Source: Flaviaestuariibacter sp. (GTDB lineage Bacteria > Bacteroidota > Bacteroidia > Chitinophagales > Chitinophagaceae). From it: a DNA stretch of 64,000 bases. The position numbers were made by a program, and so were the translations under genes. The stretch covers positions 62,001 to 126,000 of the forward strand of contig JAOQAI010000009.1 of assembly GCA_025963645.1 (NCBI GenBank), written 5' to 3'. Positions 1 through 64,000 of the stretch are shown one piece after another (the stretch's first letter is position 1; each line of letters starts with the position of its first letter). The notes beneath the pieces are model-generated. The model had not been told where the DNA came from. It ran no database searches and saw only the letters and a program-made list of their open reading frames with translations.

Positions 1-1
1 G

Positions 2-751
2 CGCATCAATCCACAATTCCAGATCATTGATATTTCGCACAATCTTTCTCCTTTCAACTATCCGCAAGCGGCGTATGTAAGCCGCAGCGCTATTAAAAAT
101 TTCCCGGAGTTCACGCATCATATCATACTGATCAATCTTTTTGAATCGAAGCCGGATCAGCTGCTTTTTGCTTTTCATAAAGACCAATATATTCTCTGTG
201 CAGATAATGGTTTGCTGGAGATGATATTGGAAGAAAAGCCCGAGCTGGTGATTGGTATTCCGCTTGATAAAACGGCTATAAAGAATACCCTCTACTGTAT
301 TGATGTTGCCGCTAAAGCGATTACGCAACTGGTAAATGGTGAACCCATCCAGAATATCGGCATTCCGGATGTTTCCTATATCGAGAAAAATGCGCTCAAG
401 CCTTTACACGGCGAAAGCTGGATCGAAGGACAGATCATTTTTATCGACAACTTCGAAAATGTCGTGGTGAATATTACCCAGGAGCAATTTGAGCAACAAC
501 GGCGGGGAAGGCGTTTTAAAATTATTTTCAAACGCGACGAAGTGATCGAACGTATCAGTGGCTCTTATGCGGACGTGCCGCAGGGTGAAAAGCTGGTACT
601 TTTTAACAGTGCCGGTTACATGGAAATTGCCATCAATAAAGGAAACGCTGCCGGCTTATTTGGCTTAAGAGGTTACAACGAACAACAGGTTTCTACGATG
701 GTACAAAACCGTCTTTTCTATCAAACAGTAAAAGTTTTTTTTGAGGCGTAA
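2..751 (+). CDS. SAM hydroxide adenosyltransferase (DUF62 family), 5' end missing
   Basis: The frame is open from base 2, so the gene enters from the left edge and its start and N-terminal catalytic part are outside the window. About 249 residues are visible. The segment ADNGLLEM and, further on, FIDNFENVVVNI match the conserved PDNGLL and D-x-FGN-x-x-TN regions of the DUF62 family, which hydrolyses S-adenosylmethionine to adenosine and methionine using an activated hydroxide. The C-terminal third (roughly the last 100 residues, rich in beta-type sequence, containing FNSAGYMEIAINKGNAA) fits the family's C-terminal barrel. An internal ATG at 212 lies inside conserved sequence and is not the start. 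Family assignment is recognition from sequence; activity is inferred. Confidence 0.85.
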   Translation, partial: RINPQFQIIDISHNLSPFNYPQAAYVSRSAIKNFPEFTHHIILINLFESKPDQLLFAFHKDQYILCADNGLLEMILEEKPELVIGIPLDKTAIKNTLYCIDVAAKAITQLVNGEPIQNIGIPDVSYIEKNALKPLHGESWIEGQIIFIDNFENVVVNITQEQFEQQRRGRRFKIIFKRDEVIERISGSYADVPQGEKLVLFNSAGYMEIAINKGNAAGLFGLRGYNEQQVSTMVQNRLFYQTVKVFFEA

Positions 752-754
752 ATA

Positions 755-1008
755 GCCTCTGTCCCCTGGGAGAACCTATGTCTGTCAGGCTTTTCTATTT
801 CATTTCAAGAAATTAAAATTTTTTTTAGTCAGCTTCATTGCTGCTATTAATCGTCCGTTGCGTCGCACACTTGTACGTTAGTAATTCTATTGAGCATTGC
901 TAAATCAGTTCTGTAGAAACTCGTGTAGTCCAAGGAACCTATTCTTGCTACAAACTCTAAATCAAAGGTCTCATTGACCTAAGTTCCCCCACCGGGGGAC
1001 AGGGGCTG
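755..1008. repeat. Pair of inverted GC-rich hairpin repeats around ~195 bp of AT-rich sequence
   Basis: This gene-free gap holds no convincing reading frame. At its right end (976-1008) is a 33-bp sequence containing GTTCCCCC-AC-CGGGGGAC, itself a hairpin. The left end (755-782) carries a degenerate reverse complement (CTGTCCCC-TGGGAGAACCTA-GTC). A much better preserved pair of the same family is at 33861-34064. The sequence between the two ends is AT-rich and unlike that of the second locus. This may be a small non-autonomous element or a paired terminator/processing structure. Confidence 0.6.
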
Positions 1009-1045
1009 TTTTATATTTCTTTTCCCCTTAATTTAGGCACTTCCC

Positions 1046-1053
1046 TATTTTTG
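1046..1053 (+). promoter_or_regulatory. TAnnTTTG-type -7 box for the DUF2723 gene
   Basis: TATTTTTG matches the Bacteroidota -7 consensus TAnnTTTG and lies 46 bases upstream of the ATG. No clear -33 TTTG element is visible at the expected spacing. Confidence 0.5.
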
Positions 1054-1099
1054 CCTGTACTGCTTAAAATGCGGGCTTTTATAACCAACCTCTCACTGT

Positions 1100-4000
1100 A
1101 TGAATTTCAAAAAAGTGAACAACATTACCGGCTGGGTAGTGTGCGCTATTGCTTCGCTGGTCTATATCCTGACAACTGAAAAATCGGCCAGTTTTTGGGA
1201 CACCGGCGAATTTATTTCCGCGGCTTATAAGTTGCAATTACCGCATCCCCCGGGAGCGCCGGTGTTTACTTTATTCGGACGTCTATTTATTGTTCTTTTC
1301 GGTGATGATCCGCAGACGGCTGCAAAAGCGGTGAATATCATGAATGCTTTGGCGAGTGGTTTCACCATCCTGTTTCTCTTTTGGACCATTACCCATTTTG
1401 GACGCAAGCTAATGGTAGGATTTGCAGAAGAGCCCAATTCCAACCAAACATTCGCCATCATGGCTGCCGGGATCGTTGGTGGTCTGGCTTATACTTTCAG
1501 CGACTCCTTCTGGTTTAGCGCCGTGGAGGGTGAGGTGTATGCCTTGTCTTCTTTCTTTACAGCACTGGTTTTTTGGGCAATGCTAAAATGGGAACGTGCT
1601 GATGTAGCCGCTGGAACTGATCGCCAGCAACGAAACTACGCGGATCGCTGGATCATCTTCATTGCTTTTATGATGGGGCTTTCCATAGGTGTGCATTTAT
1701 TGAACCTATTGACGATCCCGGCGATGGTAATGATCTATTATTATCGTCGTTATCAATACTCACAGAAAGGAGCTATTTGGGCGTTCATTATTGGGTGTAT
1801 CATCACAGGTGTAGTGCAGGTTGCTGTTATACAATGGACCGTAAAGTTTGCTGGAAAATTTGATATTTTATTCGTCAACAGCTTTGGACTCCCTTTCTTC
1901 AGCGGTTTCATTTTCTTCTTTTTGCTACTCGGGTTTCTTATTTGGTGGGGACTGCGCAAAGCGCAGGAAAAAGGCTATTCCTTCCTTCGCCTGGGCCTTT
2001 GGAGCTTCGTTTTCATGTTGATCGGTTATTCAACTTATGTGACAACACTTGTTCGCTCCAGCGCCAACCCGGCAATGGACATGAATAATGTGGACAATCC
2101 AATGAGTTTGAACTATTACCTGGGTCGTGAGCAATACGGTTCCGCCCCATTGTTATATGGCCCTCATTTTACGGCTGACTATAAGCGTGATGAAAGCGGA
2201 CAGGTTGTGACTGACGAAGGTGAAATGAAATACACCAAAGGAGCGGACAAGTATATTGAAATTGGTCGTGCACAAGATCCTGAATACGATAGCAAGGATA
2301 TGATGTTGTTCCCACGGGTTTGGGATAAAAGCAATGATCAGAACCATGCGGACTTTTACGGCGAATGGTTAGGATTGGAGCGCACTGCTTCTAACCCTCA
2401 AACCGGTGAACCCGAAGGTTGGGAAAAGCCCACCTATGGTGATAATATCAACTGGTTCATTACCTACCAGAACGGCTTTATGTACTGGCGCTATTTCATG
2501 TGGAATTTTGCCGGTAAGCAGAACGACATCCAGGGCTTTGGCAACAAGCGCGATGGCAACTGGATCTCTGGCATCCCGGTGATTGATAATGCTCGCCTCG
2601 GTGACCAATCAAAACTTCCGGAAAGCATTCAGCATAACAAGGCTACCAATAAGCTTTTCCTCATTCCGTTTATTCTAGGAATTTTCGGTTGCGTATACCA
2701 TTTCCTGAAAGATCGCCGCGATTGGATCGTGTCTTTCCTCCTATTCTTCTTTACAGGCTTAGCTATTGTTTTATACCTGAACCAACCCGGCAACCAGCCT
2801 CGTGAACGTGACTATGCTTTTGCCGGTTCCTTTTACGCGTATGCTATTTGGATCGGGCTATCCGTCATTGGCTTTGTGCGCATGGCTCGTGAGCGGGAAG
2901 ACAAAAAGACCTTTATGAATGTGCTGACCTACGGAGGTGCGGCAACGTTCATCATTACCATGCTAAGCAATACGAATACATCAGCCGGTGGGGCTTTCAC
3001 CAGTTCGCTGGTGGCGGCAATCCTATACGCCGTTGTTGTAGCTGCTATTCATTTCATTACAAAAGCCGCATCGGGCAATGGCAATAACCTTCGCCTTGCT
3101 TCTATATTGGCATTTGTTCTTTGTATGTCGGCGCCCATCCTAATGGCGTCTGAAGAATGGAACGATCATGACCGCAGCAAGAAAACATTAGCGCCTTCCA
3201 TCGCTAAGAACTACCTCGAAAGCTGTGCGCCGAACTCTATCCTATTTACGTTTGGTGACAATGATACTTACCCGCTGTGGTATGCGCAGGAAGTGGAGGG
3301 CGTTCGTCCGGACATACGCATTATCAACACCAGCTTATTAGGTATTGATTGGTACGTAAACCAGTTGCGGTATAAAGTAAATGAAAGCCCGGCGATAGAT
3401 GTGGTATGGTCACCGGAGCAGATCGCAGGTCTTTCCTATATCATGTTCCGTCCCGAAGGCGACCAGGTACAACCAAGACCGCTTAAAGGTTTGATGCAAT
3501 CCATCGGGCAAGCATTGAGCCTGCAAGAGGATCGTACCAATATCCAGGTGACTTTCCCTACAAGACGTTTCATTGTAGATGTAGATCCCGCCGCCGCTGC
3601 GGCTTCTGGTGCAGTTAACCCAACAGACAGTGCTTACGCACAGATGGTGTTTGATCTGCCGGAACGCAGTTACCTTACCTTGGATCAATTAACCATCCTT
3701 AATATCATTGCGGCTAACGGTTGGAAACGTCCTATCTACTTCACCTCACCTTATGGTGATCTTGGTTTTGGACAATACCTGCGTAAAGATGGATTGACAT
3801 TCCGCCTCTCCCCGGTTAAGAATGAGTTCCCGCAACAAAAATGGATCGTTGACCAGGCATTGCGAGGTTCTTCTATCAGGGATAACAACAGCGATGTGAT
3901 GTATAAGAACCTGATGACGAAGTTCCAGTTTGGCGGCGCCAATTTGAGCAATATTTATTTTGATGAGGAGAACCGCCGTCACCTGCTTTCTATCCGCTCC

Positions 4001-4426
4001 GTATATGCAGAAGCAGCGGGCAACCTGGCAGATAAAGGCCGGAAGCAAGAGGCGATGAACCTGCTGAACAAAACAGAAAGCATGATCTCACCGGAGAACC
4101 TGCCCTATGCGATGGTTAGCCGCTACAACTCGCATAATCAAACGTCATTGATCTACCTGGAGGCAGCTTACAAAGCAGGTAACCAGCCATTGGCAAACAA
4201 GCTTAAAACCGCTATAGAAAAAGATTTGAGAGATCAAAAAGCGTATTACGATTATCTGAAAAATGATAAACCCGATTTCTATAACGGGGTGGCTCGTGAA
4301 GATGATATCAATAACTTTATGCTGGAACAATTGTTACCGGCATTGGTAAAACAATATTCAACTGCACCACCCACCATTGTTACGGAAAACCCCGCTGGAC
4401 CTGCTGATAGCAGCCAGAGAAGATAA
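1100..4426 (+). CDS. DUF2723 multi-pass membrane protein (GT117 / protein O-mannosyltransferase-like)
   Basis: An 1108-residue protein with about a dozen hydrophobic membrane segments in the first ~680 residues and a soluble, TPR-like C-terminal part. The N-terminal signature FWDTGEFISAAYKLQLPHPP (acidic DxGE loop followed by HPPG) is the hallmark of DUF2723 proteins, which are grouped with GT-C type glycosyltransferases (GT117) thought to transfer a lipid-linked sugar outside the membrane. The length is normal for the Bacteroidota members. It starts with ATG, has a TATTTTTG box upstream and a strong terminator just after the stop, so it is probably a single-gene unit. Glycosyl transfer is inferred from the family; the substrate is unknown. 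It could serve protein O-glycosylation together with the glycan cluster at 48.7-58.6 kb, but nothing here proves that. Confidence 0.85.
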   Translation: MNFKKVNNITGWVVCAIASLVYILTTEKSASFWDTGEFISAAYKLQLPHPPGAPVFTLFGRLFIVLFGDDPQTAAKAVNIMNALASGFTILFLFWTITHFGRKLMVGFAEEPNSNQTFAIMAAGIVGGLAYTFSDSFWFSAVEGEVYALSSFFTALVFWAMLKWERADVAAGTDRQQRNYADRWIIFIAFMMGLSIGVHLLNLLTIPAMVMIYYYRRYQYSQKGAIWAFIIGCIITGVVQVAVIQWTVKFAGKFDILFVNSFGLPFFSGFIFFFLLLGFLIWWGLRKAQEKGYSFLRLGLWSFVFMLIGYSTYVTTLVRSSANPAMDMNNVDNPMSLNYYLGREQYGSAPLLYGPHFTADYKRDESGQVVTDEGEMKYTKGADKYIEIGRAQDPEYDSKDMMLFPRVWDKSNDQNHADFYGEWLGLERTASNPQTGEPEGWEKPTYGDNINWFITYQNGFMYWRYFMWNFAGKQNDIQGFGNKRDGNWISGIPVIDNARLGDQSKLPESIQHNKATNKLFLIPFILGIFGCVYHFLKDRRDWIVSFLLFFFTGLAIVLYLNQPGNQPRERDYAFAGSFYAYAIWIGLSVIGFVRMAREREDKKTFMNVLTYGGAATFIITMLSNTNTSAGGAFTSSLVAAILYAVVVAAIHFITKAASGNGNNLRLASILAFVLCMSAPILMASEEWNDHDRSKKTLAPSIAKNYLESCAPNSILFTFGDNDTYPLWYAQEVEGVRPDIRIINTSLLGIDWYVNQLRYKVNESPAIDVVWSPEQIAGLSYIMFRPEGDQVQPRPLKGLMQSIGQALSLQEDRTNIQVTFPTRRFIVDVDPAAAAASGAVNPTDSAYAQMVFDLPERSYLTLDQLTILNIIAANGWKRPIYFTSPYGDLGFGQYLRKDGLTFRLSPVKNEFPQQKWIVDQALRGSSIRDNNSDVMYKNLMTKFQFGGANLSNIYFDEENRRHLLSIRSVYAEAAGNLADKGRKQEAMNLLNKTESMISPENLPYAMVSRYNSHNQTSLIYLEAAYKAGNQPLANKLKTAIEKDLRDQKAYYDYLKNDKPDFYNGVAREDDINNFMLEQLLPALVKQYSTAPPTIVTENPAGPADSSQRR

Positions 4427-4430
4427 AAGA

Positions 4431-4457
4431 AACCTTCGCTTCGGCGGGGGTTTTTTG
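4431..4457 (+). terminator. Rho-independent terminator after the DUF2723 gene
   Basis: Stem CCTTCGC / GCGGGGG (with G-T pairs) closed by a TTCG tetraloop and followed by TTTTTT, beginning five bases after the stop codon. Confidence 0.8.
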
Positions 4458-4485
4458 TTAACAAATGGTACAACAAATCCAGTAC

Positions 4486-4493
4486 TATTTTTG
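4486..4493 (+). promoter_or_regulatory. TAnnTTTG-type -7 box for the VWA gene
   Basis: TATTTTTG lies 17 bases before the ATG at 4510 and just after the preceding terminator, so the VWA gene probably starts its own transcript with a very short leader. Confidence 0.5.
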
Positions 4494-4509
4494 TTATTAA
4501 CGCTACACT

Positions 4510-5607
4510 ATGCAAGGTTTTCAATTCACCGGATTCGACCCGAACGCTGGCGGTAAAACGCGGTTTGAGCAATTGCTTGACCTGTTTATGCAGCTGCTTA
4601 CTTACACCAGCGGTGATGTGAGCGAGGCGCTGCAATGGCTGAACGAATTGGATAAGAAATACGAGTTAACGGATGATGAATATGGAATGGGTGATTTCAT
4701 CGATGATCTGAAAAACAAAGGCTATATCAACGACAACGAAGGCACTGGTGAAATAAAGATCACACCCAAAACAGAACAAGGCATCCGCAAGAAAAGCCTG
4801 GAAGAAATTTTTGGTAAGCTCAAGAAAACAAAGATCGGCGAACATCAAACCTTTAAACCGGGTGGCGGAGATGAGGTCAGCCCGGACACACGTCCTTTCC
4901 AGTTTGGCGACATGCTGGAGCAGATAGATTTTACCGAATCCATTCGTAATGCGCAGATCAATCATGGCCTGGAATCTTTCACGATGCAGGAAGATGACCT
5001 GCAGATACGGGAAACTGATTTCAAGGCACAGACTTCCACGGTGTTAATGATCGACATTTCACACTCGATGATACTTTATGGTGAGGATCGCATCACGCCT
5101 GCCAAAAAAGTGGCGATGGCATTAAGCGAATTGATCACCACTAAATACCCAAAAGATACTTTGGACATTGTAGTATTTGGCAATGATGCCTGGCCGGTAG
5201 AGATCAAAGACCTGCCTTACTTACAAGTAGGCCCCTTCCATACAAATACAGTTGCGGGTTTAGAGTTGGCCATGGACACCTTGCGCCGCCGCAAAAATCC
5301 GAACAAGCAGATATTTATGATCACGGATGGTAAGCCCACTTGCTTAAAGATCGGCAGCCGGTATTATAAGAACAGCTTTGGGCTGGATAGGAAAGTAACC
5401 AGCCGGTGCATGAACCTCGCAGCGCAATGCAAGAAGCTCAAGATTCCCATTACCACCTTTATGATCGCAACCGATCCTTACCTGCAACGCTTTGTGCAGG
5501 AATTTACAGAAACCAATAATGGCAAAGCCTTCTTTGCCTCATTGGATAAACTAGGGGCATTTATTTTTAAGGACTTTGAAAGCGGGAAACGGAAGACACT
5601 TTATTAG
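4510..5607 (+). CDS. VWA-domain protein partnered with a MoxR/Mg-chelatase-like ATPase
   Basis: A 365-residue soluble protein. The C-terminal half is a von Willebrand factor A domain with a complete metal-ion-dependent adhesion site: D182-I-S184-H-S186 (MIDISHSM), a later T in the loop around NTVAGLE, and MITDGKPT as the second Asp loop. The N-terminal ~160 residues are helical and charged. This is the D-subunit-like half of the Mg-chelatase/MoxR-VWA pairing; the ATPase half is the gene at 6095, separated only by an inserted GxxExxY gene. Such ATPase/VWA pairs act as cytoplasmic chaperone-like or metal-insertion machines in characterised cases; the target here is unknown. No signal peptide is visible. 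Confidence 0.85.
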   Translation: MQGFQFTGFDPNAGGKTRFEQLLDLFMQLLTYTSGDVSEALQWLNELDKKYELTDDEYGMGDFIDDLKNKGYINDNEGTGEIKITPKTEQGIRKKSLEEIFGKLKKTKIGEHQTFKPGGGDEVSPDTRPFQFGDMLEQIDFTESIRNAQINHGLESFTMQEDDLQIRETDFKAQTSTVLMIDISHSMILYGEDRITPAKKVAMALSELITTKYPKDTLDIVVFGNDAWPVEIKDLPYLQVGPFHTNTVAGLELAMDTLRRRKNPNKQIFMITDGKPTCLKIGSRYYKNSFGLDRKVTSRCMNLAAQCKKLKIPITTFMIATDPYLQRFVQEFTETNNGKAFFASLDKLGAFIFKDFESGKRKTLY

Positions 5608-6100
5608 TCTTCTGAACCAAGATTGGGCGGATTTTAAGATTAGGAAGAAAAAAAGACCAATGGCTGATTATAAATATGCAGACATCACAGAGAAAATTAT
5701 TGGGGCTTCGATGAGAGTTCATGCAGCTTTAGGCAATGGTTTTCAGGAAGTGATTTATCAAAGAGCTTTAGCCATAGAATTAGAAGAATTAGGCATCCTT
5801 TTCAAAAGAGAAATGGAAATGCCAATTTATTACAAAGGCAAAATGATCGGCGAAAGACGAGTTGACTTTTTTATAGAAGGAAAAATAATGGTTGAACTGA
5901 AAGCCATCATCAATTTAGAAAATGTACATCTCGCCCAAGCAAAAAATTATCTCGAAGCGTATAACATTGAAATAGGCTTACTTATCAATTTCGGTGCAAC
6001 CTCCTTACAATTTAAACGCTTGGGTAACACCAAATTTGTAAACAACTCTTTTCTACAAAATCAATAAATCCACCCAAATCGTGGTTCAGAAATTATGGAC
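5576..6100. repeat. Inverted repeats bracketing the GxxExxY gene (5610-5635 and 6066-6091)
   Basis: The left copy reads TTCTGAACCAAGATT-GGGCGGATTT. The right copy, read on the minus strand, is TTCTGAACCACGATTTGGGTGGATTT. They agree at all but about three positions and face each other across the GxxExxY gene. The left copy starts two bases after the VWA stop and the right copy ends three bases before the ATPase start. No transposase is present. The placement suggests a cassette-like insertion into the VWA-ATPase operon, or a stem that can bring the flanking mRNA together. Confidence 0.7.
5660..6067 (+). CDS. GxxExxY protein (PD-(D/E)XK-type, function unknown)
   Basis: A 135-residue protein of the GxxExxY family, named after the motif G-N-G-F-Q-E-V-I-Y seen near residue 30. 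Further features are FKREMEMPIYYKG, the RRVDFFIEGKIMVELKAI strand (D and ExK as in PD-(D/E)XK nuclease-like folds) and HLAQAKNYL. The ATG at 5660 begins MADYKYADI, the usual family N-terminus; an in-frame upstream extension would overlap the VWA gene and carry no family sequence. The gene is more AT-rich than its neighbours and lies between facing inverted repeats, so it looks inserted. Members are widespread and scattered in bacteria; no biochemical role is established, and nuclease activity is only inferred from the fold. Confidence 0.85.
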   Translation: MADYKYADITEKIIGASMRVHAALGNGFQEVIYQRALAIELEELGILFKREMEMPIYYKGKMIGERRVDFFIEGKIMVELKAIINLENVHLAQAKNYLEAYNIEIGLLINFGATSLQFKRLGNTKFVNNSFLQNQ

Positions 6101-7624
6101 ATTAAACGAATAAACACTTTAAGAGAATTAAAAGAATCGGGTTATCAAACCCGGACAATCAAAGAAGAAGTACGCGAAAACTTAATTAAAAAATTACAAG
6201 CTGGCGACGAAACATTCACTGGCATTATTGGTTATGAAGACACCGTTATACCTGATGTCGAGCGAGCCTTATTGAGCAAGCATAATATCTTGTTCTTAGG
6301 TTTGCGTGGACAGGCAAAGACACGTATGGCGCGGCAAATGACGCAGTTGCTGGATGAATACATACCCTTTGTTTCCGGCTCAGACATCAACGACGATCCT
6401 ATCAATCCAATCTCAAAATTTGCAAAGGACCTGATACGTGAAAAAGGCGATGACACGCCTATTGAATGGATGCACCGCAGCCAGCGCTATGGCGAAAAAT
6501 TGGCTACGCCGGATGTTAGTGTTGCCGACCTGATCGGCGATGTGGACCCCATAAAAGCTGCGAACCTTAAACTAAGCTTTGCAGATGAACGTGTCATTCA
6601 TTACGGCATCATTCCAAAAAGCAACCGTAGCATTTTTGTAATTAATGAGCTGCCCGATCTGCAGGCACGCATCCAAGTGGCGCTATTCAATATCCTGGAG
6701 GAGGGAGATGTGCAAATCCGTGGATTTAAATTACGGTTGCCGTTGGATATTCTCTTTGTTTTTACCGCAAACCCGGAAGATTATACCAACCGCGGTTCAA
6801 TCGTAACGCCGCTGAAAGACCGTATTCAAAGCCAGATATTAACGCATTATCCAAAGACATTGGAACATGCTTTATCTATAACAGAACAAGAAGCAGATAT
6901 TGAAGAGCAGAAAGAAAAGGTTGCGGTCAGCGACCTGGTAAAACGATTGATAGAGCAGGTTGCTTTTGAAGCCCGCAGCAGCGAATTTGTAGATAAAAAA
7001 AGCGGTGTAAGTGCCCGCTTAACCATTTCAGCTTTCGAGAACTGCGTGAGTTCCGCAGAACGGCGTTCTATTCTAAATAAAGAAGCAAAAACACAGGTCT
7101 GGATATCTGATCTTGTAGGCATTATTCCCTCTATTACCGGTAAGATCGAGTTAGTGTATGAAGGCGAGCAGGAAGGCCCTTACCAGGTGGCGATGAACCT
7201 GTTAGACAAAGCCATCCGCACCCAGTTTGCCAACTATTTTCCGAACCCGGAAACAATGAAAAAACGGGCGCCTAAGAAAGGCGAAAAACCCCAGCCTGTT
7301 GACAATCCTTACCGTTCTATCCTTAGCTGGTTTGATAAAGGCAATCATCTTAATCTTCTTTTCGGAACAAAAGACCGTGATAAGATCAACGAGCTGTACA
7401 AAGTGGACGGGCTGCATGCACTGGTAAAGAAAACATTTCCACAAGCATCGGAAACCGAAATGGCGCTATTGATGGAATTTGTCTTGCACGGACTATCCTC
7501 CTACTCTCTCATATCAAAAAAGATACTGGAAACATCTGTTGAATTTAAAGACCTTATGGGAAGCATGATAAATATTCAAGCGTCTTCCTTTGATGATGAA
7601 GACGAAGAAGAAGATTTTAATTAA
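6095..7624 (+). CDS. MoxR/Mg-chelatase I-like AAA+ ATPase
   Basis: A 509-residue AAA+ protein. The Walker A is a variant, GLRGQAKT at residues 69-76; the Walker B region is IFVINELPDL (around 180-190, with E185); GDVDPIKAAN and the sensor-like FVFTANPEDYTNRG loop follow. These are features of the Mg-chelatase ChlI/MoxR clade. It pairs with the VWA protein upstream, from which it is separated by the GxxExxY insertion. The C-terminus is highly acidic (DDEDEEEDF). The likely role is ATP-driven remodelling of a client together with the VWA protein; the client is unknown. Translation starts at ATG three bases after the right inverted repeat, so the insertion probably supplies its 5' untranslated sequence. 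Confidence 0.85.
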   Translation: MDIKRINTLRELKESGYQTRTIKEEVRENLIKKLQAGDETFTGIIGYEDTVIPDVERALLSKHNILFLGLRGQAKTRMARQMTQLLDEYIPFVSGSDINDDPINPISKFAKDLIREKGDDTPIEWMHRSQRYGEKLATPDVSVADLIGDVDPIKAANLKLSFADERVIHYGIIPKSNRSIFVINELPDLQARIQVALFNILEEGDVQIRGFKLRLPLDILFVFTANPEDYTNRGSIVTPLKDRIQSQILTHYPKTLEHALSITEQEADIEEQKEKVAVSDLVKRLIEQVAFEARSSEFVDKKSGVSARLTISAFENCVSSAERRSILNKEAKTQVWISDLVGIIPSITGKIELVYEGEQEGPYQVAMNLLDKAIRTQFANYFPNPETMKKRAPKKGEKPQPVDNPYRSILSWFDKGNHLNLLFGTKDRDKINELYKVDGLHALVKKTFPQASETEMALLMEFVLHGLSSYSLISKKILETSVEFKDLMGSMINIQASSFDDEDEEEDFN

Positions 7625-7660
7625 AAAAAAGCGGCGCCTTACTAATGCGCCGCTTTTTTA
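7625..7660. terminator. Bidirectional terminator between the ATPase and barrel-protein genes
   Basis: AAAAAGCGGCGC-CTTACTAAT-GCGCCGCTTTTTT: a seven-base GC stem flanked by A-run and T-run, able to stop transcripts from both convergent genes. Confidence 0.85.
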
Positions 7661-7683
7661 TTGAACGATGAGGTTTTATCCTA

Positions 7684-8241
7684 TTAGTTGAAATTATATC
7701 CTACACTGATGCCACCAGAAGGTTGTATAAATCCATTACCTACGATGGGTGTAAAGCCAATGCGCCAGCTAAAGCCGCCACCAACGGGTTGACGGCGATA
7801 CATGAAGGAAGCAGTGCCGAATAAAGAAGACCGGTCCTGGTCATAATACGAATCAAACAGGTCTATTTTTCTGCCCGTAATGGTCACGCCAGCACCCACT
7901 TCGAACGTATGCTGCGAGGTGGGCTTTCCAAATATATAATTTACCTGAAGGGGGAAAGTAGCAACAGACAGTTGTCTTCCGCTGGTATAATAGCCGCCAC
8001 CACCCGGCTGCGTCACGTATTGATCATTAAAGGTTGTCACAAACCCAAACCCTGCCCGGGCGCCCCAGCCTAATGATGATTTTGCAAAACGCCGGTCAAT
8101 ATTAGCTGAGAACAAAATACCGGGCCCACCGACCTCAGCAAAAAAAGACATCTGTCCTACTCCGGTTTCGGCGGACTTGGTTTCCTGTGCAGCAACAGCT
8201 GCGCCACATAATACAGCAAAGGCAAGAAAAAGTTTCTTCAT
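7684..8241 (-). CDS. Outer-membrane beta-barrel protein, small porin-like
   Basis: A 185-residue protein with a clear signal peptide (MKKLFLAFAVLCGAAVAAQE, cleavage around residue 18-19) followed by alternating hydrophobic/polar strands and glycines (GWGARAGFGFVTTF, FPLQVNYIFG, FEVGAGVTITG) and a C-terminus ending in GYNFN with a terminal aromatic pair, as in eight-stranded outer-membrane barrels. No enzymatic motif is seen. It stands between murB and the terminator shared with the ATPase gene and may be cotranscribed with murB (75-bp gap). The specific function is unknown. Confidence 0.75.
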   Translation of the reverse strand: MKKLFLAFAVLCGAAVAAQETKSAETGVGQMSFFAEVGGPGILFSANIDRRFAKSSLGWGARAGFGFVTTFNDQYVTQPGGGGYYTSGRQLSVATFPLQVNYIFGKPTSQHTFEVGAGVTITGRKIDLFDSYYDQDRSSLFGTASFMYRRQPVGGGFSWRIGFTPIVGNGFIQPSGGISVGYNFN

Positions 8242-8316
8242 AATAGAGATTTACGGTTGAAAAATTGATACGGTTGGGAGACCCAGGGATATCTGCAAAT
8301 GCTGCCTGACTAATTG

Positions 8317-9327
8317 TTAAATCACATTCACTTCACGCTCTAAATTTACCTCAAACTTATCCAGCACGGAAGCTATTATCTTTTCGCTTAGCTCAAAAAT
8401 TTGCTGCCCGGTAGCTTTCCCATAGTTCACTAACACCAATGCCTGTTTGGAATAACAGCCCGCGTCGCCTTCGCGATAGCCTTTCCAACCACATTGCTCA
8501 ATGAGCCACCCGGCAGCCAACTTCATGCCTTCGCCTTGCGGGTAACTTACAATCATTGGAAAAGAAGCCTTCAACGCCTCATATTTTTTTAAGGATACTT
8601 GTGGGTTTTTGAAAAAACTTCCCGCATTTCCAAGCTCCTTCCAATCCGGCAATTTTGAGGTGCGGATATTAATGACCGCCTGTGAAACTGCCTGTATAGA
8701 CAGCTCTCTCACTCCCATGCGCTCCAACTCCTGCTTAATGGCGCCATAACTTGTATTGAGCCGCGGCTTTTTGTATAAGCGATAAGTAACGGAGGTAATG
8801 ATGTATTGACCTTTATAGATATTCTTAAAAACACTTTCCCTATATCCAAAACGGCATTCTTCTAATGAAAAGATCCTCTCCTCGCCACTTTTAATATCTA
8901 CCGCTTCCAGTTCCTGAAAAATATCTTTGATCTCCACTCCATAGGCGCCAATATTTTGCATGGGGGAAGCGCCGACATTGCCTGGTATCAGGGATAGATT
9001 TTCAGCACCTGCGTAATTATTATCCAGACAATATTGTACAAAGCGATGCCAGTTCTCACCGGCGCCCGCTTTTATAAATACATGGTCCTCATCCTGCCCT
9101 ACCAGCTCTATTCCCTTGATCTCATTTTTCAATACAAGCCCATCGAAGTTTTTTGTGCAAAGAAGATTACTCCCGCCCCCGAGAACCAGGATGGGCTCTT
9201 TAAGATTGGCTTCAGCCAACAAAGCTTTTAGCTCAACTACTGATGCGAATGCAGAAAAATAACGGGCGGCTACGTCTATTCCAAATGTATTAAATGCCTT
9301 TAATGACACTTCCTGCTTGATCATCAT
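8317..9327 (-). CDS. murB: UDP-N-acetylenolpyruvoylglucosamine reductase
   Basis: A 336-residue FAD enzyme that reduces UDP-GlcNAc-enolpyruvate to UDP-MurNAc with NADPH in cytoplasmic peptidoglycan precursor synthesis. Visible family marks are VLGGGSNLL (FAD binding, near residue 48), SLIPGNVGASPMQNIGAYG, the RYESxF-like FGYRESVFKN, the substrate loop GNAGSFFKNP with the catalytic Ser, and the C-terminal EQCGWKGYREGDAG and LVLVNYG. The length and motif order fit the E. coli-type (type I) enzyme. Two ATGs occur in tandem (9327, 9324); either could be used. It is transcribed divergently from the MORN-repeat gene. Confidence 0.95.
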   Translation of the reverse strand: MMIKQEVSLKAFNTFGIDVAARYFSAFASVVELKALLAEANLKEPILVLGGGSNLLCTKNFDGLVLKNEIKGIELVGQDEDHVFIKAGAGENWHRFVQYCLDNNYAGAENLSLIPGNVGASPMQNIGAYGVEIKDIFQELEAVDIKSGEERIFSLEECRFGYRESVFKNIYKGQYIITSVTYRLYKKPRLNTSYGAIKQELERMGVRELSIQAVSQAVINIRTSKLPDWKELGNAGSFFKNPQVSLKKYEALKASFPMIVSYPQGEGMKLAAGWLIEQCGWKGYREGDAGCYSKQALVLVNYGKATGQQIFELSEKIIASVLDKFEVNLEREVNVI

Positions 9328-9435
9328 GCTGTAAAACTATATCCTTATTTCTTTTTTAAAATAATCCTCAAATAGATGCTTAAATGCATGATTTTTTTTA
9401 TTACTTTGTTACTTAACTAAATCAGACTGCCCAAC

Positions 9436-12400
9436 ATGAGAAACACCTTCGTTTGTTTAGCACTATTATTTTGTGCCGGTACTACAGCAATTGCGCAATC
9501 CCCGGCTGTGTTTAACTCCGGGATGGTTCTTTCAGAAGCCATCAAGCTTCATGACAAAGAAGAATACAAAAAGGCAGTCACTCTTTTTAAAAGCATTCCG
9601 AGGAACGACACGAACTATGTAAAGGCCTTATACGAGATGTCGCTCTCTTATTTGCTCGATAGCAATTACACGGCAGCGCTGGCAGCCTGCGAAGAAGGGC
9701 TAAAGCAAGACCCTGAAGATCAGGAGTTGGACCTGCTCATTTCGAAGGGAAGTATATTGGATGAAATGGGCAAACGGGAGGAAGCGCTGGCTACTTATAA
9801 TGCAGCACTTCAAAAATATCCGGCTTCGCAAGGCTTATTATTAAATAAAGCCATTACTCTTTTGCGGGCGGATATACCACAAGAAGCGGAAGTCATTCTG
9901 CAAAATTTGGTACTTACCAATCCCTATTATGCCAGCGCTCACATGAAACTGGCAAACTGTGCTATCAGCCAGGGCAGACCTATTCCCGCCATGCTTTCTC
10001 TTTTTTCCTACTTAATGATCAGCCCTAACGGCAGGCATTTTAATTCCGCCATTCAACTGTTAAGCGCTATCAGCAAAAATGATGATGCCATACGAGAATT
10101 AGTAGAAAGCCGCAAAAATGCAGAAGAAACTTTTGGGCGTGCCGAACAGGTTATCCTTTCCAAAATAGCACTGGATAAAGATTATAAACAGCAAACCGCA
10201 ATAGACGACCCTATTATCCGGCAGCTTCAAGCGCTTATGGATATTATTCAGTATGATGAATCCAGTGATGACTTTTACATGCAGTATTATGTACCGGTCT
10301 TCAAACAAATAATTACTACCAAGCGATTCGAACCATTGGTTAATCTTGGATTTTCCAATGTGAACCTGGAAGCTATTCAGAAATACGTAAAGAAAAATAG
10401 CAAGGAAATAAAAGAAGCGGCCAACGAAGTGTCTGTTTATTTTAACCAGATAAGAACAACCCGTGAACTTTCCTATAAAAAGAGGCTGAATGCCCCGGCA
10501 CTTTACCATTATGATACTGATAATACGATCATAGGTAAAGGGAGAACAAATGCAAAGAATGACCCCGTTGGTACATGGGAATATTATTTTGATAATGGAA
10601 ACCTGAAAGCCAGGGGCGACTATTCAGAAGAAAGCAAAAAACAAGGCCTATGGAAATTTCAGTATGCTAACGGAAAGCAAAGTGGCATTGAGAACTGGCA
10701 AAACGATGTGCAGCACGGTGAAGACATCATTTACTTTCTGAACGGTAATACAATGGTTAAAACCCTGTTTACCGAAGGAAAACGTAACGGAGAATCTACT
10801 AAATATTATTCTATCGGGCATATCAGGTCAATAACGCCCTATAAAGACAACCAGGAAAATGGTGTCTATCGCGAGTTTTATAGTTCCGGAAGAAAATATA
10901 TCGAAGCCACTATGGCGGCAGATAAAAATAATGGAACCTATACTTCTTATTATAAGAATGGAAAGATTGCAAAAACTTGTACTTATAAAGATGGCTTGTT
11001 AGAAGGTCCCTACAAATCTTATCATGAGAACGGGCAACTTAGCTTTGAAGCTACTTACACCAACGATAAATTAAATGGCGAGGCAAAAAACTACCACGAA
11101 AATGGTAAACTAAAAGAGACCCGCCGCTTTGTAAATGACAAACTGGAAGGTGAAGACCTGGAGTACAATAATGAAGGCGTCTTAATTACCAAAGTCAGTT
11201 ACAAGGATGGAAAGGCGCAAGGACTTGCCTATTACTATGATGCGGACGGGAAGCTTTATTCGACTTTTCTTTTTGACAAGGATATTTTTAAGGAAGCTAG
11301 ATATTATGATAAGTCCGGCAAGGAAATCAGCACTTCTGCCAGGAAGGGCAAAAACATGGACCTTACGGTGTATTCCCCAGAAGGTTTTAAAGGGTCATTT
11401 TTTACTTATAATGATGCCGGTCAAAAGATCAATACCGGCACCTATTACTATGCCTCAGGCAAGGTAAAAGAAACAAACGAATACAAAGAAGGGCAGGTTC
11501 AGGGCATGTGCATTGGCTATTATCAAAACGGCACTAAGGAATATGAGATCACTTATGCAAATGATGAAAAAAACGGCCCGGCTACATTTTATCATCTAAA
11601 CGGCAAAATAAAATCATCCGGTTTTTATAAGGATGGCGATGCTGACGGCGACTGGACCAATTATAATGAGAAGGGAAATGTAACGGAAAAGTTCACCTAC
11701 CTCAATGGGGATCTAACCGGGTATTCTGAAACCTACTTGCCTAATGGCAAGCTGGATCTTGAAGAGGTGTATCAAAAAGGATGGCTGACCAGCCTTCATC
11801 AATACGATTCTACAGGAAAGACAATTTTTTCCGGCGCTTTTAAAAACGGCAATGGAAAATATGAAAGTATTTTCCCCAATGGAAAAAAACGTTACGAAGG
11901 CACTTATAAGAATGGCGAGTTTGATGGACCCTTCACCGTGTATTATGGCAATGGCGGCATTCGGGTTAAAAAAGGGTTTGACCGCGGACTATTACAGGGA
12001 AATTATACCGATTATCATGTTAACGGTAAAGTGGCTTCAACCGGTGAATACGAACTGGGTGATAAAAAAGGAACCTGGAAGTATTATACCGCCGCAGGAG
12101 CTATCTGGAAAGAAGAAACCTATGCGGGGGGTAAGGTAAATGGCAAATCAATATTTTACCATGCTAATGGAAAAATAGATAGAGAAATTGAATACAAAAG
12201 TGGTGAAATACACGGCAGCTATAAGCGCTACAGTGATGATGGATTTTTAATGCTGACCACATTTTACACTGAAGGAAAAATCAACGGCTATACGTACCTT
12301 GACAAGTCTGGCCAGCCTGTCAAAACGATTCACCTGCCGGGCGGGAATGGAAAAATTGAATCTTATTTTGCAAGCGGTGTACGATCTGCAGAAATGCAAT

Positions 12401-12723
12401 ATGCCGAGGGCAAGCTGCAGGGGCATTTTAAACTTTACTACTCCACCGGACAGCTATATTACCAGTGCGATAATGAAGCAGGTTTAACCCAGGGCCGCGC
12501 TACAGAGTATTACAAGAACGGGGCGGTCCAATCGGAATACAATTATTACTTCGACAATATGGATGGCAGTTATAAAGAATACCACGAAAATGGTAAGGTG
12601 AAAGAAGAAGGTCAATATTATAACGGCTCGGAAAACGGAATATTTAATTACTACGATGCCACAGGCAAACGAACGGAGCAACGGAAATACTACTATGGAA
12701 TTTTATTAGCGATTACACCATGA
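9436..12723 (+). CDS. Secreted TPR plus YwqK/MORN-repeat protein
   Basis: A 1095-residue protein with a signal peptide (residues 1-20, ending TAIAQ). Residues ~30-200 are tetratricopeptide-like helices (KAVTLFKSIP, LYEMSLSYLL, ALAACEEGLKQDP). From ~370 to the end there are about 30 repeats of 22-24 residues of the type YYxNGKLKExGxYxxGxxxG, the MORN-like repeats known in YwqK-type proteins. Such repeats form long beta-hairpin stacks. Its stop overlaps the start of the next gene (ATGA), so it is the first gene of an operon with two DUF3857 proteins. The YwqK antitoxin label used in databases rests on weak evidence; a structural or surface role is at least as likely. It is larger than most family members. 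Confidence 0.8.
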   Translation: MRNTFVCLALLFCAGTTAIAQSPAVFNSGMVLSEAIKLHDKEEYKKAVTLFKSIPRNDTNYVKALYEMSLSYLLDSNYTAALAACEEGLKQDPEDQELDLLISKGSILDEMGKREEALATYNAALQKYPASQGLLLNKAITLLRADIPQEAEVILQNLVLTNPYYASAHMKLANCAISQGRPIPAMLSLFSYLMISPNGRHFNSAIQLLSAISKNDDAIRELVESRKNAEETFGRAEQVILSKIALDKDYKQQTAIDDPIIRQLQALMDIIQYDESSDDFYMQYYVPVFKQIITTKRFEPLVNLGFSNVNLEAIQKYVKKNSKEIKEAANEVSVYFNQIRTTRELSYKKRLNAPALYHYDTDNTIIGKGRTNAKNDPVGTWEYYFDNGNLKARGDYSEESKKQGLWKFQYANGKQSGIENWQNDVQHGEDIIYFLNGNTMVKTLFTEGKRNGESTKYYSIGHIRSITPYKDNQENGVYREFYSSGRKYIEATMAADKNNGTYTSYYKNGKIAKTCTYKDGLLEGPYKSYHENGQLSFEATYTNDKLNGEAKNYHENGKLKETRRFVNDKLEGEDLEYNNEGVLITKVSYKDGKAQGLAYYYDADGKLYSTFLFDKDIFKEARYYDKSGKEISTSARKGKNMDLTVYSPEGFKGSFFTYNDAGQKINTGTYYYASGKVKETNEYKEGQVQGMCIGYYQNGTKEYEITYANDEKNGPATFYHLNGKIKSSGFYKDGDADGDWTNYNEKGNVTEKFTYLNGDLTGYSETYLPNGKLDLEEVYQKGWLTSLHQYDSTGKTIFSGAFKNGNGKYESIFPNGKKRYEGTYKNGEFDGPFTVYYGNGGIRVKKGFDRGLLQGNYTDYHVNGKVASTGEYELGDKKGTWKYYTAAGAIWKEETYAGGKVNGKSIFYHANGKIDREIEYKSGEIHGSYKRYSDDGFLMLTTFYTEGKINGYTYLDKSGQPVKTIHLPGGNGKIESYFASGVRSAEMQYAEGKLQGHFKLYYSTGQLYYQCDNEAGLTQGRATEYYKNGAVQSEYNYYFDNMDGSYKEYHENGKVKEEGQYYNGSENGIFNYYDATGKRTEQRKYYYGILLAITP

Positions 12724-14630
12724 AAAACGATCCTGTAAAGAAAGTAGGCTTAGCTATTTTCCTGGTATTCTTTTGCCAGCAAATGGTAGCGCAAGGAGGC
12801 AAGACACAGTTTCCGGAGGCGGAAGCAGTGTATACAAATCTTTCCTGCGAAGTGAACATCAAAAACGATAAAGGCAATCTATCTGCTACCAGCACCTATA
12901 AAGAAGACCTTTTGCTGGCTTCAGACAAAGGGGTGAAAATGATGGGGCGCGGAAGCATTTATCATGGCAGCTTCAGCGCTTTGAAAGATTGGGAAGCCTA
13001 TACGAAAACACCGGAAAATAAAAAGCTCAAGGTGTCTAATATCAACGTGAGCAGTAGCCGCCAGGATTATGTTTTTTTTGATGACACCAAGGAAACCTCC
13101 TTCGACTTTACCGGCGCTACTACCGGAGCTACACGGCATATGGAGTTTGAACTGCTCCACAGTGATGCGCACCTGCTGACGCCTTATTATTTTGACCGCT
13201 ATTTTCCCTTATTGAACGGGGAGCTGACGGTGACATTCCCTGAAAGCGTCAAGATAAAATATGTGGTGAAAGGCATTCATGCTGGTAAGGTTCAATTTAC
13301 TGAAACCCGTAAAAGGGATAAAACCTCGTATAAGTTTGCGATTCAAAATGTTCAGGGCGCCCCGGATTATGAAGATGCACCGGGCAGTGCATATTATGCA
13401 ACGCATGTCATTTTTTACATTGATAAGGTGCAGGTAGATGGGGAATGGAAGAATTTTCTTTCCACTACCGAAGATCTCTTTCGCTACAATTATGGATTTA
13501 TAAAGGACCTGAACAAGGACATCAGTCCAGAATTAAAGCATATCACCGACTCGCTTATCAATGGCGCGGCTTCCGACCTTGACAAAACAAAACGATTGTA
13601 CCAATGGGTGCAATCGAGCATTAAGTATGTAGCGTTTGAAGAGGGGCTGGAAGGCTTTATTCCAAGGCAGGCAAGCTTAGTGTGCACCCGCCGCTTTGGC
13701 GATTGCAAGGACATGGCAAGCATTCTTACCGCCATGCTCACCCATGCAAAAGTTCCGGCATATTATACCTGGATCGGCACCCGAAGGCTGCCCTACCGGT
13801 ATTCAGAAGTCCCGCTGCCCATTGTTGACAATCACATGATTTGCACAGCTTTGGTGAATGGGCAGTACATTTTTTTAGATGGCACAGACAGCGATTGTGT
13901 ATTTGGCATCCCCTCTTCTCATATCCAGGGAAAAGAAGCACTGGTAGCCATCAATGAAAAAGAATTTAAAGTATTGCCGGTAGAAATAGTGCCCAAGGAA
14001 AAGAATCTTTATCAAGACACCACCTTTCTCGAGCTCACAGAGAAAGGGCTCACCGGCAGGATAAAAATCTATATGACGGGTTATTATGCTTCCGATATGC
14101 ACGGCACGCTCAACTACAAGAACCAAAAAGAGCGTGATGAATATTTTCGTTCCAAATTTGCCAGGGGCAACAATAAGATACAGTTTACCAACTGGAAAGT
14201 GCAACAGTCGCCGGATCGAAATGCATCGCTGGTAACAGCAGATATAGATCTGCCCAATTATGCCCGAAAGCTGGGGGATGAATGGCTCCTGAATATGAAC
14301 CTCTTCAAGTTCTACGAAAGTGAAACGATTGAAACACTGAAACGGAAGTCGCCTATTGAACACCGTTATCTCACTTCCATGCTTTTTACAACAGTATTAA
14401 AGATGCCAATAGATTATAAGGCTTCTGCTATACCCCAAAGCCAATCATTGAAAAATGATGTCTGGGGATTTGATATGCAATACAAAACAGAAAAAGAGAG
14501 TGTCATTCTCTCACAAAAATTCGATATTGACCACCTCATGATCCAGCCCGTACAGTTTGAAAAATGGAACACGGTGCTGGACAATTTGCTGCCACATTAT
14601 AAACAAACTCTCGTACTCAGTAAAAAATAA
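12720..14630 (+). CDS. Secreted DUF3857/transglutaminase-like protein, catalytic triad intact
   Basis: A 636-residue exported protein (signal peptide about 1-23, MKNDPVKKVGLAIFLVFFCQ then QMVAQG). The N-terminal ~250 residues form the DUF3857 beta domain and residues ~280-390 a transglutaminase-like cysteine-protease fold. Cys329 in RFGDCKDMAS, His372 in DNHMIC and Asp387 in FLDGTDSD make a full Cys-His-Asp triad. The family is common in Bacteroidota, probably periplasmic, and may cleave or cross-link peptides; substrates are unknown. It overlaps the MORN gene by 4 bp and is followed after 3 bp by a paralogue that has lost the triad, suggesting the three products work together. Confidence 0.85.
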   Translation: MKNDPVKKVGLAIFLVFFCQQMVAQGGKTQFPEAEAVYTNLSCEVNIKNDKGNLSATSTYKEDLLLASDKGVKMMGRGSIYHGSFSALKDWEAYTKTPENKKLKVSNINVSSSRQDYVFFDDTKETSFDFTGATTGATRHMEFELLHSDAHLLTPYYFDRYFPLLNGELTVTFPESVKIKYVVKGIHAGKVQFTETRKRDKTSYKFAIQNVQGAPDYEDAPGSAYYATHVIFYIDKVQVDGEWKNFLSTTEDLFRYNYGFIKDLNKDISPELKHITDSLINGAASDLDKTKRLYQWVQSSIKYVAFEEGLEGFIPRQASLVCTRRFGDCKDMASILTAMLTHAKVPAYYTWIGTRRLPYRYSEVPLPIVDNHMICTALVNGQYIFLDGTDSDCVFGIPSSHIQGKEALVAINEKEFKVLPVEIVPKEKNLYQDTTFLELTEKGLTGRIKIYMTGYYASDMHGTLNYKNQKERDEYFRSKFARGNNKIQFTNWKVQQSPDRNASLVTADIDLPNYARKLGDEWLLNMNLFKFYESETIETLKRKSPIEHRYLTSMLFTTVLKMPIDYKASAIPQSQSLKNDVWGFDMQYKTEKESVILSQKFDIDHLMIQPVQFEKWNTVLDNLLPHYKQTLVLSKK

Positions 14631-14633
14631 ACT

Positions 14634-16586
14634 ATGCGACTTTTAACTATTGCCTGCATTTTATTCTGCCTTCAAGCATCGGCGCAATCTACCTATAAAA
14701 CGTTTCAGTGGGCGCCCACTCCTGCCCTGCACACCGTAGATGAAAAATATAAGAATGAAGCGGCCCTGTACATCAATGAACAAAAGATCAATGAGTACAT
14801 TATTGAAAAAGAAGGATTATTCATCTACAAGACCGTTCACCGTATTGTTCATATCAATACAGACAAGGGCATTGAGTTCTTCAACCGCATATATCTTCCT
14901 TTCGATCAGGCTGTGCAAATGGTTGCTGTCAAGGCCCGCACGGTATTGCCTTCTGGCAAAGTGATAGAACTCGATGAGAAAAACATCAAGGACCTGCAGG
15001 AAGACAACCGCACCTATAAAATATTTGCATTGGATGGATTAGCCAAAGGTTGCGAAGTAGAGTATTACTACACTATGAAGCAGTACCCGTCCTTTTTCGG
15101 CAGGGAATACATTACTTCTAAAATGCCGGTGGTAGCGAGTCATTTTGAGCTCATTGCCCCCTCGCACCTCAAATTTGAAACCCGCAACTACAACGATCTC
15201 CCCGCTTGTAAGGATAGCATCTATGGAGAAAAACGCTACTTATGGCTTGATGTAAAAAACATTGCTGCAGCGCCGGAAGAACGCTATTCCATGCAGGATG
15301 CCAACTTAAAAAGAGTGGAATATAAATTAAGCTACAATGCTGCGAAGAGTACAACAGAACGTCTTTTTACCTGGAATGAATTGGCAAAGAAAGTATATGA
15401 TACTTATACCACGGTTTCGGAGAAAGAAACAAAAAAGGTCAGGGAACTCGTGGAGGATGCAGGCATTAAGTCTTCTATGAAGGACGAGGAAAAGATCGCC
15501 AAACTGGAGAACTATCTTAAAAAGAATTTTCAATCACGCGACGACATTGATAGCGATGATGCGGAGGATCTCATTAAAGTAATAAAAAATAAGGTATCCA
15601 GCGAAAGAGCTTTTGGCAAGCTCTTTTCAACGGCTTTAGCCATCAGCAATGTAAACTTTGAAATTGTTTTGAGCGGTGATCGTTCCGATAATATAGTAGA
15701 GCGCAACCTGGAAAACTGGAACAATGCCCGCAACCTTCTTTTTTACTTTCCTGCTTTGCGTAAATACGTAGCCCCAACTGCGGCTGCCTACCGTTACCCG
15801 TGGATCCCCCCAACCTGGGCCGGCACCAACGGACTGTATTGTGTAGTGGCCAAACTTGGGAATTTCCAATCGGCTATCGGTGAAGTAAAACCGGTTATTT
15901 TGGAGGAAATGAAACATTCCTTTCATAATATGAGCATCAAAGCCGAGCTGGACAAGGACATGAATGCGCTATTGCTGGATGTGAAGCAACGGTATGGAGG
16001 ATATTACACTTCCAATTACAAAGCGCCTTTTGTTTTTTATCCTGCAGAAGAGCAGACAAAGTTCTTGAAAGAGCTGGTGAAGTTTGGATCCGGCAAGGAA
16101 AATATTATTTCCAGTTCATTTGAAAACAAAGAGTTAGAGCAGGAAGATCCTTATCAGCCATTTGTTATTAACGCAAAAGTCAAATCCACAGAATTGGTTG
16201 AAAAGGCCGGGGAAAAGGTCATCATTAAAGTAGGCGATTTGATAGGTGAGCAGGTGCAATTGTATGATGAAAAAGAACGCACGACCAACATCGAGCTCGA
16301 GTTTCCGCATGAGCTTATTCGTACGATTGAGCTCACCATTCCGGAGGGTTACGAAGTAAAGAACCTGAAAGACCTTTCATTTAATGAAGTGCATAAAGAA
16401 AAGGAGAAGGTGACCATGGCTTTTGTCACATCTTATGTAATTGATAAAAATATCTTGCGGATCACCATTGACGAAACCTACAATAGCTATTTCTACCCGA
16501 TGGACCAATATGCTGCCTTTAAAAAGATCATTAATGCTTCGGCAGACTTTAATAAAGTGGCATTAGTATTAGATAAGAAGAAATAA
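14634..16586 (+). CDS. Secreted DUF3857 protein with degenerate transglutaminase domain
   Basis: A 650-residue exported protein (signal peptide ~1-17, ending ASAQS). Its layout matches its upstream neighbour: DUF3857 beta domain, then a transglutaminase-like region around residues 270-400, then C-terminal beta sequence. In place of the neighbour's FGDCKDMASILTAML the corresponding stretch reads RAFGKLFSTALAI, with no cysteine, and the His and Asp motifs are replaced by NNARNLLFYFP and APTAAAYRYP. It is therefore probably not a peptidase but a binding or regulatory paralogue. Third gene of the MORN/DUF3857 operon, 3 bp after the previous stop. Loss of the triad is seen directly; the alignment was made by eye. 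Confidence 0.8.
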   Translation: MRLLTIACILFCLQASAQSTYKTFQWAPTPALHTVDEKYKNEAALYINEQKINEYIIEKEGLFIYKTVHRIVHINTDKGIEFFNRIYLPFDQAVQMVAVKARTVLPSGKVIELDEKNIKDLQEDNRTYKIFALDGLAKGCEVEYYYTMKQYPSFFGREYITSKMPVVASHFELIAPSHLKFETRNYNDLPACKDSIYGEKRYLWLDVKNIAAAPEERYSMQDANLKRVEYKLSYNAAKSTTERLFTWNELAKKVYDTYTTVSEKETKKVRELVEDAGIKSSMKDEEKIAKLENYLKKNFQSRDDIDSDDAEDLIKVIKNKVSSERAFGKLFSTALAISNVNFEIVLSGDRSDNIVERNLENWNNARNLLFYFPALRKYVAPTAAAYRYPWIPPTWAGTNGLYCVVAKLGNFQSAIGEVKPVILEEMKHSFHNMSIKAELDKDMNALLLDVKQRYGGYYTSNYKAPFVFYPAEEQTKFLKELVKFGSGKENIISSSFENKELEQEDPYQPFVINAKVKSTELVEKAGEKVIIKVGDLIGEQVQLYDEKERTTNIELEFPHELIRTIELTIPEGYEVKNLKDLSFNEVHKEKEKVTMAFVTSYVIDKNILRITIDETYNSYFYPMDQYAAFKKIINASADFNKVALVLDKKK

Positions 16587-16601
16587 AAAAATTTGAAACC
16601 G

Positions 16602-17273
16602 ATGCCTTCATTCAGCACAGCAACATTAATTGGCGCTACCGGGCTTATCGGCAGCCATTTGTTAACCTTGCTGAAGAATGACACAGACTTTTCAGAGATC
16701 AGGTTATTGGTAAGGCAGCCTTTCGGAAATACAAACGCCCGGACAACCGTAATGCTAACCGACTTCAATGACCCCCAATCTTTGAAGCGTGGAATTGAGG
16801 GTAGTGAAATAGTGTTCTGCGCTATTGGCACTACACAAAAGAAAGTAGGTGGTGATAAACAAGCCTACCGCAAAATAGATTATGATATTGCTGTCAATTC
16901 CGCAATACTTTGTAAGGAAAGTGGCTGTCGCACTTTTGTTTTGGTATCCTCGGTTGGCGCAAACGCAGCCAGCAATAATTTTTACCTGCAACTGAAAGGG
17001 GAGATCGAAGAAGCCCTAGCAGCGACAGGCATTCATTCGCTTTCCATCTTTCGTCCATCGATGTTATTAGGTGATCGCCAGGAAAAGCGTATCGGAGAAA
17101 GGATCGGGCAAATGGCTATGAAGGCGTTTTCGTTTGCCATCCCTGCTAAATACAAACCTATTGAGGCAAAGGAGGTAGCCGCCGCTATGGTGGCAGCAGC
17201 AAAGCAAGGGAAAGCCGGCTATCACGTTTATGAATATAATGACATTAAAAGCACTACCAGGACCACCACTTGA
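16602..17273 (+). CDS. NAD(P)-binding Rossmann protein, atypical SDR (TIP30/HTATIP2-like)
   Basis: A 223-residue protein starting TATLIGATGLIGSHLL, a glycine-rich GxTGxxG dinucleotide-binding motif, then FCAIGTTQKK and FVLVSSVGA, which match the atypical short-chain dehydrogenase group with NAD(P)-binding, oxidoreductase- or epimerase-like members. The usual Tyr-x-x-x-Lys pair is represented at best by FYLQLKGEIE, with Y and K three residues apart. I prefer the ATG at 16602; a TTG nine bases earlier is possible. It follows the DUF3857 operon by 15 bp and may be cotranscribed. The substrate is unknown. Confidence 0.75.
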   Translation: MPSFSTATLIGATGLIGSHLLTLLKNDTDFSEIRLLVRQPFGNTNARTTVMLTDFNDPQSLKRGIEGSEIVFCAIGTTQKKVGGDKQAYRKIDYDIAVNSAILCKESGCRTFVLVSSVGANAASNNFYLQLKGEIEEALAATGIHSLSIFRPSMLLGDRQEKRIGERIGQMAMKAFSFAIPAKYKPIEAKEVAAAMVAAAKQGKAGYHVYEYNDIKSTTRTTT

Positions 17274-17301
17274 TTATTTCAAATTAGAAATTCAAATTCT
17301 A

Positions 17302-19743
17302 TTACAGAGCATCTACATCCGGCACGATCATCACTTTTTTAAATCTTTTTTCCCCGTGCAGTTTCGCACAATATTTTACAATATCCTGTTTGCATTGGGC
17401 AATGATCTGGCTATCACGAGGAAGCTTCAGCAGCATTTCCATCAGGTATAAATTTCGCACACGGCTTACTACCGGCTCGGCCGGACCAACTATAAACTTT
17501 CCGTAAGCAGTCTCCATCATGCGGGCAAAAAGATGCGCTGCATCGTGAACGACATCTTTCTCTTTATCCCGAAAAGAAATATGAATGATGCGGGAAAAAG
17601 GCGGGTAGAAAAACTGTTTCCGCTTTTCAACTTCTTCCAGGTACATGCCCACATAATCGTGTCGGGCTACATGCTGTAACAGCGGATGATTAGGTGTAGA
17701 GGTTTGAATCATGACGGTGCCTTTTCCTTCCTTGCGTCCTGCCCTTCCGCTCACCTGCTCCATTAACTGGAAGGCCCGTTCATTAACCCGGAATTCCGCA
17801 AAATGTAAGAGTCCATCGGCATCTAAAATGCCCACCAGTTCCACGTTATCAAAATCCAATCCTTTCACCACCATTTGCGTTCCGACCAGCACATCTACTT
17901 TCTTCTGCTCAAATTGCTGTATCAGCACATCATGCGCATTTTTATTGCGGATCGAATCAAAATCCATTCGCGCCGTCTTCACCTCTTTCAGGTCGTTTTC
18001 CAGCACTTCTTCAATACGCTCCGTACCAAAGCTGCGCTGGCTTAGCTTGTCGCTGCCACAAGCCATGCACGTATTAACCGGCGGATAAATATTCCCGCAA
18101 TAATGACATTTGAGTTTATTGGCAAACTTGTGATAGGTCAACGAAATATCACAGTGCTTGCACTGCGCGATCCAGCCACAAACGCCACAAACCTGGTAAG
18201 GCGCGTAACCACGCCGGTTTTGAAAAAGAATGACCTGCTTGCCCCGGGCAACGGTTGCCTTTATTTCTTCCAGCAATTGCACCGAGAACATCACTTTCTC
18301 GCCCTGCTTGCGCGGTACGGCCCGGAGGTCGATCATCTCTATCACCGGCATCTTTACATCGCGAAAACGCTCCAGCAGCTCTACCAAACCGTACTTCTCG
18401 CCCTTGGCATTGAAATAAGTTTCCAGGCATGGTGTTGCTGTTCCTAACAGCACTTTAGAACCGCTTAAAGAGGCGAGATAAATAGCGGCATCACGACCAT
18501 TATAGCGCGGCGCCGGATCCTGCTGTTTGTAAGAGCTATCGTGTTCTTCGTCGCAAACAATAAGACCCAAATTATGAAATGGAAGAAATAAAGATGATCG
18601 TGCTCCCAATACCACTTTCATTTCGCCGCTCTTTACTTTATTCCAGATTTCTACCCGCTCGTTCTGATTGAATTTGGAATGATAGATACCAATATAGCCA
18701 CCAAAATATTTCTGCAGCCGACGGATGATCTGGGCTGTTAACGCAATCTCCGGCAACATGTATAACACCTGCTTTCCCTGGCGAATTTGTTCCTCTATGA
18801 GCTTAATATAAACAAGGGTTTTACCACTTGACGTAACGCCATGCAGCAGGCAAACCGGTTTTTCGTTAAAGGAAGCTTTTACTTGCTGAAACGCTACCGC
18901 CTGGGCCTCACTCAACTCAAAGTCAATTTGCACGTCTTTCGGCAGGTAATTGATGCGGTCAACCGTTCGCCGGTCGGCACACAGTATCGCTTTATCTATC
19001 AATCCTTTTAATTGCGCATCCGTAGCGTTCGACTTTTTTAGCAGTTCGCTCTTTGTCACTTCTCCTTCGGTCCGGGAAAGATGGAGATAGCTTAATAACA
19101 ACTCCATTTGCTTGGGCGCACGGCTCCAATTGTTCAGCAAGTCCGCCAATTTTTCTTCGTTGCTGTAGGTTGGATGTAATAGAATGTATGTTTCTTTCTT
19201 AGGGGCATAGGTTTGCTTTAAGGACTCCCAAACAAAACAAACTTTCTTGCCGATCAACCGGTTCACGATCGGGTAAACATGCACCACATCCAGTATCAAC
19301 TGCACTTCTGTCAAGCGCAGTTCGTGCTTCATCAGCAAGGCTTCCGCTACTAAATATTCTTCGTTATCGAGGCTGGTAAAATCTTCGCCAAATTCTTCGT
19401 TGAATACTAATACGGTTTCGCTGGACAGTTTGAAATGAGAAGGCAAGGCCGCCGCCATTACCTCGCCTTCCGAACACATATAATAACCGGCGAGCCATTC
19501 CCACAACTTTAGCTGGAAAGGATAAATGACAGGCTCCACATCCAAAACATTGATGATCTCTTTCGCCTCAAAGCCTTGCGGCTTATCAGTATGCAACCGT
19601 TTGATGATACCTGCGTATTTTTTGTTTTTCCCCAGATTAACCTCCACACGGCAGCCGGGTTGCAGGTTCACCTGAAGATGCTCCGGGATTACCCAAGTAT
19701 AATTTTTTGGTAGCGCAAGTGGTATGATAATCTCGGCAAACAT
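17302..19743 (-). CDS. priA: Primosomal protein N' (replication restart helicase)
   Basis: An 813-residue superfamily 2 helicase that recognises stalled forks and reloads the replisome. The N-terminal ~200 residues are the 3'-DNA-binding and winged-helix part (starting MFAEIIIPLALPKNYTW). Walker A is GVTSSGKT, the DEAH-type box is CDEEHDSSYK, and GRDAAI, LLGTATP and GRAGR mark the helicase core. The zinc-binding insert is complete, with paired cysteines in CGVCGW, CKHC, CHYC and CMACG. It ends KVMIVPDVDAL. It overlaps no neighbour and its stop faces the SDR gene with a 28-bp gap. The family has no doubt. Confidence 0.96.
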   Translation of the reverse strand: MFAEIIIPLALPKNYTWVIPEHLQVNLQPGCRVEVNLGKNKKYAGIIKRLHTDKPQGFEAKEIINVLDVEPVIYPFQLKLWEWLAGYYMCSEGEVMAAALPSHFKLSSETVLVFNEEFGEDFTSLDNEEYLVAEALLMKHELRLTEVQLILDVVHVYPIVNRLIGKKVCFVWESLKQTYAPKKETYILLHPTYSNEEKLADLLNNWSRAPKQMELLLSYLHLSRTEGEVTKSELLKKSNATDAQLKGLIDKAILCADRRTVDRINYLPKDVQIDFELSEAQAVAFQQVKASFNEKPVCLLHGVTSSGKTLVYIKLIEEQIRQGKQVLYMLPEIALTAQIIRRLQKYFGGYIGIYHSKFNQNERVEIWNKVKSGEMKVVLGARSSLFLPFHNLGLIVCDEEHDSSYKQQDPAPRYNGRDAAIYLASLSGSKVLLGTATPCLETYFNAKGEKYGLVELLERFRDVKMPVIEMIDLRAVPRKQGEKVMFSVQLLEEIKATVARGKQVILFQNRRGYAPYQVCGVCGWIAQCKHCDISLTYHKFANKLKCHYCGNIYPPVNTCMACGSDKLSQRSFGTERIEEVLENDLKEVKTARMDFDSIRNKNAHDVLIQQFEQKKVDVLVGTQMVVKGLDFDNVELVGILDADGLLHFAEFRVNERAFQLMEQVSGRAGRKEGKGTVMIQTSTPNHPLLQHVARHDYVGMYLEEVEKRKQFFYPPFSRIIHISFRDKEKDVVHDAAHLFARMMETAYGKFIVGPAEPVVSRVRNLYLMEMLLKLPRDSQIIAQCKQDIVKYCAKLHGEKRFKKVMIVPDVDAL

Positions 19744-19761
19744 GAGTAGCGGAAGTGCAAG

Positions 19762-20523
19762 TTAATCCTTTATCCAAGAGGCATTGTAAGCAATTAACTT
19801 CTGTTCCATCAATTGATAAACACTTGCCTTTAAAGCATCCAGATCAGCCATAGTTAAACCCTCGGTTTGCACTTCTTCCAAAAAAACAGATCGGCTTCTC
19901 CCGGGATTCAAACTGAAAACACTTTTATAGTGCATCCGGTCGAAAGTATCGAGCATCAATACCGGCCGGATGGGGGCGCCGGTTTCAATTGCAATCCGAA
20001 AAGCACCATCATAGAATTCCTTTAGCGGCTTACCGGTTTCATTAAAAGTGCCTTCGGGAAACACCAATATGGAAATGCCTTTCTCGAGGACGGCCTTCAG
20101 TAATTGCACACTTCGTGCCCTGTCTGCAGAACTGCTTCGGGCAACCGTAACAATAGCATTTTTATAGATCAATCCAAAGATGGGCACTTTAGTTATCTCC
20201 GCCTTGCCTAAGGGGCGTGTGGGCTGGCGAAACGTTTTTACAATCACCGGAATATCCATGTAGGAAATATGGTTGGAAATAAAGATGCAAGCCTCTCCCT
20301 TTCGCAGCGGCTGCTCGTAACTATTTTTATGCGGGATGGCAATGAGGGGGAACCAAAGATCGCCCCATAGCATGCAAGCCCTGTAGATCAGGTTGCCGCC
20401 TTTGATGTGCCCAAACGGTGTAACGATCAGCGTCCATATAAACACGGGGATCATTAAAGCTATGAAGGTCAGAAAGGCATAAATGACGTAGAGTAGCTGC
20501 AAAGGCTTCAATAAGATGCGCAT
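19762..20523 (-). CDS. 1-acyl-sn-glycerol-3-phosphate acyltransferase-like protein (PlsC family)
   Basis: A 253-residue membrane-associated acyltransferase with an N-terminal hydrophobic segment (LLYVIYAFLTFIALMIPVF). The catalytic H-x4-D motif is NHISYMD near residue 83, and the acceptor-binding PEGTFNETG lies near residue 155. The family transfers fatty acyl chains to lysophosphatidic acid in phospholipid synthesis at the inner membrane. Its start codon shares one base with the stop of the DUF4258 gene (TGATG), so the two are translationally coupled, and priA follows after 18 bp. It could also acylate another lysolipid, for instance an amino-acid lipid. Confidence 0.85.
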   Translation of the reverse strand: MRILLKPLQLLYVIYAFLTFIALMIPVFIWTLIVTPFGHIKGGNLIYRACMLWGDLWFPLIAIPHKNSYEQPLRKGEACIFISNHISYMDIPVIVKTFRQPTRPLGKAEITKVPIFGLIYKNAIVTVARSSSADRARSVQLLKAVLEKGISILVFPEGTFNETGKPLKEFYDGAFRIAIETGAPIRPVLMLDTFDRMHYKSVFSLNPGRSRSVFLEEVQTEGLTMADLDALKASVYQLMEQKLIAYNASWIKD

Positions 20524-20924
20524 CAGTTCCGTCCTCCTTTTTCATCACCGGGGCAGTGACATTCAAAATCTTGTTTTAGATTATAGCAGGTTACCACTTT
20601 AGTGGCTTTATCGCATTGCGCAAAGATCACCCGCAGGCTTTCGCCATCGCTGGTGGTGCCTTGCACGGCATAAGTCGGGCATGGCTTATCGTTGCGATCG
20701 CTTTTGGAAAGGTTGATAATACCCCGTTCTATTATTTCATCAATATCTTCTTTGCTTACCTGCCGGCAATCCATGCGGCAGAGCGCATGCTTGGTGTATT
20801 GCAGGCTCACAGGACTGCGGTCAAAAGCTTCTTTAGCTCTTGGCTCATGCACCATCTGTTTAATAAAGATGGCCAACAGGGCTAGGGCTAGAAAAAGGGT
20901 AAAAATGACGTTCTTCGGCTTCAT
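20523..20924 (-). CDS. DUF4258 protein with N-terminal membrane anchor
   Basis: A 133-residue protein: a single hydrophobic N-terminal helix (VIFTLFLALALLAIFI), then a DUF4258-type domain (LQYTKHALCRM, DIDEIIERGII, TYAVQGTTSDGESLRVIFAQ, KVVTCYNL). The fold of DUF4258 is related to small RNase-toxin folds such as BrnT, but this copy is membrane-anchored and cysteine-rich (about seven cysteines, including a CHC near the C-terminus), which argues for an exported, disulfide-bonded or metal-binding role rather than a toxin. First gene of the unit that continues with plsC-like and priA. Function unknown. Confidence 0.7.
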   Translation of the reverse strand: MKPKNVIFTLFLALALLAIFIKQMVHEPRAKEAFDRSPVSLQYTKHALCRMDCRQVSKEDIDEIIERGIINLSKSDRNDKPCPTYAVQGTTSDGESLRVIFAQCDKATKVVTCYNLKQDFECHCPGDEKGGRN

Positions 20925-20970
20925 GCTTTCAATAGAAGCACAATGATAGATTTTTTTGGGAAGCTCTCAC

Positions 20971-21007
20971 AAAAAGACAGGACAGCCAAAACTGACTGTC
21001 CTGTTAA
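20971..21007 (-). terminator. Terminator of the nucleotidyltransferase gene
   Basis: Read on the minus strand: AACAGGACAG-TCAGTTTTGG-CTGTCCTGT followed by CTTTTT, a nine-base stem, 19 bases downstream of the stop at 21026. Confidence 0.8.
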
Positions 21008-21025
21008 AACGATGTGCTAAAATAA

Positions 21026-21934
21026 TTACGCTTCCGGCCAAAGGTTCGATGGATAAGCACCGTCCGCTACCACCTTGGCAATGCTTTCGGTTACGATCGG
21101 CGCATCTTCTTTGTACGTCACACCAAACCATTGCGCATTCGTAGGAATTACTTTTATGACACCTTTGCCTGTTTTTACAAATTGATCCGCTGTATAAGGA
21201 ATCAAGAACTCCGCTTTCAATTCCTGCCCGCTTTTATCAAGAAAGGTTTTGAATTCGGATTCTAAGAAAGGGAAAAGCGACGGATGAAAACACCAGAAAT
21301 TCATAGACGCTTTTGCATCTTCAGGGAGTTCATGCTTGCTGCCATCCACATCTTCATACACCATCTTGCCCCCTTCGCGGTAGATCTTCAGGCGCTCATT
21401 CACGTCTTCCATATTCTGGTTTTGGTCTACTTCTATCACACCGCGGCTAACCGAACCATGCCTGGAAAGTGTATTGCTCAATTCATATCCTACTAAAGCG
21501 TAAACATTCGGCTGGCATTCCGTGGTTAAGAATTGCGCAGCCTTTGCAAAACTATCGCTGCCATAAAAATCATCGGCATTGATCACGGCAAAAGGGCCCT
21601 TCACTGCATCTTTTGCACATAGAATGGCATGTGAGGTGCCCCAGGGCTTAACGCGGTCCGCTGGTTTGGGGTACCCGTTCAGGTAGGCGTCCATTTCCTG
21701 GAACACATATTCGGTTTCTATTTTCCCTTGCAGCTTTGGTTCGAAGATGGCTTTAAAGTCTTCCGCGAAATCACGGCGGATAATAAATACCACTTTTCCA
21801 AAACCGGCACGGATCGCATCAAAAATAGAATAATCCATAATGGTTTCGCCGCTGGGTCCGAACTGCTGAATCTGTTTCATGCTACCATAACGGGACGCCA
21901 TGCCCGCTGCCATGATCACTAAGGTTGGTTTCAT
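21026..21934 (-). CDS. Sugar-nucleotide-type nucleotidyltransferase
   Basis: A 302-residue protein of the NTP-transferase (nucleotidyl transferase, GT-A-like) superfamily. It begins MKPTLVIMAAGMASRYGSMK, a variant of the L-A-G-G-x-G-T-R-L nucleotide-binding loop, and has the metal-binding VINADDFYG and PWGTSHAILCA. Enzymes of this type join NTPs to sugar phosphates. The start chosen (ATG at 21934) places the nucleotide loop at the N-terminus as in the family; an upstream in-frame extension has no such support and overlaps the divergent gene. The exact substrate cannot be read; it may feed the surface glycan pathway. Divergent from the PLP enzyme gene, with 75 bp between starts. Confidence 0.8.
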   Translation of the reverse strand: MKPTLVIMAAGMASRYGSMKQIQQFGPSGETIMDYSIFDAIRAGFGKVVFIIRRDFAEDFKAIFEPKLQGKIETEYVFQEMDAYLNGYPKPADRVKPWGTSHAILCAKDAVKGPFAVINADDFYGSDSFAKAAQFLTTECQPNVYALVGYELSNTLSRHGSVSRGVIEVDQNQNMEDVNERLKIYREGGKMVYEDVDGSKHELPEDAKASMNFWCFHPSLFPFLESEFKTFLDKSGQELKAEFLIPYTADQFVKTGKGVIKVIPTNAQWFGVTYKEDAPIVTESIAKVVADGAYPSNLWPEA

Positions 21935-22009
21935 TTTATTTGATTTGTCATTGAAGGTTAAAACCGGAATGGGGGCCGAAAATACTACATTCGCCGCCGA
22001 CGCATTGGC

Positions 22010-22903
22010 ATGGAAATCCACCCGCAACATATCCGAACCGATTCCCTTAAAAATCTGTACCAGCCCTTTGGTGTGGCTGTGGATGTGCTTCGGCTGGACT
22101 TGTTACACCCGGTGGTTTCCGGCAATAAATGGTTCAAGTTGAAGGATTACGTGGAAGAAGCAAAGGGACTGAACAAGAAAACCATTCTTACATTTGGAGG
22201 CGCTTACTCAAATCATATTATTGCTACGGCCGCGGCCTGCAAGGCAGAAGGCTTTGCCTCTATCGGCATTATTAGAGGTGAAGAGCCGCCGATACTTTCG
22301 CATACATTGAAAGCTGCTTTGACTTACGGAATGCAGCTTCATTTTGTTTCAAGATCAGACTATGCACAAAAAAGAATTCCGCCTGCGCTAACAGAAAGAG
22401 AGGATGATATTTATATAATTGAAAAAGGCGGTTTTGGACTAAAAGGCAGGATCGGGGCAGAAAGCATTTTGCAGTATTGCGAATCACTTTTATATACGCA
22501 TATCATTGCTTCAGTTGGCACTGGAACCACGCTGGCTGGGTTAATTACTTCGGCTGCAGATAAAGCCAAAGTGACCGGCATCAGTGCCTTAAAGAATAAC
22601 CACTCCTTAGAAGCCGCCGTTAATTCATTGCTACCTTCTACGCTGCAAAACCTTTTTTCTATTAACCACAACTTTCACTTTGGCGGCTATGCAAAATATA
22701 CTCCGGAGCTATTGGAGTTTATGAACAGCTGGTATCAAAAAACAGGCATCCCTTCGGATTTTGTTTACACTGCCAAGCTCTTTTTTGCAGTAGATAATTT
22801 GGTAAAAGCCAACTACTTTGAATCCGGCAGCAAGCTTTTAGTCATCCACAGCGGCGGGCTTCAAGGCAACAATTCTTTACCTCCCGGAACGTTAATATTC
22901 TAA
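22010..22903 (+). CDS. PLP-dependent D-cysteine desulfhydrase / ACC deaminase-like enzyme
   Basis: A 297-residue fold-type II pyridoxal-phosphate enzyme. The PLP lysine lies in SGNKWFKLKDY (about residue 43-49), and the next motif FGGAYSNHIIATAAA is the phosphate/substrate loop. IASVGTGTTLAGL is the glycine-rich cofactor phosphate loop, and the C-terminus has VIHSGGLQGN. Relatives open the ring of 1-aminocyclopropane-1-carboxylate or release sulfide from D-cysteine; in bacteria without plant contact the latter is more likely. It starts at ATG 22010, giving the family-like N-terminus. It is slightly short compared with ~330-residue relatives. Confidence 0.85.
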   Translation: MEIHPQHIRTDSLKNLYQPFGVAVDVLRLDLLHPVVSGNKWFKLKDYVEEAKGLNKKTILTFGGAYSNHIIATAAACKAEGFASIGIIRGEEPPILSHTLKAALTYGMQLHFVSRSDYAQKRIPPALTEREDDIYIIEKGGFGLKGRIGAESILQYCESLLYTHIIASVGTGTTLAGLITSAADKAKVTGISALKNNHSLEAAVNSLLPSTLQNLFSINHNFHFGGYAKYTPELLEFMNSWYQKTGIPSDFVYTAKLFFAVDNLVKANYFESGSKLLVIHSGGLQGNNSLPPGTLIF

Positions 22904-22922
22904 CCGCGATTGTGGCCGCAAT

Positions 22923-22930
22923 TATATTTG
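22923..22930 (+). promoter_or_regulatory. TAnnTTTG-type -7 box for the 22.9-kb secreted-protein gene
   Basis: TATATTTG matches TAnnTTTG, 34 bases before the ATG. Confidence 0.45.
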
Positions 22931-22964
22931 CATGGTTTCTGCATAGCGGAACAGACACCCATTT

Positions 22965-23687
22965 ATGAAGCGTATTTTTTACTCTTTTGCTTTTCTCTCC
23001 TGTCTATTTACCTGCCTCCCGAGCATGGCGCAGGATACCTTGCCCAGGTTTACGGTTCGCAATGCCGGTAATAACCGGACCATAATTGGCTGGGTCAATA
23101 CGATCCCCAATATTACCCAGATCAGTATTCAGCGCTCCTTTGACAGCCTGAAAGATTATAAGACGATCTTAACCGTAGCAGACCCGAAAGCGGTGCAAAA
23201 CGGTTTCGCTGACACAAAAGCGCCTAATGATCACATGTTCTACCGCTTATTCTATGTGATCCAGGGCGGTTCCTTTTATTTTACAAAAGCGCAAAAGCCC
23301 GATACTTCCCGGGCATCTTTACCGGCAGGCTCAAGGCCAGTTATTGGCGGCATTTATCCCAATGGACAAAGTACCGATACGTTAATCGACCGGCACAAGC
23401 CAGTAAAAAGGCCTGATTGGGAGCCTTCTTATTATGTGTACACAAACAAAGAGGGTTACGTATACATCAACCTGCCGGATGCGGATGAAGAAAAATACAG
23501 CATTAAGTTTTTTGAAGAAGACAATTCACCGCTCTTCGAGTTAAAGCCGATCAAAGAAAAAGGGCTTATTTTAGACAAAGCCAATTTCGTTCATGCCGGC
23601 TGGTTTCAATTCGAATTATACAATGGCGAAAAACTGGTGGAGCGGAATAAATTCTATTTATCGAAAGCATTTGCCCCCAACCCCTAA
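22965..23687 (+). CDS. Secreted protein of unknown function
   Basis: A 240-residue protein with signal peptide (MKRIFYSFAFLSCLFTCLPS then MAQD). Residues ~25-105 look like a fibronectin-type-III-like beta sandwich (FTVRNAGNNRTIIGWVNTIP, ITQISIQRSFDSLKDYKTI, FADTKAPNDHMFYRLFYV). The last ~80 residues form a second beta region (SYYVYTNKEGYVYINLPDAD, KYSIKFFEEDNSPLFELKPI) resembling the start of a C-terminal secretion/anchoring-like domain. No catalytic motif is recognised. The C-terminal residues APNP and the stop codon are encoded inside a GC-rich hairpin repeat. Probably exported to the periplasm or surface. Confidence 0.75.
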   Translation: MKRIFYSFAFLSCLFTCLPSMAQDTLPRFTVRNAGNNRTIIGWVNTIPNITQISIQRSFDSLKDYKTILTVADPKAVQNGFADTKAPNDHMFYRLFYVIQGGSFYFTKAQKPDTSRASLPAGSRPVIGGIYPNGQSTDTLIDRHKPVKRPDWEPSYYVYTNKEGYVYINLPDADEEKYSIKFFEEDNSPLFELKPIKEKGLILDKANFVHAGWFQFELYNGEKLVERNKFYLSKAFAPNP

Positions 23688-23698
23688 AGGGGATTTTA
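23676..23698 (+). terminator. Hairpin CCCCTAAAGGGG with the stop codon in its loop
   Basis: CCCC-TAAA-GGGG followed by ATTTTA. The stop TAA (23685-23687) of the preceding gene lies in the loop. The same kind of GC-rich repeat occurs at 755-1008 and 33861-34064. Confidence 0.55.
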
Positions 23699-23723
23699 CA
23701 GGCGCCGGAAGTAGTGAAATGAC

Positions 23724-24518
23724 TTACGCAAGCTTGCCCTCAGTAATAAACTCCACATCAAATACTTTCTCGAAAGACCTCTTTAAAGCTGCTTTCACTT
23801 CTTCCATTTCTGTATCCTTTCCTAATTCCTCTTTCATAGAAGTGACCTTCTTATTCTGAATGCCGCAGGGAATAATATGGTTGAAGTAATCCAGGTCCGT
23901 ATTGACGTTTAGTGCAAAACCATGCATCGTGATCCAGCGGCTGCAACGAACGCCCATCGCACAGATTTTTCGCTCTTTTCCTTTCTCTAAAGCATCAATC
24001 CACACACCAGTCTCGCCTCCAGACCGGCCGGCTACAATGCCAAACTCCGACAGTGTCAGAATAATCACTTCCTCCAGCTCACGCAGGTAGCGGCCGATGT
24101 CCGTGTAAAATTTTTCGAGGTCAAAGATGGGGTAACCAACGATCTGGTCGGGACCATGAAAAGTGATATCGCCGCCGCGATTGGTTTGGAAAAACTCAAT
24201 GCCTTTCGCGGCACGCTGTTCTTCGTTGATCAGCACATGCTCCATCTTGCCGCTTTTACCAAGGGTATAAACGGGTGGGTGTTCGACAAAGAGAAGATGG
24301 TTGGTGGTTTCTCGTTTCTCGTTTCCCGTTGCATCCTCATCTCCTGTTCCTTGCTCCTTGTTGCTTGTTCCTTGTTCGATATTCCTTGTTCGTTGTTCTT
24401 CTGTTCTTCCTCGCTTTACTTCCAGGTTCTCCGCCAACAGCCGCTCCTGGTATTCCCAGGCGGTCTTATAATCCATCTTACCTAAATCTTTAAAATAAAC
24501 GGGCTGCTTTTCTTCCAT
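23724..24518 (-). CDS. lipB: Octanoyltransferase with heptapeptide-repeat insertion
   Basis: A 264-residue LipB, which moves the octanoyl group from acyl carrier protein to lipoyl domains as the first step of lipoate synthesis in the cytoplasm. Core motifs are LLFVEHPPVYTLGKSG, NRGGDITFHGPDQIVGYPI, the lysine-containing GKERKICAMGVRCSRW, ITMHGFALNVNTDL and the catalytic Cys in IIPCGIQNKKVTS. Residues ~36-71, between the N-terminal helix and the HPPVYTLG strand, are a low-complexity insert with a seven-residue period (EQRTRNI, EQGTSNK, EQGTGDE), encoded by the 7-bp repeat tract at 24307-24412. The insert is absent from ordinary LipB proteins, which are ~210-240 residues. The core looks intact, so the protein is probably active. 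Confidence 0.92.
   Translation of the reverse strand: MEEKQPVYFKDLGKMDYKTAWEYQERLLAENLEVKRGRTEEQRTRNIEQGTSNKEQGTGDEDATGNEKRETTNHLLFVEHPPVYTLGKSGKMEHVLINEEQRAAKGIEFFQTNRGGDITFHGPDQIVGYPIFDLEKFYTDIGRYLRELEEVIILTLSEFGIVAGRSGGETGVWIDALEKGKERKICAMGVRCSRWITMHGFALNVNTDLDYFNHIIPCGIQNKKVTSMKEELGKDTEMEEVKAALKRSFEKVFDVEFITEGKLA
24307..24412. repeat. Degenerate 7-bp tandem repeat inside lipB
   Basis: About fifteen successive 7-mers read GTTTCTC, GTTTCTC, GTTTCCC, then CCTTGTT, GCTTGTT, CCTTGTT, CGATATT, CCTTGTT, CGTTGTT on the plus strand. The tract keeps the lipB frame open and encodes the seven-residue repeat of LipB residues ~36-71. Confidence 0.8.
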
Positions 24519-24525
24519 AGCTGCA

Positions 24526-24548
24526 CAAATTTACGACCCTTATTTTTG
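24526..24548. promoter_or_regulatory. Back-to-back -7 boxes of the divergent lipB and rluD-like genes
   Basis: Only 35 bp separate the two start codons. On the minus strand TAAATTTG (24526-24533) lies 7 bases before the lipB ATG; on the plus strand TATTTTTG (24541-24548) lies 5 bases before the rluD-like ATG. If both are used, both mRNAs start at or next to the start codon (leaderless), and each -33 region would fall in or beside the other gene's start. Confidence 0.5.
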
Positions 24549-24553
24549 CAGCC

Positions 24554-25630
24554 ATGCAAGAGGATGTAGAGGAACCATTGGGTGGAGATAGCGAGGAAGC
24601 CAGCGAGGCATTATACCAACGCTTCCAGTTCACTATTGATAAAGGACAAGAGCCGCTACGCATTGATAAGTTCCTGATGGCGCGGATAGAAGGCGGCACC
24701 CGCAACAAATTGCAACGGGCCATCAACACCGGGATGGTGCTCGTGAATGGAAAAGAGATCAAGCCCAATTATAAGATCAGGCCGCTGGACCAGGTGGTTG
24801 TTTTTTCCGATGGCTCACCGGAGAGCACGGATGTGGTGCCGGAGCGGATGGATCTGAACATCGTGTTTGAAGACAACGACCTGATGGTGATCAACAAGCC
24901 AGCGGGTATGGTGGTGCATCCCGGAAGCGGCAATTATTCGGGCACTTTATTAAACGGTATCGCCTATTACCTGCAACAAAAAAACCCGGACATCTCAGAA
25001 GAGACCCTGCCGCGTTTTGGATTGGTGCACCGCATTGATAAAAACACCAGCGGCTTATTGGTGCTGGCAAAGCATGACAAAGCCATGCGGCATTTAGCCA
25101 AGCAGTTTTTCGATCACACCGTGAAGCGCCAATACCGCGCATTGGTCTGGGGCGACCTGGAAGAAGACGAAGGAACCATTGAGGCGCATGTGGGCCGCAA
25201 CCAGCGCTTTCGCAAATTGTTTGAAGCCTATCCCGATGGCGATCATGGCAAATCAGCCATTACGCATTACTCCGTGCTGGAGCGGTTCAACTATGTGACC
25301 CTTGTAGAATGTGTGCTGGAAACCGGCCGCACCCACCAGATACGGGTGCACATGAAGCACCTCGGCCACCCGCTTTTTAATGATGAAACGTATGGGGGCG
25401 ACCGCATTTTAAAGGGAACGATCTATACCAGGTACAAACAGTTTGTGGAGAACTGTTTCGAGATATGCAAGCGCCAGGCGCTTCATGCAAAAACCTTGGG
25501 ATTCATTCATCCAACCACCGGCGAAGCAATGCATTTTGATACGGAGATGCCAGCGGATATTGCTGCGGTGATTGAAAAGTGGAGGGGGTATGTGAGTAGT
25601 AAGAAGCAAGTTGATAAGTTGAAGGATTGA
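24554..25630 (+). CDS. Ribosomal large-subunit pseudouridine synthase, RluD-like
   Basis: A 358-residue RluA/RluD-family enzyme that converts specific uridines in 23S rRNA to pseudouridine. Residues ~28-95 are an S4 RNA-binding domain (RIDKFLMARIEGGTRNKLQR). The catalytic motif RIDKNTSGLLVLAK contains the essential Asp; DDLMVINKPAGMVVHPGSG, ETGRTHQIRVHMKHLGHPL and NDETYGGDR follow in family order. An acidic N-terminal extension of about 25 residues precedes the S4 domain. The C-terminal residues after YVSSKK and the stop lie in a 7-bp repeat tract, so the tail is probably not conserved. It is probably leaderless (see the -7 box 5 bases before ATG). RluD is favoured over RluC by the S4 domain plus the overall length, not proven. 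Confidence 0.9.
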   Translation: MQEDVEEPLGGDSEEASEALYQRFQFTIDKGQEPLRIDKFLMARIEGGTRNKLQRAINTGMVLVNGKEIKPNYKIRPLDQVVVFSDGSPESTDVVPERMDLNIVFEDNDLMVINKPAGMVVHPGSGNYSGTLLNGIAYYLQQKNPDISEETLPRFGLVHRIDKNTSGLLVLAKHDKAMRHLAKQFFDHTVKRQYRALVWGDLEEDEGTIEAHVGRNQRFRKLFEAYPDGDHGKSAITHYSVLERFNYVTLVECVLETGRTHQIRVHMKHLGHPLFNDETYGGDRILKGTIYTRYKQFVENCFEICKRQALHAKTLGFIHPTTGEAMHFDTEMPADIAAVIEKWRGYVSSKKQVDKLKD

Positions 25631-25680
25631 TTTGTAGCGGCCTTTCCTATCAACTAATCAACCAGTCAACCTTTCCTAAA
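25606..25680. repeat. Inverted pair of 7-bp repeat tracts between the rluD-like and 311-residue genes
   Basis: The left arm contains AAGTTGATAAGTTGAAGGATTG; the right arm contains TCAACTAATCAACCAGTCAACC, its approximate reverse complement. Both convergent genes end in it (rluD-like stop at 25628-25630; the other stop at 25666-25668). Probably works as a bidirectional terminator. Confidence 0.6.
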
Positions 25681-26601
25681 ATCAAACAGCGTTGCCGTAA
25701 ACACCCCCCGCTCCCGGCCTTTGAAAAGCAGGTGCCAGTTGCCGCTGTAGCGCAGCACATGCGGCACGATGTATTCACCAAACTGCTGCATTTCTACCTG
25801 CATGTGCACATCAAAATCATACACGCCGGCCTTGTAGCTCAGGTCATAATTTCGACCTACAATGTCCAGGGTTTTTTGATTGAACCAGGTGGTGATATTA
25901 TCAAATACAATATCCCCCCGCTCGCCGGCGCTTAAGCCTGCTTTGCGCTGGATCTTAAATACATAACAGGGCTGACCATACAGGTCCGATGTATCAATGG
26001 AATAGTCATACAGTCGGGAAATCTCTTTGTCAAATACATCCAGCTTATCGCCGATAAAAGGAATACCGGGGATCTTGGTGCCGGGGTTAAAGAACAGCAT
26101 CTTTAACTGCTCCTTGTTCTTTTCCAATCCCTTCTTGCCGCCCACGTTGTGCTGCGAGCCCTTTACAATATTGGTCTCGCCACACACTTTTCCCTTGGTA
26201 AAGAAGAAGGAAGAATAGAGTTGCGCGGTGTAGTAATTATAGTCGCGGTTCTTATCGTAAAAATCACCGGTAACGGTTTCTTCCAGCACATCCATCGTGC
26301 GGCAGTTGCCTGCCCGGTTCTGCCGCGTTTTGCTTTGCAGGGAGGCCTTCGATTTCCCGTTCTTATCCCGCATCTGGATAAAGTTCAGGGAAGTGAAACC
26401 CAGTATGTGCAGGTTCTTAAACGCTTTGTGATAGCTGCTGTCGTTCTTTATCCGCCGGAGGAACTTCGGCACGTTCAGGTCGCTACGGATAATGACCTCG
26501 CTAAGATTCACTGAACGGCGCACCGCTTCCACATCGCTGGTGTCCTGGGCAGTGGATATGAGTGATAACAAGGAGAGAACAAGTATAAAAGGAAGCCTCA
26601 T
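25666..26601 (-). CDS. Secreted protein of unknown function, 311 residues
   Basis: Signal peptide at residues 1-18 (MRLPFILVLSLLSLISTAQ). The mature protein begins with VRRSVNLSEVIIRSDLNVPK, a beta strand resembling those that start plug or carboxypeptidase-like regions, followed by helical sequence with SYHKAFKNLHILGF, then beta sequence to the end (LYGQPCYVFKIQRKAG, IVFDNITTWFNQKTLDIVGR). The latter resembles the conserved core of Bacteroidota proteins annotated only as hypothetical. No catalytic motif is recognised. Its start overlaps the def stop by 4 bp (ATGA), so it is coexpressed with peptide deformylase. The stop lies inside a 7-bp repeat tract. Confidence 0.75.
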   Translation of the reverse strand: MRLPFILVLSLLSLISTAQDTSDVEAVRRSVNLSEVIIRSDLNVPKFLRRIKNDSSYHKAFKNLHILGFTSLNFIQMRDKNGKSKASLQSKTRQNRAGNCRTMDVLEETVTGDFYDKNRDYNYYTAQLYSSFFFTKGKVCGETNIVKGSQHNVGGKKGLEKNKEQLKMLFFNPGTKIPGIPFIGDKLDVFDKEISRLYDYSIDTSDLYGQPCYVFKIQRKAGLSAGERGDIVFDNITTWFNQKTLDIVGRNYDLSYKAGVYDFDVHMQVEMQQFGEYIVPHVLRYSGNWHLLFKGRERGVFTATLFDFRKG

Positions 26602-27188
26602 TTCTTTGGAAAAAGCATTTTATAATCGACGCGAATTTCTCCCCTGGAGATGGCATCCAGCTTACGCTTTAACAGTTTACGTTTGAGGGGGGAAAGATGA
26701 TCAATAAAAAGCCGGCCGTCTATATGATCGTATTCGTGGAGGATGATACGACCCGTAATGCCATTGAAGGTATTCGTGTGCTCCACAAACGCCTCGTCAT
26801 GGTAACGAATCGTTACCTCTTCGGCACGGTGCACATCTTCCCGCACTTTCGGGATGCTCAGGCAACCTTCGTTATAGGCCCAATCCTCACCGCCTTCTTC
26901 TACAATATGTGCGTTGATGAACACCTGCCTGATGCCCGGCGCATCAGGATAATCCTCATCCTCCTCATCGTCATCTTCTTCCTTGTTGGCAAATATCTGG
27001 GCACTGTCCATTACAAACAGGCGAATATCCTTGTTGATCTGCGGCGCAGCCAATCCAACACCATTGGAGCCATACATGGTCTCCCACATGTCGGCAATAA
27101 GCTTTTCGAGGCCCGGGTAATCCGCATCAATATCCTGCGCTACTTTTCTTAAAACAGGGTGACCGTAAGCGACTATTGGTAAAATCAT
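26598..27188 (-). CDS. def: Peptide deformylase
   Basis: A 196-residue metalloenzyme that removes the formyl group from nascent proteins. The three family motifs are present: GVGLAAPQ (~residue 45), EGCLSIP with the metal Cys (~120), and LHEYDHIDG, the HExxH metal site (~160). Start chosen at ATG 27188 (MILPIVAYGHPVL), the standard family N-terminus; an in-frame extension upstream comes from a 7-bp repeat tract. It has an acidic insert (NKEEDDDEEDEDYPD) in the loop before the second motif, common in Bacteroidota enzymes. It is followed without gap by the 311-residue secreted protein. Confidence 0.95.
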   Translation of the reverse strand: MILPIVAYGHPVLRKVAQDIDADYPGLEKLIADMWETMYGSNGVGLAAPQINKDIRLFVMDSAQIFANKEEDDDEEDEDYPDAPGIRQVFINAHIVEEGGEDWAYNEGCLSIPKVREDVHRAEEVTIRYHDEAFVEHTNTFNGITGRIILHEYDHIDGRLFIDHLSPLKRKLLKRKLDAISRGEIRVDYKMLFPKK

Positions 27189-27262
27189 TCGATTGACGAT
27201 TAGCGATTGTAGATTAAGGTTCAAAGGTAAGGCTTGCCAAATCTGCAATTGCCAATCTAAAA
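27189..27262. repeat. Inverted pair of 7-bp repeat tracts between ruvX and def
   Basis: The left arm reads GATTGAC-GATTAGC-GATTGTA-GATTAAG; the right arm reads AATCTGC-AATTGCC-AATCTAA-AATCG. Together they are an imperfect inverted pair with a strict 7-bp period. The ruvX stop lies in the right arm. Confidence 0.65.
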
Positions 27263-27667
27263 TCGTTGCATGTATTCCTGCAGCATCATCGTTGCCGCTA
27301 TCTCATCCACCAAACCCTTGTTCTGCCGCTGCTTTTTCTTCAGCCCCATTTGCAGCATGGCTTGTGAGGCCATTTTAGAGGTAAAGCGCTCGTCCACTTC
27401 TTTGATTGGAATGGCAGGAAACACCTTTTGCAGTTCGCCAATGAACTTCTTCACCAGCGGTGTGGCGTGGGTAGCGGTGTCGTCCATATTGGTGGGCATC
27501 CCTATCAGGATCAGTTCTACCCCTTCCCGCCCGATATATTCCTTTAAAAAGGCCATGAGCTTGGGCGTTTCTACGGTACACAGGCCGGTAGCGATGATCT
27601 GCAGCGGATCTGTTACTGCCAGACCGGTGCGTTTGCGGCCATAATCAATAGAAAGGATTCTCCCCAT
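27257..27667 (-). CDS. ruvX: Putative pre-16S rRNA nuclease / RuvX (YqgF)
   Basis: A 136-residue RNase H-fold protein of the YqgF family, implicated in 16S rRNA 5'-end maturation and historically described as a Holliday-junction resolvase. Motifs: ILSIDYGRKRTGLAVTD with the first Asp, LILIGMPTNMD, and KEVDERFTSKMA with the Asp/Glu pair; the C-terminus has DEIAATMMLQEYM. The start is ATG 27667, which begins two residues before the conserved ILSIDYG strand. The same frame stays open upstream through the 43-bp palindrome array, but that sequence is not protein-like. The stop lies in a 7-bp repeat tract. Confidence 0.93.
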   Translation of the reverse strand: MGRILSIDYGRKRTGLAVTDPLQIIATGLCTVETPKLMAFLKEYIGREGVELILIGMPTNMDDTATHATPLVKKFIGELQKVFPAIPIKEVDERFTSKMASQAMLQMGLKKKQRQNKGLVDEIAATMMLQEYMQRF

Positions 27668-27747
27668 AGCAGCAAAAATAGCGCTGGTTGACCATTGCAG
27701 TAGTTCATCAGTCCTAATTAGGGCAGGAAGTGCAGGCAAGAACCTTG

Positions 27748-28048
27748 GGATGCCTGCACCATTGGCGGGATATATTGTCGCATGAGACAGCAGCATTCCC
27801 CGCCCTGGTGGGATATACGGCTTCATGCGACAAGGCATATCGCCACTGTGGGGAAGTGCCTTGTCGCATGAGACAATGGCATCACCCGCGGCGGGGAGGT
27901 ATATTGTCGCATGCGACATACAGGGCCACCGGTGTGGCGGGGTATATTGTCTTGTGAGACAATATAGGTATCCATGGTGGCGGGATACCTTGTCGCATGC
28001 GACAATAGGGTCCGCTGCCGTGTCCGGGTGGCTTGTCTCATGCGGCAA
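27748..28048. repeat. Seven-unit 43-bp tandem array of palindromes
   Basis: Seven 16-bp dyads begin at 27775, 27818, 27861, 27904, 27947, 27990 and 28033, exactly 43 bp apart. The perfect form TTGTCGCATGCGACAA occurs at 27990; variants are TTGTCGCATGAGACAA (27861), TTGTCTTGTGAGACAA (27947) and TTGTCTCATGCGGCAA (28033). The seven 27-bp sequences preceding each dyad are related (consensus near GGCA-CACC-GGTGGCGGG-ATA) and are imperfect dyads themselves, for example GGTATCC...GGATACC. The array fills most of the 410-bp gap between the ruvX start and the ubiA-like stop. It is not a CRISPR: the repeat is short and palindromic and the spacers are homologous to one another. Confidence 0.9.
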
Positions 28049-28078
28049 TCCGTATAGACACGCTGGAAAGCCGGCTGA

Positions 28079-29041
28079 CTAAAAAAGGGAAGGCTGTAAA
28101 AACAGGTCGGCGATGACAAACACAGCAAACACCACCGACGCAATGCCATTGGCGGTCATAAAGGCAAGGTTCACCCGGCGCAGGTCCTCGGGTTTTACAA
28201 TGGAATGCTGGTAGATCAGCATCCCGGTAAACACCAGCACACCTATCCAATAGAGCCATCCGAACCCGCCCCACCGTCCGGCAGCCACTACGCAAGCCGC
28301 GCTAAGCAGGTGCAAGACTTCTGAAATGCGCAGGGCTTTGGCTTTGCCAAAAGATGCGGGGATGGAGTAAAGCTGCTGCGACTGGTCAAAATCCACATCC
28401 TGCAAGGCATAGATAATATCGAACCCGCTCACCCAGAAGATGACGGCAAGGGAAAAGAGGATGGGCAGCCAGTGAAAGGCGCCGGTAACAGCCAGGTAAG
28501 CACCGATGGGCGCCAGCGACAACCCTAAGCCGAGTATCAAGTGGCAGAGCGGCGTAAAACGCTTGGTATAACTGTAACCCAGCACCACAGCAAGCGCTAC
28601 TGGTGACAGGTAAAAGCAGATGCGGTTGATGAAAAAGGTACAAGTGATAAACAAGACGCAACAGGCGATGGTGAAGCCTAATGCATTTTTTGGAGTGATG
28701 ATGCCTTTGGGGATTTCGCGGATGGCGGTGCGGGGATTGAGTATGTCGTATTTTCTATCTAAGTAGCGGTTAAATGCCATGGCAGCGGAGCGGGCGAAGA
28801 TCATGCAGGCGATAACTAACAGGAATCTAATAAATAGAATCTCAAAAGCAGATTGGCGCCCCCAGCCAATCGAATCGTTTAAACTCCATTGCCCACTTTT
28901 ATTAATCGGAAGATTCCAAAATGTTTGATAGGATAAATCCCTAGAGTAAAGCGCCAGAAAAAATCCAATCAACGCAAACGGCATCGCGAAAATGGTATGC
29001 GAGAACTTGATAAGCGAGAGATAATTTTTGACAACAGACAT
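28079..29041 (-). CDS. UbiA-family prenyltransferase, probable MqnP of futalosine menaquinone pathway
   Basis: A 320-residue integral membrane prenyltransferase with about nine hydrophobic helices. The two diphosphate-binding motifs are NRYLDRKYDILNPRTAIREI (NRxxDxxxD type, near residue 90) and FDIIYALQDVDFDQSQQLYS (DxxxD type, near residue 210). UbiA enzymes attach a polyprenyl chain to an aromatic acid. Because mqnA, the first enzyme of the futalosine route, occurs at 58.6 kb, this is most likely the MqnP-type prenyltransferase acting on a dihydroxynaphthoate precursor rather than 4-hydroxybenzoate; Bacteroidota generally make menaquinone. Its stop lies 31 bp from the last palindrome of the 43-bp array. 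One base separates it from the vapC-like stop upstream, so it may be coexpressed with the toxin pair. Confidence 0.85.
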   Translation of the reverse strand: MSVVKNYLSLIKFSHTIFAMPFALIGFFLALYSRDLSYQTFWNLPINKSGQWSLNDSIGWGRQSAFEILFIRFLLVIACMIFARSAAMAFNRYLDRKYDILNPRTAIREIPKGIITPKNALGFTIACCVLFITCTFFINRICFYLSPVALAVVLGYSYTKRFTPLCHLILGLGLSLAPIGAYLAVTGAFHWLPILFSLAVIFWVSGFDIIYALQDVDFDQSQQLYSIPASFGKAKALRISEVLHLLSAACVVAAGRWGGFGWLYWIGVLVFTGMLIYQHSIVKPEDLRRVNLAFMTANGIASVVFAVFVIADLFLQPSLF

Positions 29042-29042
29042 G

Positions 29043-29414
29043 TTAAGGTTCGTAAACTTCCAGGGGAAGGCTTTTAATTTGCCGGAACTGCTTGTCGGCA
29101 GAAATGAAGGGAAGGTCTAATGATATGGCAGTCGCGGCAACAATTGCATCGGGTAGTTTCAGGTTATATTGCTTTCTAATATTAATGGCTTCCTCTTTGA
29201 TAATTTCATCTAAATAGATAACCCTAAATTCCTTTAAAAAATTCCTGAAGCTTTTATCAATAGACGCTGACAAATTTTTATACCCTAAAAACTCGATTTC
29301 GCTAATGACTGAAATAAAAAGGCTTCGCTTCTGCAAGTACTCTGTCAGGGTCTGATGGCCAGAAACGATGTAAAGAAGAATATTGGTATCTACTAAATAA
29401 TTACCTCCATTCAT
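29043..29414 (-). CDS. PIN-domain ribonuclease toxin, VapC-like
   Basis: A 123-residue PIN-domain protein. The acidic residues expected for Mg2+-dependent RNase activity are present: Asp9 in YLVDTNILLY, the Glu in ISEIEFLGY, Asp in LPDAIVAATA and Asp in FISADKQF. Its start codon lies 14 bp inside the end of the small upstream gene, the typical coupling of antitoxin then toxin. Targets of VapC enzymes are usually tRNAs or rRNA loops. Complete length, so probably functional. It lies directly upstream of the ubiA-like gene. Confidence 0.85.
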   Translation of the reverse strand: MNGGNYLVDTNILLYIVSGHQTLTEYLQKRSLFISVISEIEFLGYKNLSASIDKSFRNFLKEFRVIYLDEIIKEEAINIRKQYNLKLPDAIVAATAISLDLPFISADKQFRQIKSLPLEVYEP

Positions 29415-29556
29415 TACGCAACCTTTTTTGAATTGCCTGGGGGTCTTCTTCTAATTTGATGATGCCACAATACTTCATAATATCTGCGCCCTTATTTACA
29501 TCGGCCTTATCCCGCCTTATCCGCTTGATCTTCGGTTCTTTTTTCTTCGCTTCCAT
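29401..29556 (-). CDS. Small basic protein, probable antitoxin of the PIN toxin
   Basis: A 51-residue reading frame beginning MEAKKKEPKIKRIRRDKADV and ending KRLRNEWR. It is strongly basic at the N-terminus (Lys/Arg-rich) and amphipathic in the C-terminal half (ADIMKYCGIIKLEEDPQAIQ), fitting a short antitoxin whose tail docks onto a PIN domain. It overlaps the toxin start by 14 bp. I do not recognise a DNA-binding family such as AbrB or RHH; assignment rests on position, size and overlap. Confidence 0.65.
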   Translation of the reverse strand: MEAKKKEPKIKRIRRDKADVNKGADIMKYCGIIKLEEDPQAIQKRLRNEWR

Positions 29557-29593
29557 AGATTCAAATTTAGTTCAATAAAGCACAAATCATTCC

Positions 29594-30130
29594 TTAAAGT
29601 TGGGTCATTTTGCGCCTTACCAGTTCCCACAACACCACCCCTGCCGCTACGGATACATTCAATGAATGTTTCATACCCAGTTGAGGAATTTCAATGCAGC
29701 CATCGCATTGCCCGATCGTCGCCTGCTCCACGCCGGTCACTTCATTGCCAAATACCACGGCTACCTTATCATCCCCACTCATATTAAAATCGTGCAGCAT
29801 CAAACTATCTTCCGCTTGCTCTACCGCGTATATTTTATAGCCCAAGGCCCGCAGGTCTTCCATCGCTTCTGCGGTAGTTTTAAAATACTTCCAGTGCACC
29901 GATTCATCGGCGCCGAGTGCAGTCTTCTTGATTTCTTTGTGTGGGGGATAAGCGGTGTAGCCACAGATATAAACACCTGCCAGCAGGAAGGCGTCCGCCG
30001 TGCGAAAAGTGCTGCCCACATTATAGCCGCTACGGATATTCTCCAGCACCGCAATGATGGGCATCTTCTCCGCTTCCTTGAATTCTTCTACGGATTTCCG
30101 CCCTAGTTCCTCCATCGACAGTTTGCGCAT
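29594..30130 (-). CDS. SpoU/TrmH-family RNA 2'-O-methyltransferase
   Basis: A 178-residue SPOUT-fold methyltransferase. The three conserved regions are ENIRSGYNVGSTFRTADAF (motif 1, with N and R), VVFGNEVTGV (motif 2) and GMKHSLNVSVAAGVVLWELV (motif 3, forming the knotted SAM site). It lacks an N-terminal extension, so the target (tRNA ribose or rRNA) cannot be named from sequence; the short length resembles the TrmL/TrmH core. It is divergent from mutS across a gap that contains an inverted pair of 7-bp repeats. Confidence 0.88.
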   Translation of the reverse strand: MRKLSMEELGRKSVEEFKEAEKMPIIAVLENIRSGYNVGSTFRTADAFLLAGVYICGYTAYPPHKEIKKTALGADESVHWKYFKTTAEAMEDLRALGYKIYAVEQAEDSLMLHDFNMSGDDKVAVVFGNEVTGVEQATIGQCDGCIEIPQLGMKHSLNVSVAAGVVLWELVRRKMTQL

Positions 30131-30163
30131 GAGCGCAAAAGTAATTGGGAGAAATTCAAAACA

Positions 30164-30235
30164 GCAAAATGAAAAATGTAAAATGCCAGGTCCAGTCTCC
30201 CTTCTATATTTTTCATTTTAAATTTTACATTCCAC
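30164..30235. repeat. Inverted pair of 7-bp A/T-rich repeat tracts upstream of mutS
   Basis: The left arm is AAAATGA-AAAATGT-AAAATGC; the right arm is TTTTTCA-TTTTAAA-TTTTACA-TTCC, the approximate reverse complement with the same 7-bp period. It is located in a divergent gap, so terminator function is not required here. Confidence 0.6.
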
Positions 30236-30255
30236 ACACTTTCCCATCAGCAGCC

Positions 30256-30263
30256 TATTTTTG
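30256..30263 (+). promoter_or_regulatory. TAnnTTTG-type -7 box for mutS
   Basis: TATTTTTG, 12 bases before the mutS ATG; a very short leader is expected. Confidence 0.5.
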
Positions 30264-30274
30264 TCCGCACCGTT

Positions 30275-32878
30275 ATGAAGGAAACAAAGAAAGCCGAAAC
30301 GCCCCTGATGCTGCAGCACAGCGCCATCAAGGCCAAATACCCGGACGCGATCCTGCTATTCCGCGTCGGCGATTTTTATGAAACCTTCGGAGCGGATGCG
30401 GTGATCGCGTCAGGCGTACTGGGCATCACGCTCACCAAGCGAAATAACGGCTCGGCATCTGAGAACGAGCTGGCCGGCTTTCCCTACCATGCCCTCGATA
30501 CCTACCTGCATAAACTAGTAAAAGCCGGCTACCGCGTCGCCATCTGCGACCAGTTGGAAGACCCAAAGACGGTAAAAGGCATTGTGAAGCGCGGTGTAAC
30601 CGAAATGGTGACACCCGGAACCGCTACCAACGACAAGCTGCTGGAACATGGCTCCAATAATTTCCTCGCCGCCATCCACCTGCAATCCGAAACGGTGTAT
30701 GGACTTTCTTTCCTGGACATTTCCACCGGCGAGTTCCTCATTGCCGAGGGCGACAGGGAATATGCCGATAAATTATTAATGGGTTTTAAGCCGGCAGAGG
30801 TCATTTACCAGCGGCACCACCAGCGCCGGTTCAAGGAAGAATTTGCCGGTAAATTTTACACCTACACGCTTGATGAATGGATCTTCCAGCAGCCATACGC
30901 TACCGAAAGCCTGCTGAAACATTTTGACACGCATTCGCTGAAAGGCTTTGGCGTGGAAGGCATGCCGGCCGGGTTGATAGCAGCCGGTGCCATTCTTCAT
31001 TACCTAAAAGATACGGAGCATCCCAACCTCCAGCACATCACTTCCCTGCAACACATAGACCAGGAAGACCACCTGTGGATGGACCGCTTTACCATTCGCA
31101 ACCTGGAGCTGCTGAACAGCGCGGCAGAAGGCGGCGCAACATTATTAAAAGTGTTGGACAATACCAGCACACCCATGGGTGCCCGCTTGCTCAAGCGCTG
31201 GATTGTATTTCCATTAAAAGATATTCAGAAGATCAATGAGCGGCTGGACGTAGTGGCGCACCTCATCCTGCAGACCGACCTGCGGAATGCGCTGACACAG
31301 GCCATGAAGCAGTGCGGCGACATTGAACGAATGGTGTCGAAGATCCCGCTGAAGAAGATCAATCCCCGCGAGCTCCTGCAACTGGCGAGATCGCTGCGGC
31401 AGATAGATGTGATTAAACAGGCGTGTGCGGGCAGCGAAAGTTCGTATTTAAAACGCCTGGCCGATGCGCTGAATCCCTGTCATTATATGGCGGATAAGAT
31501 CGTGGCGCAACTCATTGACAACCCGCCGGCACTGGCATCCAAAGGCGGCTTTATCAATAAAACGGTTCATGAAGAACTGGACGGACTGCGGCATATATCA
31601 CACAACGGGAAAGAATACCTGCTGCAATTGCAACAGCAGGAAATTGGAAAGACCGGCATCTCATCGCTCAAGATCGGTTTCAATAATGTGTTTGGGTATT
31701 ACCTGGAAGTGACCAACTCGCACAAGGAAAAAGTGCCACCGGAATGGATGCGCAAGCAAACGCTGACCAACGCCGAGCGCTACATCACCCCGGAGCTGAA
31801 AGAGTACGAGGAAAAGATCATGACAGCGGAAGAAAAGATCCTGGCCATTGAGTTATTACTATTCGATAGCCTGGTGAACGAGCTGCATGATTTTCTTTCC
31901 TGCATCCAAACCAATGCGCAGATCGTAGCGGCGCTGGATTGTCTTTGCTGCTTTTCGCAGAACGCTATTCAATACAATTATAAAAAGCCGGTGCTGCATA
32001 GCGGCGATGAACTGGTGATCAAGGAAGGCCGCCACCCGGTAATAGAGCGCAACTTGCCCCAAGGCGATAGCTATGTCAGCAACGACCTCGTTTTGGATAA
32101 AGAAAGCCAGCAGATCATTATCCTTACCGGCCCGAACATGAGCGGTAAATCAGCGCTGCTTCGGCAAACGGCATTGATCACATTGATGGCGCATATTGGT
32201 TCTTTTGTTCCGGCGGGTGAAGCGCAGATCCCATTAACCGATAAGATATTTACCCGGGTCGGCGCTTCCGACAACCTGAGCGCCGGTGAATCCACCTTTA
32301 TGGTGGAAATGAATGAAACAGCTTCCATCATCAATAATATCAGCGACCGGTGCCTGATATTGTTAGATGAAATCGGTCGCGGCACTTCCACTTACGATGG
32401 CATCTCCATCGCCTGGAGCATCGCCGAATACCTGCATCACTCGCCCTATCAGCCCAAGACCTTTTTTGCCACGCATTACCACGAACTGAATGAATTGGAG
32501 AACAAGCTGCCACGGGTGAAGAATTATCATGTCACCAATAAAGAGATCGGCGGCAAGATCATTTTCCTGCGCAAGCTGGCGCCGGGTGGCAGTACGCACA
32601 GCTTTGGTATTCATGTGGCGAAGATGGCCGGCATGCCGCCGGAACTGATCAAACGTTCAGAAGAAGTGCTGCAACGGCTGGAAGCAAAAGCGGTAGAAAG
32701 CAGAACAGCCGAAGGATTGAAAAGCCTGTCGGCGCCGAAAGTGCAGCTTAGCATTTTTGATGCGCATAGCCAGACCTTTACGGAAATGCGAACTGTTTTG
32801 GAAGCGCTGGACATCAACCGGCTTACTCCTGTGGAAGCCCTTTTAAAACTTAACGAGATCAAAAACCTGCTGCATTAA
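30275..32878 (+). CDS. mutS: DNA mismatch repair protein MutS
   Basis: An 867-residue mismatch-recognition ATPase. The N-terminal mismatch-binding motif is RVGDFYETFG (Phe-x-Glu type, residues ~28-37). Walker A is TGPNMSGKSALLRQ (near residue 620), followed by TLMAHIGSFVPA, the ERATP-type region SAGESTFMVEM, the Walker B ILLDEIGRGTSTYDG and FFATHYHEL. The length and order are those of MutS1, not MutS2 (no Smr domain). It has a TATTTTTG box 12 bases before the ATG. It is followed after 64 bp by the CHRD lipoprotein. A core member of methyl-independent mismatch repair with MutL, which is not in the window. Confidence 0.97.
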   Translation: MKETKKAETPLMLQHSAIKAKYPDAILLFRVGDFYETFGADAVIASGVLGITLTKRNNGSASENELAGFPYHALDTYLHKLVKAGYRVAICDQLEDPKTVKGIVKRGVTEMVTPGTATNDKLLEHGSNNFLAAIHLQSETVYGLSFLDISTGEFLIAEGDREYADKLLMGFKPAEVIYQRHHQRRFKEEFAGKFYTYTLDEWIFQQPYATESLLKHFDTHSLKGFGVEGMPAGLIAAGAILHYLKDTEHPNLQHITSLQHIDQEDHLWMDRFTIRNLELLNSAAEGGATLLKVLDNTSTPMGARLLKRWIVFPLKDIQKINERLDVVAHLILQTDLRNALTQAMKQCGDIERMVSKIPLKKINPRELLQLARSLRQIDVIKQACAGSESSYLKRLADALNPCHYMADKIVAQLIDNPPALASKGGFINKTVHEELDGLRHISHNGKEYLLQLQQQEIGKTGISSLKIGFNNVFGYYLEVTNSHKEKVPPEWMRKQTLTNAERYITPELKEYEEKIMTAEEKILAIELLLFDSLVNELHDFLSCIQTNAQIVAALDCLCCFSQNAIQYNYKKPVLHSGDELVIKEGRHPVIERNLPQGDSYVSNDLVLDKESQQIIILTGPNMSGKSALLRQTALITLMAHIGSFVPAGEAQIPLTDKIFTRVGASDNLSAGESTFMVEMNETASIINNISDRCLILLDEIGRGTSTYDGISIAWSIAEYLHHSPYQPKTFFATHYHELNELENKLPRVKNYHVTNKEIGGKIIFLRKLAPGGSTHSFGIHVAKMAGMPPELIKRSEEVLQRLEAKAVESRTAEGLKSLSAPKVQLSIFDAHSQTFTEMRTVLEALDINRLTPVEALLKLNEIKNLLH

Positions 32879-32942
32879 GTTTGTTTTAAGTCGGTTGCCG
32901 GATTGAAAAACTCCCTATTTTTACCACCAAATAAACGGACTA

Positions 32943-33404
32943 ATGAAATTTCTGAAACTAACTGTATGTATTGCCCTTTTTGCACTGTCCGCTACTTCCT
33001 GCAAAAAAGAAGTAGAAAACAGGGTAAGTAAGAAGGACCTGATCGTAATGAACGGCGCCCAGGTAGCGCCAGCTAATCAAAGCGCGGCCTCTGCACAGCT
33101 GGGTGTTGTATATCAGTCAAGGGTCAAAACCTTAGATTATTTAGTGGTATGGACGGGATTAACAGGCAATGTGGCTGCCATCCATGTTCACGGGCCTGCC
33201 GACCCTGGTTTCCCGGCACCTATCTTACAAACCCTGAGTGGGGTTCCAACAGCACGTACGGGTTCTATCAAAGCTTCTCTTTTCGTTGATGGCGTAGTGA
33301 TAAAAGAGGAAGAGCTTTTAACAGGTAAATACTATGTAGATATTCATACGGTTGGCGCTTTTGCTGCTTCCGGCGAAGTAAGAGGACAGATCATATTTGA
33401 CTAA
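32943..33404 (+). CDS. CHRD-domain lipoprotein
   Basis: A 153-residue lipoprotein. The signal sequence ends in a lipobox-like ALSATSC with the lipidated Cys at about residue 20, followed by the K-K-E linker typical of Bacteroidota lipoproteins. The remainder is a CHRD domain, recognised by LDYLVVWTGLTGNVAAIHVH, the GPADPGFPAPILQTL loop and the terminal GKYYVDIHTVGAFAASGEVR followed by GQI. CHRD domains are named for chordin and are found in secreted bacterial proteins; a metal-binding or adhesive role is suggested but not established. A terminator follows the stop. Confidence 0.85.
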   Translation: MKFLKLTVCIALFALSATSCKKEVENRVSKKDLIVMNGAQVAPANQSAASAQLGVVYQSRVKTLDYLVVWTGLTGNVAAIHVHGPADPGFPAPILQTLSGVPTARTGSIKASLFVDGVVIKEEELLTGKYYVDIHTVGAFAASGEVRGQIIFD

Positions 33405-33424
33405 GCATAAAATAGCATTGATAT

Positions 33425-33457
33425 AAAGCCCTGCATCTGCGGGGCTTTTATTTTTTA
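33425..33457. terminator. Terminator between the convergent CHRD and SET genes
   Basis: AAGCCC-TGCATCTGCG-GGGCTT followed by TTATTTTTT; the SET gene stop overlaps the right stem base. Confidence 0.75.
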
Positions 33458-33846
33458 TGGAACCAGAGCGGCGCATCGAGGTCGCCGGCGCCGTTGTAAT
33501 TGAATTGCAACTCCTCTCCCTTCTTAATATCCCGCAGGGTCTGAATAGCAATAAGCTCGCTCTTAAAATTCATGAGGTACTCGCAATTGGGTTTATAAGA
33601 ATGGTTATACAGCGGTATATAACCCAATGCCATGCAGCAACTTTTACGGTCCGCGCCCCATTCAAAAATATAATCATGCAGCAAGGTCTTATCCAGTTTC
33701 TTCCGTTCCGCAGCCGTCATTACGATCACTGGTGCTATTTCGACAACAATGCCTGCCGGCAAAGCTTCCAGGGCGAATACGCCACGTCCCTTCTTGCGGG
33801 TCTTGCGGATCTGCAGAGCATGGTGCAGGTAGTTCATACGTTTCAT
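33448..33846 (-). CDS. Small SET-domain protein (probable lysine methyltransferase)
   Basis: A 132-residue SET-domain protein. The domain spans nearly the whole length: RKTRKKGRGVFALEALPAG (SAM-binding N-flank G-x-G-V-F), then VVEIAPVIVMTAAE, the active-site NHSYKPNCEY and the terminal KKGEELQFNYNG with the catalytic Tyr. Bacterial SET proteins are rarer than eukaryotic ones and methylate protein lysines; the substrate here is unknown. I use ATG 33846 (MKRMNYLHH); the frame remains open for 60 codons upstream but runs through the repeat at 33861-34064. On the minus strand TACCTTCG, near the TAnnTTTG consensus, lies just before the start, so the mRNA may be leaderless. Confidence 0.8.
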   Translation of the reverse strand: MKRMNYLHHALQIRKTRKKGRGVFALEALPAGIVVEIAPVIVMTAAERKKLDKTLLHDYIFEWGADRKSCCMALGYIPLYNHSYKPNCEYLMNFKSELIAIQTLRDIKKGEELQFNYNGAGDLDAPLWFHKK

Positions 33847-33860
33847 AAAGGCGAAGGTAA

Positions 33861-34064
33861 CCCCCTGTCCCCCTGAAGGGGAACTTAGGTCAGAGATACA
33901 CTTCTTTTTACTATTCCTGTTTACAGAGTGTGATGAAAACAGTTTATCATCCCTGCGGGGATGACACGCAGTCCGGGCTACCAGCCACCCCACCTTTGTC
34001 CTAAAGGAAGATCCCCAGAAAAGCACTTCTTCGACCTAAGTTCCCCCTTCAGGGGGACAGGGGG
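33861..34064. repeat. Near-perfect inverted pair of 31/32-bp GC-rich repeats around ~140 bp
   Basis: The left end (33861-33891) starts CCCCCTGTCCCCCTGAAGGG; the right end (34033-34064) is its reverse complement except for one extra base. Each end is a hairpin by itself (CCCCTGAAGGGG). The pair lies in the divergent gap between the SET and mgtE genes, with the right end abutting the mgtE -7 box. The 140 bp between show no coding potential. The pair at 755-1008 has the same ends but unrelated interior. Confidence 0.8.
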
Positions 34065-34069
34065 TATGC

Positions 34070-34077
34070 TATCTTTG
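34070..34077 (+). promoter_or_regulatory. TAnnTTTG-type -7 box for mgtE
   Basis: TATCTTTG ends 4 bases before the mgtE ATG, so the transcript is probably leaderless. The box abuts the right arm of the GC-rich inverted repeat, whose hairpin occupies the -10 to -45 interval. Confidence 0.55.
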
Positions 34078-34081
34078 CCCT

Positions 34082-35458
34082 ATGTCGTTGGAGCTTTTAT
34101 CACAGGAATTTGAACACCTATTAGAAACCGGAGACAGCCAGGAGATACGGCAGTTCCTGGACGACCAGAACATCAGCGATATTGCTGAACTGGTGTATGA
34201 ATACCCGGAGCAGGAGACAAAGATCATTGCCGGAATGGCGGTGCACCGGGCGGCAGGGGTTTTTAAGATACTGGAGTTCCCCGAGCAACAACGGATCATA
34301 CAAACACTCCCTCCCGGAAAAACAGCCGAACTGCTGAACGAATTACCGGCGGATGACCGCACCTCGCTGCTGGAAGAACTGCCGAGCAACGTAGTTCGTG
34401 AACTGATAAAGCTGCTGGACCCGGAAGAACGCAAGGTGACGCTTTCATTGTTAGGCTATCCCGAGAACAGCGTGGGACGCCTGATGACGCCGGATTATGT
34501 GTATGTCTATGAAGACAATACGATCGCCGAAGTGCTGGATATTATCCGCCGGGTGGGCAAGAACTCTGAGACCATTGATGTGATCTACGTGATCAATGAT
34601 AAAGGCGAATTGCTGGATGACATACGGATCCGGGAATTTATCCTTAACAAGCCCGACATGCTGGTAAGCGAATTAATGGATGAACGGGTGATCTCGCTCA
34701 ATGCCTTTGATGATCAGGAGTTGGCGAACGAAGCCTTTAAAATGAATAACCGCGTAGCGCTGCCGGTGGTAAGCAATAGCAATAAGCTACTGGGCATTGT
34801 GACCATTGATGATATCCTCTGGGTGGCGAGTGAAGAGTTTTCGGAAGACATGCAAAAGATCGGGGGTACGGCAGCGCTCGAGCTTCCCTACCTGGACATT
34901 TCGCTCTTTAGTCTTTTTAAAAAGCGGGTGGTATGGCTGATGGTGTTATTCATTGGTGAGCTGATCACTATCTCCGCCATGCGCCGCTTCGAGGACGAGA
35001 TCGCGAAGGTGGTGGTGCTGGCTACTTTTATTCCCCTTATTATTTCCAGTGGTGGCAATAGCGGCTCGCAGGCGGCCACGCTGATCATACAAGCCATGGC
35101 CTTAAGCGAATTGAGCATCCGCGACTGGTGGCGCATTATGCGGCGCGAGATCCTTTCCGGCCTGCTGTTAGGCGCTACGCTTGGATTGATGGGCATTATC
35201 GTGATCTTTATCTGGCATTTTTTCTCCGATACCTTCGGCGCTTATTACCTGAGCATTGCGTTTACGGTAGGCTTCTCGCTGATGGGCGTGGTATTGTGGG
35301 GCACACTCGTAGGCTCTATGCTGCCACTTATCATGAAGCGCCTCGGCGCCGACCCTGCCGCTTCTTCTACCCCGTTTGTAGCCACGCTGGTAGATGTAAC
35401 AGGACTGATCATTTACTTCTCGGTTGCATTTTCTATATTGACGGGGAAGCTATTGTGA
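34082..35458 (+). CDS. mgtE: Magnesium transporter MgtE
   Basis: A 458-residue Mg2+ channel/transporter. Domain order: N-terminal helical MgtE_N superhelix (~1-130, with the leucine-rich ETKIIAGMAVHRAAGVFKIL), a tandem CBS pair (~135-265, GRLMTPDYVYV and NRVALPVVSNSNKLLGIVTI followed by DD), the plug-linked helix, and five membrane helices (~285-455, including SGGNSGSQAAT, the pore-lining signature, and DPAASSTPFVATLVDVTGL with the ion-site Asp). The length fits the family. A second, unrelated Mg2+ transporter (corA) lies at 46.2 kb. It is probably leaderless. Confidence 0.95.
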   Translation: MSLELLSQEFEHLLETGDSQEIRQFLDDQNISDIAELVYEYPEQETKIIAGMAVHRAAGVFKILEFPEQQRIIQTLPPGKTAELLNELPADDRTSLLEELPSNVVRELIKLLDPEERKVTLSLLGYPENSVGRLMTPDYVYVYEDNTIAEVLDIIRRVGKNSETIDVIYVINDKGELLDDIRIREFILNKPDMLVSELMDERVISLNAFDDQELANEAFKMNNRVALPVVSNSNKLLGIVTIDDILWVASEEFSEDMQKIGGTAALELPYLDISLFSLFKKRVVWLMVLFIGELITISAMRRFEDEIAKVVVLATFIPLIISSGGNSGSQAATLIIQAMALSELSIRDWWRIMRREILSGLLLGATLGLMGIIVIFIWHFFSDTFGAYYLSIAFTVGFSLMGVVLWGTLVGSMLPLIMKRLGADPAASSTPFVATLVDVTGLIIYFSVAFSILTGKLL

Positions 35459-35663
35459 GGAGATGAGTAATGTGTGAGGTGACTCATTAATAGTGGTTTT
35501 CAATTTTATCTATAGAAATAGAAGTGAGTTAATAATAAATGACTGTTGATCATCCCGACGAACAGCCGCCTTGCAAGTTTAACAACTAGTCAAACTAAAA
35601 CGACCCCACGCATCACTCATTTCCCAACTCTTCGTACCTTAATCCCTCATTAAACCCACCGCC
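35459..35663. other. Gene-free gap with short repeated motifs
   Basis: A 205-bp AT-rich gap. It contains GATGAGTAATGTGTGAGGTG facing ACTCATTAATAG and, near the right end, CATCACTCATTTCCCAACTC; these resemble the degenerate 7-8-bp repeat tracts elsewhere. A weak TACCTTAA box lies about 30 bases before the next start. No coding signal is seen. Confidence 0.4.
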
Positions 35664-36440
35664 ATGTCCCTCGACATCGCCGCCCTGCAAGCCGAAATCA
35701 CCCGCCAGCAGGTGATCATTGCCCTGCTGGTAGAAAAGAACCAGCAACTGGAACAGCAGCTGGCTTATGCCAATAGCCTGCTGGAAGCAACTACCTCCCC
35801 ATCTGTTGCGAATAACCATCAAAACAACATAGTAGAACCCGGTGCAATGTTGAACCAACTCACAAGCAACATTGCACCAACCCACGCAATGTTGAACCAA
35901 TCGAAAAGCAACATTGCTCATAGCGGTGCAAGTCCGAACGAAACCCAAGTCAACACATCGTCGAATGACGCAATGTTGAACCAAAGCCGGATCAACATTG
36001 CGCCGAATTTTTCAATGCCGACCCGGCTGCATAATGGCATTGCATTGCCGGTTTTGGGAGGCTTTCAATTATCCTCTACTCATGTGAAGCCTGCACCGCA
36101 GCGTTTTTTAAACCCGGCCCTGCCGGAAGACCGGGCAGAACTGGCAAAGCTGGCCGCCGCTGCCACTGTTAACGGGCTTTACCAGGTGCTGAGAAAGTAT
36201 TACAAGGGCCGCTGGACCGCCCTTCACTCCATGTCGCGCTTGCTCCACCACCTGCTGACCGAACCAAAGAATACCCAACGCCGCCTTGGCAGGGTGTTGG
36301 AGTTTTCGGACCGGGGCGTGTATATGCTGCTGCAAAACTGCATCAAACGAGGCCTTCTTCAAAAGACCGGCTACCAACAATATGCTCTTACGGAAAAGGC
36401 GCTGGAGTATGTGAGGGAAGCAGGGGAGGTTGATAGGTAA
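35664..36440 (+). CDS. Repeat-bearing protein with N-terminal coiled coil and C-terminal winged-helix-like domain
   Basis: A 258-residue protein of three parts. Residues 1-45 are a coiled-coil-like helix (ALQAEITRQQVIIALLVEKN then QQLEQQL). Residues ~47-130 are 14-residue tandem repeats, consensus A-M-L-N-Q-x-x-x-N-I-A-P-x-x: AMLNQLTSNIAPTH, AMLNQSKSNIAHSG, ASPNETQVNTSSND, AMLNQSRINIAPNF, with flanking degenerate copies. Residues ~150-258 look like a winged-helix DNA-binding or adaptor domain (GLYQVLRKYYKGRWTALHSM, RLGRVLEFSDRGVYMLLQNC, LTEKALEYVREA). I do not know a named family. It may be a DNA-binding regulator with a hypervariable linker. The stop lies in a 7-bp repeat tract. Confidence 0.7.
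   Translation: MSLDIAALQAEITRQQVIIALLVEKNQQLEQQLAYANSLLEATTSPSVANNHQNNIVEPGAMLNQLTSNIAPTHAMLNQSKSNIAHSGASPNETQVNTSSNDAMLNQSRINIAPNFSMPTRLHNGIALPVLGGFQLSSTHVKPAPQRFLNPALPEDRAELAKLAAAATVNGLYQVLRKYYKGRWTALHSMSRLLHHLLTEPKNTQRRLGRVLEFSDRGVYMLLQNCIKRGLLQKTGYQQYALTEKALEYVREAGEVDR
35844..36053. repeat. 42-bp in-frame tandem repeat with palindromic units
   Basis: Units begin at 35844, 35886, 35928, 35970 and 36012, each 42 bp, with a weak further copy at 35802. Three units carry GCAATGTTG near the start and CAACATTGC (or close) about 20 bp later, so each can form a hairpin. The unit is exactly 14 codons, preserving the frame. Confidence 0.85.
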
Positions 36441-36506
36441 CAACAGCTGAACGCCTCGCCTGTTCTCAGGCTTTTCAACTTATCAACCAGTAAACTTATC
36501 AACTTC
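36426..36506. repeat. Inverted pair of 7-bp repeats after the 35.7-kb gene
   Basis: The left arm GAGGTTGATAGGTAACAAC contains the stop codon (36438-36440); the right arm reads CAACTTATCAACCAGTAAAC then TTATCAAC. Confidence 0.55.
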
Positions 36507-36554
36507 CTTCACCGCCCGGCACAACATTTTATACAATACCAGCAAACAAGAGTT

Positions 36555-37295
36555 ATGGCAAACGATAATGACGAGCAACAGCCGAAGCCCATCCCGGAAA
36601 CCAGCAATACAAAGCCCATGGACAGCAAACGCGATGTGGAGAAGTCGCCGGACAACAAAACCGACCAGGATTTCCCCGGCTACCCGCATTACCCGGCTAA
36701 GGAAGACATCATGGACCAACGCACCGATAGCCACCGGATAGACGTGGATGTAGAGAATATTCCCAATTCAAACAATCTTTCCGGTGTAAGCCAGCGGTTT
36801 GAAGGCACGGGTACAGATACAAATAAAGCAAAAGACGCCATGACGCCGCAGCCCGGCCTTGGCAACGAGGATATGGACCCTGAGCTGAATCCCCGCACGG
36901 AAACGGGCGGGGATTCCTTGACGGCAACAGATTCGGAGGATGACGAGATCGGCATTCCTCAGAACGTAGACAACGATGACCTGGGCGAAGGAGACGTAAC
37001 ACCCGAAGAACGCATGGCGCTGGAAGATGCCACTTATATGCCGACCACCGATGAAGACAACCTTCGCACGGCCCGGTTAGATGATACCGACTTTGATGGG
37101 GAAAAGCTGAATGAGGAAAGCTTCGGCGAAACACAAACCGGCTCCGGGCTTGACATTCCCGATGAAGTGGATGAAACCCTTACCGAGTCTTTAGGACAAG
37201 GCGACGAAGAAAACAAGTATTACAGCCTGGGCGGCGACCGGCACGAAGGCTCGGAGGAAGACCCTTATTCCGGTCCCGGCAGAAGCAATATGTAG
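36555..37295 (+). CDS. Highly acidic, probably disordered protein
   Basis: A 246-residue protein with no signal peptide or membrane segment, very rich in Asp, Glu, Asn, Gly and Thr and poor in hydrophobic residues (for example NDDLGEGDVTPEERMALEDA, PDEVDETLTESLGQGDEENK). I recognise no domain. Only short segments with some hydrophobicity occur (DSHRIDVDVENIPNSNNLSG). Such proteins are common in soil Bacteroidota and may be stress- or desiccation-related hydrophilins, but this is inference. It is expressed alone: a dyad terminator-like structure follows. Confidence 0.6.
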   Translation: MANDNDEQQPKPIPETSNTKPMDSKRDVEKSPDNKTDQDFPGYPHYPAKEDIMDQRTDSHRIDVDVENIPNSNNLSGVSQRFEGTGTDTNKAKDAMTPQPGLGNEDMDPELNPRTETGGDSLTATDSEDDEIGIPQNVDNDDLGEGDVTPEERMALEDATYMPTTDEDNLRTARLDDTDFDGEKLNEESFGETQTGSGLDIPDEVDETLTESLGQGDEENKYYSLGGDRHEGSEEDPYSGPGRSNM

Positions 37296-37313
37296 AAGAT
37301 ATACAGATTTTTG

Positions 37314-37341
37314 CTGCAGGCGGGCCGGTGCCCGCCTGCAG
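37314..37341. terminator. Perfect 12-bp stem after the acidic-protein gene
   Basis: CTGCAGGCGGGC-CGGT-GCCCGCCTGCAG, a perfect stem with a four-base loop. The following T tract is weak (TCGTTT), so factor-independent termination is plausible but not certain. Confidence 0.6.
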
Positions 37342-37445
37342 TCGTTTAAAAGCTTATCATTCTATTGGTTGTATTAAGGAAATTTACCATTAACTTTATC
37401 CATCCTGATAGCTATTTCTAACGCTTCCGTCCTAAATCTCACACC

Positions 37446-40400
37446 GTGCTAACACAAACCGAACTGAAACCGCTTTCGCTAAAACTGGCTCACTTAGCTG
37501 GCTACGCGGATTATATTCTCACCCACCATTTTGAAGCCTATATAGCATTGGAATGGCAGTTGAGCCTGCAACATGAGCTGCAGATCATGCGGCCGATCAT
37601 GGAGTTGCCAAAAGAGCAACAGCATAATTTCCTTACTAAAGGCGCTTCCGATTTATTGACAAGCTTGTCAGAGAACAATGCAGAAGCGCATATCCGCAAA
37701 GGCATTGAGGTCTGGACGAAAAACCTGCTGCCGTTTATTCATAAATATGAAGTGGCTGCAGAAGATATTACCAAACTGGCCTTCATTAGGAAGAAGGTCT
37801 TCCTGCATTTTTTACCGGGCTATACGGCTGACGCCTCCCAGATGTTAGCGGTCATAGAAGACCTGGATACTTTCCTGCTGCATTTCGAAGTAGAGACCTC
37901 CAATACCTATGTGAAGGTGATGGAGGAAAAGCTGGCAACCCATAACCACTTCATTGCTAAGATCAATAATACCCTACCCGGCGCACTCTACATTTTCGAC
38001 CTGAAGAATTTTAAAAACATCTATACCAATGAGACGCTGGAAAAAGTGATCGGGTATAGCCAGCAGGAGCTGAATGATTTGGGAACAGCGGCGGTTAATA
38101 AATTATTACACCCCGAAGACAAAGAAGTATACTGGGAGCACCGCAAACAGTGCGGTGAAGCAAAAGACGGCGATATATTATCCTATAAATACCGGGTTCG
38201 GGCAAAGGACGGGAACTATAAATGGATCCGCAATTACGAAAGCGTATTTAAGCGGGATGAAGAAGGCAAGGCATCGGAAATGATCGCGATCAGCCTGGAT
38301 ATAGACAGGGAAAAGACGATAGCCGAACAATTAAAAAATAACGACAGGCTGTATAAGCAGGCCGAAAAGCTTTCCAACACCGGCAGCTGGCAATGGGACG
38401 TAGACAGCGACCAGCTGTCCTGGACCGACCAGCTTTATGCCATTTACGGGCTGGAGCCGCAATCAGAAACCATTACCATCGAACGTTTTCTTTCTTTTGT
38501 GCATCCCGATGACCGGGCAGCCATCGCAGCAAGCATTCGCGGCAGCTTTGCACAGGATACGGTAGATCACACCTTCCGGATCATTACCGATGCCGGTGAA
38601 GAAAAAACGATCCGGTCTATCGGACAGGTCATTCGTAAGGAAGATGGCAGCCTGTTGAATGTATTAGGGACGGAACAGGACATCACAGAAAGACAGCAAC
38701 TGGTAAAGCAATTACAGGAAAACGAAACCCTTTACCTGCAGGCGCAGTCTATCGCGCATTTAGGTAATTGGAGCTTTGACCTGGCTACCAATAAAGTGCA
38801 ATGGTCAAAAGAAATGTATCGCATTTTCGACCAGCCGCTTGATGCCGAAATTGACTATGAAAAATACCTGTCTATCCTGCATGAAGAAGACAGGGAACTG
38901 GTGATGAACACAGTGACAACTTCGCTGCAAACGCTGCAGCCTTATGATTTTTTGCATCGTATCCAGTTAACCGATGGCACTATCCGCATCATTCATTCCA
39001 GGGGTGAGATTCTCTTAAAAGATGGTAAGCCCTATAAATTAATTGGTACAGGGCAAGATGTAACGCGGGAGCAAAACCTGATAGAACAGTTGCAACGTAG
39101 CCAAAAGCTAAACCAGCAGGCACAATCGCTTGCTAAAATGGGCAACTGGTTAATGGATCTTAAAACAAGAGAGTTCAGTTGGTCGGATGAGATGTATGCC
39201 ATTTATGAAATGGAAACAAAAGAAAAAATGACCGAGCAGGCTTGGTTTGATTGGGTACATCCAGAGGACCGCGAAGGTGTGAGAAGCTATTTTCAAGAAT
39301 GCCTTTCCACAAACTGCCAATACGATAAAATCCATCGTTTAGTATTACGAAACGGAACCATTAAAACGATTCACCGCAAAGGGGAATTTATTCATAACAG
39401 CCAGGGTGAGGCAGTGCAAATGTTAGGTACTACGCAGGATATTACCGAACAGCACCGTGTGCAGCAGGAACTGGAGAAAGGTCAACGATTCATTCGCAAG
39501 ATCACGGATGCCACGCCTTCTATCATTGCGTCATATAACATCAATACCGGTGAATATGTTTTTGTATCCGAAGGGGTTGAAAAGCTTTTAGGGTATGACT
39601 CGAAGCTGGTGTATGAAAAAGGGCTGGCTTTCTTTATGGAGGTTATTCATCCCGATGACCTGTTGAGCATTGCTTCAAAAAATGCAGCCGCGCTTGAAGA
39701 AGCCAATAAGAATAGCGATGGACCTGAGTTAGTGCAGGAGTTCACGTATCGTATGCGGCATAAAGATGGCGAGTATCGTTGGTTTCATACCTATGGTACG
39801 GTGTTCGACCGGAACAGCGAAGGCAAGGTGGAGCATGTGTTGAATATTTCGCTTGATGTAACGCTGCAGAAAGAAGCCTCAGAGAAAATACAGGACCAGG
39901 AGTACTTCATCCAGCAGATCGCTGATGCTTCGCCTACGGTCCTGTATTTGTTTGATGTAGTGGAAGATTGCTTTGCTTATACCAACCGCGAGATCTTTTA
40001 CGTGCTCGGTTATACCCCGGAAGAGATAAAAGCAATGGATCAAAAAGACCTCTATGCGCTATACCACCCGGAAGACCTGAAGTTATTACCGGAAAGGTCA
40101 AACAGTGAAAGCGGTTTTCATTACTCCGAATCCATGATGCAGTATGAGTGCCGCATGATGCACAAGAACGGCGATTGGGTATGGCTGCTTGTACGCGAAG
40201 TAATCTTTAAGAAAACCAGCTCGGGCAGTGTAAAAAAAGTGTTAGGCGCGGCGCTCGATATCACCAAGCGCAAGGAAATGGAACGCAGGCTGCTGCAAAA
40301 CGCTTTCCAGTTGGAGCAATCCAACGCCAGCCTTGAGGAGTTTGCCTATGTGGCCAGCCACGATCTTAAAGAACCCCTGCGCAAGATCTCTACGTTTGGT

Positions 40401-41027
40401 GACAGGCTGGTTGCCACGCAAACCGAAAGGCTGGATGATGGTGGCAAGACCTATCTGAAAAAAGTAATAGATGCTTCGCAGCGGATGCAAATAATGATTG
40501 ATGATCTCTTATCGGTATCCATGATCACCGGTAACCGGTCCTTTCAACCGCATAGCCTGCAAGCCATTTTAGATGATGCCCGCCAGGCTGTGGAGCACAA
40601 ACTGGAACAAAGAGTAGCGATAATAGAAGCGCCTCTTCTGCCAGAAGCTACCATTGTCGCTTCGCAGTTCAGGCAACTATTCCAAAACCTCCTGAGTAAT
40701 TCTTTAAAGTTTGTGCGTGAGGGGGTTCAGCCGGTCATCACCATTTCCTGCACAAAGGTTGATCCTGTCGATTTATCCCATCTAAATCTTACCAAAGCAT
40801 CTACTTACCTGAAGCTTGAATTTAAAGACAATGGCATTGGGTTTGAGAACGAATTTGCCGGTAAGATCTTCCAGATATTTCAACGCCTGCATGGCCGCAG
40901 CGAGTATGAAGGCACCGGTATCGGGTTGGCTATTTGCAAAAAGATCGTTGAGCATCATGGTGGCGTCATCTACGCAACGGGCATACCGAACGAAGGTGCT
41001 ACATTCACCATACTGCTTCCTCAATAG
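37446..41027 (+). CDS. Multi-PAS sensor histidine kinase
   Basis: A 1193-residue cytoplasmic kinase (no membrane segment visible). Residues ~1-170 are a helical N-terminal domain. Six PAS/PAC modules follow at ~170-295, 296-420, 421-545, 546-670, 671-800 and 801-945 (repeated HPEDxxxxW, DGxxKWIxxxG and LGxxxDITER patterns). HisKA carries the phospho-acceptor His972 in ASHDLKEPLRKIS. The ATPase has the N box FQNLLSNSLKFV, G1 DNGIGFENEFAGKIFQIFQR and G2 GTGIGLAICKKIVEHHGG. The start is GTG; no in-frame ATG occurs until ~48 codons later. There is no receiver domain and no response regulator gene nearby. Signals are likely small cytoplasmic cues or redox, unknown. Confidence 0.9.
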   Translation: MLTQTELKPLSLKLAHLAGYADYILTHHFEAYIALEWQLSLQHELQIMRPIMELPKEQQHNFLTKGASDLLTSLSENNAEAHIRKGIEVWTKNLLPFIHKYEVAAEDITKLAFIRKKVFLHFLPGYTADASQMLAVIEDLDTFLLHFEVETSNTYVKVMEEKLATHNHFIAKINNTLPGALYIFDLKNFKNIYTNETLEKVIGYSQQELNDLGTAAVNKLLHPEDKEVYWEHRKQCGEAKDGDILSYKYRVRAKDGNYKWIRNYESVFKRDEEGKASEMIAISLDIDREKTIAEQLKNNDRLYKQAEKLSNTGSWQWDVDSDQLSWTDQLYAIYGLEPQSETITIERFLSFVHPDDRAAIAASIRGSFAQDTVDHTFRIITDAGEEKTIRSIGQVIRKEDGSLLNVLGTEQDITERQQLVKQLQENETLYLQAQSIAHLGNWSFDLATNKVQWSKEMYRIFDQPLDAEIDYEKYLSILHEEDRELVMNTVTTSLQTLQPYDFLHRIQLTDGTIRIIHSRGEILLKDGKPYKLIGTGQDVTREQNLIEQLQRSQKLNQQAQSLAKMGNWLMDLKTREFSWSDEMYAIYEMETKEKMTEQAWFDWVHPEDREGVRSYFQECLSTNCQYDKIHRLVLRNGTIKTIHRKGEFIHNSQGEAVQMLGTTQDITEQHRVQQELEKGQRFIRKITDATPSIIASYNINTGEYVFVSEGVEKLLGYDSKLVYEKGLAFFMEVIHPDDLLSIASKNAAALEEANKNSDGPELVQEFTYRMRHKDGEYRWFHTYGTVFDRNSEGKVEHVLNISLDVTLQKEASEKIQDQEYFIQQIADASPTVLYLFDVVEDCFAYTNREIFYVLGYTPEEIKAMDQKDLYALYHPEDLKLLPERSNSESGFHYSESMMQYECRMMHKNGDWVWLLVREVIFKKTSSGSVKKVLGAALDITKRKEMERRLLQNAFQLEQSNASLEEFAYVASHDLKEPLRKISTFGDRLVATQTERLDDGGKTYLKKVIDASQRMQIMIDDLLSVSMITGNRSFQPHSLQAILDDARQAVEHKLEQRVAIIEAPLLPEATIVASQFRQLFQNLLSNSLKFVREGVQPVITISCTKVDPVDLSHLNLTKASTYLKLEFKDNGIGFENEFAGKIFQIFQRLHGRSEYEGTGIGLAICKKIVEHHGGVIYATGIPNEGATFTILLPQ

Positions 41028-41092
41028 TACTTGCCTCTTTTAATAATGCTATTGTCCAAAGCAATGGCATTATTATTTCTTGCTCTTTGCGT

Positions 41093-41833
41093 ATGTCTTC
41101 TATTAACTGGTATATTGGTTGCTCCGGCTTTCATTACAAAGAATGGAAAGAAGAATTTTACCCGAAAGGATTAGCGCAATCGAAGTGGTTTGAGTACTAT
41201 GCGCAGCATTTCAATACCCTCGAACTGAATGTGACCTTTTATCGCTTTCCCACATTAAAATCCTTGCAGAACTGGGACGGTAAAGCACCGGAAGGATTTG
41301 TTTTCTCTGCTAAAGTGCCGCGCAGCATCACACACTATAAAAAGTTTAAAGAAACCCAATCGCTGGTCACCGATTTTTACGCGGTGCTTAAAGAAGGCCT
41401 TTCCGAAAAGCTGGCTTGTGTGCTATTCCAATTACCACCTTCCTTTTCATACAGCCAGGAACGATTAGAATCAATCCTGGAGCAGCTGGATTATTCCTTC
41501 ACCAATGTTATCGAATTCAGACATGAAAGCTGGTGGCGTGGCGATGTGATGGAGGCATTACGAAATAAAAAAGTCTCCTTTAGCGGCGTTAGCTTTCCAA
41601 AGATCGTACACGATGAAGTTGTTGTAACCAACCTTACCACTTATTACCGTTTTCATGGTGTGCCCAAGCTTTTTTACTCGGAATATGACGAGTCCTTCCT
41701 AGCTAACGTGGTAGAACAATTGAAAACAGCGAAGGAGGTCAAAAATGCTTACCTCTATTTTAATAATACAGCTTCGCTGGCAGCATTGCACAATGCAAAA
41801 TCAGTGCAGCAACTGGTTGGCCGAAGAAAATAA
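41093..41833 (+). CDS. DUF72 family protein
   Basis: A 246-residue TIM-barrel-like protein of DUF72 (YecE-like). Characteristic motifs are YIGCSGFHYKEWKEEFYPKG near the N-terminus, the E-x-N-x-T-F-Y strand LELNVTFYRFP, FVFSAKVPRSITHYK, the conserved EFRHESWW and YLYFNNT near the C-terminus. Family members have no firmly established reaction; roles in nucleic acid or nucleotide chemistry have been suggested. I start at ATG 41093; a TTG six bases earlier is possible. It lies 65 bp after the kinase and may be expressed with it. Confidence 0.88.
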   Translation: MSSINWYIGCSGFHYKEWKEEFYPKGLAQSKWFEYYAQHFNTLELNVTFYRFPTLKSLQNWDGKAPEGFVFSAKVPRSITHYKKFKETQSLVTDFYAVLKEGLSEKLACVLFQLPPSFSYSQERLESILEQLDYSFTNVIEFRHESWWRGDVMEALRNKKVSFSGVSFPKIVHDEVVVTNLTTYYRFHGVPKLFYSEYDESFLANVVEQLKTAKEVKNAYLYFNNTASLAALHNAKSVQQLVGRRK

Positions 41834-41907
41834 AGGCAGGAAAAACAGTAAGCTGTATACAATGTATGCCGCGGCCTTACTGGAAATGCCTGCCTGAGAA
41901 CGAACCT

Positions 41908-41945
41908 TAGTTAGTTGGTTAGAGGATCAGCCAATTAGCCGATAA
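41908..41945. repeat. Short inverted 7-bp-type repeat between the DUF72 and sdaA genes
   Basis: TTAGTTAGTTGGTTAGA facing CAGCCAATTAGCCGAT, in a convergent gap, probably a weak bidirectional terminator. Confidence 0.5.
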
Positions 41946-41951
41946 AGAAAA

Positions 41952-43376
41952 TCAACACTCGCTCAAGCTTAGTGGGATATTAATAGCCAGCCCGCCTTCC
42001 GCCGTCTCCTTGTATTTGCTGTTCATATCCTGCGCAGTTGCCCACATGGTTTCTACCACCGCATCCAGCGAAACCTTAGCGTAATCAGGAGCGCTCTGCA
42101 TAGCCAGTTGCGAAGCCGTAATGGCTTTGATAGCACCCATGGTATTACGTTCAATGCAAGGCACCTGCACCAATCCGGCAATTGGGTCGCAGGTCATACC
42201 CAGATGATGTTCCATAGCAATTTCAGCGGCCATCATCGCCTGCCGCTGCGAGCCGCCCAGGGCTTCTGTTAATGCCGCCGCCGCCATGGCTGACGACACG
42301 CCGATCTCTGCCTGGCAACCGCCCATCGCTGCGGAAATAGTAGCGCCTTTTTTAAAAATGCTGCCGATCTCCGAAGCTGTCAGCAGGAAGCTAACGATCT
42401 TATCGTCGGTTACATCCGGGTAAAAAAGTAGGTAATAATGTAAAACCGCGGGAATCACTCCAGCCGCTCCATTAGTGGGCGCCGTTACCACGCGACTAAA
42501 GGAAGCGTTCTCTTCATTCACCGCCAGTGCAAAACAGCTTACCCAATCCAGTATATATTGAAAGTTATTTCCGCCTTTGCGGATCGCATCTAACCATTCA
42601 TCATGCGTGGCAAAAGTTTGGCCTTTTAGTAAGCGCTTGGCCAGATCAGCGGCTCTTCTTTTTACATTAAGCCCGCCCGGTAAGGTACCGGATGTCTGGC
42701 AGCCTCGGTAAGCACATTCCTTCATCACCCGCCAGATATTAAGCACACCTTCCCGGGTTTCTTTTTCGCTTCGCCAGGCACTTTCATTTTCCAGCACTAC
42801 TTCATGAATGGGAAGCCCGGTTTTTATGCACCAGTGTAATAGCTCGTCGGCATCATTGATGGGAAAAGGAAGCGTGACACTATTCTTAGCCTGCCCCTCT
42901 CCTTCTTTTACTACAAATCCGCCGCCGATAGAATAATAGGTTTCGGCAATAGATTCCCCGGTAGAAAGCGTTACTAAAAAAGTAAGCGCATTCGGATGAA
43001 AAGGAAGCGATTCGGAGATAAGGAAATCTATGTCTTCCCGCGGGTCAAATTCCACTTCGTGTTCGGCACCCAAAACCAGCTTACGCATGGCAGCGATGTC
43101 CGCGATCTTGGCATCCAGCTCATTCACCGCAAAGGTCACCGGGTCATCCCCTGCCAATCCTAATTGAACGGCTACATCGGTTCCATGACCTTTCCCGGTC
43201 TTTGCCAGTGAGCCGTAAAGCAACACTTTCAGCTCCACGACTTTTGACAGAACCGATCGGTCCCGAAGGGTTTGCACAAAGCGTTGCGCAGCCCGCCAGG
43301 GTCCCAAGGTATGAGAGCTGGAAGGACCAATGCCAATCTTAAACATATCAAATACCGAAATCGCCTCGTGTGCCAC
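41952..43376 (-). CDS. sdaA: L-serine ammonia-lyase (L-serine dehydratase, iron-sulfur type)
   Basis: A 474-residue single-chain enzyme that converts L-serine to pyruvate and ammonia. The N-terminal beta domain (~1-160) begins [20 protein letters not shown], the signature SSSHT loop; the C-terminal alpha domain contains [33 protein letters not shown] and [19 protein letters not shown]. Cysteines expected for the 4Fe-4S cluster are in GGCQAE, TCDP and VPCIE. The length is normal for fused SdaA proteins. It precedes the FKBP gene end-to-start on the same strand (the FKBP gene is 49 bp upstream in transcription). Confidence 0.95.
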
Positions 43377-43425
43377 GTTCTGCTCTTTTGCTTAAAATTA
43401 GCCCTGAATTTACAAATGCCTCTTA

Positions 43426-43938
43426 TTATTGAAAGGCTACCAGGCTAAGATCAAAGATGAGTATTGAGTTTGCAGGAATGATGACAGCACCTGTTTGTGG
43501 ATTTGTAACCGGCTGCGAACCGTAACCTAAGGTTGGGGGAATATACAGTTTGAGGGTTCCGCCAACACCGATCATTGGAACGGTATTCGTCCAGCCCTTT
43601 ACCAGGTCCGTTAGTCGGTAGTAAGAAGGAAACTGTCCCTGATCAAATGTATTGCCATTAGTCAGCTTGCCTTCGTAGCTGGCCACAATAGCGGAACAAG
43701 CCGTAGGCTTAGGGGTACCACCTGCTGAAACAATCGTATAATATACGCCACTGCAATGTTTGATAGCATTGGTAATATTCTGGCTTGCCAAATAGGCTTC
43801 CACCTGTGCAATTTCTGAGGCGGGTGCTTTATTAGCACAGGTATCGTAGGTGCAGGCCAAGCCTTCTGTTTCTTTACTCTTTAAACAGCTTGCGAATACA
43901 CCGGCGATCAATATAAAAACGAGAAGCTTTTTGAACAT
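43426..43938 (-). CDS. FKBP-type peptidyl-prolyl isomerase lipoprotein
   Basis: A 170-residue lipoprotein. The signal peptide MFKKLLVFILIAGVFASC ends in a lipobox with Cys at residue 18. The rest is an FKBP domain: VASYEGKLTNGNTFDQG, MIGVGGTLKLYIPPTLGYGS and the C-terminal IPANSILIFDLSLV, the standard FKBP fingerprints. Two extra cysteine pairs precede it (ACTYDTCAN). It likely helps folding of outer-membrane or periplasmic proteins. The start is ATG 43938; an upstream in-frame extension would run through the neighbouring gene and lacks a signal peptide at its N-terminus. Confidence 0.9.
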   Translation of the reverse strand: MFKKLLVFILIAGVFASCLKSKETEGLACTYDTCANKAPASEIAQVEAYLASQNITNAIKHCSGVYYTIVSAGGTPKPTACSAIVASYEGKLTNGNTFDQGQFPSYYRLTDLVKGWTNTVPMIGVGGTLKLYIPPTLGYGSQPVTNPQTGAVIIPANSILIFDLSLVAFQ

Positions 43939-43966
43939 AACTATTGAATTTGAATTTAGACAATAT

Positions 43967-44293
43967 TTAAACCCCGGAAGTTGCCTCTGTTTCTTTTTGA
44001 AGCAGAAACTGGTAGCGCTCTTCATTCTGGTCCCACTCATGCTGTGCCGAAAAATAACTCATGAAACCTACAATTCCAACCGCGGCGATCACCACTATCA
44101 AAATCACGGTGCCATGTGTTTTAATGATCATCGTTGCCCGGTCGTACCACCCCGTTAGGATGCTCGCAAAAAGGGCTACCACGATCATTACACCTAAAGG
44201 CAAACCCGAGGACAACCGCGATCCGATAGATTTTTTTTTCAACCGCTGCACGGCCCAATACTCCACAAATGCTTTTTCCTGCGCTGTCAGCAT
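43967..44293 (-). CDS. Small two-helix membrane protein
   Basis: A 108-residue protein starting MLTAQEKAFVEYWAVQRLKK, then two hydrophobic segments (GLPLGVMIVVALFASILTGW and VILIVVIAAVGIVGFMSYF) separated by a short polar loop, and a charged C-terminal tail (QHEWDQNEERYQFLLQKETE). No family is known to me; the start is placed after the tRNA-Cys gene and its terminator, because an extension would run through the tRNA. Possibly a Bacteroidota-specific inner-membrane protein. Confidence 0.7.
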   Translation of the reverse strand: MLTAQEKAFVEYWAVQRLKKKSIGSRLSSGLPLGVMIVVALFASILTGWYDRATMIIKTHGTVILIVVIAAVGIVGFMSYFSAQHEWDQNEERYQFLLQKETEATSGV

Positions 44294-44298
44294 ATATA

Positions 44299-44324
44299 AA
44301 ACAAAATCCCGCAAAACGGGATTC
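44299..44324 (-). terminator. Terminator after tRNA-Cys
   Basis: Minus strand AATCCCG-TTTTG-CGGGATT followed by TTGTTTTA; it lies between the tRNA 3' end and the small membrane-protein gene. Confidence 0.7.
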
Positions 44325-44329
44325 AGTAG

Positions 44330-44400
44330 AGGTATCGAGCGGATTCGAACCGCTGTAGCAGCTTTTGCAGAGCTGAGCCTAGCCACTCGGCCACGATACC
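44330..44400 (-). tRNA. tRNA-Cys (GCA)
   Basis: A 71-base cloverleaf on the minus strand: acceptor GGTATCG pairs with CGATACC, D-arm GCCGAGTGGCTAGGC, anticodon stem CAGCT/AGCTG with loop CTGCAAA (anticodon GCA), T-arm GCGGTTCGAATCCGC. The discriminator base is U, as required for cysteine. CCA is not encoded. Confidence 0.95.
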
Positions 44401-44537
44401 GGTTTTGATCTTGAAATCGGAAAAGGCGGCCTTGTAAGAACGCTTTTCTTCATTTTTCCGACCGGGTGCGAAAATAGGATATTTTTACGCAAATAAACAA
44501 GCTTCCGCTAATCACCTTCTTAAAAGTATTGCCTGAT

Positions 44538-45416
44538 ATGCAACGAATTGCCGAATCCGAACTGATCATCAATAACCGGGGCGCCATTTATCATTTGGAC
44601 CTTCGCCCGGAAGAATTGGCAACCACCGTTATCACCGTTGGAGACCCGTTCCGCGTAAAAGAAGTGAGCAAGCATTTTGACAGCGTTGAAATTAAACGGG
44701 AGCACCGCGAGTTTGTGTCTCATACCGGGATGATCGGTACCAAACGGATCTCGGTTGTTTCCACAGGTATCGGCACCGACAACATCGACATTGTACTGAA
44801 CGAGCTGGACGCACTGGTTAATATTGATTTTGAAACACGGCTGATCAGGGACCAGCTAACGACCTTAAACATCATTCGCTTAGGTACGTCCGGCTCATTA
44901 CAAGCGGACATCCCGGTAGATTCATTTGTCTCCTCTACTCACGGCTTAGGACTGGATAACCTGCTAAATTATTATAGACTGGAGCATAACGCAGAAGACA
45001 ACAGCTTGCTGCAATCTTTCATTACGCATACACAATTGCATGGCGGCGTTTGCCACCCTTATATCAGCGGCGCCAGCCCTGCCCTACTTAAGCATTTTGT
45101 TGAAGGGTTTCATCAAGGCATCACTGTAACCTGCCCGGGCTTTTATGGTCCGCAGGGAAGGATATTACGTCTCGGTGTTCGCAGCCCGCAATTAATTGAG
45201 CGCCTGACAGGCTTCAGTTTCGGTCAGCACCGCATCACTAATTTTGAAATGGAAACATCCGGCATTTATGGCTTGGGCAAATTATTGAATCACCATTGCT
45301 TGTCTATCAGCGCTATTGTTGCGAACCGGGTGCAGCAACAGTTTTCAAAAGATGGAAACGCGTTGGTCGAAAATATGATCGCCCACTGCTTAGGCATTAT
45401 CAGCAACCTACCTTAA
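44538..45416 (+). CDS. Nucleoside phosphorylase (PNP/UDP family)
   Basis: A 292-residue enzyme of the purine/uridine phosphorylase superfamily, which splits nucleosides with phosphate to base and ribose 1-phosphate. Motifs: ITVGDPFRVKEVSKHFD (phosphate-binding G-D-P), STGIGTDNIDIVLNELDAL, LGTSGSLQADIPVDSFVSST and FEMETSGIYGLGKLLNHHCL (the E-M-E-x base-binding site). A uridine-type substrate is more probable than purine because of the EMETSG variant, but this is uncertain. The start is ATG 44538; a TTG nine bases earlier is possible. dapF starts one base after its stop, so the two form an operon. Confidence 0.85.
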   Translation: MQRIAESELIINNRGAIYHLDLRPEELATTVITVGDPFRVKEVSKHFDSVEIKREHREFVSHTGMIGTKRISVVSTGIGTDNIDIVLNELDALVNIDFETRLIRDQLTTLNIIRLGTSGSLQADIPVDSFVSSTHGLGLDNLLNYYRLEHNAEDNSLLQSFITHTQLHGGVCHPYISGASPALLKHFVEGFHQGITVTCPGFYGPQGRILRLGVRSPQLIERLTGFSFGQHRITNFEMETSGIYGLGKLLNHHCLSISAIVANRVQQQFSKDGNALVENMIAHCLGIISNLP

Positions 45417-45417
45417 T

Positions 45418-46206
45418 ATGAACCTATCCTTTTCAAAATACCAGGGCACGGGAAATGATTTTGTAATTCTCGACAACCGTGAAGGCATTTATTCTGATCT
45501 CTCTAATTCACAAATAAGGTTTCTTTGCAACCGGCGGTTTGGCATTGGTGCAGACGGCCTGATGCTGCTTAACCTCCTTTCAGGATACGATTTTGAGATG
45601 AAATACTACAATGCTGATGGTAGCGAAAGCACTATGTGCGGCAATGGCGGCCGTTGCCTGGTGCGTTTTGCCAGCGATGCAGGCATTATCCGAACCGACT
45701 ACCGCTTTTTAGCAATTGATGGGGTTCATGAAGCGGAAATAGAAACAGACGGCACGGTATCACTTAAAATGAAAGATGTGGATACTATCCGCCAGTCAGG
45801 TGGTAATTTTATTTTGAACACCGGCTCCCCGCATTATGTGCACCTTATGAACGATGTGATGCAGGCAGACGTGTACAAACGGGGCAGGGAAATCCGCTAC
45901 AATAAAGAGTTTGCGGCGGAAGGCATCAATGTAAATTTCGTAGAGCAACTCCGGGATAGCGATAAAATTATTGTTCGCACCTATGAGCGCGGCGTAGAAA
46001 ACGAAACGCTTTCCTGCGGAACCGGGGTTACGGCAGCAGCCCTTGTTTGCCATCATAATGATAATGGATTTAACAGTGTAGAAGTTCAGACCAAAGGAGG
46101 GAAACTGACTGTAGAATACGAAAAGAAAAGGAACCAGTTTACCGACATTTGGCTTACCGGGCCGGCGGAAAAAGTATTTGAAGGCACAATAGCACTCCAA
46201 TCATAA
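45418..46206 (+). CDS. dapF: Diaminopimelate epimerase
   Basis: A 262-residue cofactor-independent epimerase that interconverts LL- and meso-diaminopimelate for peptidoglycan and lysine synthesis. The two active-site cysteines are in SESTMCGNGGRCLVRFA and LSCGTGVTAAALVC; the N-terminus KYQGTGNDFVILDNR and the middle GSPHYVHL and YNADGSEST are characteristic. The length fits the family. It forms a tight run with the phosphorylase before it and the corA gene 10 bp after. Confidence 0.95.
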   Translation: MNLSFSKYQGTGNDFVILDNREGIYSDLSNSQIRFLCNRRFGIGADGLMLLNLLSGYDFEMKYYNADGSESTMCGNGGRCLVRFASDAGIIRTDYRFLAIDGVHEAEIETDGTVSLKMKDVDTIRQSGGNFILNTGSPHYVHLMNDVMQADVYKRGREIRYNKEFAAEGINVNFVEQLRDSDKIIVRTYERGVENETLSCGTGVTAAALVCHHNDNGFNSVEVQTKGGKLTVEYEKKRNQFTDIWLTGPAEKVFEGTIALQS

Positions 46207-46216
46207 CCAAAACATA

Positions 46217-47155
46217 ATGATCCAATATTTCAAGAATTCGAACCAGGCAACAGTAGAAGTTGGAAAAGCAGGGAATGATGTATGGGTCAATGTTTCTCCG
46301 CCACTCAAGCAGGAAGAGTTTCTGGAATTGTCAGAGCAATTAGACATTCCAATTGATTTTCTTACCGATTCTTTAGACATAGACGAGAGAACGCGTTTTG
46401 AAGAAGAAGACAATGTACGCCTGATCGTTATTAAAACCCCAACGGAGAATAATTCCTTTAACGATAGCGATGCCTATTATATCACCATTCCCATTTGTAT
46501 TATTCTGACGCATACACAGATCGTCACCGTCAACTCGTTCGACAATCCTGCGATCAAAAAATTCCTGAGCACCTTCCAGAACCGCCATCCGGACAAAAAA
46601 AATATGATGGTACTAAAAGTGTTTGAAAAGGTTGTACAGGACTTTATGGCGCAACTGAAATCCATCAACCACCAGCGCAATCTCATTGAGCAAAAATTAT
46701 ATGCGGCTAACCGTAACGAACACCTGCTACAGTTGATGCGGATTCAGAAAAGCCTCGTTTATTTCGTAACAGCGCTCCGCTCCAACGAGCTACTTTTTAT
46801 GAAGCTGGAGCGCACTAACTTTTTAGGATTGAACGAGCCGGAAAAAGAATTTTTGAATGACCTGATCGTAGATAATGCGCAGGCATTGGAGATGTCGAAT
46901 ATCTACACGAACATACTTAGTTCCACTTTGGATGCTTTTGCTTCCATCATTGCCAACAACCAGAACGAAGTGCTGAAGCGACTGGCCGTTATTACTATCG
47001 TGATGTCTTTCCCGGTGCTTATTTCCAGCATTTTCGGAATGAACGTGCCCAGCGGTTTTGAGCAATCTCCTTATGCATTCTACGTGGTCTCTATTCTATC
47101 TTTTGTTATAGCCTTGATCGTTGGTTATTTCTTCCTGCGCAAAAAATTGTTCTGA
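46217..47155 (+). CDS. corA: CorA-family Mg2+/Co2+ transporter
   Basis: A 312-residue protein with a cytoplasmic alpha/beta domain, long stalk helix and two C-terminal membrane helices. The signature GMN occurs in ISSIFGMNVPSGFEQ, followed by the second helix (FYVVSILSFVIALIVGYFFL) and the basic tail RKKLF. Family members form pentameric channels. The stop shares one base with the NUDIX start (TGATG), indicating coupling. With mgtE at 34 kb it is the second Mg2+ system. Confidence 0.92.
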   Translation: MIQYFKNSNQATVEVGKAGNDVWVNVSPPLKQEEFLELSEQLDIPIDFLTDSLDIDERTRFEEEDNVRLIVIKTPTENNSFNDSDAYYITIPICIILTHTQIVTVNSFDNPAIKKFLSTFQNRHPDKKNMMVLKVFEKVVQDFMAQLKSINHQRNLIEQKLYAANRNEHLLQLMRIQKSLVYFVTALRSNELLFMKLERTNFLGLNEPEKEFLNDLIVDNAQALEMSNIYTNILSSTLDAFASIIANNQNEVLKRLAVITIVMSFPVLISSIFGMNVPSGFEQSPYAFYVVSILSFVIALIVGYFFLRKKLF

Positions 47156-47628
47156 TGCTTCAATTCAACATTCGTGTGTATGGCATTTTAGTCAGTGACG
47201 GTCAACTACTCGTCACCGACGAGCTGATACGCGGCAACCGGTACACTAAATTCATTGGAGGCGGTCTGGAATTTGGCGAAGGCACCCGGGATTGCTTGAA
47301 GCGTGAGTTTATAGAGGAAATGGACTTAGCGGTAGAAATAGGTGAACATCTTTATACGACTGATTATTTCCAACTTTCAGCGTTTAATCCGGCTCACCAA
47401 ATGATGTCCATTTATTATTTTGTAACTCCTTTGGAGCCCCTTTCGGTACGCTTGAGTGAAACACCGTTTGATTTTGATGAAGAGCAAATGGCTGCCTATA
47501 AAGTGCAAAATGAGACCCAGGCTTTTCGCTTTATTCCCCTGCAAGAGCTAAACGAGGAAAGCGTAACGCTTCCCATTGATAAGATCGTTGTACGAACCCT
47601 GTTAAATAGACTTACTCAGACCTCTTAG
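47155..47628 (+). CDS. NUDIX hydrolase
   Basis: A 157-residue NUDIX protein. The NUDIX box GGLEFGEGTRDCLKREFIEE begins near residue 39 (G-x5-E-x7-R-E-x2-E-E) and is complete. Substrates are typically nucleoside diphosphates linked to another group; the exact substrate is not readable. It starts at ATG overlapping the corA stop. Its last 17 bp overlap the 3' end of the convergent queuosine-transporter gene. Confidence 0.9.
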   Translation: MLQFNIRVYGILVSDGQLLVTDELIRGNRYTKFIGGGLEFGEGTRDCLKREFIEEMDLAVEIGEHLYTTDYFQLSAFNPAHQMMSIYYFVTPLEPLSVRLSETPFDFDEEQMAAYKVQNETQAFRFIPLQELNEESVTLPIDKIVVRTLLNRLTQTS

Positions 47629-48406
47629 ACATTGCGGCATTCTTCATTTCTATTGCCGTTGTGGCTCCCAGATAGCGTTCAATCCAGCCATGCACCAAAT
47701 AAATAACCGGCGTAAGCAATAGGGCTACCACAAACTTGTAAATATAATTTCCTGTGGCTGTCACCATCACCTGATGCAGACTCCAGGCCTGAGACAGCGT
47801 TCCTTGCAGCCTCGGTCCAATGTAAAAAGCAATCAGCAGGACCACAAAACTGTCTACCAATTGCGAAACCAGGGTAGAACCCGTAGCCCGCAACCAGATC
47901 TTCTTTTCGCCGGTCAGCTTCTTGATCTTATGAAATATGACAACGTCTAATATCTGCCCAATAAGAAAGGCAACCAGCGAACCTACAATGATCCACAATC
48001 CTTGCCCGAATACTCCGCGAAAAGCGGCGTTCGCATCAGGCACACCATCTCCCAACCCAAAGAATTCGGAAGGTGTGAGATTAATTGCACCAAGTACAAC
48101 TATGAAAGCAAACGTGATCAGTCCTGCCGCCAGGTATGACAGGAATTTTACACCTTTTGGACCGTAATATTCATTTATAATATCGGTCATGATAAAAACA
48201 ACCGGCCAGAGCAGCACTCCAGCAGTGAGGTGAAAACTAAATCGTCCGCCTAAAAGTGGTAGGTCGGCACGTGGCACACCCAGGGTATCTTCCAACGAAA
48301 AAATTTTCACACCAATAAATTCAGCGATCAGCGCATTGGCAATAAAGAAACCGCCAAGGATCAGAAAGAGCCGGGTGGCTTTGCTGCTAAGTATGGAATT
48401 GATCAT
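47612..48406 (-). CDS. Queuosine precursor transporter (YhhQ/VUT family)
   Basis: A 264-residue membrane protein with about seven hydrophobic helices. VVFIMTDIINEYYGPKGVKF and LIGQILDVVIFHKI are the recognisable VUT-family regions, and WLRATGSTLVSQLVDSFVVL contains the conserved polar patch. The family imports preQ0/preQ1 or related 7-deazaguanines for tRNA queuosine. Its start overlaps the stop of the 99-residue membrane protein, so they are cotranscribed. Confidence 0.85.
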   Translation of the reverse strand: MINSILSSKATRLFLILGGFFIANALIAEFIGVKIFSLEDTLGVPRADLPLLGGRFSFHLTAGVLLWPVVFIMTDIINEYYGPKGVKFLSYLAAGLITFAFIVVLGAINLTPSEFFGLGDGVPDANAAFRGVFGQGLWIIVGSLVAFLIGQILDVVIFHKIKKLTGEKKIWLRATGSTLVSQLVDSFVVLLIAFYIGPRLQGTLSQAWSLHQVMVTATGNYIYKFVVALLLTPVIYLVHGWIERYLGATTAIEMKNAAMSKRSE

Positions 48407-48686
48407 TTAAAAACAGTAAGTATTGGAGTTGCAGTAAAAGAAAAACAAAATTAGAGATCACGAGCCAACGCGGCAAACCATCAAATAGCTTCTTCCGAAT
48501 TAACAGCACTAAATAAATAAGGTTGACCAAAGGGTTGAAAAGTGCCACTAAAAAGTAGCCGACGATCCCTATCGTAGAAATGACCACGCCGTTGCCGGTG
48601 GCTTCTATCATGCGAATCAACAATGCTATAACAAAAAAGACATTACAGATGAAAGCGATGCGGGATAAGAAAAGCACAAAGCGCAT
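48387..48686 (-). CDS. Small membrane protein, 99 residues
   Basis: Three hydrophobic helices (SRIAFICNVFFVIALLIR, ISTIGIVGYFLVALFNPLVN, WLVISNFVFLLLQLQYLLFL). It begins MRFVLFLSR at ATG 48686 and overlaps the start of the VUT transporter by 20 bp. No named family is recognised. It is divergent from the YfhO-like gene (56-bp gap). A longer in-frame extension exists but would overlap the divergent gene's start, so it is not adopted. Confidence 0.65.
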   Translation of the reverse strand: MRFVLFLSRIAFICNVFFVIALLIRMIEATGNGVVISTIGIVGYFLVALFNPLVNLIYLVLLIRKKLFDGLPRWLVISNFVFLLLQLQYLLFLNDQFHT

Positions 48687-48741
48687 TTCTGGTTTTTGGC
48701 GTAAAATAGTATTATTTTGCCAGCCTACTAAATACCGGATT

Positions 48742-51216
48742 ATGAAGAAAGGGATGTTCCAAAAACTACTGCCCCACCTTATCGCCATTGTTGTTTTCCT
48801 GATTGTTGCCGTACTCTATTGCAAACCGGCACTGGATGGCATGGTGGTCAGTCAGAGCGACGTAACGCAGTGGAAGGGTTCCATTCAGAATTCGGTGGAC
48901 TATAAAGAGAAGCATGGCGAGTATCCGTTATGGACAAATAGTTCGTTCAGCGGTATGCCGGCCTTCCAGATCGGCTTTCCTGCCAATAACGTAGTGCCTT
49001 GGATGGTGCACGGTATTCTCACCCTTCATCTTCCAGAGCCGATCCAGTTCTTTTTTCTGGCCTGTATTTGTTTTTATTTTTTGTGCATTGTACTTCGGGT
49101 CAATCCCTACCTCGGTATTTTCGGGGCGCTCTCTTTTGCGTATGCTACTTACAACCCGGTGATCATAAGTGTAGGGCATAATACCAAGATGTGGTCCATT
49201 GCCTACATGCCGGCCTTGCTGGGCAGTATTCTTTTAATCTTCCAACGGCGCTATTGGCTGGGAGCCGGTCTCACAGCGCTTTTCACGTCTGTTCTCATCG
49301 CTATGAACCATCCGCAGGTAGATTACTATTTGTTCCTGGCCATTGCTATCATGACCCTATTTTTTATTGTTCGGTGGATACGTGAAAAGGACTTTTCGCA
49401 CCTGGTAAAATCTTTGGGCTTTGCTATCATCGCCGGTGCTATTGGATTGCTTGCAAATGCTGTAACCCTTCTTTCCACAATAGAATACCAGAAAGAAACC
49501 ATTCGCGGTGGCGGGTCAGTACTGACGCCACTGGCAAAAGGCGATGCGAAAAACGGTTTAAGCAAGGACTATGTTTTCGATTACAGCCTTGCCATGTCCG
49601 AGCCATTTGTAATGATGGTGCCACGCATGTTTGGCGGTAGCAGCAGTGGTCTTGCCGAAATGAAGCAGGAAGATTCCAAGACCGTTGAATATCTAAGCAG
49701 CATGGGTCAGCAGCCGCAAGGCGGGTATTATTGGGGCGGCTTAGTAAGCCCTTCTTCAGTTGGGACCTCAGGTCCTCCGTATGTTGGCGCCATCGTTTGC
49801 TTTTTAGCGCTGCTTGGATTTTTCATTTTAGATGGCAAGCACAAGTGGTGGATATTAGCGGCTACCCTTCTTGCTATCGTTATGTCCTGGGGTAAATACT
49901 TCGAAGGTTTCAACACCTTCTTATACCATTACCTGCCGCTTTACAATAAGTTCCGGGCGCCGTCAATGATCCTTGTTATCCCGCAACTATTGTTGCCAGT
50001 GATGGCAGTTTTAACGCTGGATAAGCTAATGATCGCTGAACGGAAAGAGATCTGGACTTCTCTCAAAAAAGGCTTGATCGGAACAGGTGTTGTCTTTGCG
50101 TTGTTACTTGTGATGTACGCTTCTTTTGATTTCATGAACAGCCAGGAAACGGAGATGCTGAAGAATGTAACGCAACAACAACCAGAGGCGGTAGAAGGCT
50201 ATAAAGGCTTTTTTAATGCACTAAAAGAAGACCGGCAGTCGCTTATGCTCGGTGATATTTTCCGGACATTGGGCCTTGCATTAGCAAGCCTGGGATTGAT
50301 CTACCTGTTAGTAAGAAGGACCATTAAACCAGCCTTTGTGTTTGCAGCCTTTGCCGCACTTACGTTGATCGACCTGTTGCCGATTGCTTCCATTTATTTG
50401 AATAGCGAGAACTATGTTGAGAAGACTGATAATGATGCAGTCTTCCAACCAACTGCAGCCGACCAGGCTATTTTAGGAGACAAATCTTTCTTCCGCGTGT
50501 ATAATGTTTCCGGCAATGCGTTTTCAGACGCGGTCACTTCCTATCATTACAATTCCGTTGGTGGTTACCATGCCGTGAAATTGCGGCTATACCAAGACCT
50601 GATTGAAAATCAACTGGCGAAACAGCAACCGAATATGGCGGTGGTGAATATGCTGAATGCAAAATATTTTATCCAGAAAGATCAAAGTGGATTAACCCAA
50701 AATTATCAGCGCAACGACAGCGCCTCTGGCAACGTTTGGTTCATTAAAAACCTGATAACGGTGCCAGATGCGAAAGCAGAAATGAAGGCGTTGGATGCTT
50801 TCGATCCGAAAGAAACGGCTTTTATCCAGGAAGCTTTTAAAGCAAAAGCTGGCGTTAGTGCAACAACCTTTCCAGCAGCAGGGTCTATTCAATTAATCAG
50901 TAATGATAATGATGTAGTAACCTATAGATCTGCCAGCACCTCCAACGAATTTGCAGTGTTTAGCGAGATCTATTATGAAGCCGGCTGGAAAGCCTTCATC
51001 GATGGAAAGGAAGTTCCGATCGCAAAGGTGAACTATGTATTGCGTGGTTTGCCCGTACCCGCTGGCAATCACGAGATCGTTTTCAAGTTCCAACCGAAAG
51101 GGTTTTACCAGGGAAAAACATTGACTACTATTTGCAGCATTTTAATGCTGCTACTGTTAGCGTTCGGATTTTTTGCCGAATGGAGATCACGCCGAACCGT
51201 TGCTAAGACGGCATGA
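48742..51216 (+). CDS. YfhO-like multi-pass membrane protein
   Basis: An 824-residue protein with roughly twelve membrane helices in the first ~600 residues and a soluble C-terminal part. YfhO-like features include GMVVSQSDVTQWKGSIQNS in the first loop, PLWTNSSFSGMPAFQIGFP, and the C-terminal SEIYYEAGWKAFIDGKEVPI and GNHEIVFKFQPKGFYQGK. YfhO proteins are predicted GT-C-fold glycosyltransferases working outside the membrane, some glycosylating lipoteichoic acid. It is the first gene of the glycan cluster; its stop overlaps the next start by 4 bp (ATGA). Start chosen at ATG 48742; a long in-frame extension upstream overlaps the opposite-strand gene. Confidence 0.85.
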   Translation: MKKGMFQKLLPHLIAIVVFLIVAVLYCKPALDGMVVSQSDVTQWKGSIQNSVDYKEKHGEYPLWTNSSFSGMPAFQIGFPANNVVPWMVHGILTLHLPEPIQFFFLACICFYFLCIVLRVNPYLGIFGALSFAYATYNPVIISVGHNTKMWSIAYMPALLGSILLIFQRRYWLGAGLTALFTSVLIAMNHPQVDYYLFLAIAIMTLFFIVRWIREKDFSHLVKSLGFAIIAGAIGLLANAVTLLSTIEYQKETIRGGGSVLTPLAKGDAKNGLSKDYVFDYSLAMSEPFVMMVPRMFGGSSSGLAEMKQEDSKTVEYLSSMGQQPQGGYYWGGLVSPSSVGTSGPPYVGAIVCFLALLGFFILDGKHKWWILAATLLAIVMSWGKYFEGFNTFLYHYLPLYNKFRAPSMILVIPQLLLPVMAVLTLDKLMIAERKEIWTSLKKGLIGTGVVFALLLVMYASFDFMNSQETEMLKNVTQQQPEAVEGYKGFFNALKEDRQSLMLGDIFRTLGLALASLGLIYLLVRRTIKPAFVFAAFAALTLIDLLPIASIYLNSENYVEKTDNDAVFQPTAADQAILGDKSFFRVYNVSGNAFSDAVTSYHYNSVGGYHAVKLRLYQDLIENQLAKQQPNMAVVNMLNAKYFIQKDQSGLTQNYQRNDSASGNVWFIKNLITVPDAKAEMKALDAFDPKETAFIQEAFKAKAGVSATTFPAAGSIQLISNDNDVVTYRSASTSNEFAVFSEIYYEAGWKAFIDGKEVPIAKVNYVLRGLPVPAGNHEIVFKFQPKGFYQGKTLTTICSILMLLLLAFGFFAEWRSRRTVAKTA

Positions 51217-52316
51217 AGCTGATAAGCGTAGTTTGGTTTAAAGTCTTGCCGGCAAAATTTGGTGGACAAAAAGGAACGGCCCTGTTCAACAAATACTTGG
51301 CCGAAAGATTCGAACTGTCTTGCCTGTGTTCATCTAACAACGAAAAAGACGCTTCTGCTAATTATAAGTTGATCAATAAATTGCCTATATCAAAATGGCA
51401 GTTTATTGATCCGTTTTGTTGGAAAGCCATTTTGCAATCGGCAAAAAAGGAAGGAGCCAACGCATTGATACTGGAGTATCCGTATCATGGCATTGCAGCT
51501 GTTTTAGCCAAATCATTGCTTGGCATTCCGTTCATTTTACACCAGCACAATATCGAGTACGAACGTTTCCGGCAACTTGGCAAGTGGTGGTGGCGACTTT
51601 TGAAAGTATATGAACGCTGGACCTGCCGCAGGGCGGACCTCGTGTTATTTAAAACAACTGAAGATCGAAATATCGCTATTCAGCAATTTGCGATAGCACA
51701 TAATAAAAGCTTTCTCCTGCCCTATGGCATTGAATTAACCAGTGATACAAATGAGCCATCTATTATCAAAACAAAATATGGCTTAACCGATGAAGCTATT
51801 TTATTGTTTGCTGGCACTTTAGATTATGCCCCAAACGCGGAAGCGGTAAAAGCTGTCTATCAAAAGTTAGCTCCGCAACTAGATCATTTGCCATTCAAGT
51901 ACAAGATTTTTATTTGTGGCCGGAATAGAAATCCTGCTTTTAGCTACCTAAAGGAGTTAGCACATCCTAACATCCTTCAAGCCGGCGAAGTGGAAGATAT
52001 AATACCTTATTTTGAAGCCGCTTCTGTTTTTATCAATCCTGTTCTGACCGGTGGCGGTGTTCAAACAAAGATCATCGACGCTCTCTCTTACCATTGCAAT
52101 ACCGTGGCATTTGAGTATGGGTTGACCAGCATTGACAAAGCGGTTTGCGGAGAAAAAATCTTCCCGGTGGCGAATGAGAACTGGAAAGAATTTGCGCAAG
52201 CTGTTTATGGAGCAGCCGGGCGAAAATCAGACACGCCACCTCTTTTCTTCGAAACCTATAGCTGGCGAAATATTATCAATAATATTGCACCTCACATTAA
52301 TGCGTTGGGTAAATGA
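51213..52316 (+). CDS. Glycosyltransferase, GT4-type
   Basis: A 367-residue GT-B-fold glycosyltransferase. The N-terminal domain has FGGQKGTALFNKYLAERFEL and LHQHNIEYERFRQLGKWWW; the C-terminal domain has LFAGTLDYAPNAEAVKAVYQ and FINPVLTGGGVQTKIIDALS, the family donor-binding E/G-rich loop region. GT4 enzymes transfer a nucleotide-sugar residue with retention. The sugar is unknown. It overlaps its neighbours at both ends by ATGA, showing strict translational coupling in the cluster. Confidence 0.85.
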   Translation: MKLISVVWFKVLPAKFGGQKGTALFNKYLAERFELSCLCSSNNEKDASANYKLINKLPISKWQFIDPFCWKAILQSAKKEGANALILEYPYHGIAAVLAKSLLGIPFILHQHNIEYERFRQLGKWWWRLLKVYERWTCRRADLVLFKTTEDRNIAIQQFAIAHNKSFLLPYGIELTSDTNEPSIIKTKYGLTDEAILLFAGTLDYAPNAEAVKAVYQKLAPQLDHLPFKYKIFICGRNRNPAFSYLKELAHPNILQAGEVEDIIPYFEAASVFINPVLTGGGVQTKIIDALSYHCNTVAFEYGLTSIDKAVCGEKIFPVANENWKEFAQAVYGAAGRKSDTPPLFFETYSWRNIINNIAPHINALGK

Positions 52317-53116
52317 TGGCTCCGATAGTTTCCGTGTTGCTTCCGGTATTCAACGGAGCCCGCTATTTGCGCCAATCCATTGATAGCATACTAGTACAAA
52401 CTTTCCCTGATTTCGAATTGCTGATACTCAATGATGGCTCTACTGATAACTCTGAGGAAATCATCCTTTCCTATAACGATCCGAGAATCATCTACACCAA
52501 AAACGAAACTAACAGCGGGCTGATCTTTACCTTAAATAAGGGCATTGACCTGGCAAGAGGAAAATATATAGCCCGTATAGACAGCGATGATATTTGCCTG
52601 CCTCACCGGTTTGAAAAACAGGTAGGATTCTTACAAGATTCGCATGCTGCTGTAGTAGCTACCACCGTTCAAATGATAGATGAAAACGGCCATGGCATGG
52701 CACCCTGGTCAGATGACCGCAACTATATTTCCGCAGAAAGCATTCGGGGATTTCTACCAAAAAATAATTGCATCGCTCATCCTTCGATCATGGCCGATGC
52801 ATCTGTTTTAAAGGAATACAAATATGCAGATAATCAAAAAGAGGCAGAAGATTACGACCTTTGGCTGCGTTTATCGGCAGATGGAAAGATCATTTCTAAA
52901 ATTGACGAACCGCTGCTCCAATACCGCGTATTAGCAAGCAGCCTTTCCCGCAAAGACAAGCTAAGCGCTGCGGAACGGCTTGCCAGAACAAAAGGAAAAT
53001 TTTTAGCGGCAAGATCAAAAGATAAAAAAGTTAACGAATTTGTAATGAAAGTTGCTTTCTATTACACTATTAATAAAGCAACAGCAATCATCAAAAAATT
53101 CGTCCTCAAGAAATGA
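52313..53116 (+). CDS. Glycosyltransferase family 2
   Basis: A 267-residue GT-A-fold glycosyltransferase. Fingerprints: VSVLLPVFNGARYLRQSIDS, ELLILNDGSTDNSEEI, the metal-binding IARIDSDDICLPHRFEKQVG (DxD-type) and EAEDYDLWLRLS with the catalytic ED. It is soluble or peripheral, as no membrane helix is visible. It uses a nucleotide-diphospho sugar with inversion to extend a glycan. Overlaps both neighbours by 4 bp. Confidence 0.9.
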   Translation: MMAPIVSVLLPVFNGARYLRQSIDSILVQTFPDFELLILNDGSTDNSEEIILSYNDPRIIYTKNETNSGLIFTLNKGIDLARGKYIARIDSDDICLPHRFEKQVGFLQDSHAAVVATTVQMIDENGHGMAPWSDDRNYISAESIRGFLPKNNCIAHPSIMADASVLKEYKYADNQKEAEDYDLWLRLSADGKIISKIDEPLLQYRVLASSLSRKDKLSAAERLARTKGKFLAARSKDKKVNEFVMKVAFYYTINKATAIIKKFVLKK

Positions 53117-54321
53117 AGTACCGGGGCTATATATGGAAGAGAAAGATCGAAGATGTGATGATGCTTCCGGTAATCTTATTAGGAAAATTGGCAGCACGAT
53201 TTCATCCATTAGGCAGAGAGTATGAAACCTATTTCTTCTTTCCTTTTTATCACGTTGGCGGCGCGGAGAAAGTGCATGCACAAGTAGCGAAAGCCGCGGG
53301 AAATGAAAACTGCATCCTCTTTTTTACCCGCAAATCACAGAACGATCTTTTCTTTCAAGCTTTTGCCGATTCTCAATGCGTTACAAGGGATATTTCGAGG
53401 TGGACAGACAACAAGTGGATCTATTTTGTAAACATCTTCTTCCGTGGACTAATCGCACAGTACATCAATGGTCAAAAGCAGAAGCCTGTTGTATTCAATG
53501 GTCAATGCAATTTTGGCTATAAGATCAGTCCGTGGATTGATAAATCAATCCCACAGATCGAGTTGATTCATTCACTGTGCAGTTTCTCTTATATCCGAAT
53601 CCCGTTTCTGCCTTTCATTACGAAAACAGTTATGATCAGTAAGATAAGGATACAAGAGCACCTTGACTTATATAAACGTTACCGCATTCCTGATTATTTT
53701 GGAGACCGGATACGATTTATCATGAACGCTATCGAGTTACCACAACCGAAAGAAAAGTCGTACACAGACGACGTTCTTACTGTGCTTTACGTAGGCAGGA
53801 GCACACCCGAAAAAAGGGTACACCTGATCGCTCAAATGGCAAAGCTGGCGCGGGATGCAAAACAAAATATCCGGTTCGAATTTTTAGGTGAAGTGAAGGA
53901 GGCTATTCCTGAAGATTTGCATTCTTACTGCCATTTCTGGGGCAATCAAAGCGATGCGAAAAAAATTGATGCGATTTACAGTGAAGCACAGGTATTGATA
54001 CTGGTTTCTGATACCGAAGGTTTTCCCATGGTTGTGATGGAAGCAATGGCGAAAGGCTTGGCAATTGTGACAACGGCTGTTGGCGAACTGCCTTTACATA
54101 TAAAACCTAATGAGAATGGTTACCTGATTGAAGATTATTTGAATGAAGCCAAAGTAGTACAGGACGGGTTGACCCGCATTTCTTTCCTACAGACTAACAG
54201 AAACCTTTTGGCTGAAGTAGGCAGGAATAATACAAAGTATGCATTCGAGCATTTTGGAATGGAAAGATTTAATACGCAATATAAAGTACTCTTTAATGAA
54301 CTTCGGGTCAACAACGCATAA
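53113..54321 (+). CDS. Glycosyltransferase, GT4-type
   Basis: A 402-residue GT-B enzyme. Motifs: FYHVGGAEKVHAQVAKAAG in the N-terminal domain, LYVGRSTPEKRVHLIAQMAK at the start of the nucleotide-sugar domain, and VSDTEGFPMVVMEAMAKGLA with the E-x7-E region, then AVGELPLHI. It lies in the same coupled operon (ATGA before, one-base TAATG overlap after). The sugar specificity is unknown. Confidence 0.9.
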   Translation: MKYRGYIWKRKIEDVMMLPVILLGKLAARFHPLGREYETYFFFPFYHVGGAEKVHAQVAKAAGNENCILFFTRKSQNDLFFQAFADSQCVTRDISRWTDNKWIYFVNIFFRGLIAQYINGQKQKPVVFNGQCNFGYKISPWIDKSIPQIELIHSLCSFSYIRIPFLPFITKTVMISKIRIQEHLDLYKRYRIPDYFGDRIRFIMNAIELPQPKEKSYTDDVLTVLYVGRSTPEKRVHLIAQMAKLARDAKQNIRFEFLGEVKEAIPEDLHSYCHFWGNQSDAKKIDAIYSEAQVLILVSDTEGFPMVVMEAMAKGLAIVTTAVGELPLHIKPNENGYLIEDYLNEAKVVQDGLTRISFLQTNRNLLAEVGRNNTKYAFEHFGMERFNTQYKVLFNELRVNNA

Positions 54322-55631
54322 TGACGAAAAGCATTCTCATCATAACCTATTATTGGCCGCCGAGCGGCGGCGCGGCGGTTCAACGCTGGTTGTCCTTTGC
54401 CAATAAGTTGGCGGAAGCCGGTTGGGAAGTACACCTGTTAACGGTTGATGAGAGATTCGCTACTTATCAATTACGGGATGAAAGCCTTGTTGCCGCTATT
54501 TATCCTGGCATACAAGTACACACTACAAAAACCAGTGAGCCTTTTGGAATTTATAAATCCCTTTTCGGGAAAAACAGCATACCCAAACCTGCCTTTGCGG
54601 ATCAGACAAAACCAACTTTCATTAAAAAAGCCTCTCGGTTTATTCGTGGAAATTTTTTTATACCTGATCCCCGAAAGGGTTGGAAAAAGTATGCGGTTGC
54701 CAAAGGGCTGCAACTAATTGATCAACATAAAATAAAAAATGTAATCACCGCCGGTCCTCCTCATTCCACACATTTCATTGGAGATGCATTACGGCAACAA
54801 CGCCCGGTAAAATGGATCGCCGATTTTCATGATCTCTGGACAGATGTCATTTATTACAACATGCTTTATCATTTGCCTTTTGTAAAGAGGCTGGATAAAC
54901 GAATGGAACGATTCATCTTAGAAAGAGCTGACCTGGTACTAACGGTTGGTGAAAAATACAAGCAAAAGCTATTGCAAAAATCTGAACTAATCTCTACTGA
55001 GAAGATCAGCATCATGCGCATTGGCTATGACGAAACCTTGTTTCAAGAATCAATTGAAACTACTGCCAATAAAGAATTTACAATAACCTACACAGGCAGC
55101 ATCGCAGATTTTTACCAGCCACAGGTTTTCTTTAAAGCTTTAAGAGAGGTGGTAGATAAACATCTCACAATAGCTTTCAAACTTCGTTTTGTCGGTGTCT
55201 TATCCCAGGGGATTCGTGAAAATATTATTATAGAAAACTTGCTGCCAATATTTGAGGAGACTGGCTATGTATCGCATAAGCAATCCATCCAGTATCTATA
55301 TGAGTCAGATGTTCTGTTGCTTGTAAATCCTGTGACAAAAGACGAAGCGATGGTGATCCCGGGAAAGATATACGAATACCTGGCGGTGCAAAAACCAATC
55401 ATCAATATCACTAAAAAGGATGCCGAAACGGCTGCCATTATTGAATCTTGCCAAAGCGGGAAAACCTTTGAAAGAAGCGACCAAAATGCTTTAGAAGATT
55501 ATTTAAATGAGTTGATCCTTGAGTGGTGCAAGGATGGGAAATTATCTCCTGTGGGTATTGAACAAAATATAAAAGCTTATTCCCGCAGGGAAATCACAAA
55601 TACCATCATTCAATGTTTGGATGAAGAGTGA
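54321..55631 (+). CDS. Glycosyltransferase, GT4-type (exopolysaccharide-like)
   Basis: A 436-residue GT-B-type glycosyltransferase. It opens with ILIITYYWPPSGGAAVQRWL, the loop typical for exopolysaccharide GT4 proteins; further regions are TAGPPHSTHFIGDALRQ, WIADFHDLWTDVIYYN, the donor-domain TYTGSIADFYQPQVFFK and LLLVNPVTKDEAMVIPGKIY followed by EYLAVQKPII. It is the last of the first glycosyltransferase block; a 68-bp gap follows before the methyltransferase block. Confidence 0.88.
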   Translation: MTKSILIITYYWPPSGGAAVQRWLSFANKLAEAGWEVHLLTVDERFATYQLRDESLVAAIYPGIQVHTTKTSEPFGIYKSLFGKNSIPKPAFADQTKPTFIKKASRFIRGNFFIPDPRKGWKKYAVAKGLQLIDQHKIKNVITAGPPHSTHFIGDALRQQRPVKWIADFHDLWTDVIYYNMLYHLPFVKRLDKRMERFILERADLVLTVGEKYKQKLLQKSELISTEKISIMRIGYDETLFQESIETTANKEFTITYTGSIADFYQPQVFFKALREVVDKHLTIAFKLRFVGVLSQGIRENIIIENLLPIFEETGYVSHKQSIQYLYESDVLLLVNPVTKDEAMVIPGKIYEYLAVQKPIINITKKDAETAAIIESCQSGKTFERSDQNALEDYLNELILEWCKDGKLSPVGIEQNIKAYSRREITNTIIQCLDEE

Positions 55632-55699
55632 TCTGCTAGTTTTTTATTATAACATGGGCATTAAGGTTGGCTTTAAGCCAGAAGCGTAACTTTGAGCCG

Positions 55700-56452
55700 A
55701 TGTATTTAAAAAATTTTATTATTCAAACCGGCAAAGATCTTTTGATCCGCTTTCCTAAAAAGGTAGCCCGCTCCGCAGAATACCTGAATGAACTGGCGAA
55801 GTTTCGTGAGCTGTCCGATGGCAGGTTCTCTATTGACAATAAAGATGTTTACCCTTGTCTTTCCGATAAAATAAAGTTTACCCCTTTCGACCAGCATTAC
55901 ACCTATCATCCCGCCTGGGCGGCACGGAAAGTAGCCGAGATCAATCCGGCACAGCATGTGGATATATCTTCCATCTTAAGTTTTAGCGCTATTGTTTCGG
56001 CGTTTGTACCGGTTAAATTTTATGATTACCGGCCTGCGGATCTTAATCTTCCCGGGTTAGATTCCGGCTTTGCCGACCTGAAGCAACTGCCCTTTGAATC
56101 AGGCTCAATCGAAAGCCTCTCTTGTATGCATACCATCGAGCACATTGGATTAGGACGTTATGGCGACGAGCTGGATGCCCAAGGCGACCTCAAAGCCATT
56201 GCTGAATTAAAACGTGTTACGAAGCCGGGTGGCAATATTCTATTCGTTACCCCAGTTGGCAAACCCCGGATCGAGTTCAATGCGCACCGGGTGTATAGTT
56301 TCGGGCAGGTCACTAACTATTTTTCGCCCTTTACACTAAAAGAATTTTCTTTGATCCCCGACAGTGGCGGGCTGGTCCAAAACGCAGACCCTTCACTGGT
56401 GCAGCAGCAACAATATGGGTGCGGCTGCTTTTGGTTTAAAAACGAAGCATGA
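55700..56452 (+). CDS. DUF268 / class I methyltransferase-like protein
   Basis: A 250-residue protein of the DUF268 group found in polysaccharide clusters. The core is a Rossmann-type methyltransferase fold: PAQHVDISSILSFSAIVSAF at the SAM-site position, DLKQLPFESGSIESLSCMHT then IEHIGLGRYGD, and ELKRVTKPGGNILFVTPVGK. It begins MYLKNFIIQTGKDLLIRFPK at ATG 55700; an in-frame TTG 33 bases upstream is not needed. Likely methylates or otherwise modifies a sugar of the surface glycan. Its stop overlaps the next start by 4 bp. Confidence 0.8.
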   Translation: MYLKNFIIQTGKDLLIRFPKKVARSAEYLNELAKFRELSDGRFSIDNKDVYPCLSDKIKFTPFDQHYTYHPAWAARKVAEINPAQHVDISSILSFSAIVSAFVPVKFYDYRPADLNLPGLDSGFADLKQLPFESGSIESLSCMHTIEHIGLGRYGDELDAQGDLKAIAELKRVTKPGGNILFVTPVGKPRIEFNAHRVYSFGQVTNYFSPFTLKEFSLIPDSGGLVQNADPSLVQQQQYGCGCFWFKNEA

Positions 56453-57099
56453 AGAAACATTGGCGCACTTTAGCGGCATGGCTGCCGGCCGCGGCTCAGC
56501 GAAATATATACGAAGCACATTTCAAAAAAGAACATACGAAGTGGGAGGCGTTAGGAACGCCATTCCCTCCTTCACATTTATTAAAGCAAAAAAAATTATT
56601 GCGAATTGCGAAGCAGTACCATCTTTCCGTGCTGGTAGAAACAGGCACTTTCCTAGGCGATATGGTTTTTGCTATGGAACCGCATTTCAAAACGATCTAC
56701 TCCATAGAACTTAGCAAGGAGTTCCATGCACAAGCCCAAAAGCGTTTTCGAAATTCAGCCAAAGTAAGGTTGGTGTTCGGAGATAGCGCCAAGAAACTGA
56801 AAGAAGTGGTAGCTGAATTAAACGAGCCTGCTTTGTTTTGGTTAGACGGCCATTATTCTGGTGGCACAACCGCTAAGGGAGATAAGGAGTGCCCGGTTTA
56901 TGAAGAGTTGGAATCCATTTTTTCTTCCTCGTTGCACCATGTTATTATTATTGACGATGCACGCTTATTTATTGGAAAGAACGATTATCCCACCTTCCCG
57001 GAACTAACCTCTTTTGTAAAAGGCTATCATGCGGAAGCTACGTTGTCCATTGAAAACGACAGCATTTTAATTACACTATCTACCTCAAGCCATGTTTAA
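56449..57099 (+). CDS. Class I SAM-dependent methyltransferase-like protein
   Basis: A 216-residue protein with a Rossmann-type methyltransferase pattern: LVETGTFLGDMVFAMEPHF (motif I-like, with E-x-G-x-x-x-G), TIYSIELSKEFHAQA and FWLDGHYSGGTTAKGDKECP with the D-G-H and metal-like Cys/Asp residues, then HVIIIDDARLF. The resemblance is to small-molecule or sugar O-methyltransferases of the TylF/FkbM-like kind, but the exact family is not certain. It overlaps the preceding and following genes (4 and 8 bp). Confidence 0.65.
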   Translation: MKKHWRTLAAWLPAAAQRNIYEAHFKKEHTKWEALGTPFPPSHLLKQKKLLRIAKQYHLSVLVETGTFLGDMVFAMEPHFKTIYSIELSKEFHAQAQKRFRNSAKVRLVFGDSAKKLKEVVAELNEPALFWLDGHYSGGTTAKGDKECPVYEELESIFSSSLHHVIIIDDARLFIGKNDYPTFPELTSFVKGYHAEATLSIENDSILITLSTSSHV

Positions 57100-57787
57100 A
57101 GTAGGTACAACCAATGAAGCGGTCCGGGTAAAATGGATCGAAGACTCTTTGAAAAAGATACCGTCCGGTTTGACCATTTTAGATGCTGGTGCGGGTGAAT
57201 GTCAGTTTAAAAAATTCTGCTCCCATCTTAATTATATTGCCCAGGATTTTGGCCAGTACGACGGCTCTGGCGAAGTGGGTTTGCAAACAGGAAACTGGAA
57301 CAATACTAAGCTCGATATTGTTTCAGACATCACCGCCATTCCGCTGCCGGACCATAGTGTAGATGCGATCATGTGTACGGAAGTGCTGGAACATATTCCT
57401 GACCCGGTTGCAGCTATTAAAGAATTTAAGCGGCTGGTAAAACCGGGTGGCTACTTACTGATCACTGCGCCTTTTGCCAGCCTCACTCATTTTGCACCTT
57501 ACCATTTTGCTTCGGGCCTAAGCCGCTTTTTTTATGAGCATCATTTACCGGCCAATGATTTTGCCATTGAAGATCTTGCGCTTAATGGAAATTACTTTGA
57601 ATACATCGCACAAGAGAACCGGCGAATAAAATCGATGGCAGCGAAGTATGCGGGAACGAAACTCAATGTGTTTGAAAAAGGATTGATCCATTCTCTCATT
57701 TTTCTGTTGGAACGTTTATCTAAAAAGGACAAGGGCTCCTCGGAATTATTGTGTTATGGGGTTCATGTATTTGGACGTAAGCAATGA
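57092..57787 (+). CDS. Class I SAM-dependent methyltransferase (Methyltransf_11 type)
   Basis: A 231-residue methyltransferase. Motif I is TILDAGAGECQFKKF, followed by LDIVSDITAIPLPDHSVDAI, CTEVLEHIPDPVAAIKEFKR and LVKPGGYLLITAPFASLTHF, the usual order for the Methyltransf_11 family. It overlaps the previous gene by 8 bp and the fucosyltransferase-like gene by 4 bp. Probably O-methylates a sugar in the surface glycan; no specificity is evident. Confidence 0.88.
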   Translation: MFKVGTTNEAVRVKWIEDSLKKIPSGLTILDAGAGECQFKKFCSHLNYIAQDFGQYDGSGEVGLQTGNWNNTKLDIVSDITAIPLPDHSVDAIMCTEVLEHIPDPVAAIKEFKRLVKPGGYLLITAPFASLTHFAPYHFASGLSRFFYEHHLPANDFAIEDLALNGNYFEYIAQENRRIKSMAAKYAGTKLNVFEKGLIHSLIFLLERLSKKDKGSSELLCYGVHVFGRKQ

Positions 57788-58638
57788 TCATTTCCCGGAT
57801 CATAGGAGGCTTGGGAAACCAATTGTTTCAATATGCAGCTGGCAAGGCACTGGCGGAAATGCATGGGGTTGAATTAAAGCTGGATACGTGCTTATTTAGT
57901 ACAGAACAATTACGAAATTTTGATTTATCACAACTAAATGCCGATGTATCTATAGCAACAAATGAAGAAATTGCAACATTAAAAGCCGCTAACAGTCGGC
58001 AACGCATAAGAAGTTATTTGACAGCTTACAAAAGCAAGACTTTTTATAAAGAACCATTCTTTCATTTTGATCCTAAGTTCCGTAAACTTAGCAAGAATAT
58101 CTATGTGCAAGGTTACTTTCAAAGCGAAAAATATTTCCTTTCTATTCAACATAAGATTAGAGAATTGTTTCAACCAAAGGAGAGTGTAATTGCTACGGTT
58201 CTGGAATTTGGCAAAGCATTAAATGAACACAACTCTGTAGCCATTCATATTCGACGCGGAGATTATAGCAATGAAACAACACGAAAGGTGCATGGCATAA
58301 TTCCCCTTTCTTATTATGAGGATGCTGTAAAAATCATACAAACAAAAATAGCAGCCCCCCGGTTTTATATTTTTTCGGATGATGGTGCTTGGGTACAAGA
58401 AAACCTAGCAATACCTAATGCAGCAGTGGTATCAGGTGTTCAATCGAAAACACATTTTGAAGACCTGTTCCTGATGTCGCAATGCAGACATAACATCATA
58501 GCCAATAGCAGCTTTAGCTGGTGGGGGGCTTGGTTAAATGCTAATTCAAATAAAACAGTGATTGCACCAAAACAATGGTTTAACCAAGGGCCTAAAGACA
58601 CGCAGGATCTGATTCCTGAAAGGTGGATAAAGATTTAA
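57784..58638 (+). CDS. GT11-type alpha-1,2-fucosyltransferase-like protein
   Basis: A 284-residue member of glycosyltransferase family 11. Family fingerprints: MIISRIIGGLGNQLFQYAAG at the N-terminus (G-G-L-G-N-Q-x-F-Q-Y), VAIHIRRGDYSNE in the middle (H-x-R-R-G-D-Y, donor binding), and IIANSSFSWWGAWLN near the C-terminus. GT11 enzymes transfer L-fucose from GDP-fucose, usually in alpha-1,2 linkage. It is the last gene of the glycan operon, overlapping convergent mqnA by 4 bp. Fucose is the expected donor; rhamnose cannot be excluded. Confidence 0.9.
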   Translation: MIISRIIGGLGNQLFQYAAGKALAEMHGVELKLDTCLFSTEQLRNFDLSQLNADVSIATNEEIATLKAANSRQRIRSYLTAYKSKTFYKEPFFHFDPKFRKLSKNIYVQGYFQSEKYFLSIQHKIRELFQPKESVIATVLEFGKALNEHNSVAIHIRRGDYSNETTRKVHGIIPLSYYEDAVKIIQTKIAAPRFYIFSDDGAWVQENLAIPNAAVVSGVQSKTHFEDLFLMSQCRHNIIANSSFSWWGAWLNANSNKTVIAPKQWFNQGPKDTQDLIPERWIKI

Positions 58639-59378
58639 TTTGCTTGCAACAAATTCAGGAAACGTTTTAATCCGATTCTTTTAGAATCGGTCAGCTCATA
58701 GCTGATACATTTACGATAATACGTATCCAGGTCATAATGTTCAAAATGATTTTCTAATAAAACTGCTTCGATATTTTGAATTCCTAATGCATTGGCATCA
58801 CTGAACGATGTCAAGAATGAGGTTAGCAGTTCCTTATTACTCACCCAAGCCGCAAATACAAAAGGCAGACCCGTCCATGCCTTCCAGGCTTCGGCAAGGT
58901 CATAAATAAAAGGCGATAATAATCGTTGCTTCAAAGCCCGATCCCCGATCACAACGCCGGCAACCGATCCGCTAATTTTATCGCGGTACTCCTCGCCTTT
59001 CGCATCTACGAAAGTCACATCCTTCTTCCAATAATCGCGTAATAACAGCTTAGCTAAGGCGACAGAGGTTCGGGATTGATAATCCAGGTAAACCGTTTTA
59101 ATTTCTTCCATCGGAACTTCGCTAAATAAACAAACCGATGCCACTGCACCATCAGCACCAATGCAATAATCAGTAATAATATGGTGCTCTTTCAGCCGTG
59201 GGATCACTGCCACAGGTATCAACCCCACGTCAATGGTATCATTAATAAGCATCTTAGCGATATTGGCAGGGTAATCTTCGATCAATTCTATCTCCTTCAT
59301 TACTTCATGCCGCCTGATGCCATACAGCAAAGGCTTCGTATTCAGGTAACTCACCGCGCCAACTCGTATCTTCTGCAA
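58635..59378 (-). CDS. mqnA: Chorismate dehydratase (futalosine menaquinone pathway)
   Basis: A 247-residue MqnA. It converts chorismate to 3-enolpyruvylbenzoate, the entry step of the futalosine route. Motifs: KIRVGAVSYLNTKPLLYGI at the N-terminus, DVGLIPVAVIPRL, CIGADGAVASVCLFSEVP, KTVYLDYQSRTSVALAKLLL and GLPFVFAAWVSN, all characteristic. No ATG is near the N-terminus. A TTG at 59399 lies inside the -7 box TATCTTTG (59397-59404), so it would not be transcribed; I therefore use TTG at 59378 (MQKIRVGAV), which gives the standard start. The 3' end overlaps the fucosyltransferase gene. Confidence 0.9.
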   Translation of the reverse strand: MQKIRVGAVSYLNTKPLLYGIRRHEVMKEIELIEDYPANIAKMLINDTIDVGLIPVAVIPRLKEHHIITDYCIGADGAVASVCLFSEVPMEEIKTVYLDYQSRTSVALAKLLLRDYWKKDVTFVDAKGEEYRDKISGSVAGVVIGDRALKQRLLSPFIYDLAEAWKAWTGLPFVFAAWVSNKELLTSFLTSFSDANALGIQNIEAVLLENHFEHYDLDTYYRKCISYELTDSKRIGLKRFLNLLQAN

Positions 59379-59396
59379 ATCGTTTACTTTTGAGCG

Positions 59397-59404
59397 CAAA
59401 GATA
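59397..59404 (-). promoter_or_regulatory. TAnnTTTG-type -7 box for mqnA
   Basis: TATCTTTG on the minus strand lies about 19 bases before the chosen TTG start and overlaps the alternative upstream TTG, deciding the start. Confidence 0.55.
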
Positions 59405-59409
59405 GACCC

Positions 59410-59464
59410 CATTTGAAGTTTGGAATTTGATGTTTCTAATCCCAAATTTCAAAATTCAAATCAG
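59410..59464. repeat. Inverted 7-bp repeat pair between mqnA and purB
   Basis: The left arm TTTGAAG-TTTGGAA-TTTGATG faces AATCCCA-AATTTCA-AAATTCA-AATC, same 7-bp period, in the divergent promoter gap. Confidence 0.6.
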
Positions 59465-59469
59465 ACTAT

Positions 59470-60816
59470 ATGGACCTGAACTCCCTTACTGCAGTCTCTC
59501 CGATTGATGGACGCTACCGCCAGCAAGTTGAACACCTCGATGATTATTTTTCGGAGTTTGGCCTGATGAAATATCGTGTGCTGGTGGAAATTGAGTACCT
59601 GCAGGCGTTAGCGAACCAAAACTATTTTGAACTATCGGCAGAAACGGCTCGGCACTTAAAAGGTGTTGCCGAAAACTTTTCATTGGAAGATGCCCAACAA
59701 ATAAAAGGCATTGAAGCCACCACCAATCATGATGTAAAAGCGGTAGAATATTTTATAAAAGGAGAACTGGAAAAAATTGGTGAAACGGCAGCAAAGGAGT
59801 GGGTGCATTTTGGATTAACCTCGCAAGACATAAACAATACGGCTATACCACTCTCCTGGAAGCATGCAATGGAAAACGAATACCTGCCGGCATTATTAAA
59901 CCTTAATACCGAGGTAAGGATATTGGCTACAAATTGGAAAGCCGTTTCGATGTTAGCTCGAACCCACGGACAACCCGCCAGTCCTACTAACCTGGGCAAA
60001 GAGCTGATGGTTTTTGTAGAACGCATTCAAGCAGCTATTGAGCAATTGATCCATATCCCGTTTACCGCAAAATTTGGTGGCGCCACCGGCAACTTCAACG
60101 CCCATCATATTGCTTTCCCCGAAGAAGACTGGATCGGCTTCAGCAATGATTTCCTGGAGAATACATTAGGACTAGAGCGTCAACAATTCACCACGCAGAT
60201 CGAGCACTATGATAACTTGGCCGCGCAGTTCGATAGCATGAAGCGTGTCAATACAATTTTGATTGATTTCTGCCGCGATATCTGGACCTACATCTCGATG
60301 GATTATTTCAAGCAAAAAACAAAAGCCGGTGAAGTGGGCTCTTCGGCTATGCCGCACAAGGTCAACCCAATTGATTTTGAAAATGCGGAAGGAAACCTGG
60401 GAATAGCCAATGCTTTGTTTGAACACCTTTCTGCAAAGCTGCCCATCTCCCGCCTGCAACGGGATCTTACGGATTCTACAGTACTACGAAACATCGGCGT
60501 TCCGTTTGCACATACGGTCATTGCTTTTCGTTCTATTGAAAAAGGTATTGGCAAACTGGTGTTGAATAATGAAAAGATCGATGCTGACCTGGAAGCAAAT
60601 TGGGCCGTGGTAGCTGAAGCCATTCAAACCGTATTACGTCGCGAAGCCTATCCGAATCCATACGAGGCACTGAAAGATCTTACTCGTGGCAAAGCCAGAA
60701 TGGAGAAGGAAACGATTCACCTGTTTATTGATGGACTGGATGTAAAAGCGGCTTTAAAGAAAGAACTAAAGAAGATCACTCCTCATAATTATACCGGCAT
60801 TTACCCTGAGTTTTAG
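59470..60816 (+). CDS. purB: Adenylosuccinate lyase
   Basis: A 448-residue lyase that cleaves SAICAR and adenylosuccinate in purine synthesis. The fumarase/aspartase-family signature is SSAMPHKVNPIDFENAEGN near residue 295; others are TNHDVKAVEYFIKG, VHFGLTSQDINNTA and MLARTHGQPASPTNLGKE. The N-terminus NSLTAVSPIDGRYRQQVEHL fits the E. coli-type (~450-residue) subgroup. It is divergent from mqnA; an inverted 7-bp repeat fills the promoter gap. Confidence 0.96.
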   Translation: MDLNSLTAVSPIDGRYRQQVEHLDDYFSEFGLMKYRVLVEIEYLQALANQNYFELSAETARHLKGVAENFSLEDAQQIKGIEATTNHDVKAVEYFIKGELEKIGETAAKEWVHFGLTSQDINNTAIPLSWKHAMENEYLPALLNLNTEVRILATNWKAVSMLARTHGQPASPTNLGKELMVFVERIQAAIEQLIHIPFTAKFGGATGNFNAHHIAFPEEDWIGFSNDFLENTLGLERQQFTTQIEHYDNLAAQFDSMKRVNTILIDFCRDIWTYISMDYFKQKTKAGEVGSSAMPHKVNPIDFENAEGNLGIANALFEHLSAKLPISRLQRDLTDSTVLRNIGVPFAHTVIAFRSIEKGIGKLVLNNEKIDADLEANWAVVAEAIQTVLRREAYPNPYEALKDLTRGKARMEKETIHLFIDGLDVKAALKKELKKITPHNYTGIYPEF

Positions 60817-60841
60817 TAGTGGAAAATTGTAAATTTGGATT

Positions 60842-61372
60842 ATGAGTAGCATCGCTAAAATATTGCCGCATTATACCTACGAAGACTGGGTGTTGTGGGA
60901 AGGACGTTGGGAATTGTTGGAAGGACATCCAATCGCTATGAGCCCTTCTCCAATTCCAAAGCACCAGCGTGTAGTGGCTGAAATGATAACAGAAATAAAT
61001 TTAGCGCTCCGTACATCTGGTTGTAAGTCATGCCGGGTTTATCATGATATGGATTTTAAAATCGCAGATGATACAATTTTAGCACCAGATGTCTTGGTCG
61101 TGTGCGGCGAAATAAAATCAAAAATTCTTGATTTCGCACCAGCCTTAGTTGTCGAAATTTTATCTCCCTCCACTGCCCTTCGCGACCGCAACACTAAATT
61201 TCAATTATACGAGCAGCAGGGCGTGAAATATTATCTCATCGTAGATTCGGAAAAAGAAATCACTGAGATCTATAAGCTATCCGCAGAGGGTTATCAATTA
61301 ATAGAGGACAAAAAAATCGAGCTGGAAGACGGCTGCACCATACAGCCCAACCTATCTTCAATCTTTCTATAA
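60842..61372 (+). CDS. Uma2-family (DUF820) putative endonuclease
   Basis: A 176-residue PD-(D/E)XK-fold protein of the Uma2 family. Visible features are the N-terminal DWVLWEGRWELLEGHPIAM, ILAPDVLVVCGE (conserved PD), LVVEILSPSTALRDRNTKF with E and the trailing K, and QQGVKYYLIVDSEKE. Uma2 genes are abundant and mobile in several phyla; nuclease activity is predicted, the role is unknown. It starts at ATG 60842, 25 bp after purB, and converges on prfC. Confidence 0.85.
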   Translation: MSSIAKILPHYTYEDWVLWEGRWELLEGHPIAMSPSPIPKHQRVVAEMITEINLALRTSGCKSCRVYHDMDFKIADDTILAPDVLVVCGEIKSKILDFAPALVVEILSPSTALRDRNTKFQLYEQQGVKYYLIVDSEKEITEIYKLSAEGYQLIEDKKIELEDGCTIQPNLSSIFL

Positions 61373-61402
61373 CACCAACTCATTACTGATCACTCATTTC
61401 TG
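61372..61402. repeat. Short degenerate repeat at the prfC end
   Basis: CACCAACTCATTACTGATCA then CTCATTTCTGCACC resembles the 7-8-bp repeat tracts elsewhere; the prfC stop (61394-61396) lies in it. No facing partner is obvious. Confidence 0.4.
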
Positions 61403-62980
61403 CACCTCGCTCGTAAAATGAAACTCGATATCCGGGTTGTTCGTCCGCTCGGTATTTAAGAACCATTCGCTTTGTGCCAGGTAAACCAGTTGGCCATCCT
61501 TGTCGTGTGAGATATTGGACCCTTTGAACTTTATAAATTCTTCCAGCTTTTTCGGATCCTTGCTGGTGATCCAGCAGGCTTTGTAGTAAGGCAGGGAATT
61601 GAACACCACCGAAGCGCCATACTCATGCAACAGGCGGTATTGAATTACCTCGAACTGCAGTTCGCCCACACAACCAATGATCTTTTTATTGCCGCCGAAC
61701 TGGGTGAACAGCTGCGCCACGCCTTCATCCGTCAATTGCAGCAAGCCTTTCTCCAGTTGCTTTGTTTTCATCGGGTCCTTGTTCACCACTTCCTTGAATA
61801 TCTCGGGCGAAAAGGTAGGGATACCAGTAAAGAAAAAGTCTTCTCCCTCTGTTAGTGTATCTCCAATCTTAAAATTACCCGTATCAAACAGCCCCACCAC
61901 ATCACCAGGATAAGCATCATCCACCACGCTCTTTTCGCGGGCAAGGAAAGAATACGGGTTGGAGAAACGCACATCCTTATCCAGCCGCACATGATGAAAG
62001 TACTTGTTGCGCTCAAACTTGCCAGAGCATACCCGCAAAAAGGCAATGCGATCGCGGTGCTTGGGATCAAGGTTGGCATGTATCTTAAAAATAAACCCGC
62101 TGAATTTGTCTTCGTTCACTGCCAGGTGCCGCTTGTTCGTTTCTCTATCACGGGGTGTAGGGGCAATACGAATGAACGTATCCAGCATTTCCTTTACCCC
62201 GAAATTATTCACCGCCGAGCCAAAGAATACCGGTGCCACATCGCTGGCCAAATAAGTAGCCGAATCCAGTTCGCCATACACGCCGTCTATCAGTTCCACA
62301 TCATCGCGCAACATAGCGGCATCCCGCTCGCCCAACATTTCATCCAACAGGGGTAACGAAAGATCGGAAATGGAAACCGTATCTTCTTCGGTAGCTTTTG
62401 TGCTGGCGGCAAAGAGGCGGATGCTCTTCGCATGAAGGTCGTACACGCCTTTAAAATCTTTCCCGCTGTTGATGGGCCAGGTCATTGGGTGAAGGGAGAT
62501 GGAAAGCTCTTTCTCGATCTCTTCCAAGAGGTCAAACCGGTTCTTGCCGTCGCGGTCAAGCTTATTGATGAAGACGATCACCGGCGTTTTGCGCATCCGG
62601 CATACCTGCATCAGGCGGCGGGTCTGTTCCTCCACCCCGTTCACGCTGTCTATCACTAATATCACGCTGTCCACCGCCGTTAGGGTGCGGTAAGTGTCTT
62701 CCGCGAAGTCTTTGTGACCCGGCGTATCCAGCAGGTTGATGAGGGTGTCGTTGTATTCAAAGCTCATGACCGAAGTGGCCACCGAGATACCGCGCTGCCG
62801 CTCGATCTCCATAAAATCCGACGTGGCCGCCTTCTTGATCTTATTGCTTTTCACGGCCCCCGCCACCTGGATGGCACCCCCGAAAAGGAGGAACTTCTCC
62901 GTCAGCGTGGTTTTACCGGCATCGGGGTGGGAAATAATGGCAAAGGTGCGGCGCTTAAGTATCTCTTCCTGGAACTTCAT
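61394..62980 (-). CDS. prfC: Peptide chain release factor 3
   Basis: A 528-residue translational GTPase that recycles RF1/RF2 from the ribosome. The G motifs are [12 protein letters not shown] (G1), the [17 protein letters not shown] switch region (G2), [10 protein letters not shown] (G3), FINKLDRDG (G4) and a later SxK-type region (G5). The C-terminal domains carry [20 protein letters not shown] then EVIQYRL, specific for RF3 rather than EF-G. It is transcribed alone. An 8-bp repeat tract lies in its 5' leader and a TACCTTTG box (63079-63086) about 100 bp before the start. Confidence 0.95.
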
Positions 62981-63288
62981 GATGTTGTGAATGTGCAGAT
63001 GTGCGGATAGGCAGATATGCAGATGAAATAGTTTTACAACTCTTTGTATTTACCTACCGGTAAATTTTATTTCGGCGGCAAAGGTAAGCTTCCCACGTTT
63101 CTGAATGCGGTATCGCAAACGCAAACCCGAGCTGTTAATCCACATTAACACAAAATGTAGAATAGGATTGGGTTTAGAATTGCACAGCCGCCAATCAATC
63201 CACCCCTTTTCGCATTCATGCCTGACTGGAATCAAAGCTTATAATTCTGGCATTATTTTTCCACTATCTCTTGCAGAAAAACACGAAT
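62981..63288. other. Promoter-containing gap upstream of prfC
   Basis: This 308-bp gap holds, from left to right, an 8-bp repeat tract (62989-63027: GTGCAGATGTGCGGATAGGC then AGATATGCAGATG), a small inverted repeat TTTACC-TACC-GGTAAA near 63050-63065, and on the minus strand the -7-like TACCTTTG at 63079-63086 probably serving prfC. Further right nothing is recognised until the small gene at 63289. Confidence 0.45.
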
Positions 63289-63498
63289 ATGGAAAACAAT
63301 AGAAACCAGAATTCACAGGGCGACCCCAGTACCAATCCGGCCGGCGGCACCCGTTCCGGTCAAAGCGGGTCTGCCAATGGCTTTGAAGGCATGAATTTCG
63401 AGGAGCAGCGCTCCAGTTATAAAAACAGTGATGGCGCCGGCGCAAAAGGATCCGAAAAGGGCTCCCGCAATGGCACGAACGATAGACAGGATAGATAG
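63289..63498 (+). CDS. Small hydrophilic glycine/serine/asparagine-rich protein
   Basis: A 69-residue protein beginning MENNRNQNSQGDPSTNPAGG and ending SRNGTNDRQDR. It has no hydrophobic core and is rich in Asn, Gly, Ser and Arg with a short central segment NGFEGMNFEEQRSSYKN. No family is recognised. It resembles in composition the acidic protein at 36.6 kb. Codon usage looks normal and a strong terminator follows ~90 bp later, which favours a real gene; a stress-type small hydrophilic protein is a guess. Confidence 0.5.
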   Translation: MENNRNQNSQGDPSTNPAGGTRSGQSGSANGFEGMNFEEQRSSYKNSDGAGAKGSEKGSRNGTNDRQDR

Positions 63499-63586
63499 AA
63501 GACCGGCTTTGTTACACAGCTTTCATTGTGTGAGCGAGATGTGAGAGGGAGCCGAAAGCGTAAGAAAGACAATTCAGACCAGTAAT

Positions 63587-63616
63587 GCGCCCCGTTTAAC
63601 CGCGGGGCGCTTTTTT
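63587..63616 (+). terminator. Rho-independent terminator after the small hydrophilic gene
   Basis: GCGCCCCG-TTTAAC-CGGGGCGC (stem with one shifted base) followed by TTTTTT. Confidence 0.85.
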
Positions 63617-64000
63617 GTGCCCGCAAGAGATGCAAAACTTCCCGCAGATGACCATTCTACCCGCCAACGTCATTTTTTGACGATAGAAGCTGATAATTTC
63701 GGAGAAAAACTCGTTATTGCGGGAAAAATTCCGGCTCTTGCGGGTGAAATAGTGACTGTTACGGGTTAAAAACTGGCTGCGGTGTGTGAAAATGCCTCTT
63801 ATTCTGGGCAAAAAATGACTCTTTGGGTAAACAAACGGTTTTTAGGCAGAATTGCCTCTTATTTCGGCAGAATAATGACTTAAATAGGGAGAAATGTCTC
63901 TATAATAAGCAGTAGTGGCTTGTAAGCGCAGAAAAGTGGTGTGCTAATGAGCAGAATAGTTACTAAATGGGGAGGAATAATCCCGCCAATAAAAAACCCT
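63617..64000. repeat. Degenerate ~21-bp tandem array running to the window edge
   Basis: From about 63617 the sequence repeats with a period of mostly 21 bp (19-23). Unit starts include 63721, 63742, 63763, 63784, 63806, 63826, 63845, 63866, 63887, 63908, 63928, 63951 and 63972. The pattern is approximately GGGnnnAAAnnnTGnCTCTT, for example GGCAGAATAATGACTTAAAT and GGGAGAAATGTCTCTATAAT. The clearest copies lie between 63720 and 63980. No coding sequence is convincing in it; the array continues beyond the window. Confidence 0.7.

Follow-up and report, generated by a model that had tools for sequence, protein, structure and literature searches.

Bacterial intergenic repeats are usually filed as mobile debris or as mRNA hairpins, and hairpins that stabilise, process or attenuate mRNA have been proposed for the REP/BIME sequences. 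Other arrangements of short sites include the neisserial intergenic mosaic elements with dRS3, in which a short palindrome alternates with a spacer in intergenic arrays, and the helically phased operator or nucleoid-protein arrays, in which twofold half-sites recur at a fixed step on one face of the DNA. Large, tandemly reiterated REP clusters are described in PMC3733652, where the flanking DNA of the reiterated REPs varies in length.

The array considered here lies in a 64,000-nucleotide stretch of a Flaviaestuariibacter genome (the window) and consists of seven 43-bp units at 27748-28048 (array 1), each made of a 27-bp spacer and a 16-bp dyad; a second array of the same kind (array 2) stands elsewhere in that genome. 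Relative to the neisserial mosaic elements, these arrays are distinguished by a 16-bp palindrome, by fixed 27-bp spacers that are related to one another, and by their presence at two loci only. With a CRISPR array they share the alternation of repeat and spacer at a fixed step, but their repeat is 16 bp long, array 1 matches no Rfam family, and their spacers are mutually related (mean identity 0.48 versus 0.276 after shuffling), so that the locus is, as the original prediction had it, unlike a CRISPR. Phased operator and nucleoid-protein arrays are similar in having twofold half-sites at a fixed step on one DNA face; they differ in that the arrays here have only a putative binder and show no excess of scattered single sites. 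Judged by titles and abstract openings, the literature searched yielded no name for this array or for a phased class with steps of 21 or 43 bp.

The likeness to BIME/REP clusters is broader, as both are intergenic, palindromic, tandem, lineage-specific and hairpin-forming. It is nonetheless very improbable that the dyads are REP or REPIN sequences moved by a RAYT (Y1 transposase), for although short intergenic palindromes in tandem recall the clusters of PMC3733652, the REPs there have variable flanking DNA and the spacing here is exact. Furthermore, the arrays occupy two loci instead of many, single units are not in excess, the 63%-complete assembly contains no match to Y1_Tnp (PF01797), although a RAYT gene may lie in the missing 37%, and the GTAG/CGTC tag is not regular, being absent from array 1 and scattered in array 2 (3 and 1 occurrences, both strands).

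Methods

The array's own genome (G000) was searched as a 2.57-Mb assembly that is 63% complete. A survey of noncoding stretches, defined as lying outside ORFs of 150 aa, was made for strong local periodicity in five genomes of the genus (422 kb of G000, 400 kb each of G003, G015 and G010, and 298 kb of G011) and in two outgroups (400 kb of G034, which belongs to another genus, and 200 kb of E. coli K-12). G003, G015 and G034 were sampled evenly; the stretches of G000, G010 and G011 came from contigs already met, so that both 43-bp arrays (G000) and the array next to ruvX (G011) are among them. The survey detects exact steps only and thus supports a preference for certain steps while being silent on indels.

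Results and Discussion

Structure and Setting of the Array

The original prediction described seven dyads exactly 43 bp apart with no indel, and this was confirmed: the dyads of array 1 start at 27775 + 43n, and all six intervals are exactly 43 bp with zero indels. Without strand assignment, the dyads lie at 27775-27790 (TTGTCGCATGAGACAG), 27818-27833 (CGGCTTCATGCGACAA), 27861-27876 (TTGTCGCATGAGACAA), 27904-27919 (TTGTCGCATGCGACAT), 27947-27962 (TTGTCTTGTGAGACAA), 27990-28005 (TTGTCGCATGCGACAA) and 28033-28048 (TTGTCTCATGCGGCAA). The half-site is TTGTCKCA, inverted about the dyad centre, and the half-site pattern that had been seen to persist through base divergence is real; its perfect palindromic form, TTGTCGCATGCGACAA, is realised in the sixth dyad and is present in array 2 too. 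In the second dyad, at 27818, the left half (CGGCTTCA) is degenerate and breaks the symmetry. At 10.5 bp per turn the step corresponds to about 4.1 helical turns, in agreement with the predicted spacing near four turns. In a periodicity survey of 442 kb of the genome, 4 kb of which were counted twice, array 1 ranked fifth among 17 matches (z 10.9). Its self-similarity is about equal at lags of 43, 86 and 129 (0.56, 0.60 and 0.59), which indicates that adjacent units are not recent duplicates.

Array 1 is followed in the direction of transcription by ruvX (27257-27667, minus strand; Pfam) and preceded by a gene for a UbiA-family prenyltransferase (28079-29041, minus strand; Pfam). The placement beside ruvX was therefore as predicted, and "mqnP-like" for the other neighbour is a label of the prediction only. 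A gene with a PIN domain lies at window positions 29043-29556 on the minus strand with a small ORF before it, possibly as a toxin-antitoxin pair.

A 263-aa ORF (27257-28048) joins ruvX to the whole of the array. This longer frame is probably not the true gene but a false extension, since in the relatives the alignment begins in the same start region. Stop codons in the six frames of array 1 number 8 against a shuffle mean of 17.8, and none of 1000 shuffles had as few; array 2 has 11 against a mean of 14.8 and shows no clear deficit (127 of 1000 shuffles as low). A protein-coding repeat was ruled out, because in both arrays the period of 43 bp is not a multiple of three, the argument on which the prediction had also relied.

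A Second Array in the Same Genome

Array 2 lies on contig C15 (L014:7711-7967) and has six dyads, with all five steps exactly 43 bp. It was found by its dyad sequence and not by its spacing, so that its step is an independent confirmation of the 43-bp period. With three mismatches or fewer, the dyad occurs at 13 places in the 63%-complete genome, eight of them inside the two arrays and five outside, and the latter are no excess relative to the 12 places matched by a reversed-pattern control. A covariance model of the array (R1), for which 150 of 462 candidates were scored, detects just arrays 1 and 2 in the genome. The prediction of further arrays with the same step thus held for one array, in the same genome, and failed for the relatives searched.

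Both arrays are situated between co-directional genes or ORFs and have the same orientation relative to them, an observation that is weak with two cases only. The two ORFs flanking array 2 have no Pfam match. The protein family of the ORF at L014:7998-8708, also without a Pfam match, has homologues in G000, G010, G011 and G016, with 10 matches in G011, and is present in four of the 18 genus genomes.

Conservation Within the Unit

Dyads are better conserved than spacers, with mean pairwise identities of 0.766 and 0.482, respectively, compared to 0.276 for shuffled sequences. The 27-bp intervals had been predicted to be mutually related, which the spacer value against the shuffled one (0.48 versus 0.28) bears out, and to be imperfectly dyadic themselves, which holds only modestly. 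As a set, the spacers have similarity to one another's reverse complement above shuffling (0.35-0.50 for every spacer against the reversed others); taken singly, two of the 12 reach an identity of 0.74 with their own reverse complement and the other 10 are low (0.22-0.44). The spacer at 27920-27946 (plus strand) has 81% identity to one spacer of array 2, with CACCGGTGTGGCGGGGTATA common to both.

The two halves of the same dyad are no more alike than halves taken from different dyads (identity 0.760 versus 0.765), so pairing is not what is conserved. In keeping with this, the covariation score of the dyad stem was reached by 182 of 500 shuffles, which is no covariation beyond chance, and the covariation within dyads that the prediction had looked for did not appear. 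Conservation of the unit points to constraint on the half-sites or to simple common descent; selection for pairing inside the dyad is not what it suggests. We counted the independent variation of the halves in favour of binding sites because the half-sites of a protein vary in this way. Of the options that the prediction had named (an operator or nucleoid-protein array, a cruciform or an sRNA cluster), the data favour phased binding sites over structures selected for base-pairing; independent halves are, however, also expected from plain drift from a common ancestor.

These data bear on the proposal that the arrays are RNA elements, transcribed between co-directional genes and forming hairpins that stabilise, process or attenuate mRNA, which we judge quite unlikely. 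The location of both arrays between co-directional genes or ORFs in the same relative orientation would suit such a role, and the folding of array 1 clearly surpasses that of shuffled sequences on both strands (z -8.7 and -9.5), although folding of this strength is what any palindrome array would give. The arms flanking the dyads do covary (score reached by two of 500 shuffles), as does the whole 19-pair stem (five of 500), but this is at least partly due to one spacer of array 2 that looks inverted. Against the proposal, the dyad stem itself is without covariation, its inner pair fits in only six of 13 units, and the array matches no Rfam family, an Rfam search of the window having returned only a tRNA.

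The spacer in question, spacer 3 of array 2, matches four of its partners at 0.63-0.70 when reversed and at 0.37-0.48 as is, and over all 11 partners it scores 0.498 reversed and 0.431 forward. At least this one spacer is likely inverted. The inversion is likely and not certain because the gain from turning spacers is small, with the mean spacer identity rising from 0.482 with all forward to 0.497 with the best orientation assignment, and because all spacers show some reversed similarity. That assignment also turns the spacer of array 1 at 27963-27989 to the minus strand by a small margin, and this case is ambiguous (0.471 forward, 0.444 reversed).

Inverted spacers would be expected if the dyads were recombination sites, with a site-specific recombinase or template switching on palindromes flipping or exchanging the spacers, and recombination at palindromes would preserve the 43-bp step. 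This explanation appears distinctly improbable to us: the apparent inversion of spacer 3 in array 2, and the possible one of spacer 5 in array 1, would fit it, yet just one of the 12 spacers is a fairly clear inversion, and orienting the spacers gains as little as noted above.

Distribution in Other Genomes and at the Orthologous Locus

The covariance model R1, run with stricter filters and 111 candidates scored per genome, had no match in 57 relatives, and it matched nothing up to an E value of 1 in 42 loci comprising 37 survey stretches of G010 and G011 and five ubiA-ruvX loci. With one mismatch or fewer, the dyad was absent from the 17 other genomes of the genus and occurred in three of 393 other genomes of the family, where 12 genomes had control matches, so that there is no excess. 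Two intact dyads at a gap of 16-46 bases were found in 16 stretches among 84,980 species genomes, none of them at the 43-bp step, with a pattern that recognises array 1 at one place and array 2 nowhere, so that arrays such as array 2 would escape it. The same pattern found seven stretches in viral contigs, none at a 43-bp step; two exact patterns had no match in viral contigs, and blastn of array 1 against phages and plasmids returned nothing. As far as these searches reach, the array family appears private to this genome, and its absence from the relatives searched means that cross-species conservation does not support a function.

The dyad-pair pattern also returned clusters of the palindrome TGTCNCATGNGACA at other spacings, for which the pattern itself selects. 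These lie in L031, L042 and L045 (Nannocystis), in L032, L034 and L038 (Brocadiaceae, Loosdrechtia), and in L046, a viral contig.

At the locus itself, ubiA stands beside ruvX in 17 of 18 genus genomes, the array's own included, with the remaining locus (L063) having no ubiA match. The array is in none of the 16 relatives that have ubiA beside ruvX, contrary to conservation at orthologous loci. The gap between the two genes, measured between alignment ends, is 5-163 bp in 14 of these 16 relatives, 330 bp in G011, 402 bp in G010 and 414 bp in the array's own genome. In G011 it contains four units at exact 22-bp steps and in G010 pairs of units at 21 bp, neither with a recognisable relation to the 43-bp array; the presence of repeats in this gap in two relatives as well is no more than suggestive.

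Proposed Phased Binding Sites and the Persistence of the Step

Two loci of the genome thus hold tandem 43-bp units, each with one twofold-symmetric site and a 27-bp spacer. Our tentative preference, held somewhat short of an even chance, is that they represent a lineage-specific intergenic repeat family carrying helically phased, putative binding sites for a dimeric protein. A homodimeric DNA-binding protein would sit on every dyad, and with a constant step of about four turns all dimers would come to lie on one face of the DNA, where they might bind cooperatively or bend and compact the stretch. The role may be like that of a small nucleoid or boundary element and not that of an operator of one gene, and any effect would be on the flanking genes or on chromosome structure. 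The spacer would seem to be tolerated in either orientation while its length stays 27 bp.

A step that is exact and near a whole number of turns, as in 11 of 11 intervals here, is a feature of helically phased arrays. The stronger conservation of dyads than of spacers also counts for this reading, as do the absence of indels at such divergence, the reversed matches of spacer 3 of array 2, and the recurrence of steps of 21, 22, 41-43 and 63 bp in unrelated arrays of relatives. Phased sites are opposed by the lack of an excess of isolated dyads, in which the arrays differ from a regulon operator. A scattered regulon with these dyads as its operator was accordingly rejected as a candidate, since single dyads elsewhere do not exceed the reversed-pattern control in the 63% of the genome that is assembled.

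The main rival explanation, a substantial possibility although more doubtful than not, is a selfish or neutral minisatellite or miniature element, in which a palindromic unit was amplified, copied to a second locus and left to drift, with the step simply inherited. Occurrence at two loci in one genome only is consistent with such an origin, as are the differences in the content of the ubiA-ruvX gap between relatives. A 22-bp-step element of G015 provides a parallel. Among 71 candidates, of which 40 were scored, it has at least 42 matches that are, the query itself aside, 75-96% identical to the query, and it was not matched in G000, G010 or G011. The 30 loci examined (L212-L241) have in common about three units with a conserved TTACTCCGTAT-like motif every 22 bp, and an A-rich conserved tail. 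They lie in all gene contexts (nine between convergent, 14 between co-directional and six between divergent ORFs, and one flanked by an ORF on a single side), which is the pattern that an interspersed repeat should show. Like the 43-bp arrays, the element is intergenic and repeats a conserved motif at a constant step close to an integral number of helical turns; it differs in being present in about 40 or more copies, in consisting of direct repeats without a 16-bp palindrome, in its step of 22, and in the indels that are common between its copies. Most gaps in the G015 family do not correspond to whole units, a point in favour of the minisatellite; only four of 59 are exactly 22 bp, which indicates that strict phase is not kept in that family, and two copies (L217, L224) are without exactly 22 bp.

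The minisatellite is more difficult to reconcile with the combination of divergence and exact length in the arrays. The spacers have drifted to an identity of 0.48 and 149 of 516 positions in 12 units differ from the unit consensus, yet there is no indel in 11 intervals. The noncoding repeat family of G015 has 59 gaps per 642 substitutions in 30 copies, and at this ratio about 14 indels would be expected for both arrays and about six for the 65 differences of array 2, a rough estimate in that ragged ends are counted among the G015 gaps, inverted spacers were left unturned when the consensus was made, and any exchange between units would raise the number of substitutions. The near equality of the lags of 43, 86 and 129 likewise speaks against neighbouring units being recent duplicates.

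Periodic Noncoding Arrays in Relatives

In the survey, periods of at least 18 in G000, G010, G011 and G015 fell on 21, 22, 41-43 or 63 bp in 22 of 30 matches, a set of periods picked after the matches were seen and a count that excludes 23 further matches with periods of 14 or 16 in G010, G011 and G015. The share was seven of seven in G000, six of seven in G010, four of six in G011 and five of 10 in G015, and 19 of 27 remain when the three arrays known beforehand are subtracted. The corresponding figures were zero of two in G003, zero of four in G034 and one of two in E. coli, where the single 21-bp match sits in the small gene gfcA. Four of the five genus genomes sampled thus have periodic noncoding stretches mostly at these steps, with species-specific sequences, part of which may be coding. 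For steps divisible by three coding is possible, and the steps 22, 41 and 43 themselves speak against it; a 21-bp match in G010 (L172) translates without a stop as a coiled-coil-like stretch, and in G000, where there are five 21-bp arrays, three overlap with ORFs of at least 110 aa.

Over all noncoding pairs at lags of 12-99, lag 21 was the strongest in G000, G011 and G010 and the second strongest in G015, with lower values in G003 (z 5.6), G034 (4.9) and E. coli (3.5). Short unmasked genes probably account for the wide elevation of multiples of three. Lag 43 is absent from the 12 strongest noncoding lags of the array's own genome, and the 43-bp array has no 21-bp sub-period among its six strongest lags, so that the 43-bp arrays are linked to the 21-bp arrays by analogy. 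G011 has two arrays with a 42-bp step (L152:11879-12080 and L155:10547-10840), one carrying dyads (TAGGANNTTCCTA) at steps of 43, 42, 42 and 42 and the other inverted half-sites (AGGAGTA...TACTCCT).

A minisatellite by itself leaves the recurrence of steps near 21 and 42 bp unexplained. A broader reading, which we regard as rather unlikely, is that part of the genus, and perhaps other bacteria, keeps a general system of helically phased intergenic arrays (21, 22, 41-43 and 63 bp) in which the step stays the same as the sequences are replaced from species to species. An array in L030 (1881-2175), from a MAG named Thermoanaerobaculum and thus as another genus, has lags of 42, 63 and 21 (0.67, 0.66 and 0.63) with TGTC-type dyads, and as it has the same kind of dyad and was found by the dyad and not by the step, it fits such a system. 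Were the broader reading true, the conserved feature would be the spacing on the DNA face. This would hint at a nucleoid or DNA-looping protein able to read phase while its half-site changes rapidly, with the 43-bp palindromic arrays as the clearest dimeric form of this phase-reading system. Here, the step outlasts the sequence, the halves of the palindrome vary independently, and unrelated arrays of relatives fall near integral helical turns. If phase is selected, a DNA-organising protein could be fished with a 300-bp probe, and the arrays would offer a direct test of how bacterial repeats persist.

Several degenerate arrays with a 21-bp step, each with its own sequence, were noted in the genome of the 43-bp arrays. 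One at window positions 63620-63960 (L109:3620-3960) is noncoding, with no ORF of 110 aa over it; the others are L110:5884-6160 and three that overlap ORFs of at least 110 aa and may be coding (L100:10014-10205, L097:19106-19430 and L099:13147-13420). Inside a 258-aa ORF of the window (35664-36440, plus strand; a weak MarR_2 match below the cut-off), the stretch at 35846-36015 is a 42-bp-step repeat with an identity of 0.62 at lag 42 and inverted half-sites (GCAATGTTG...CAACATTGC).
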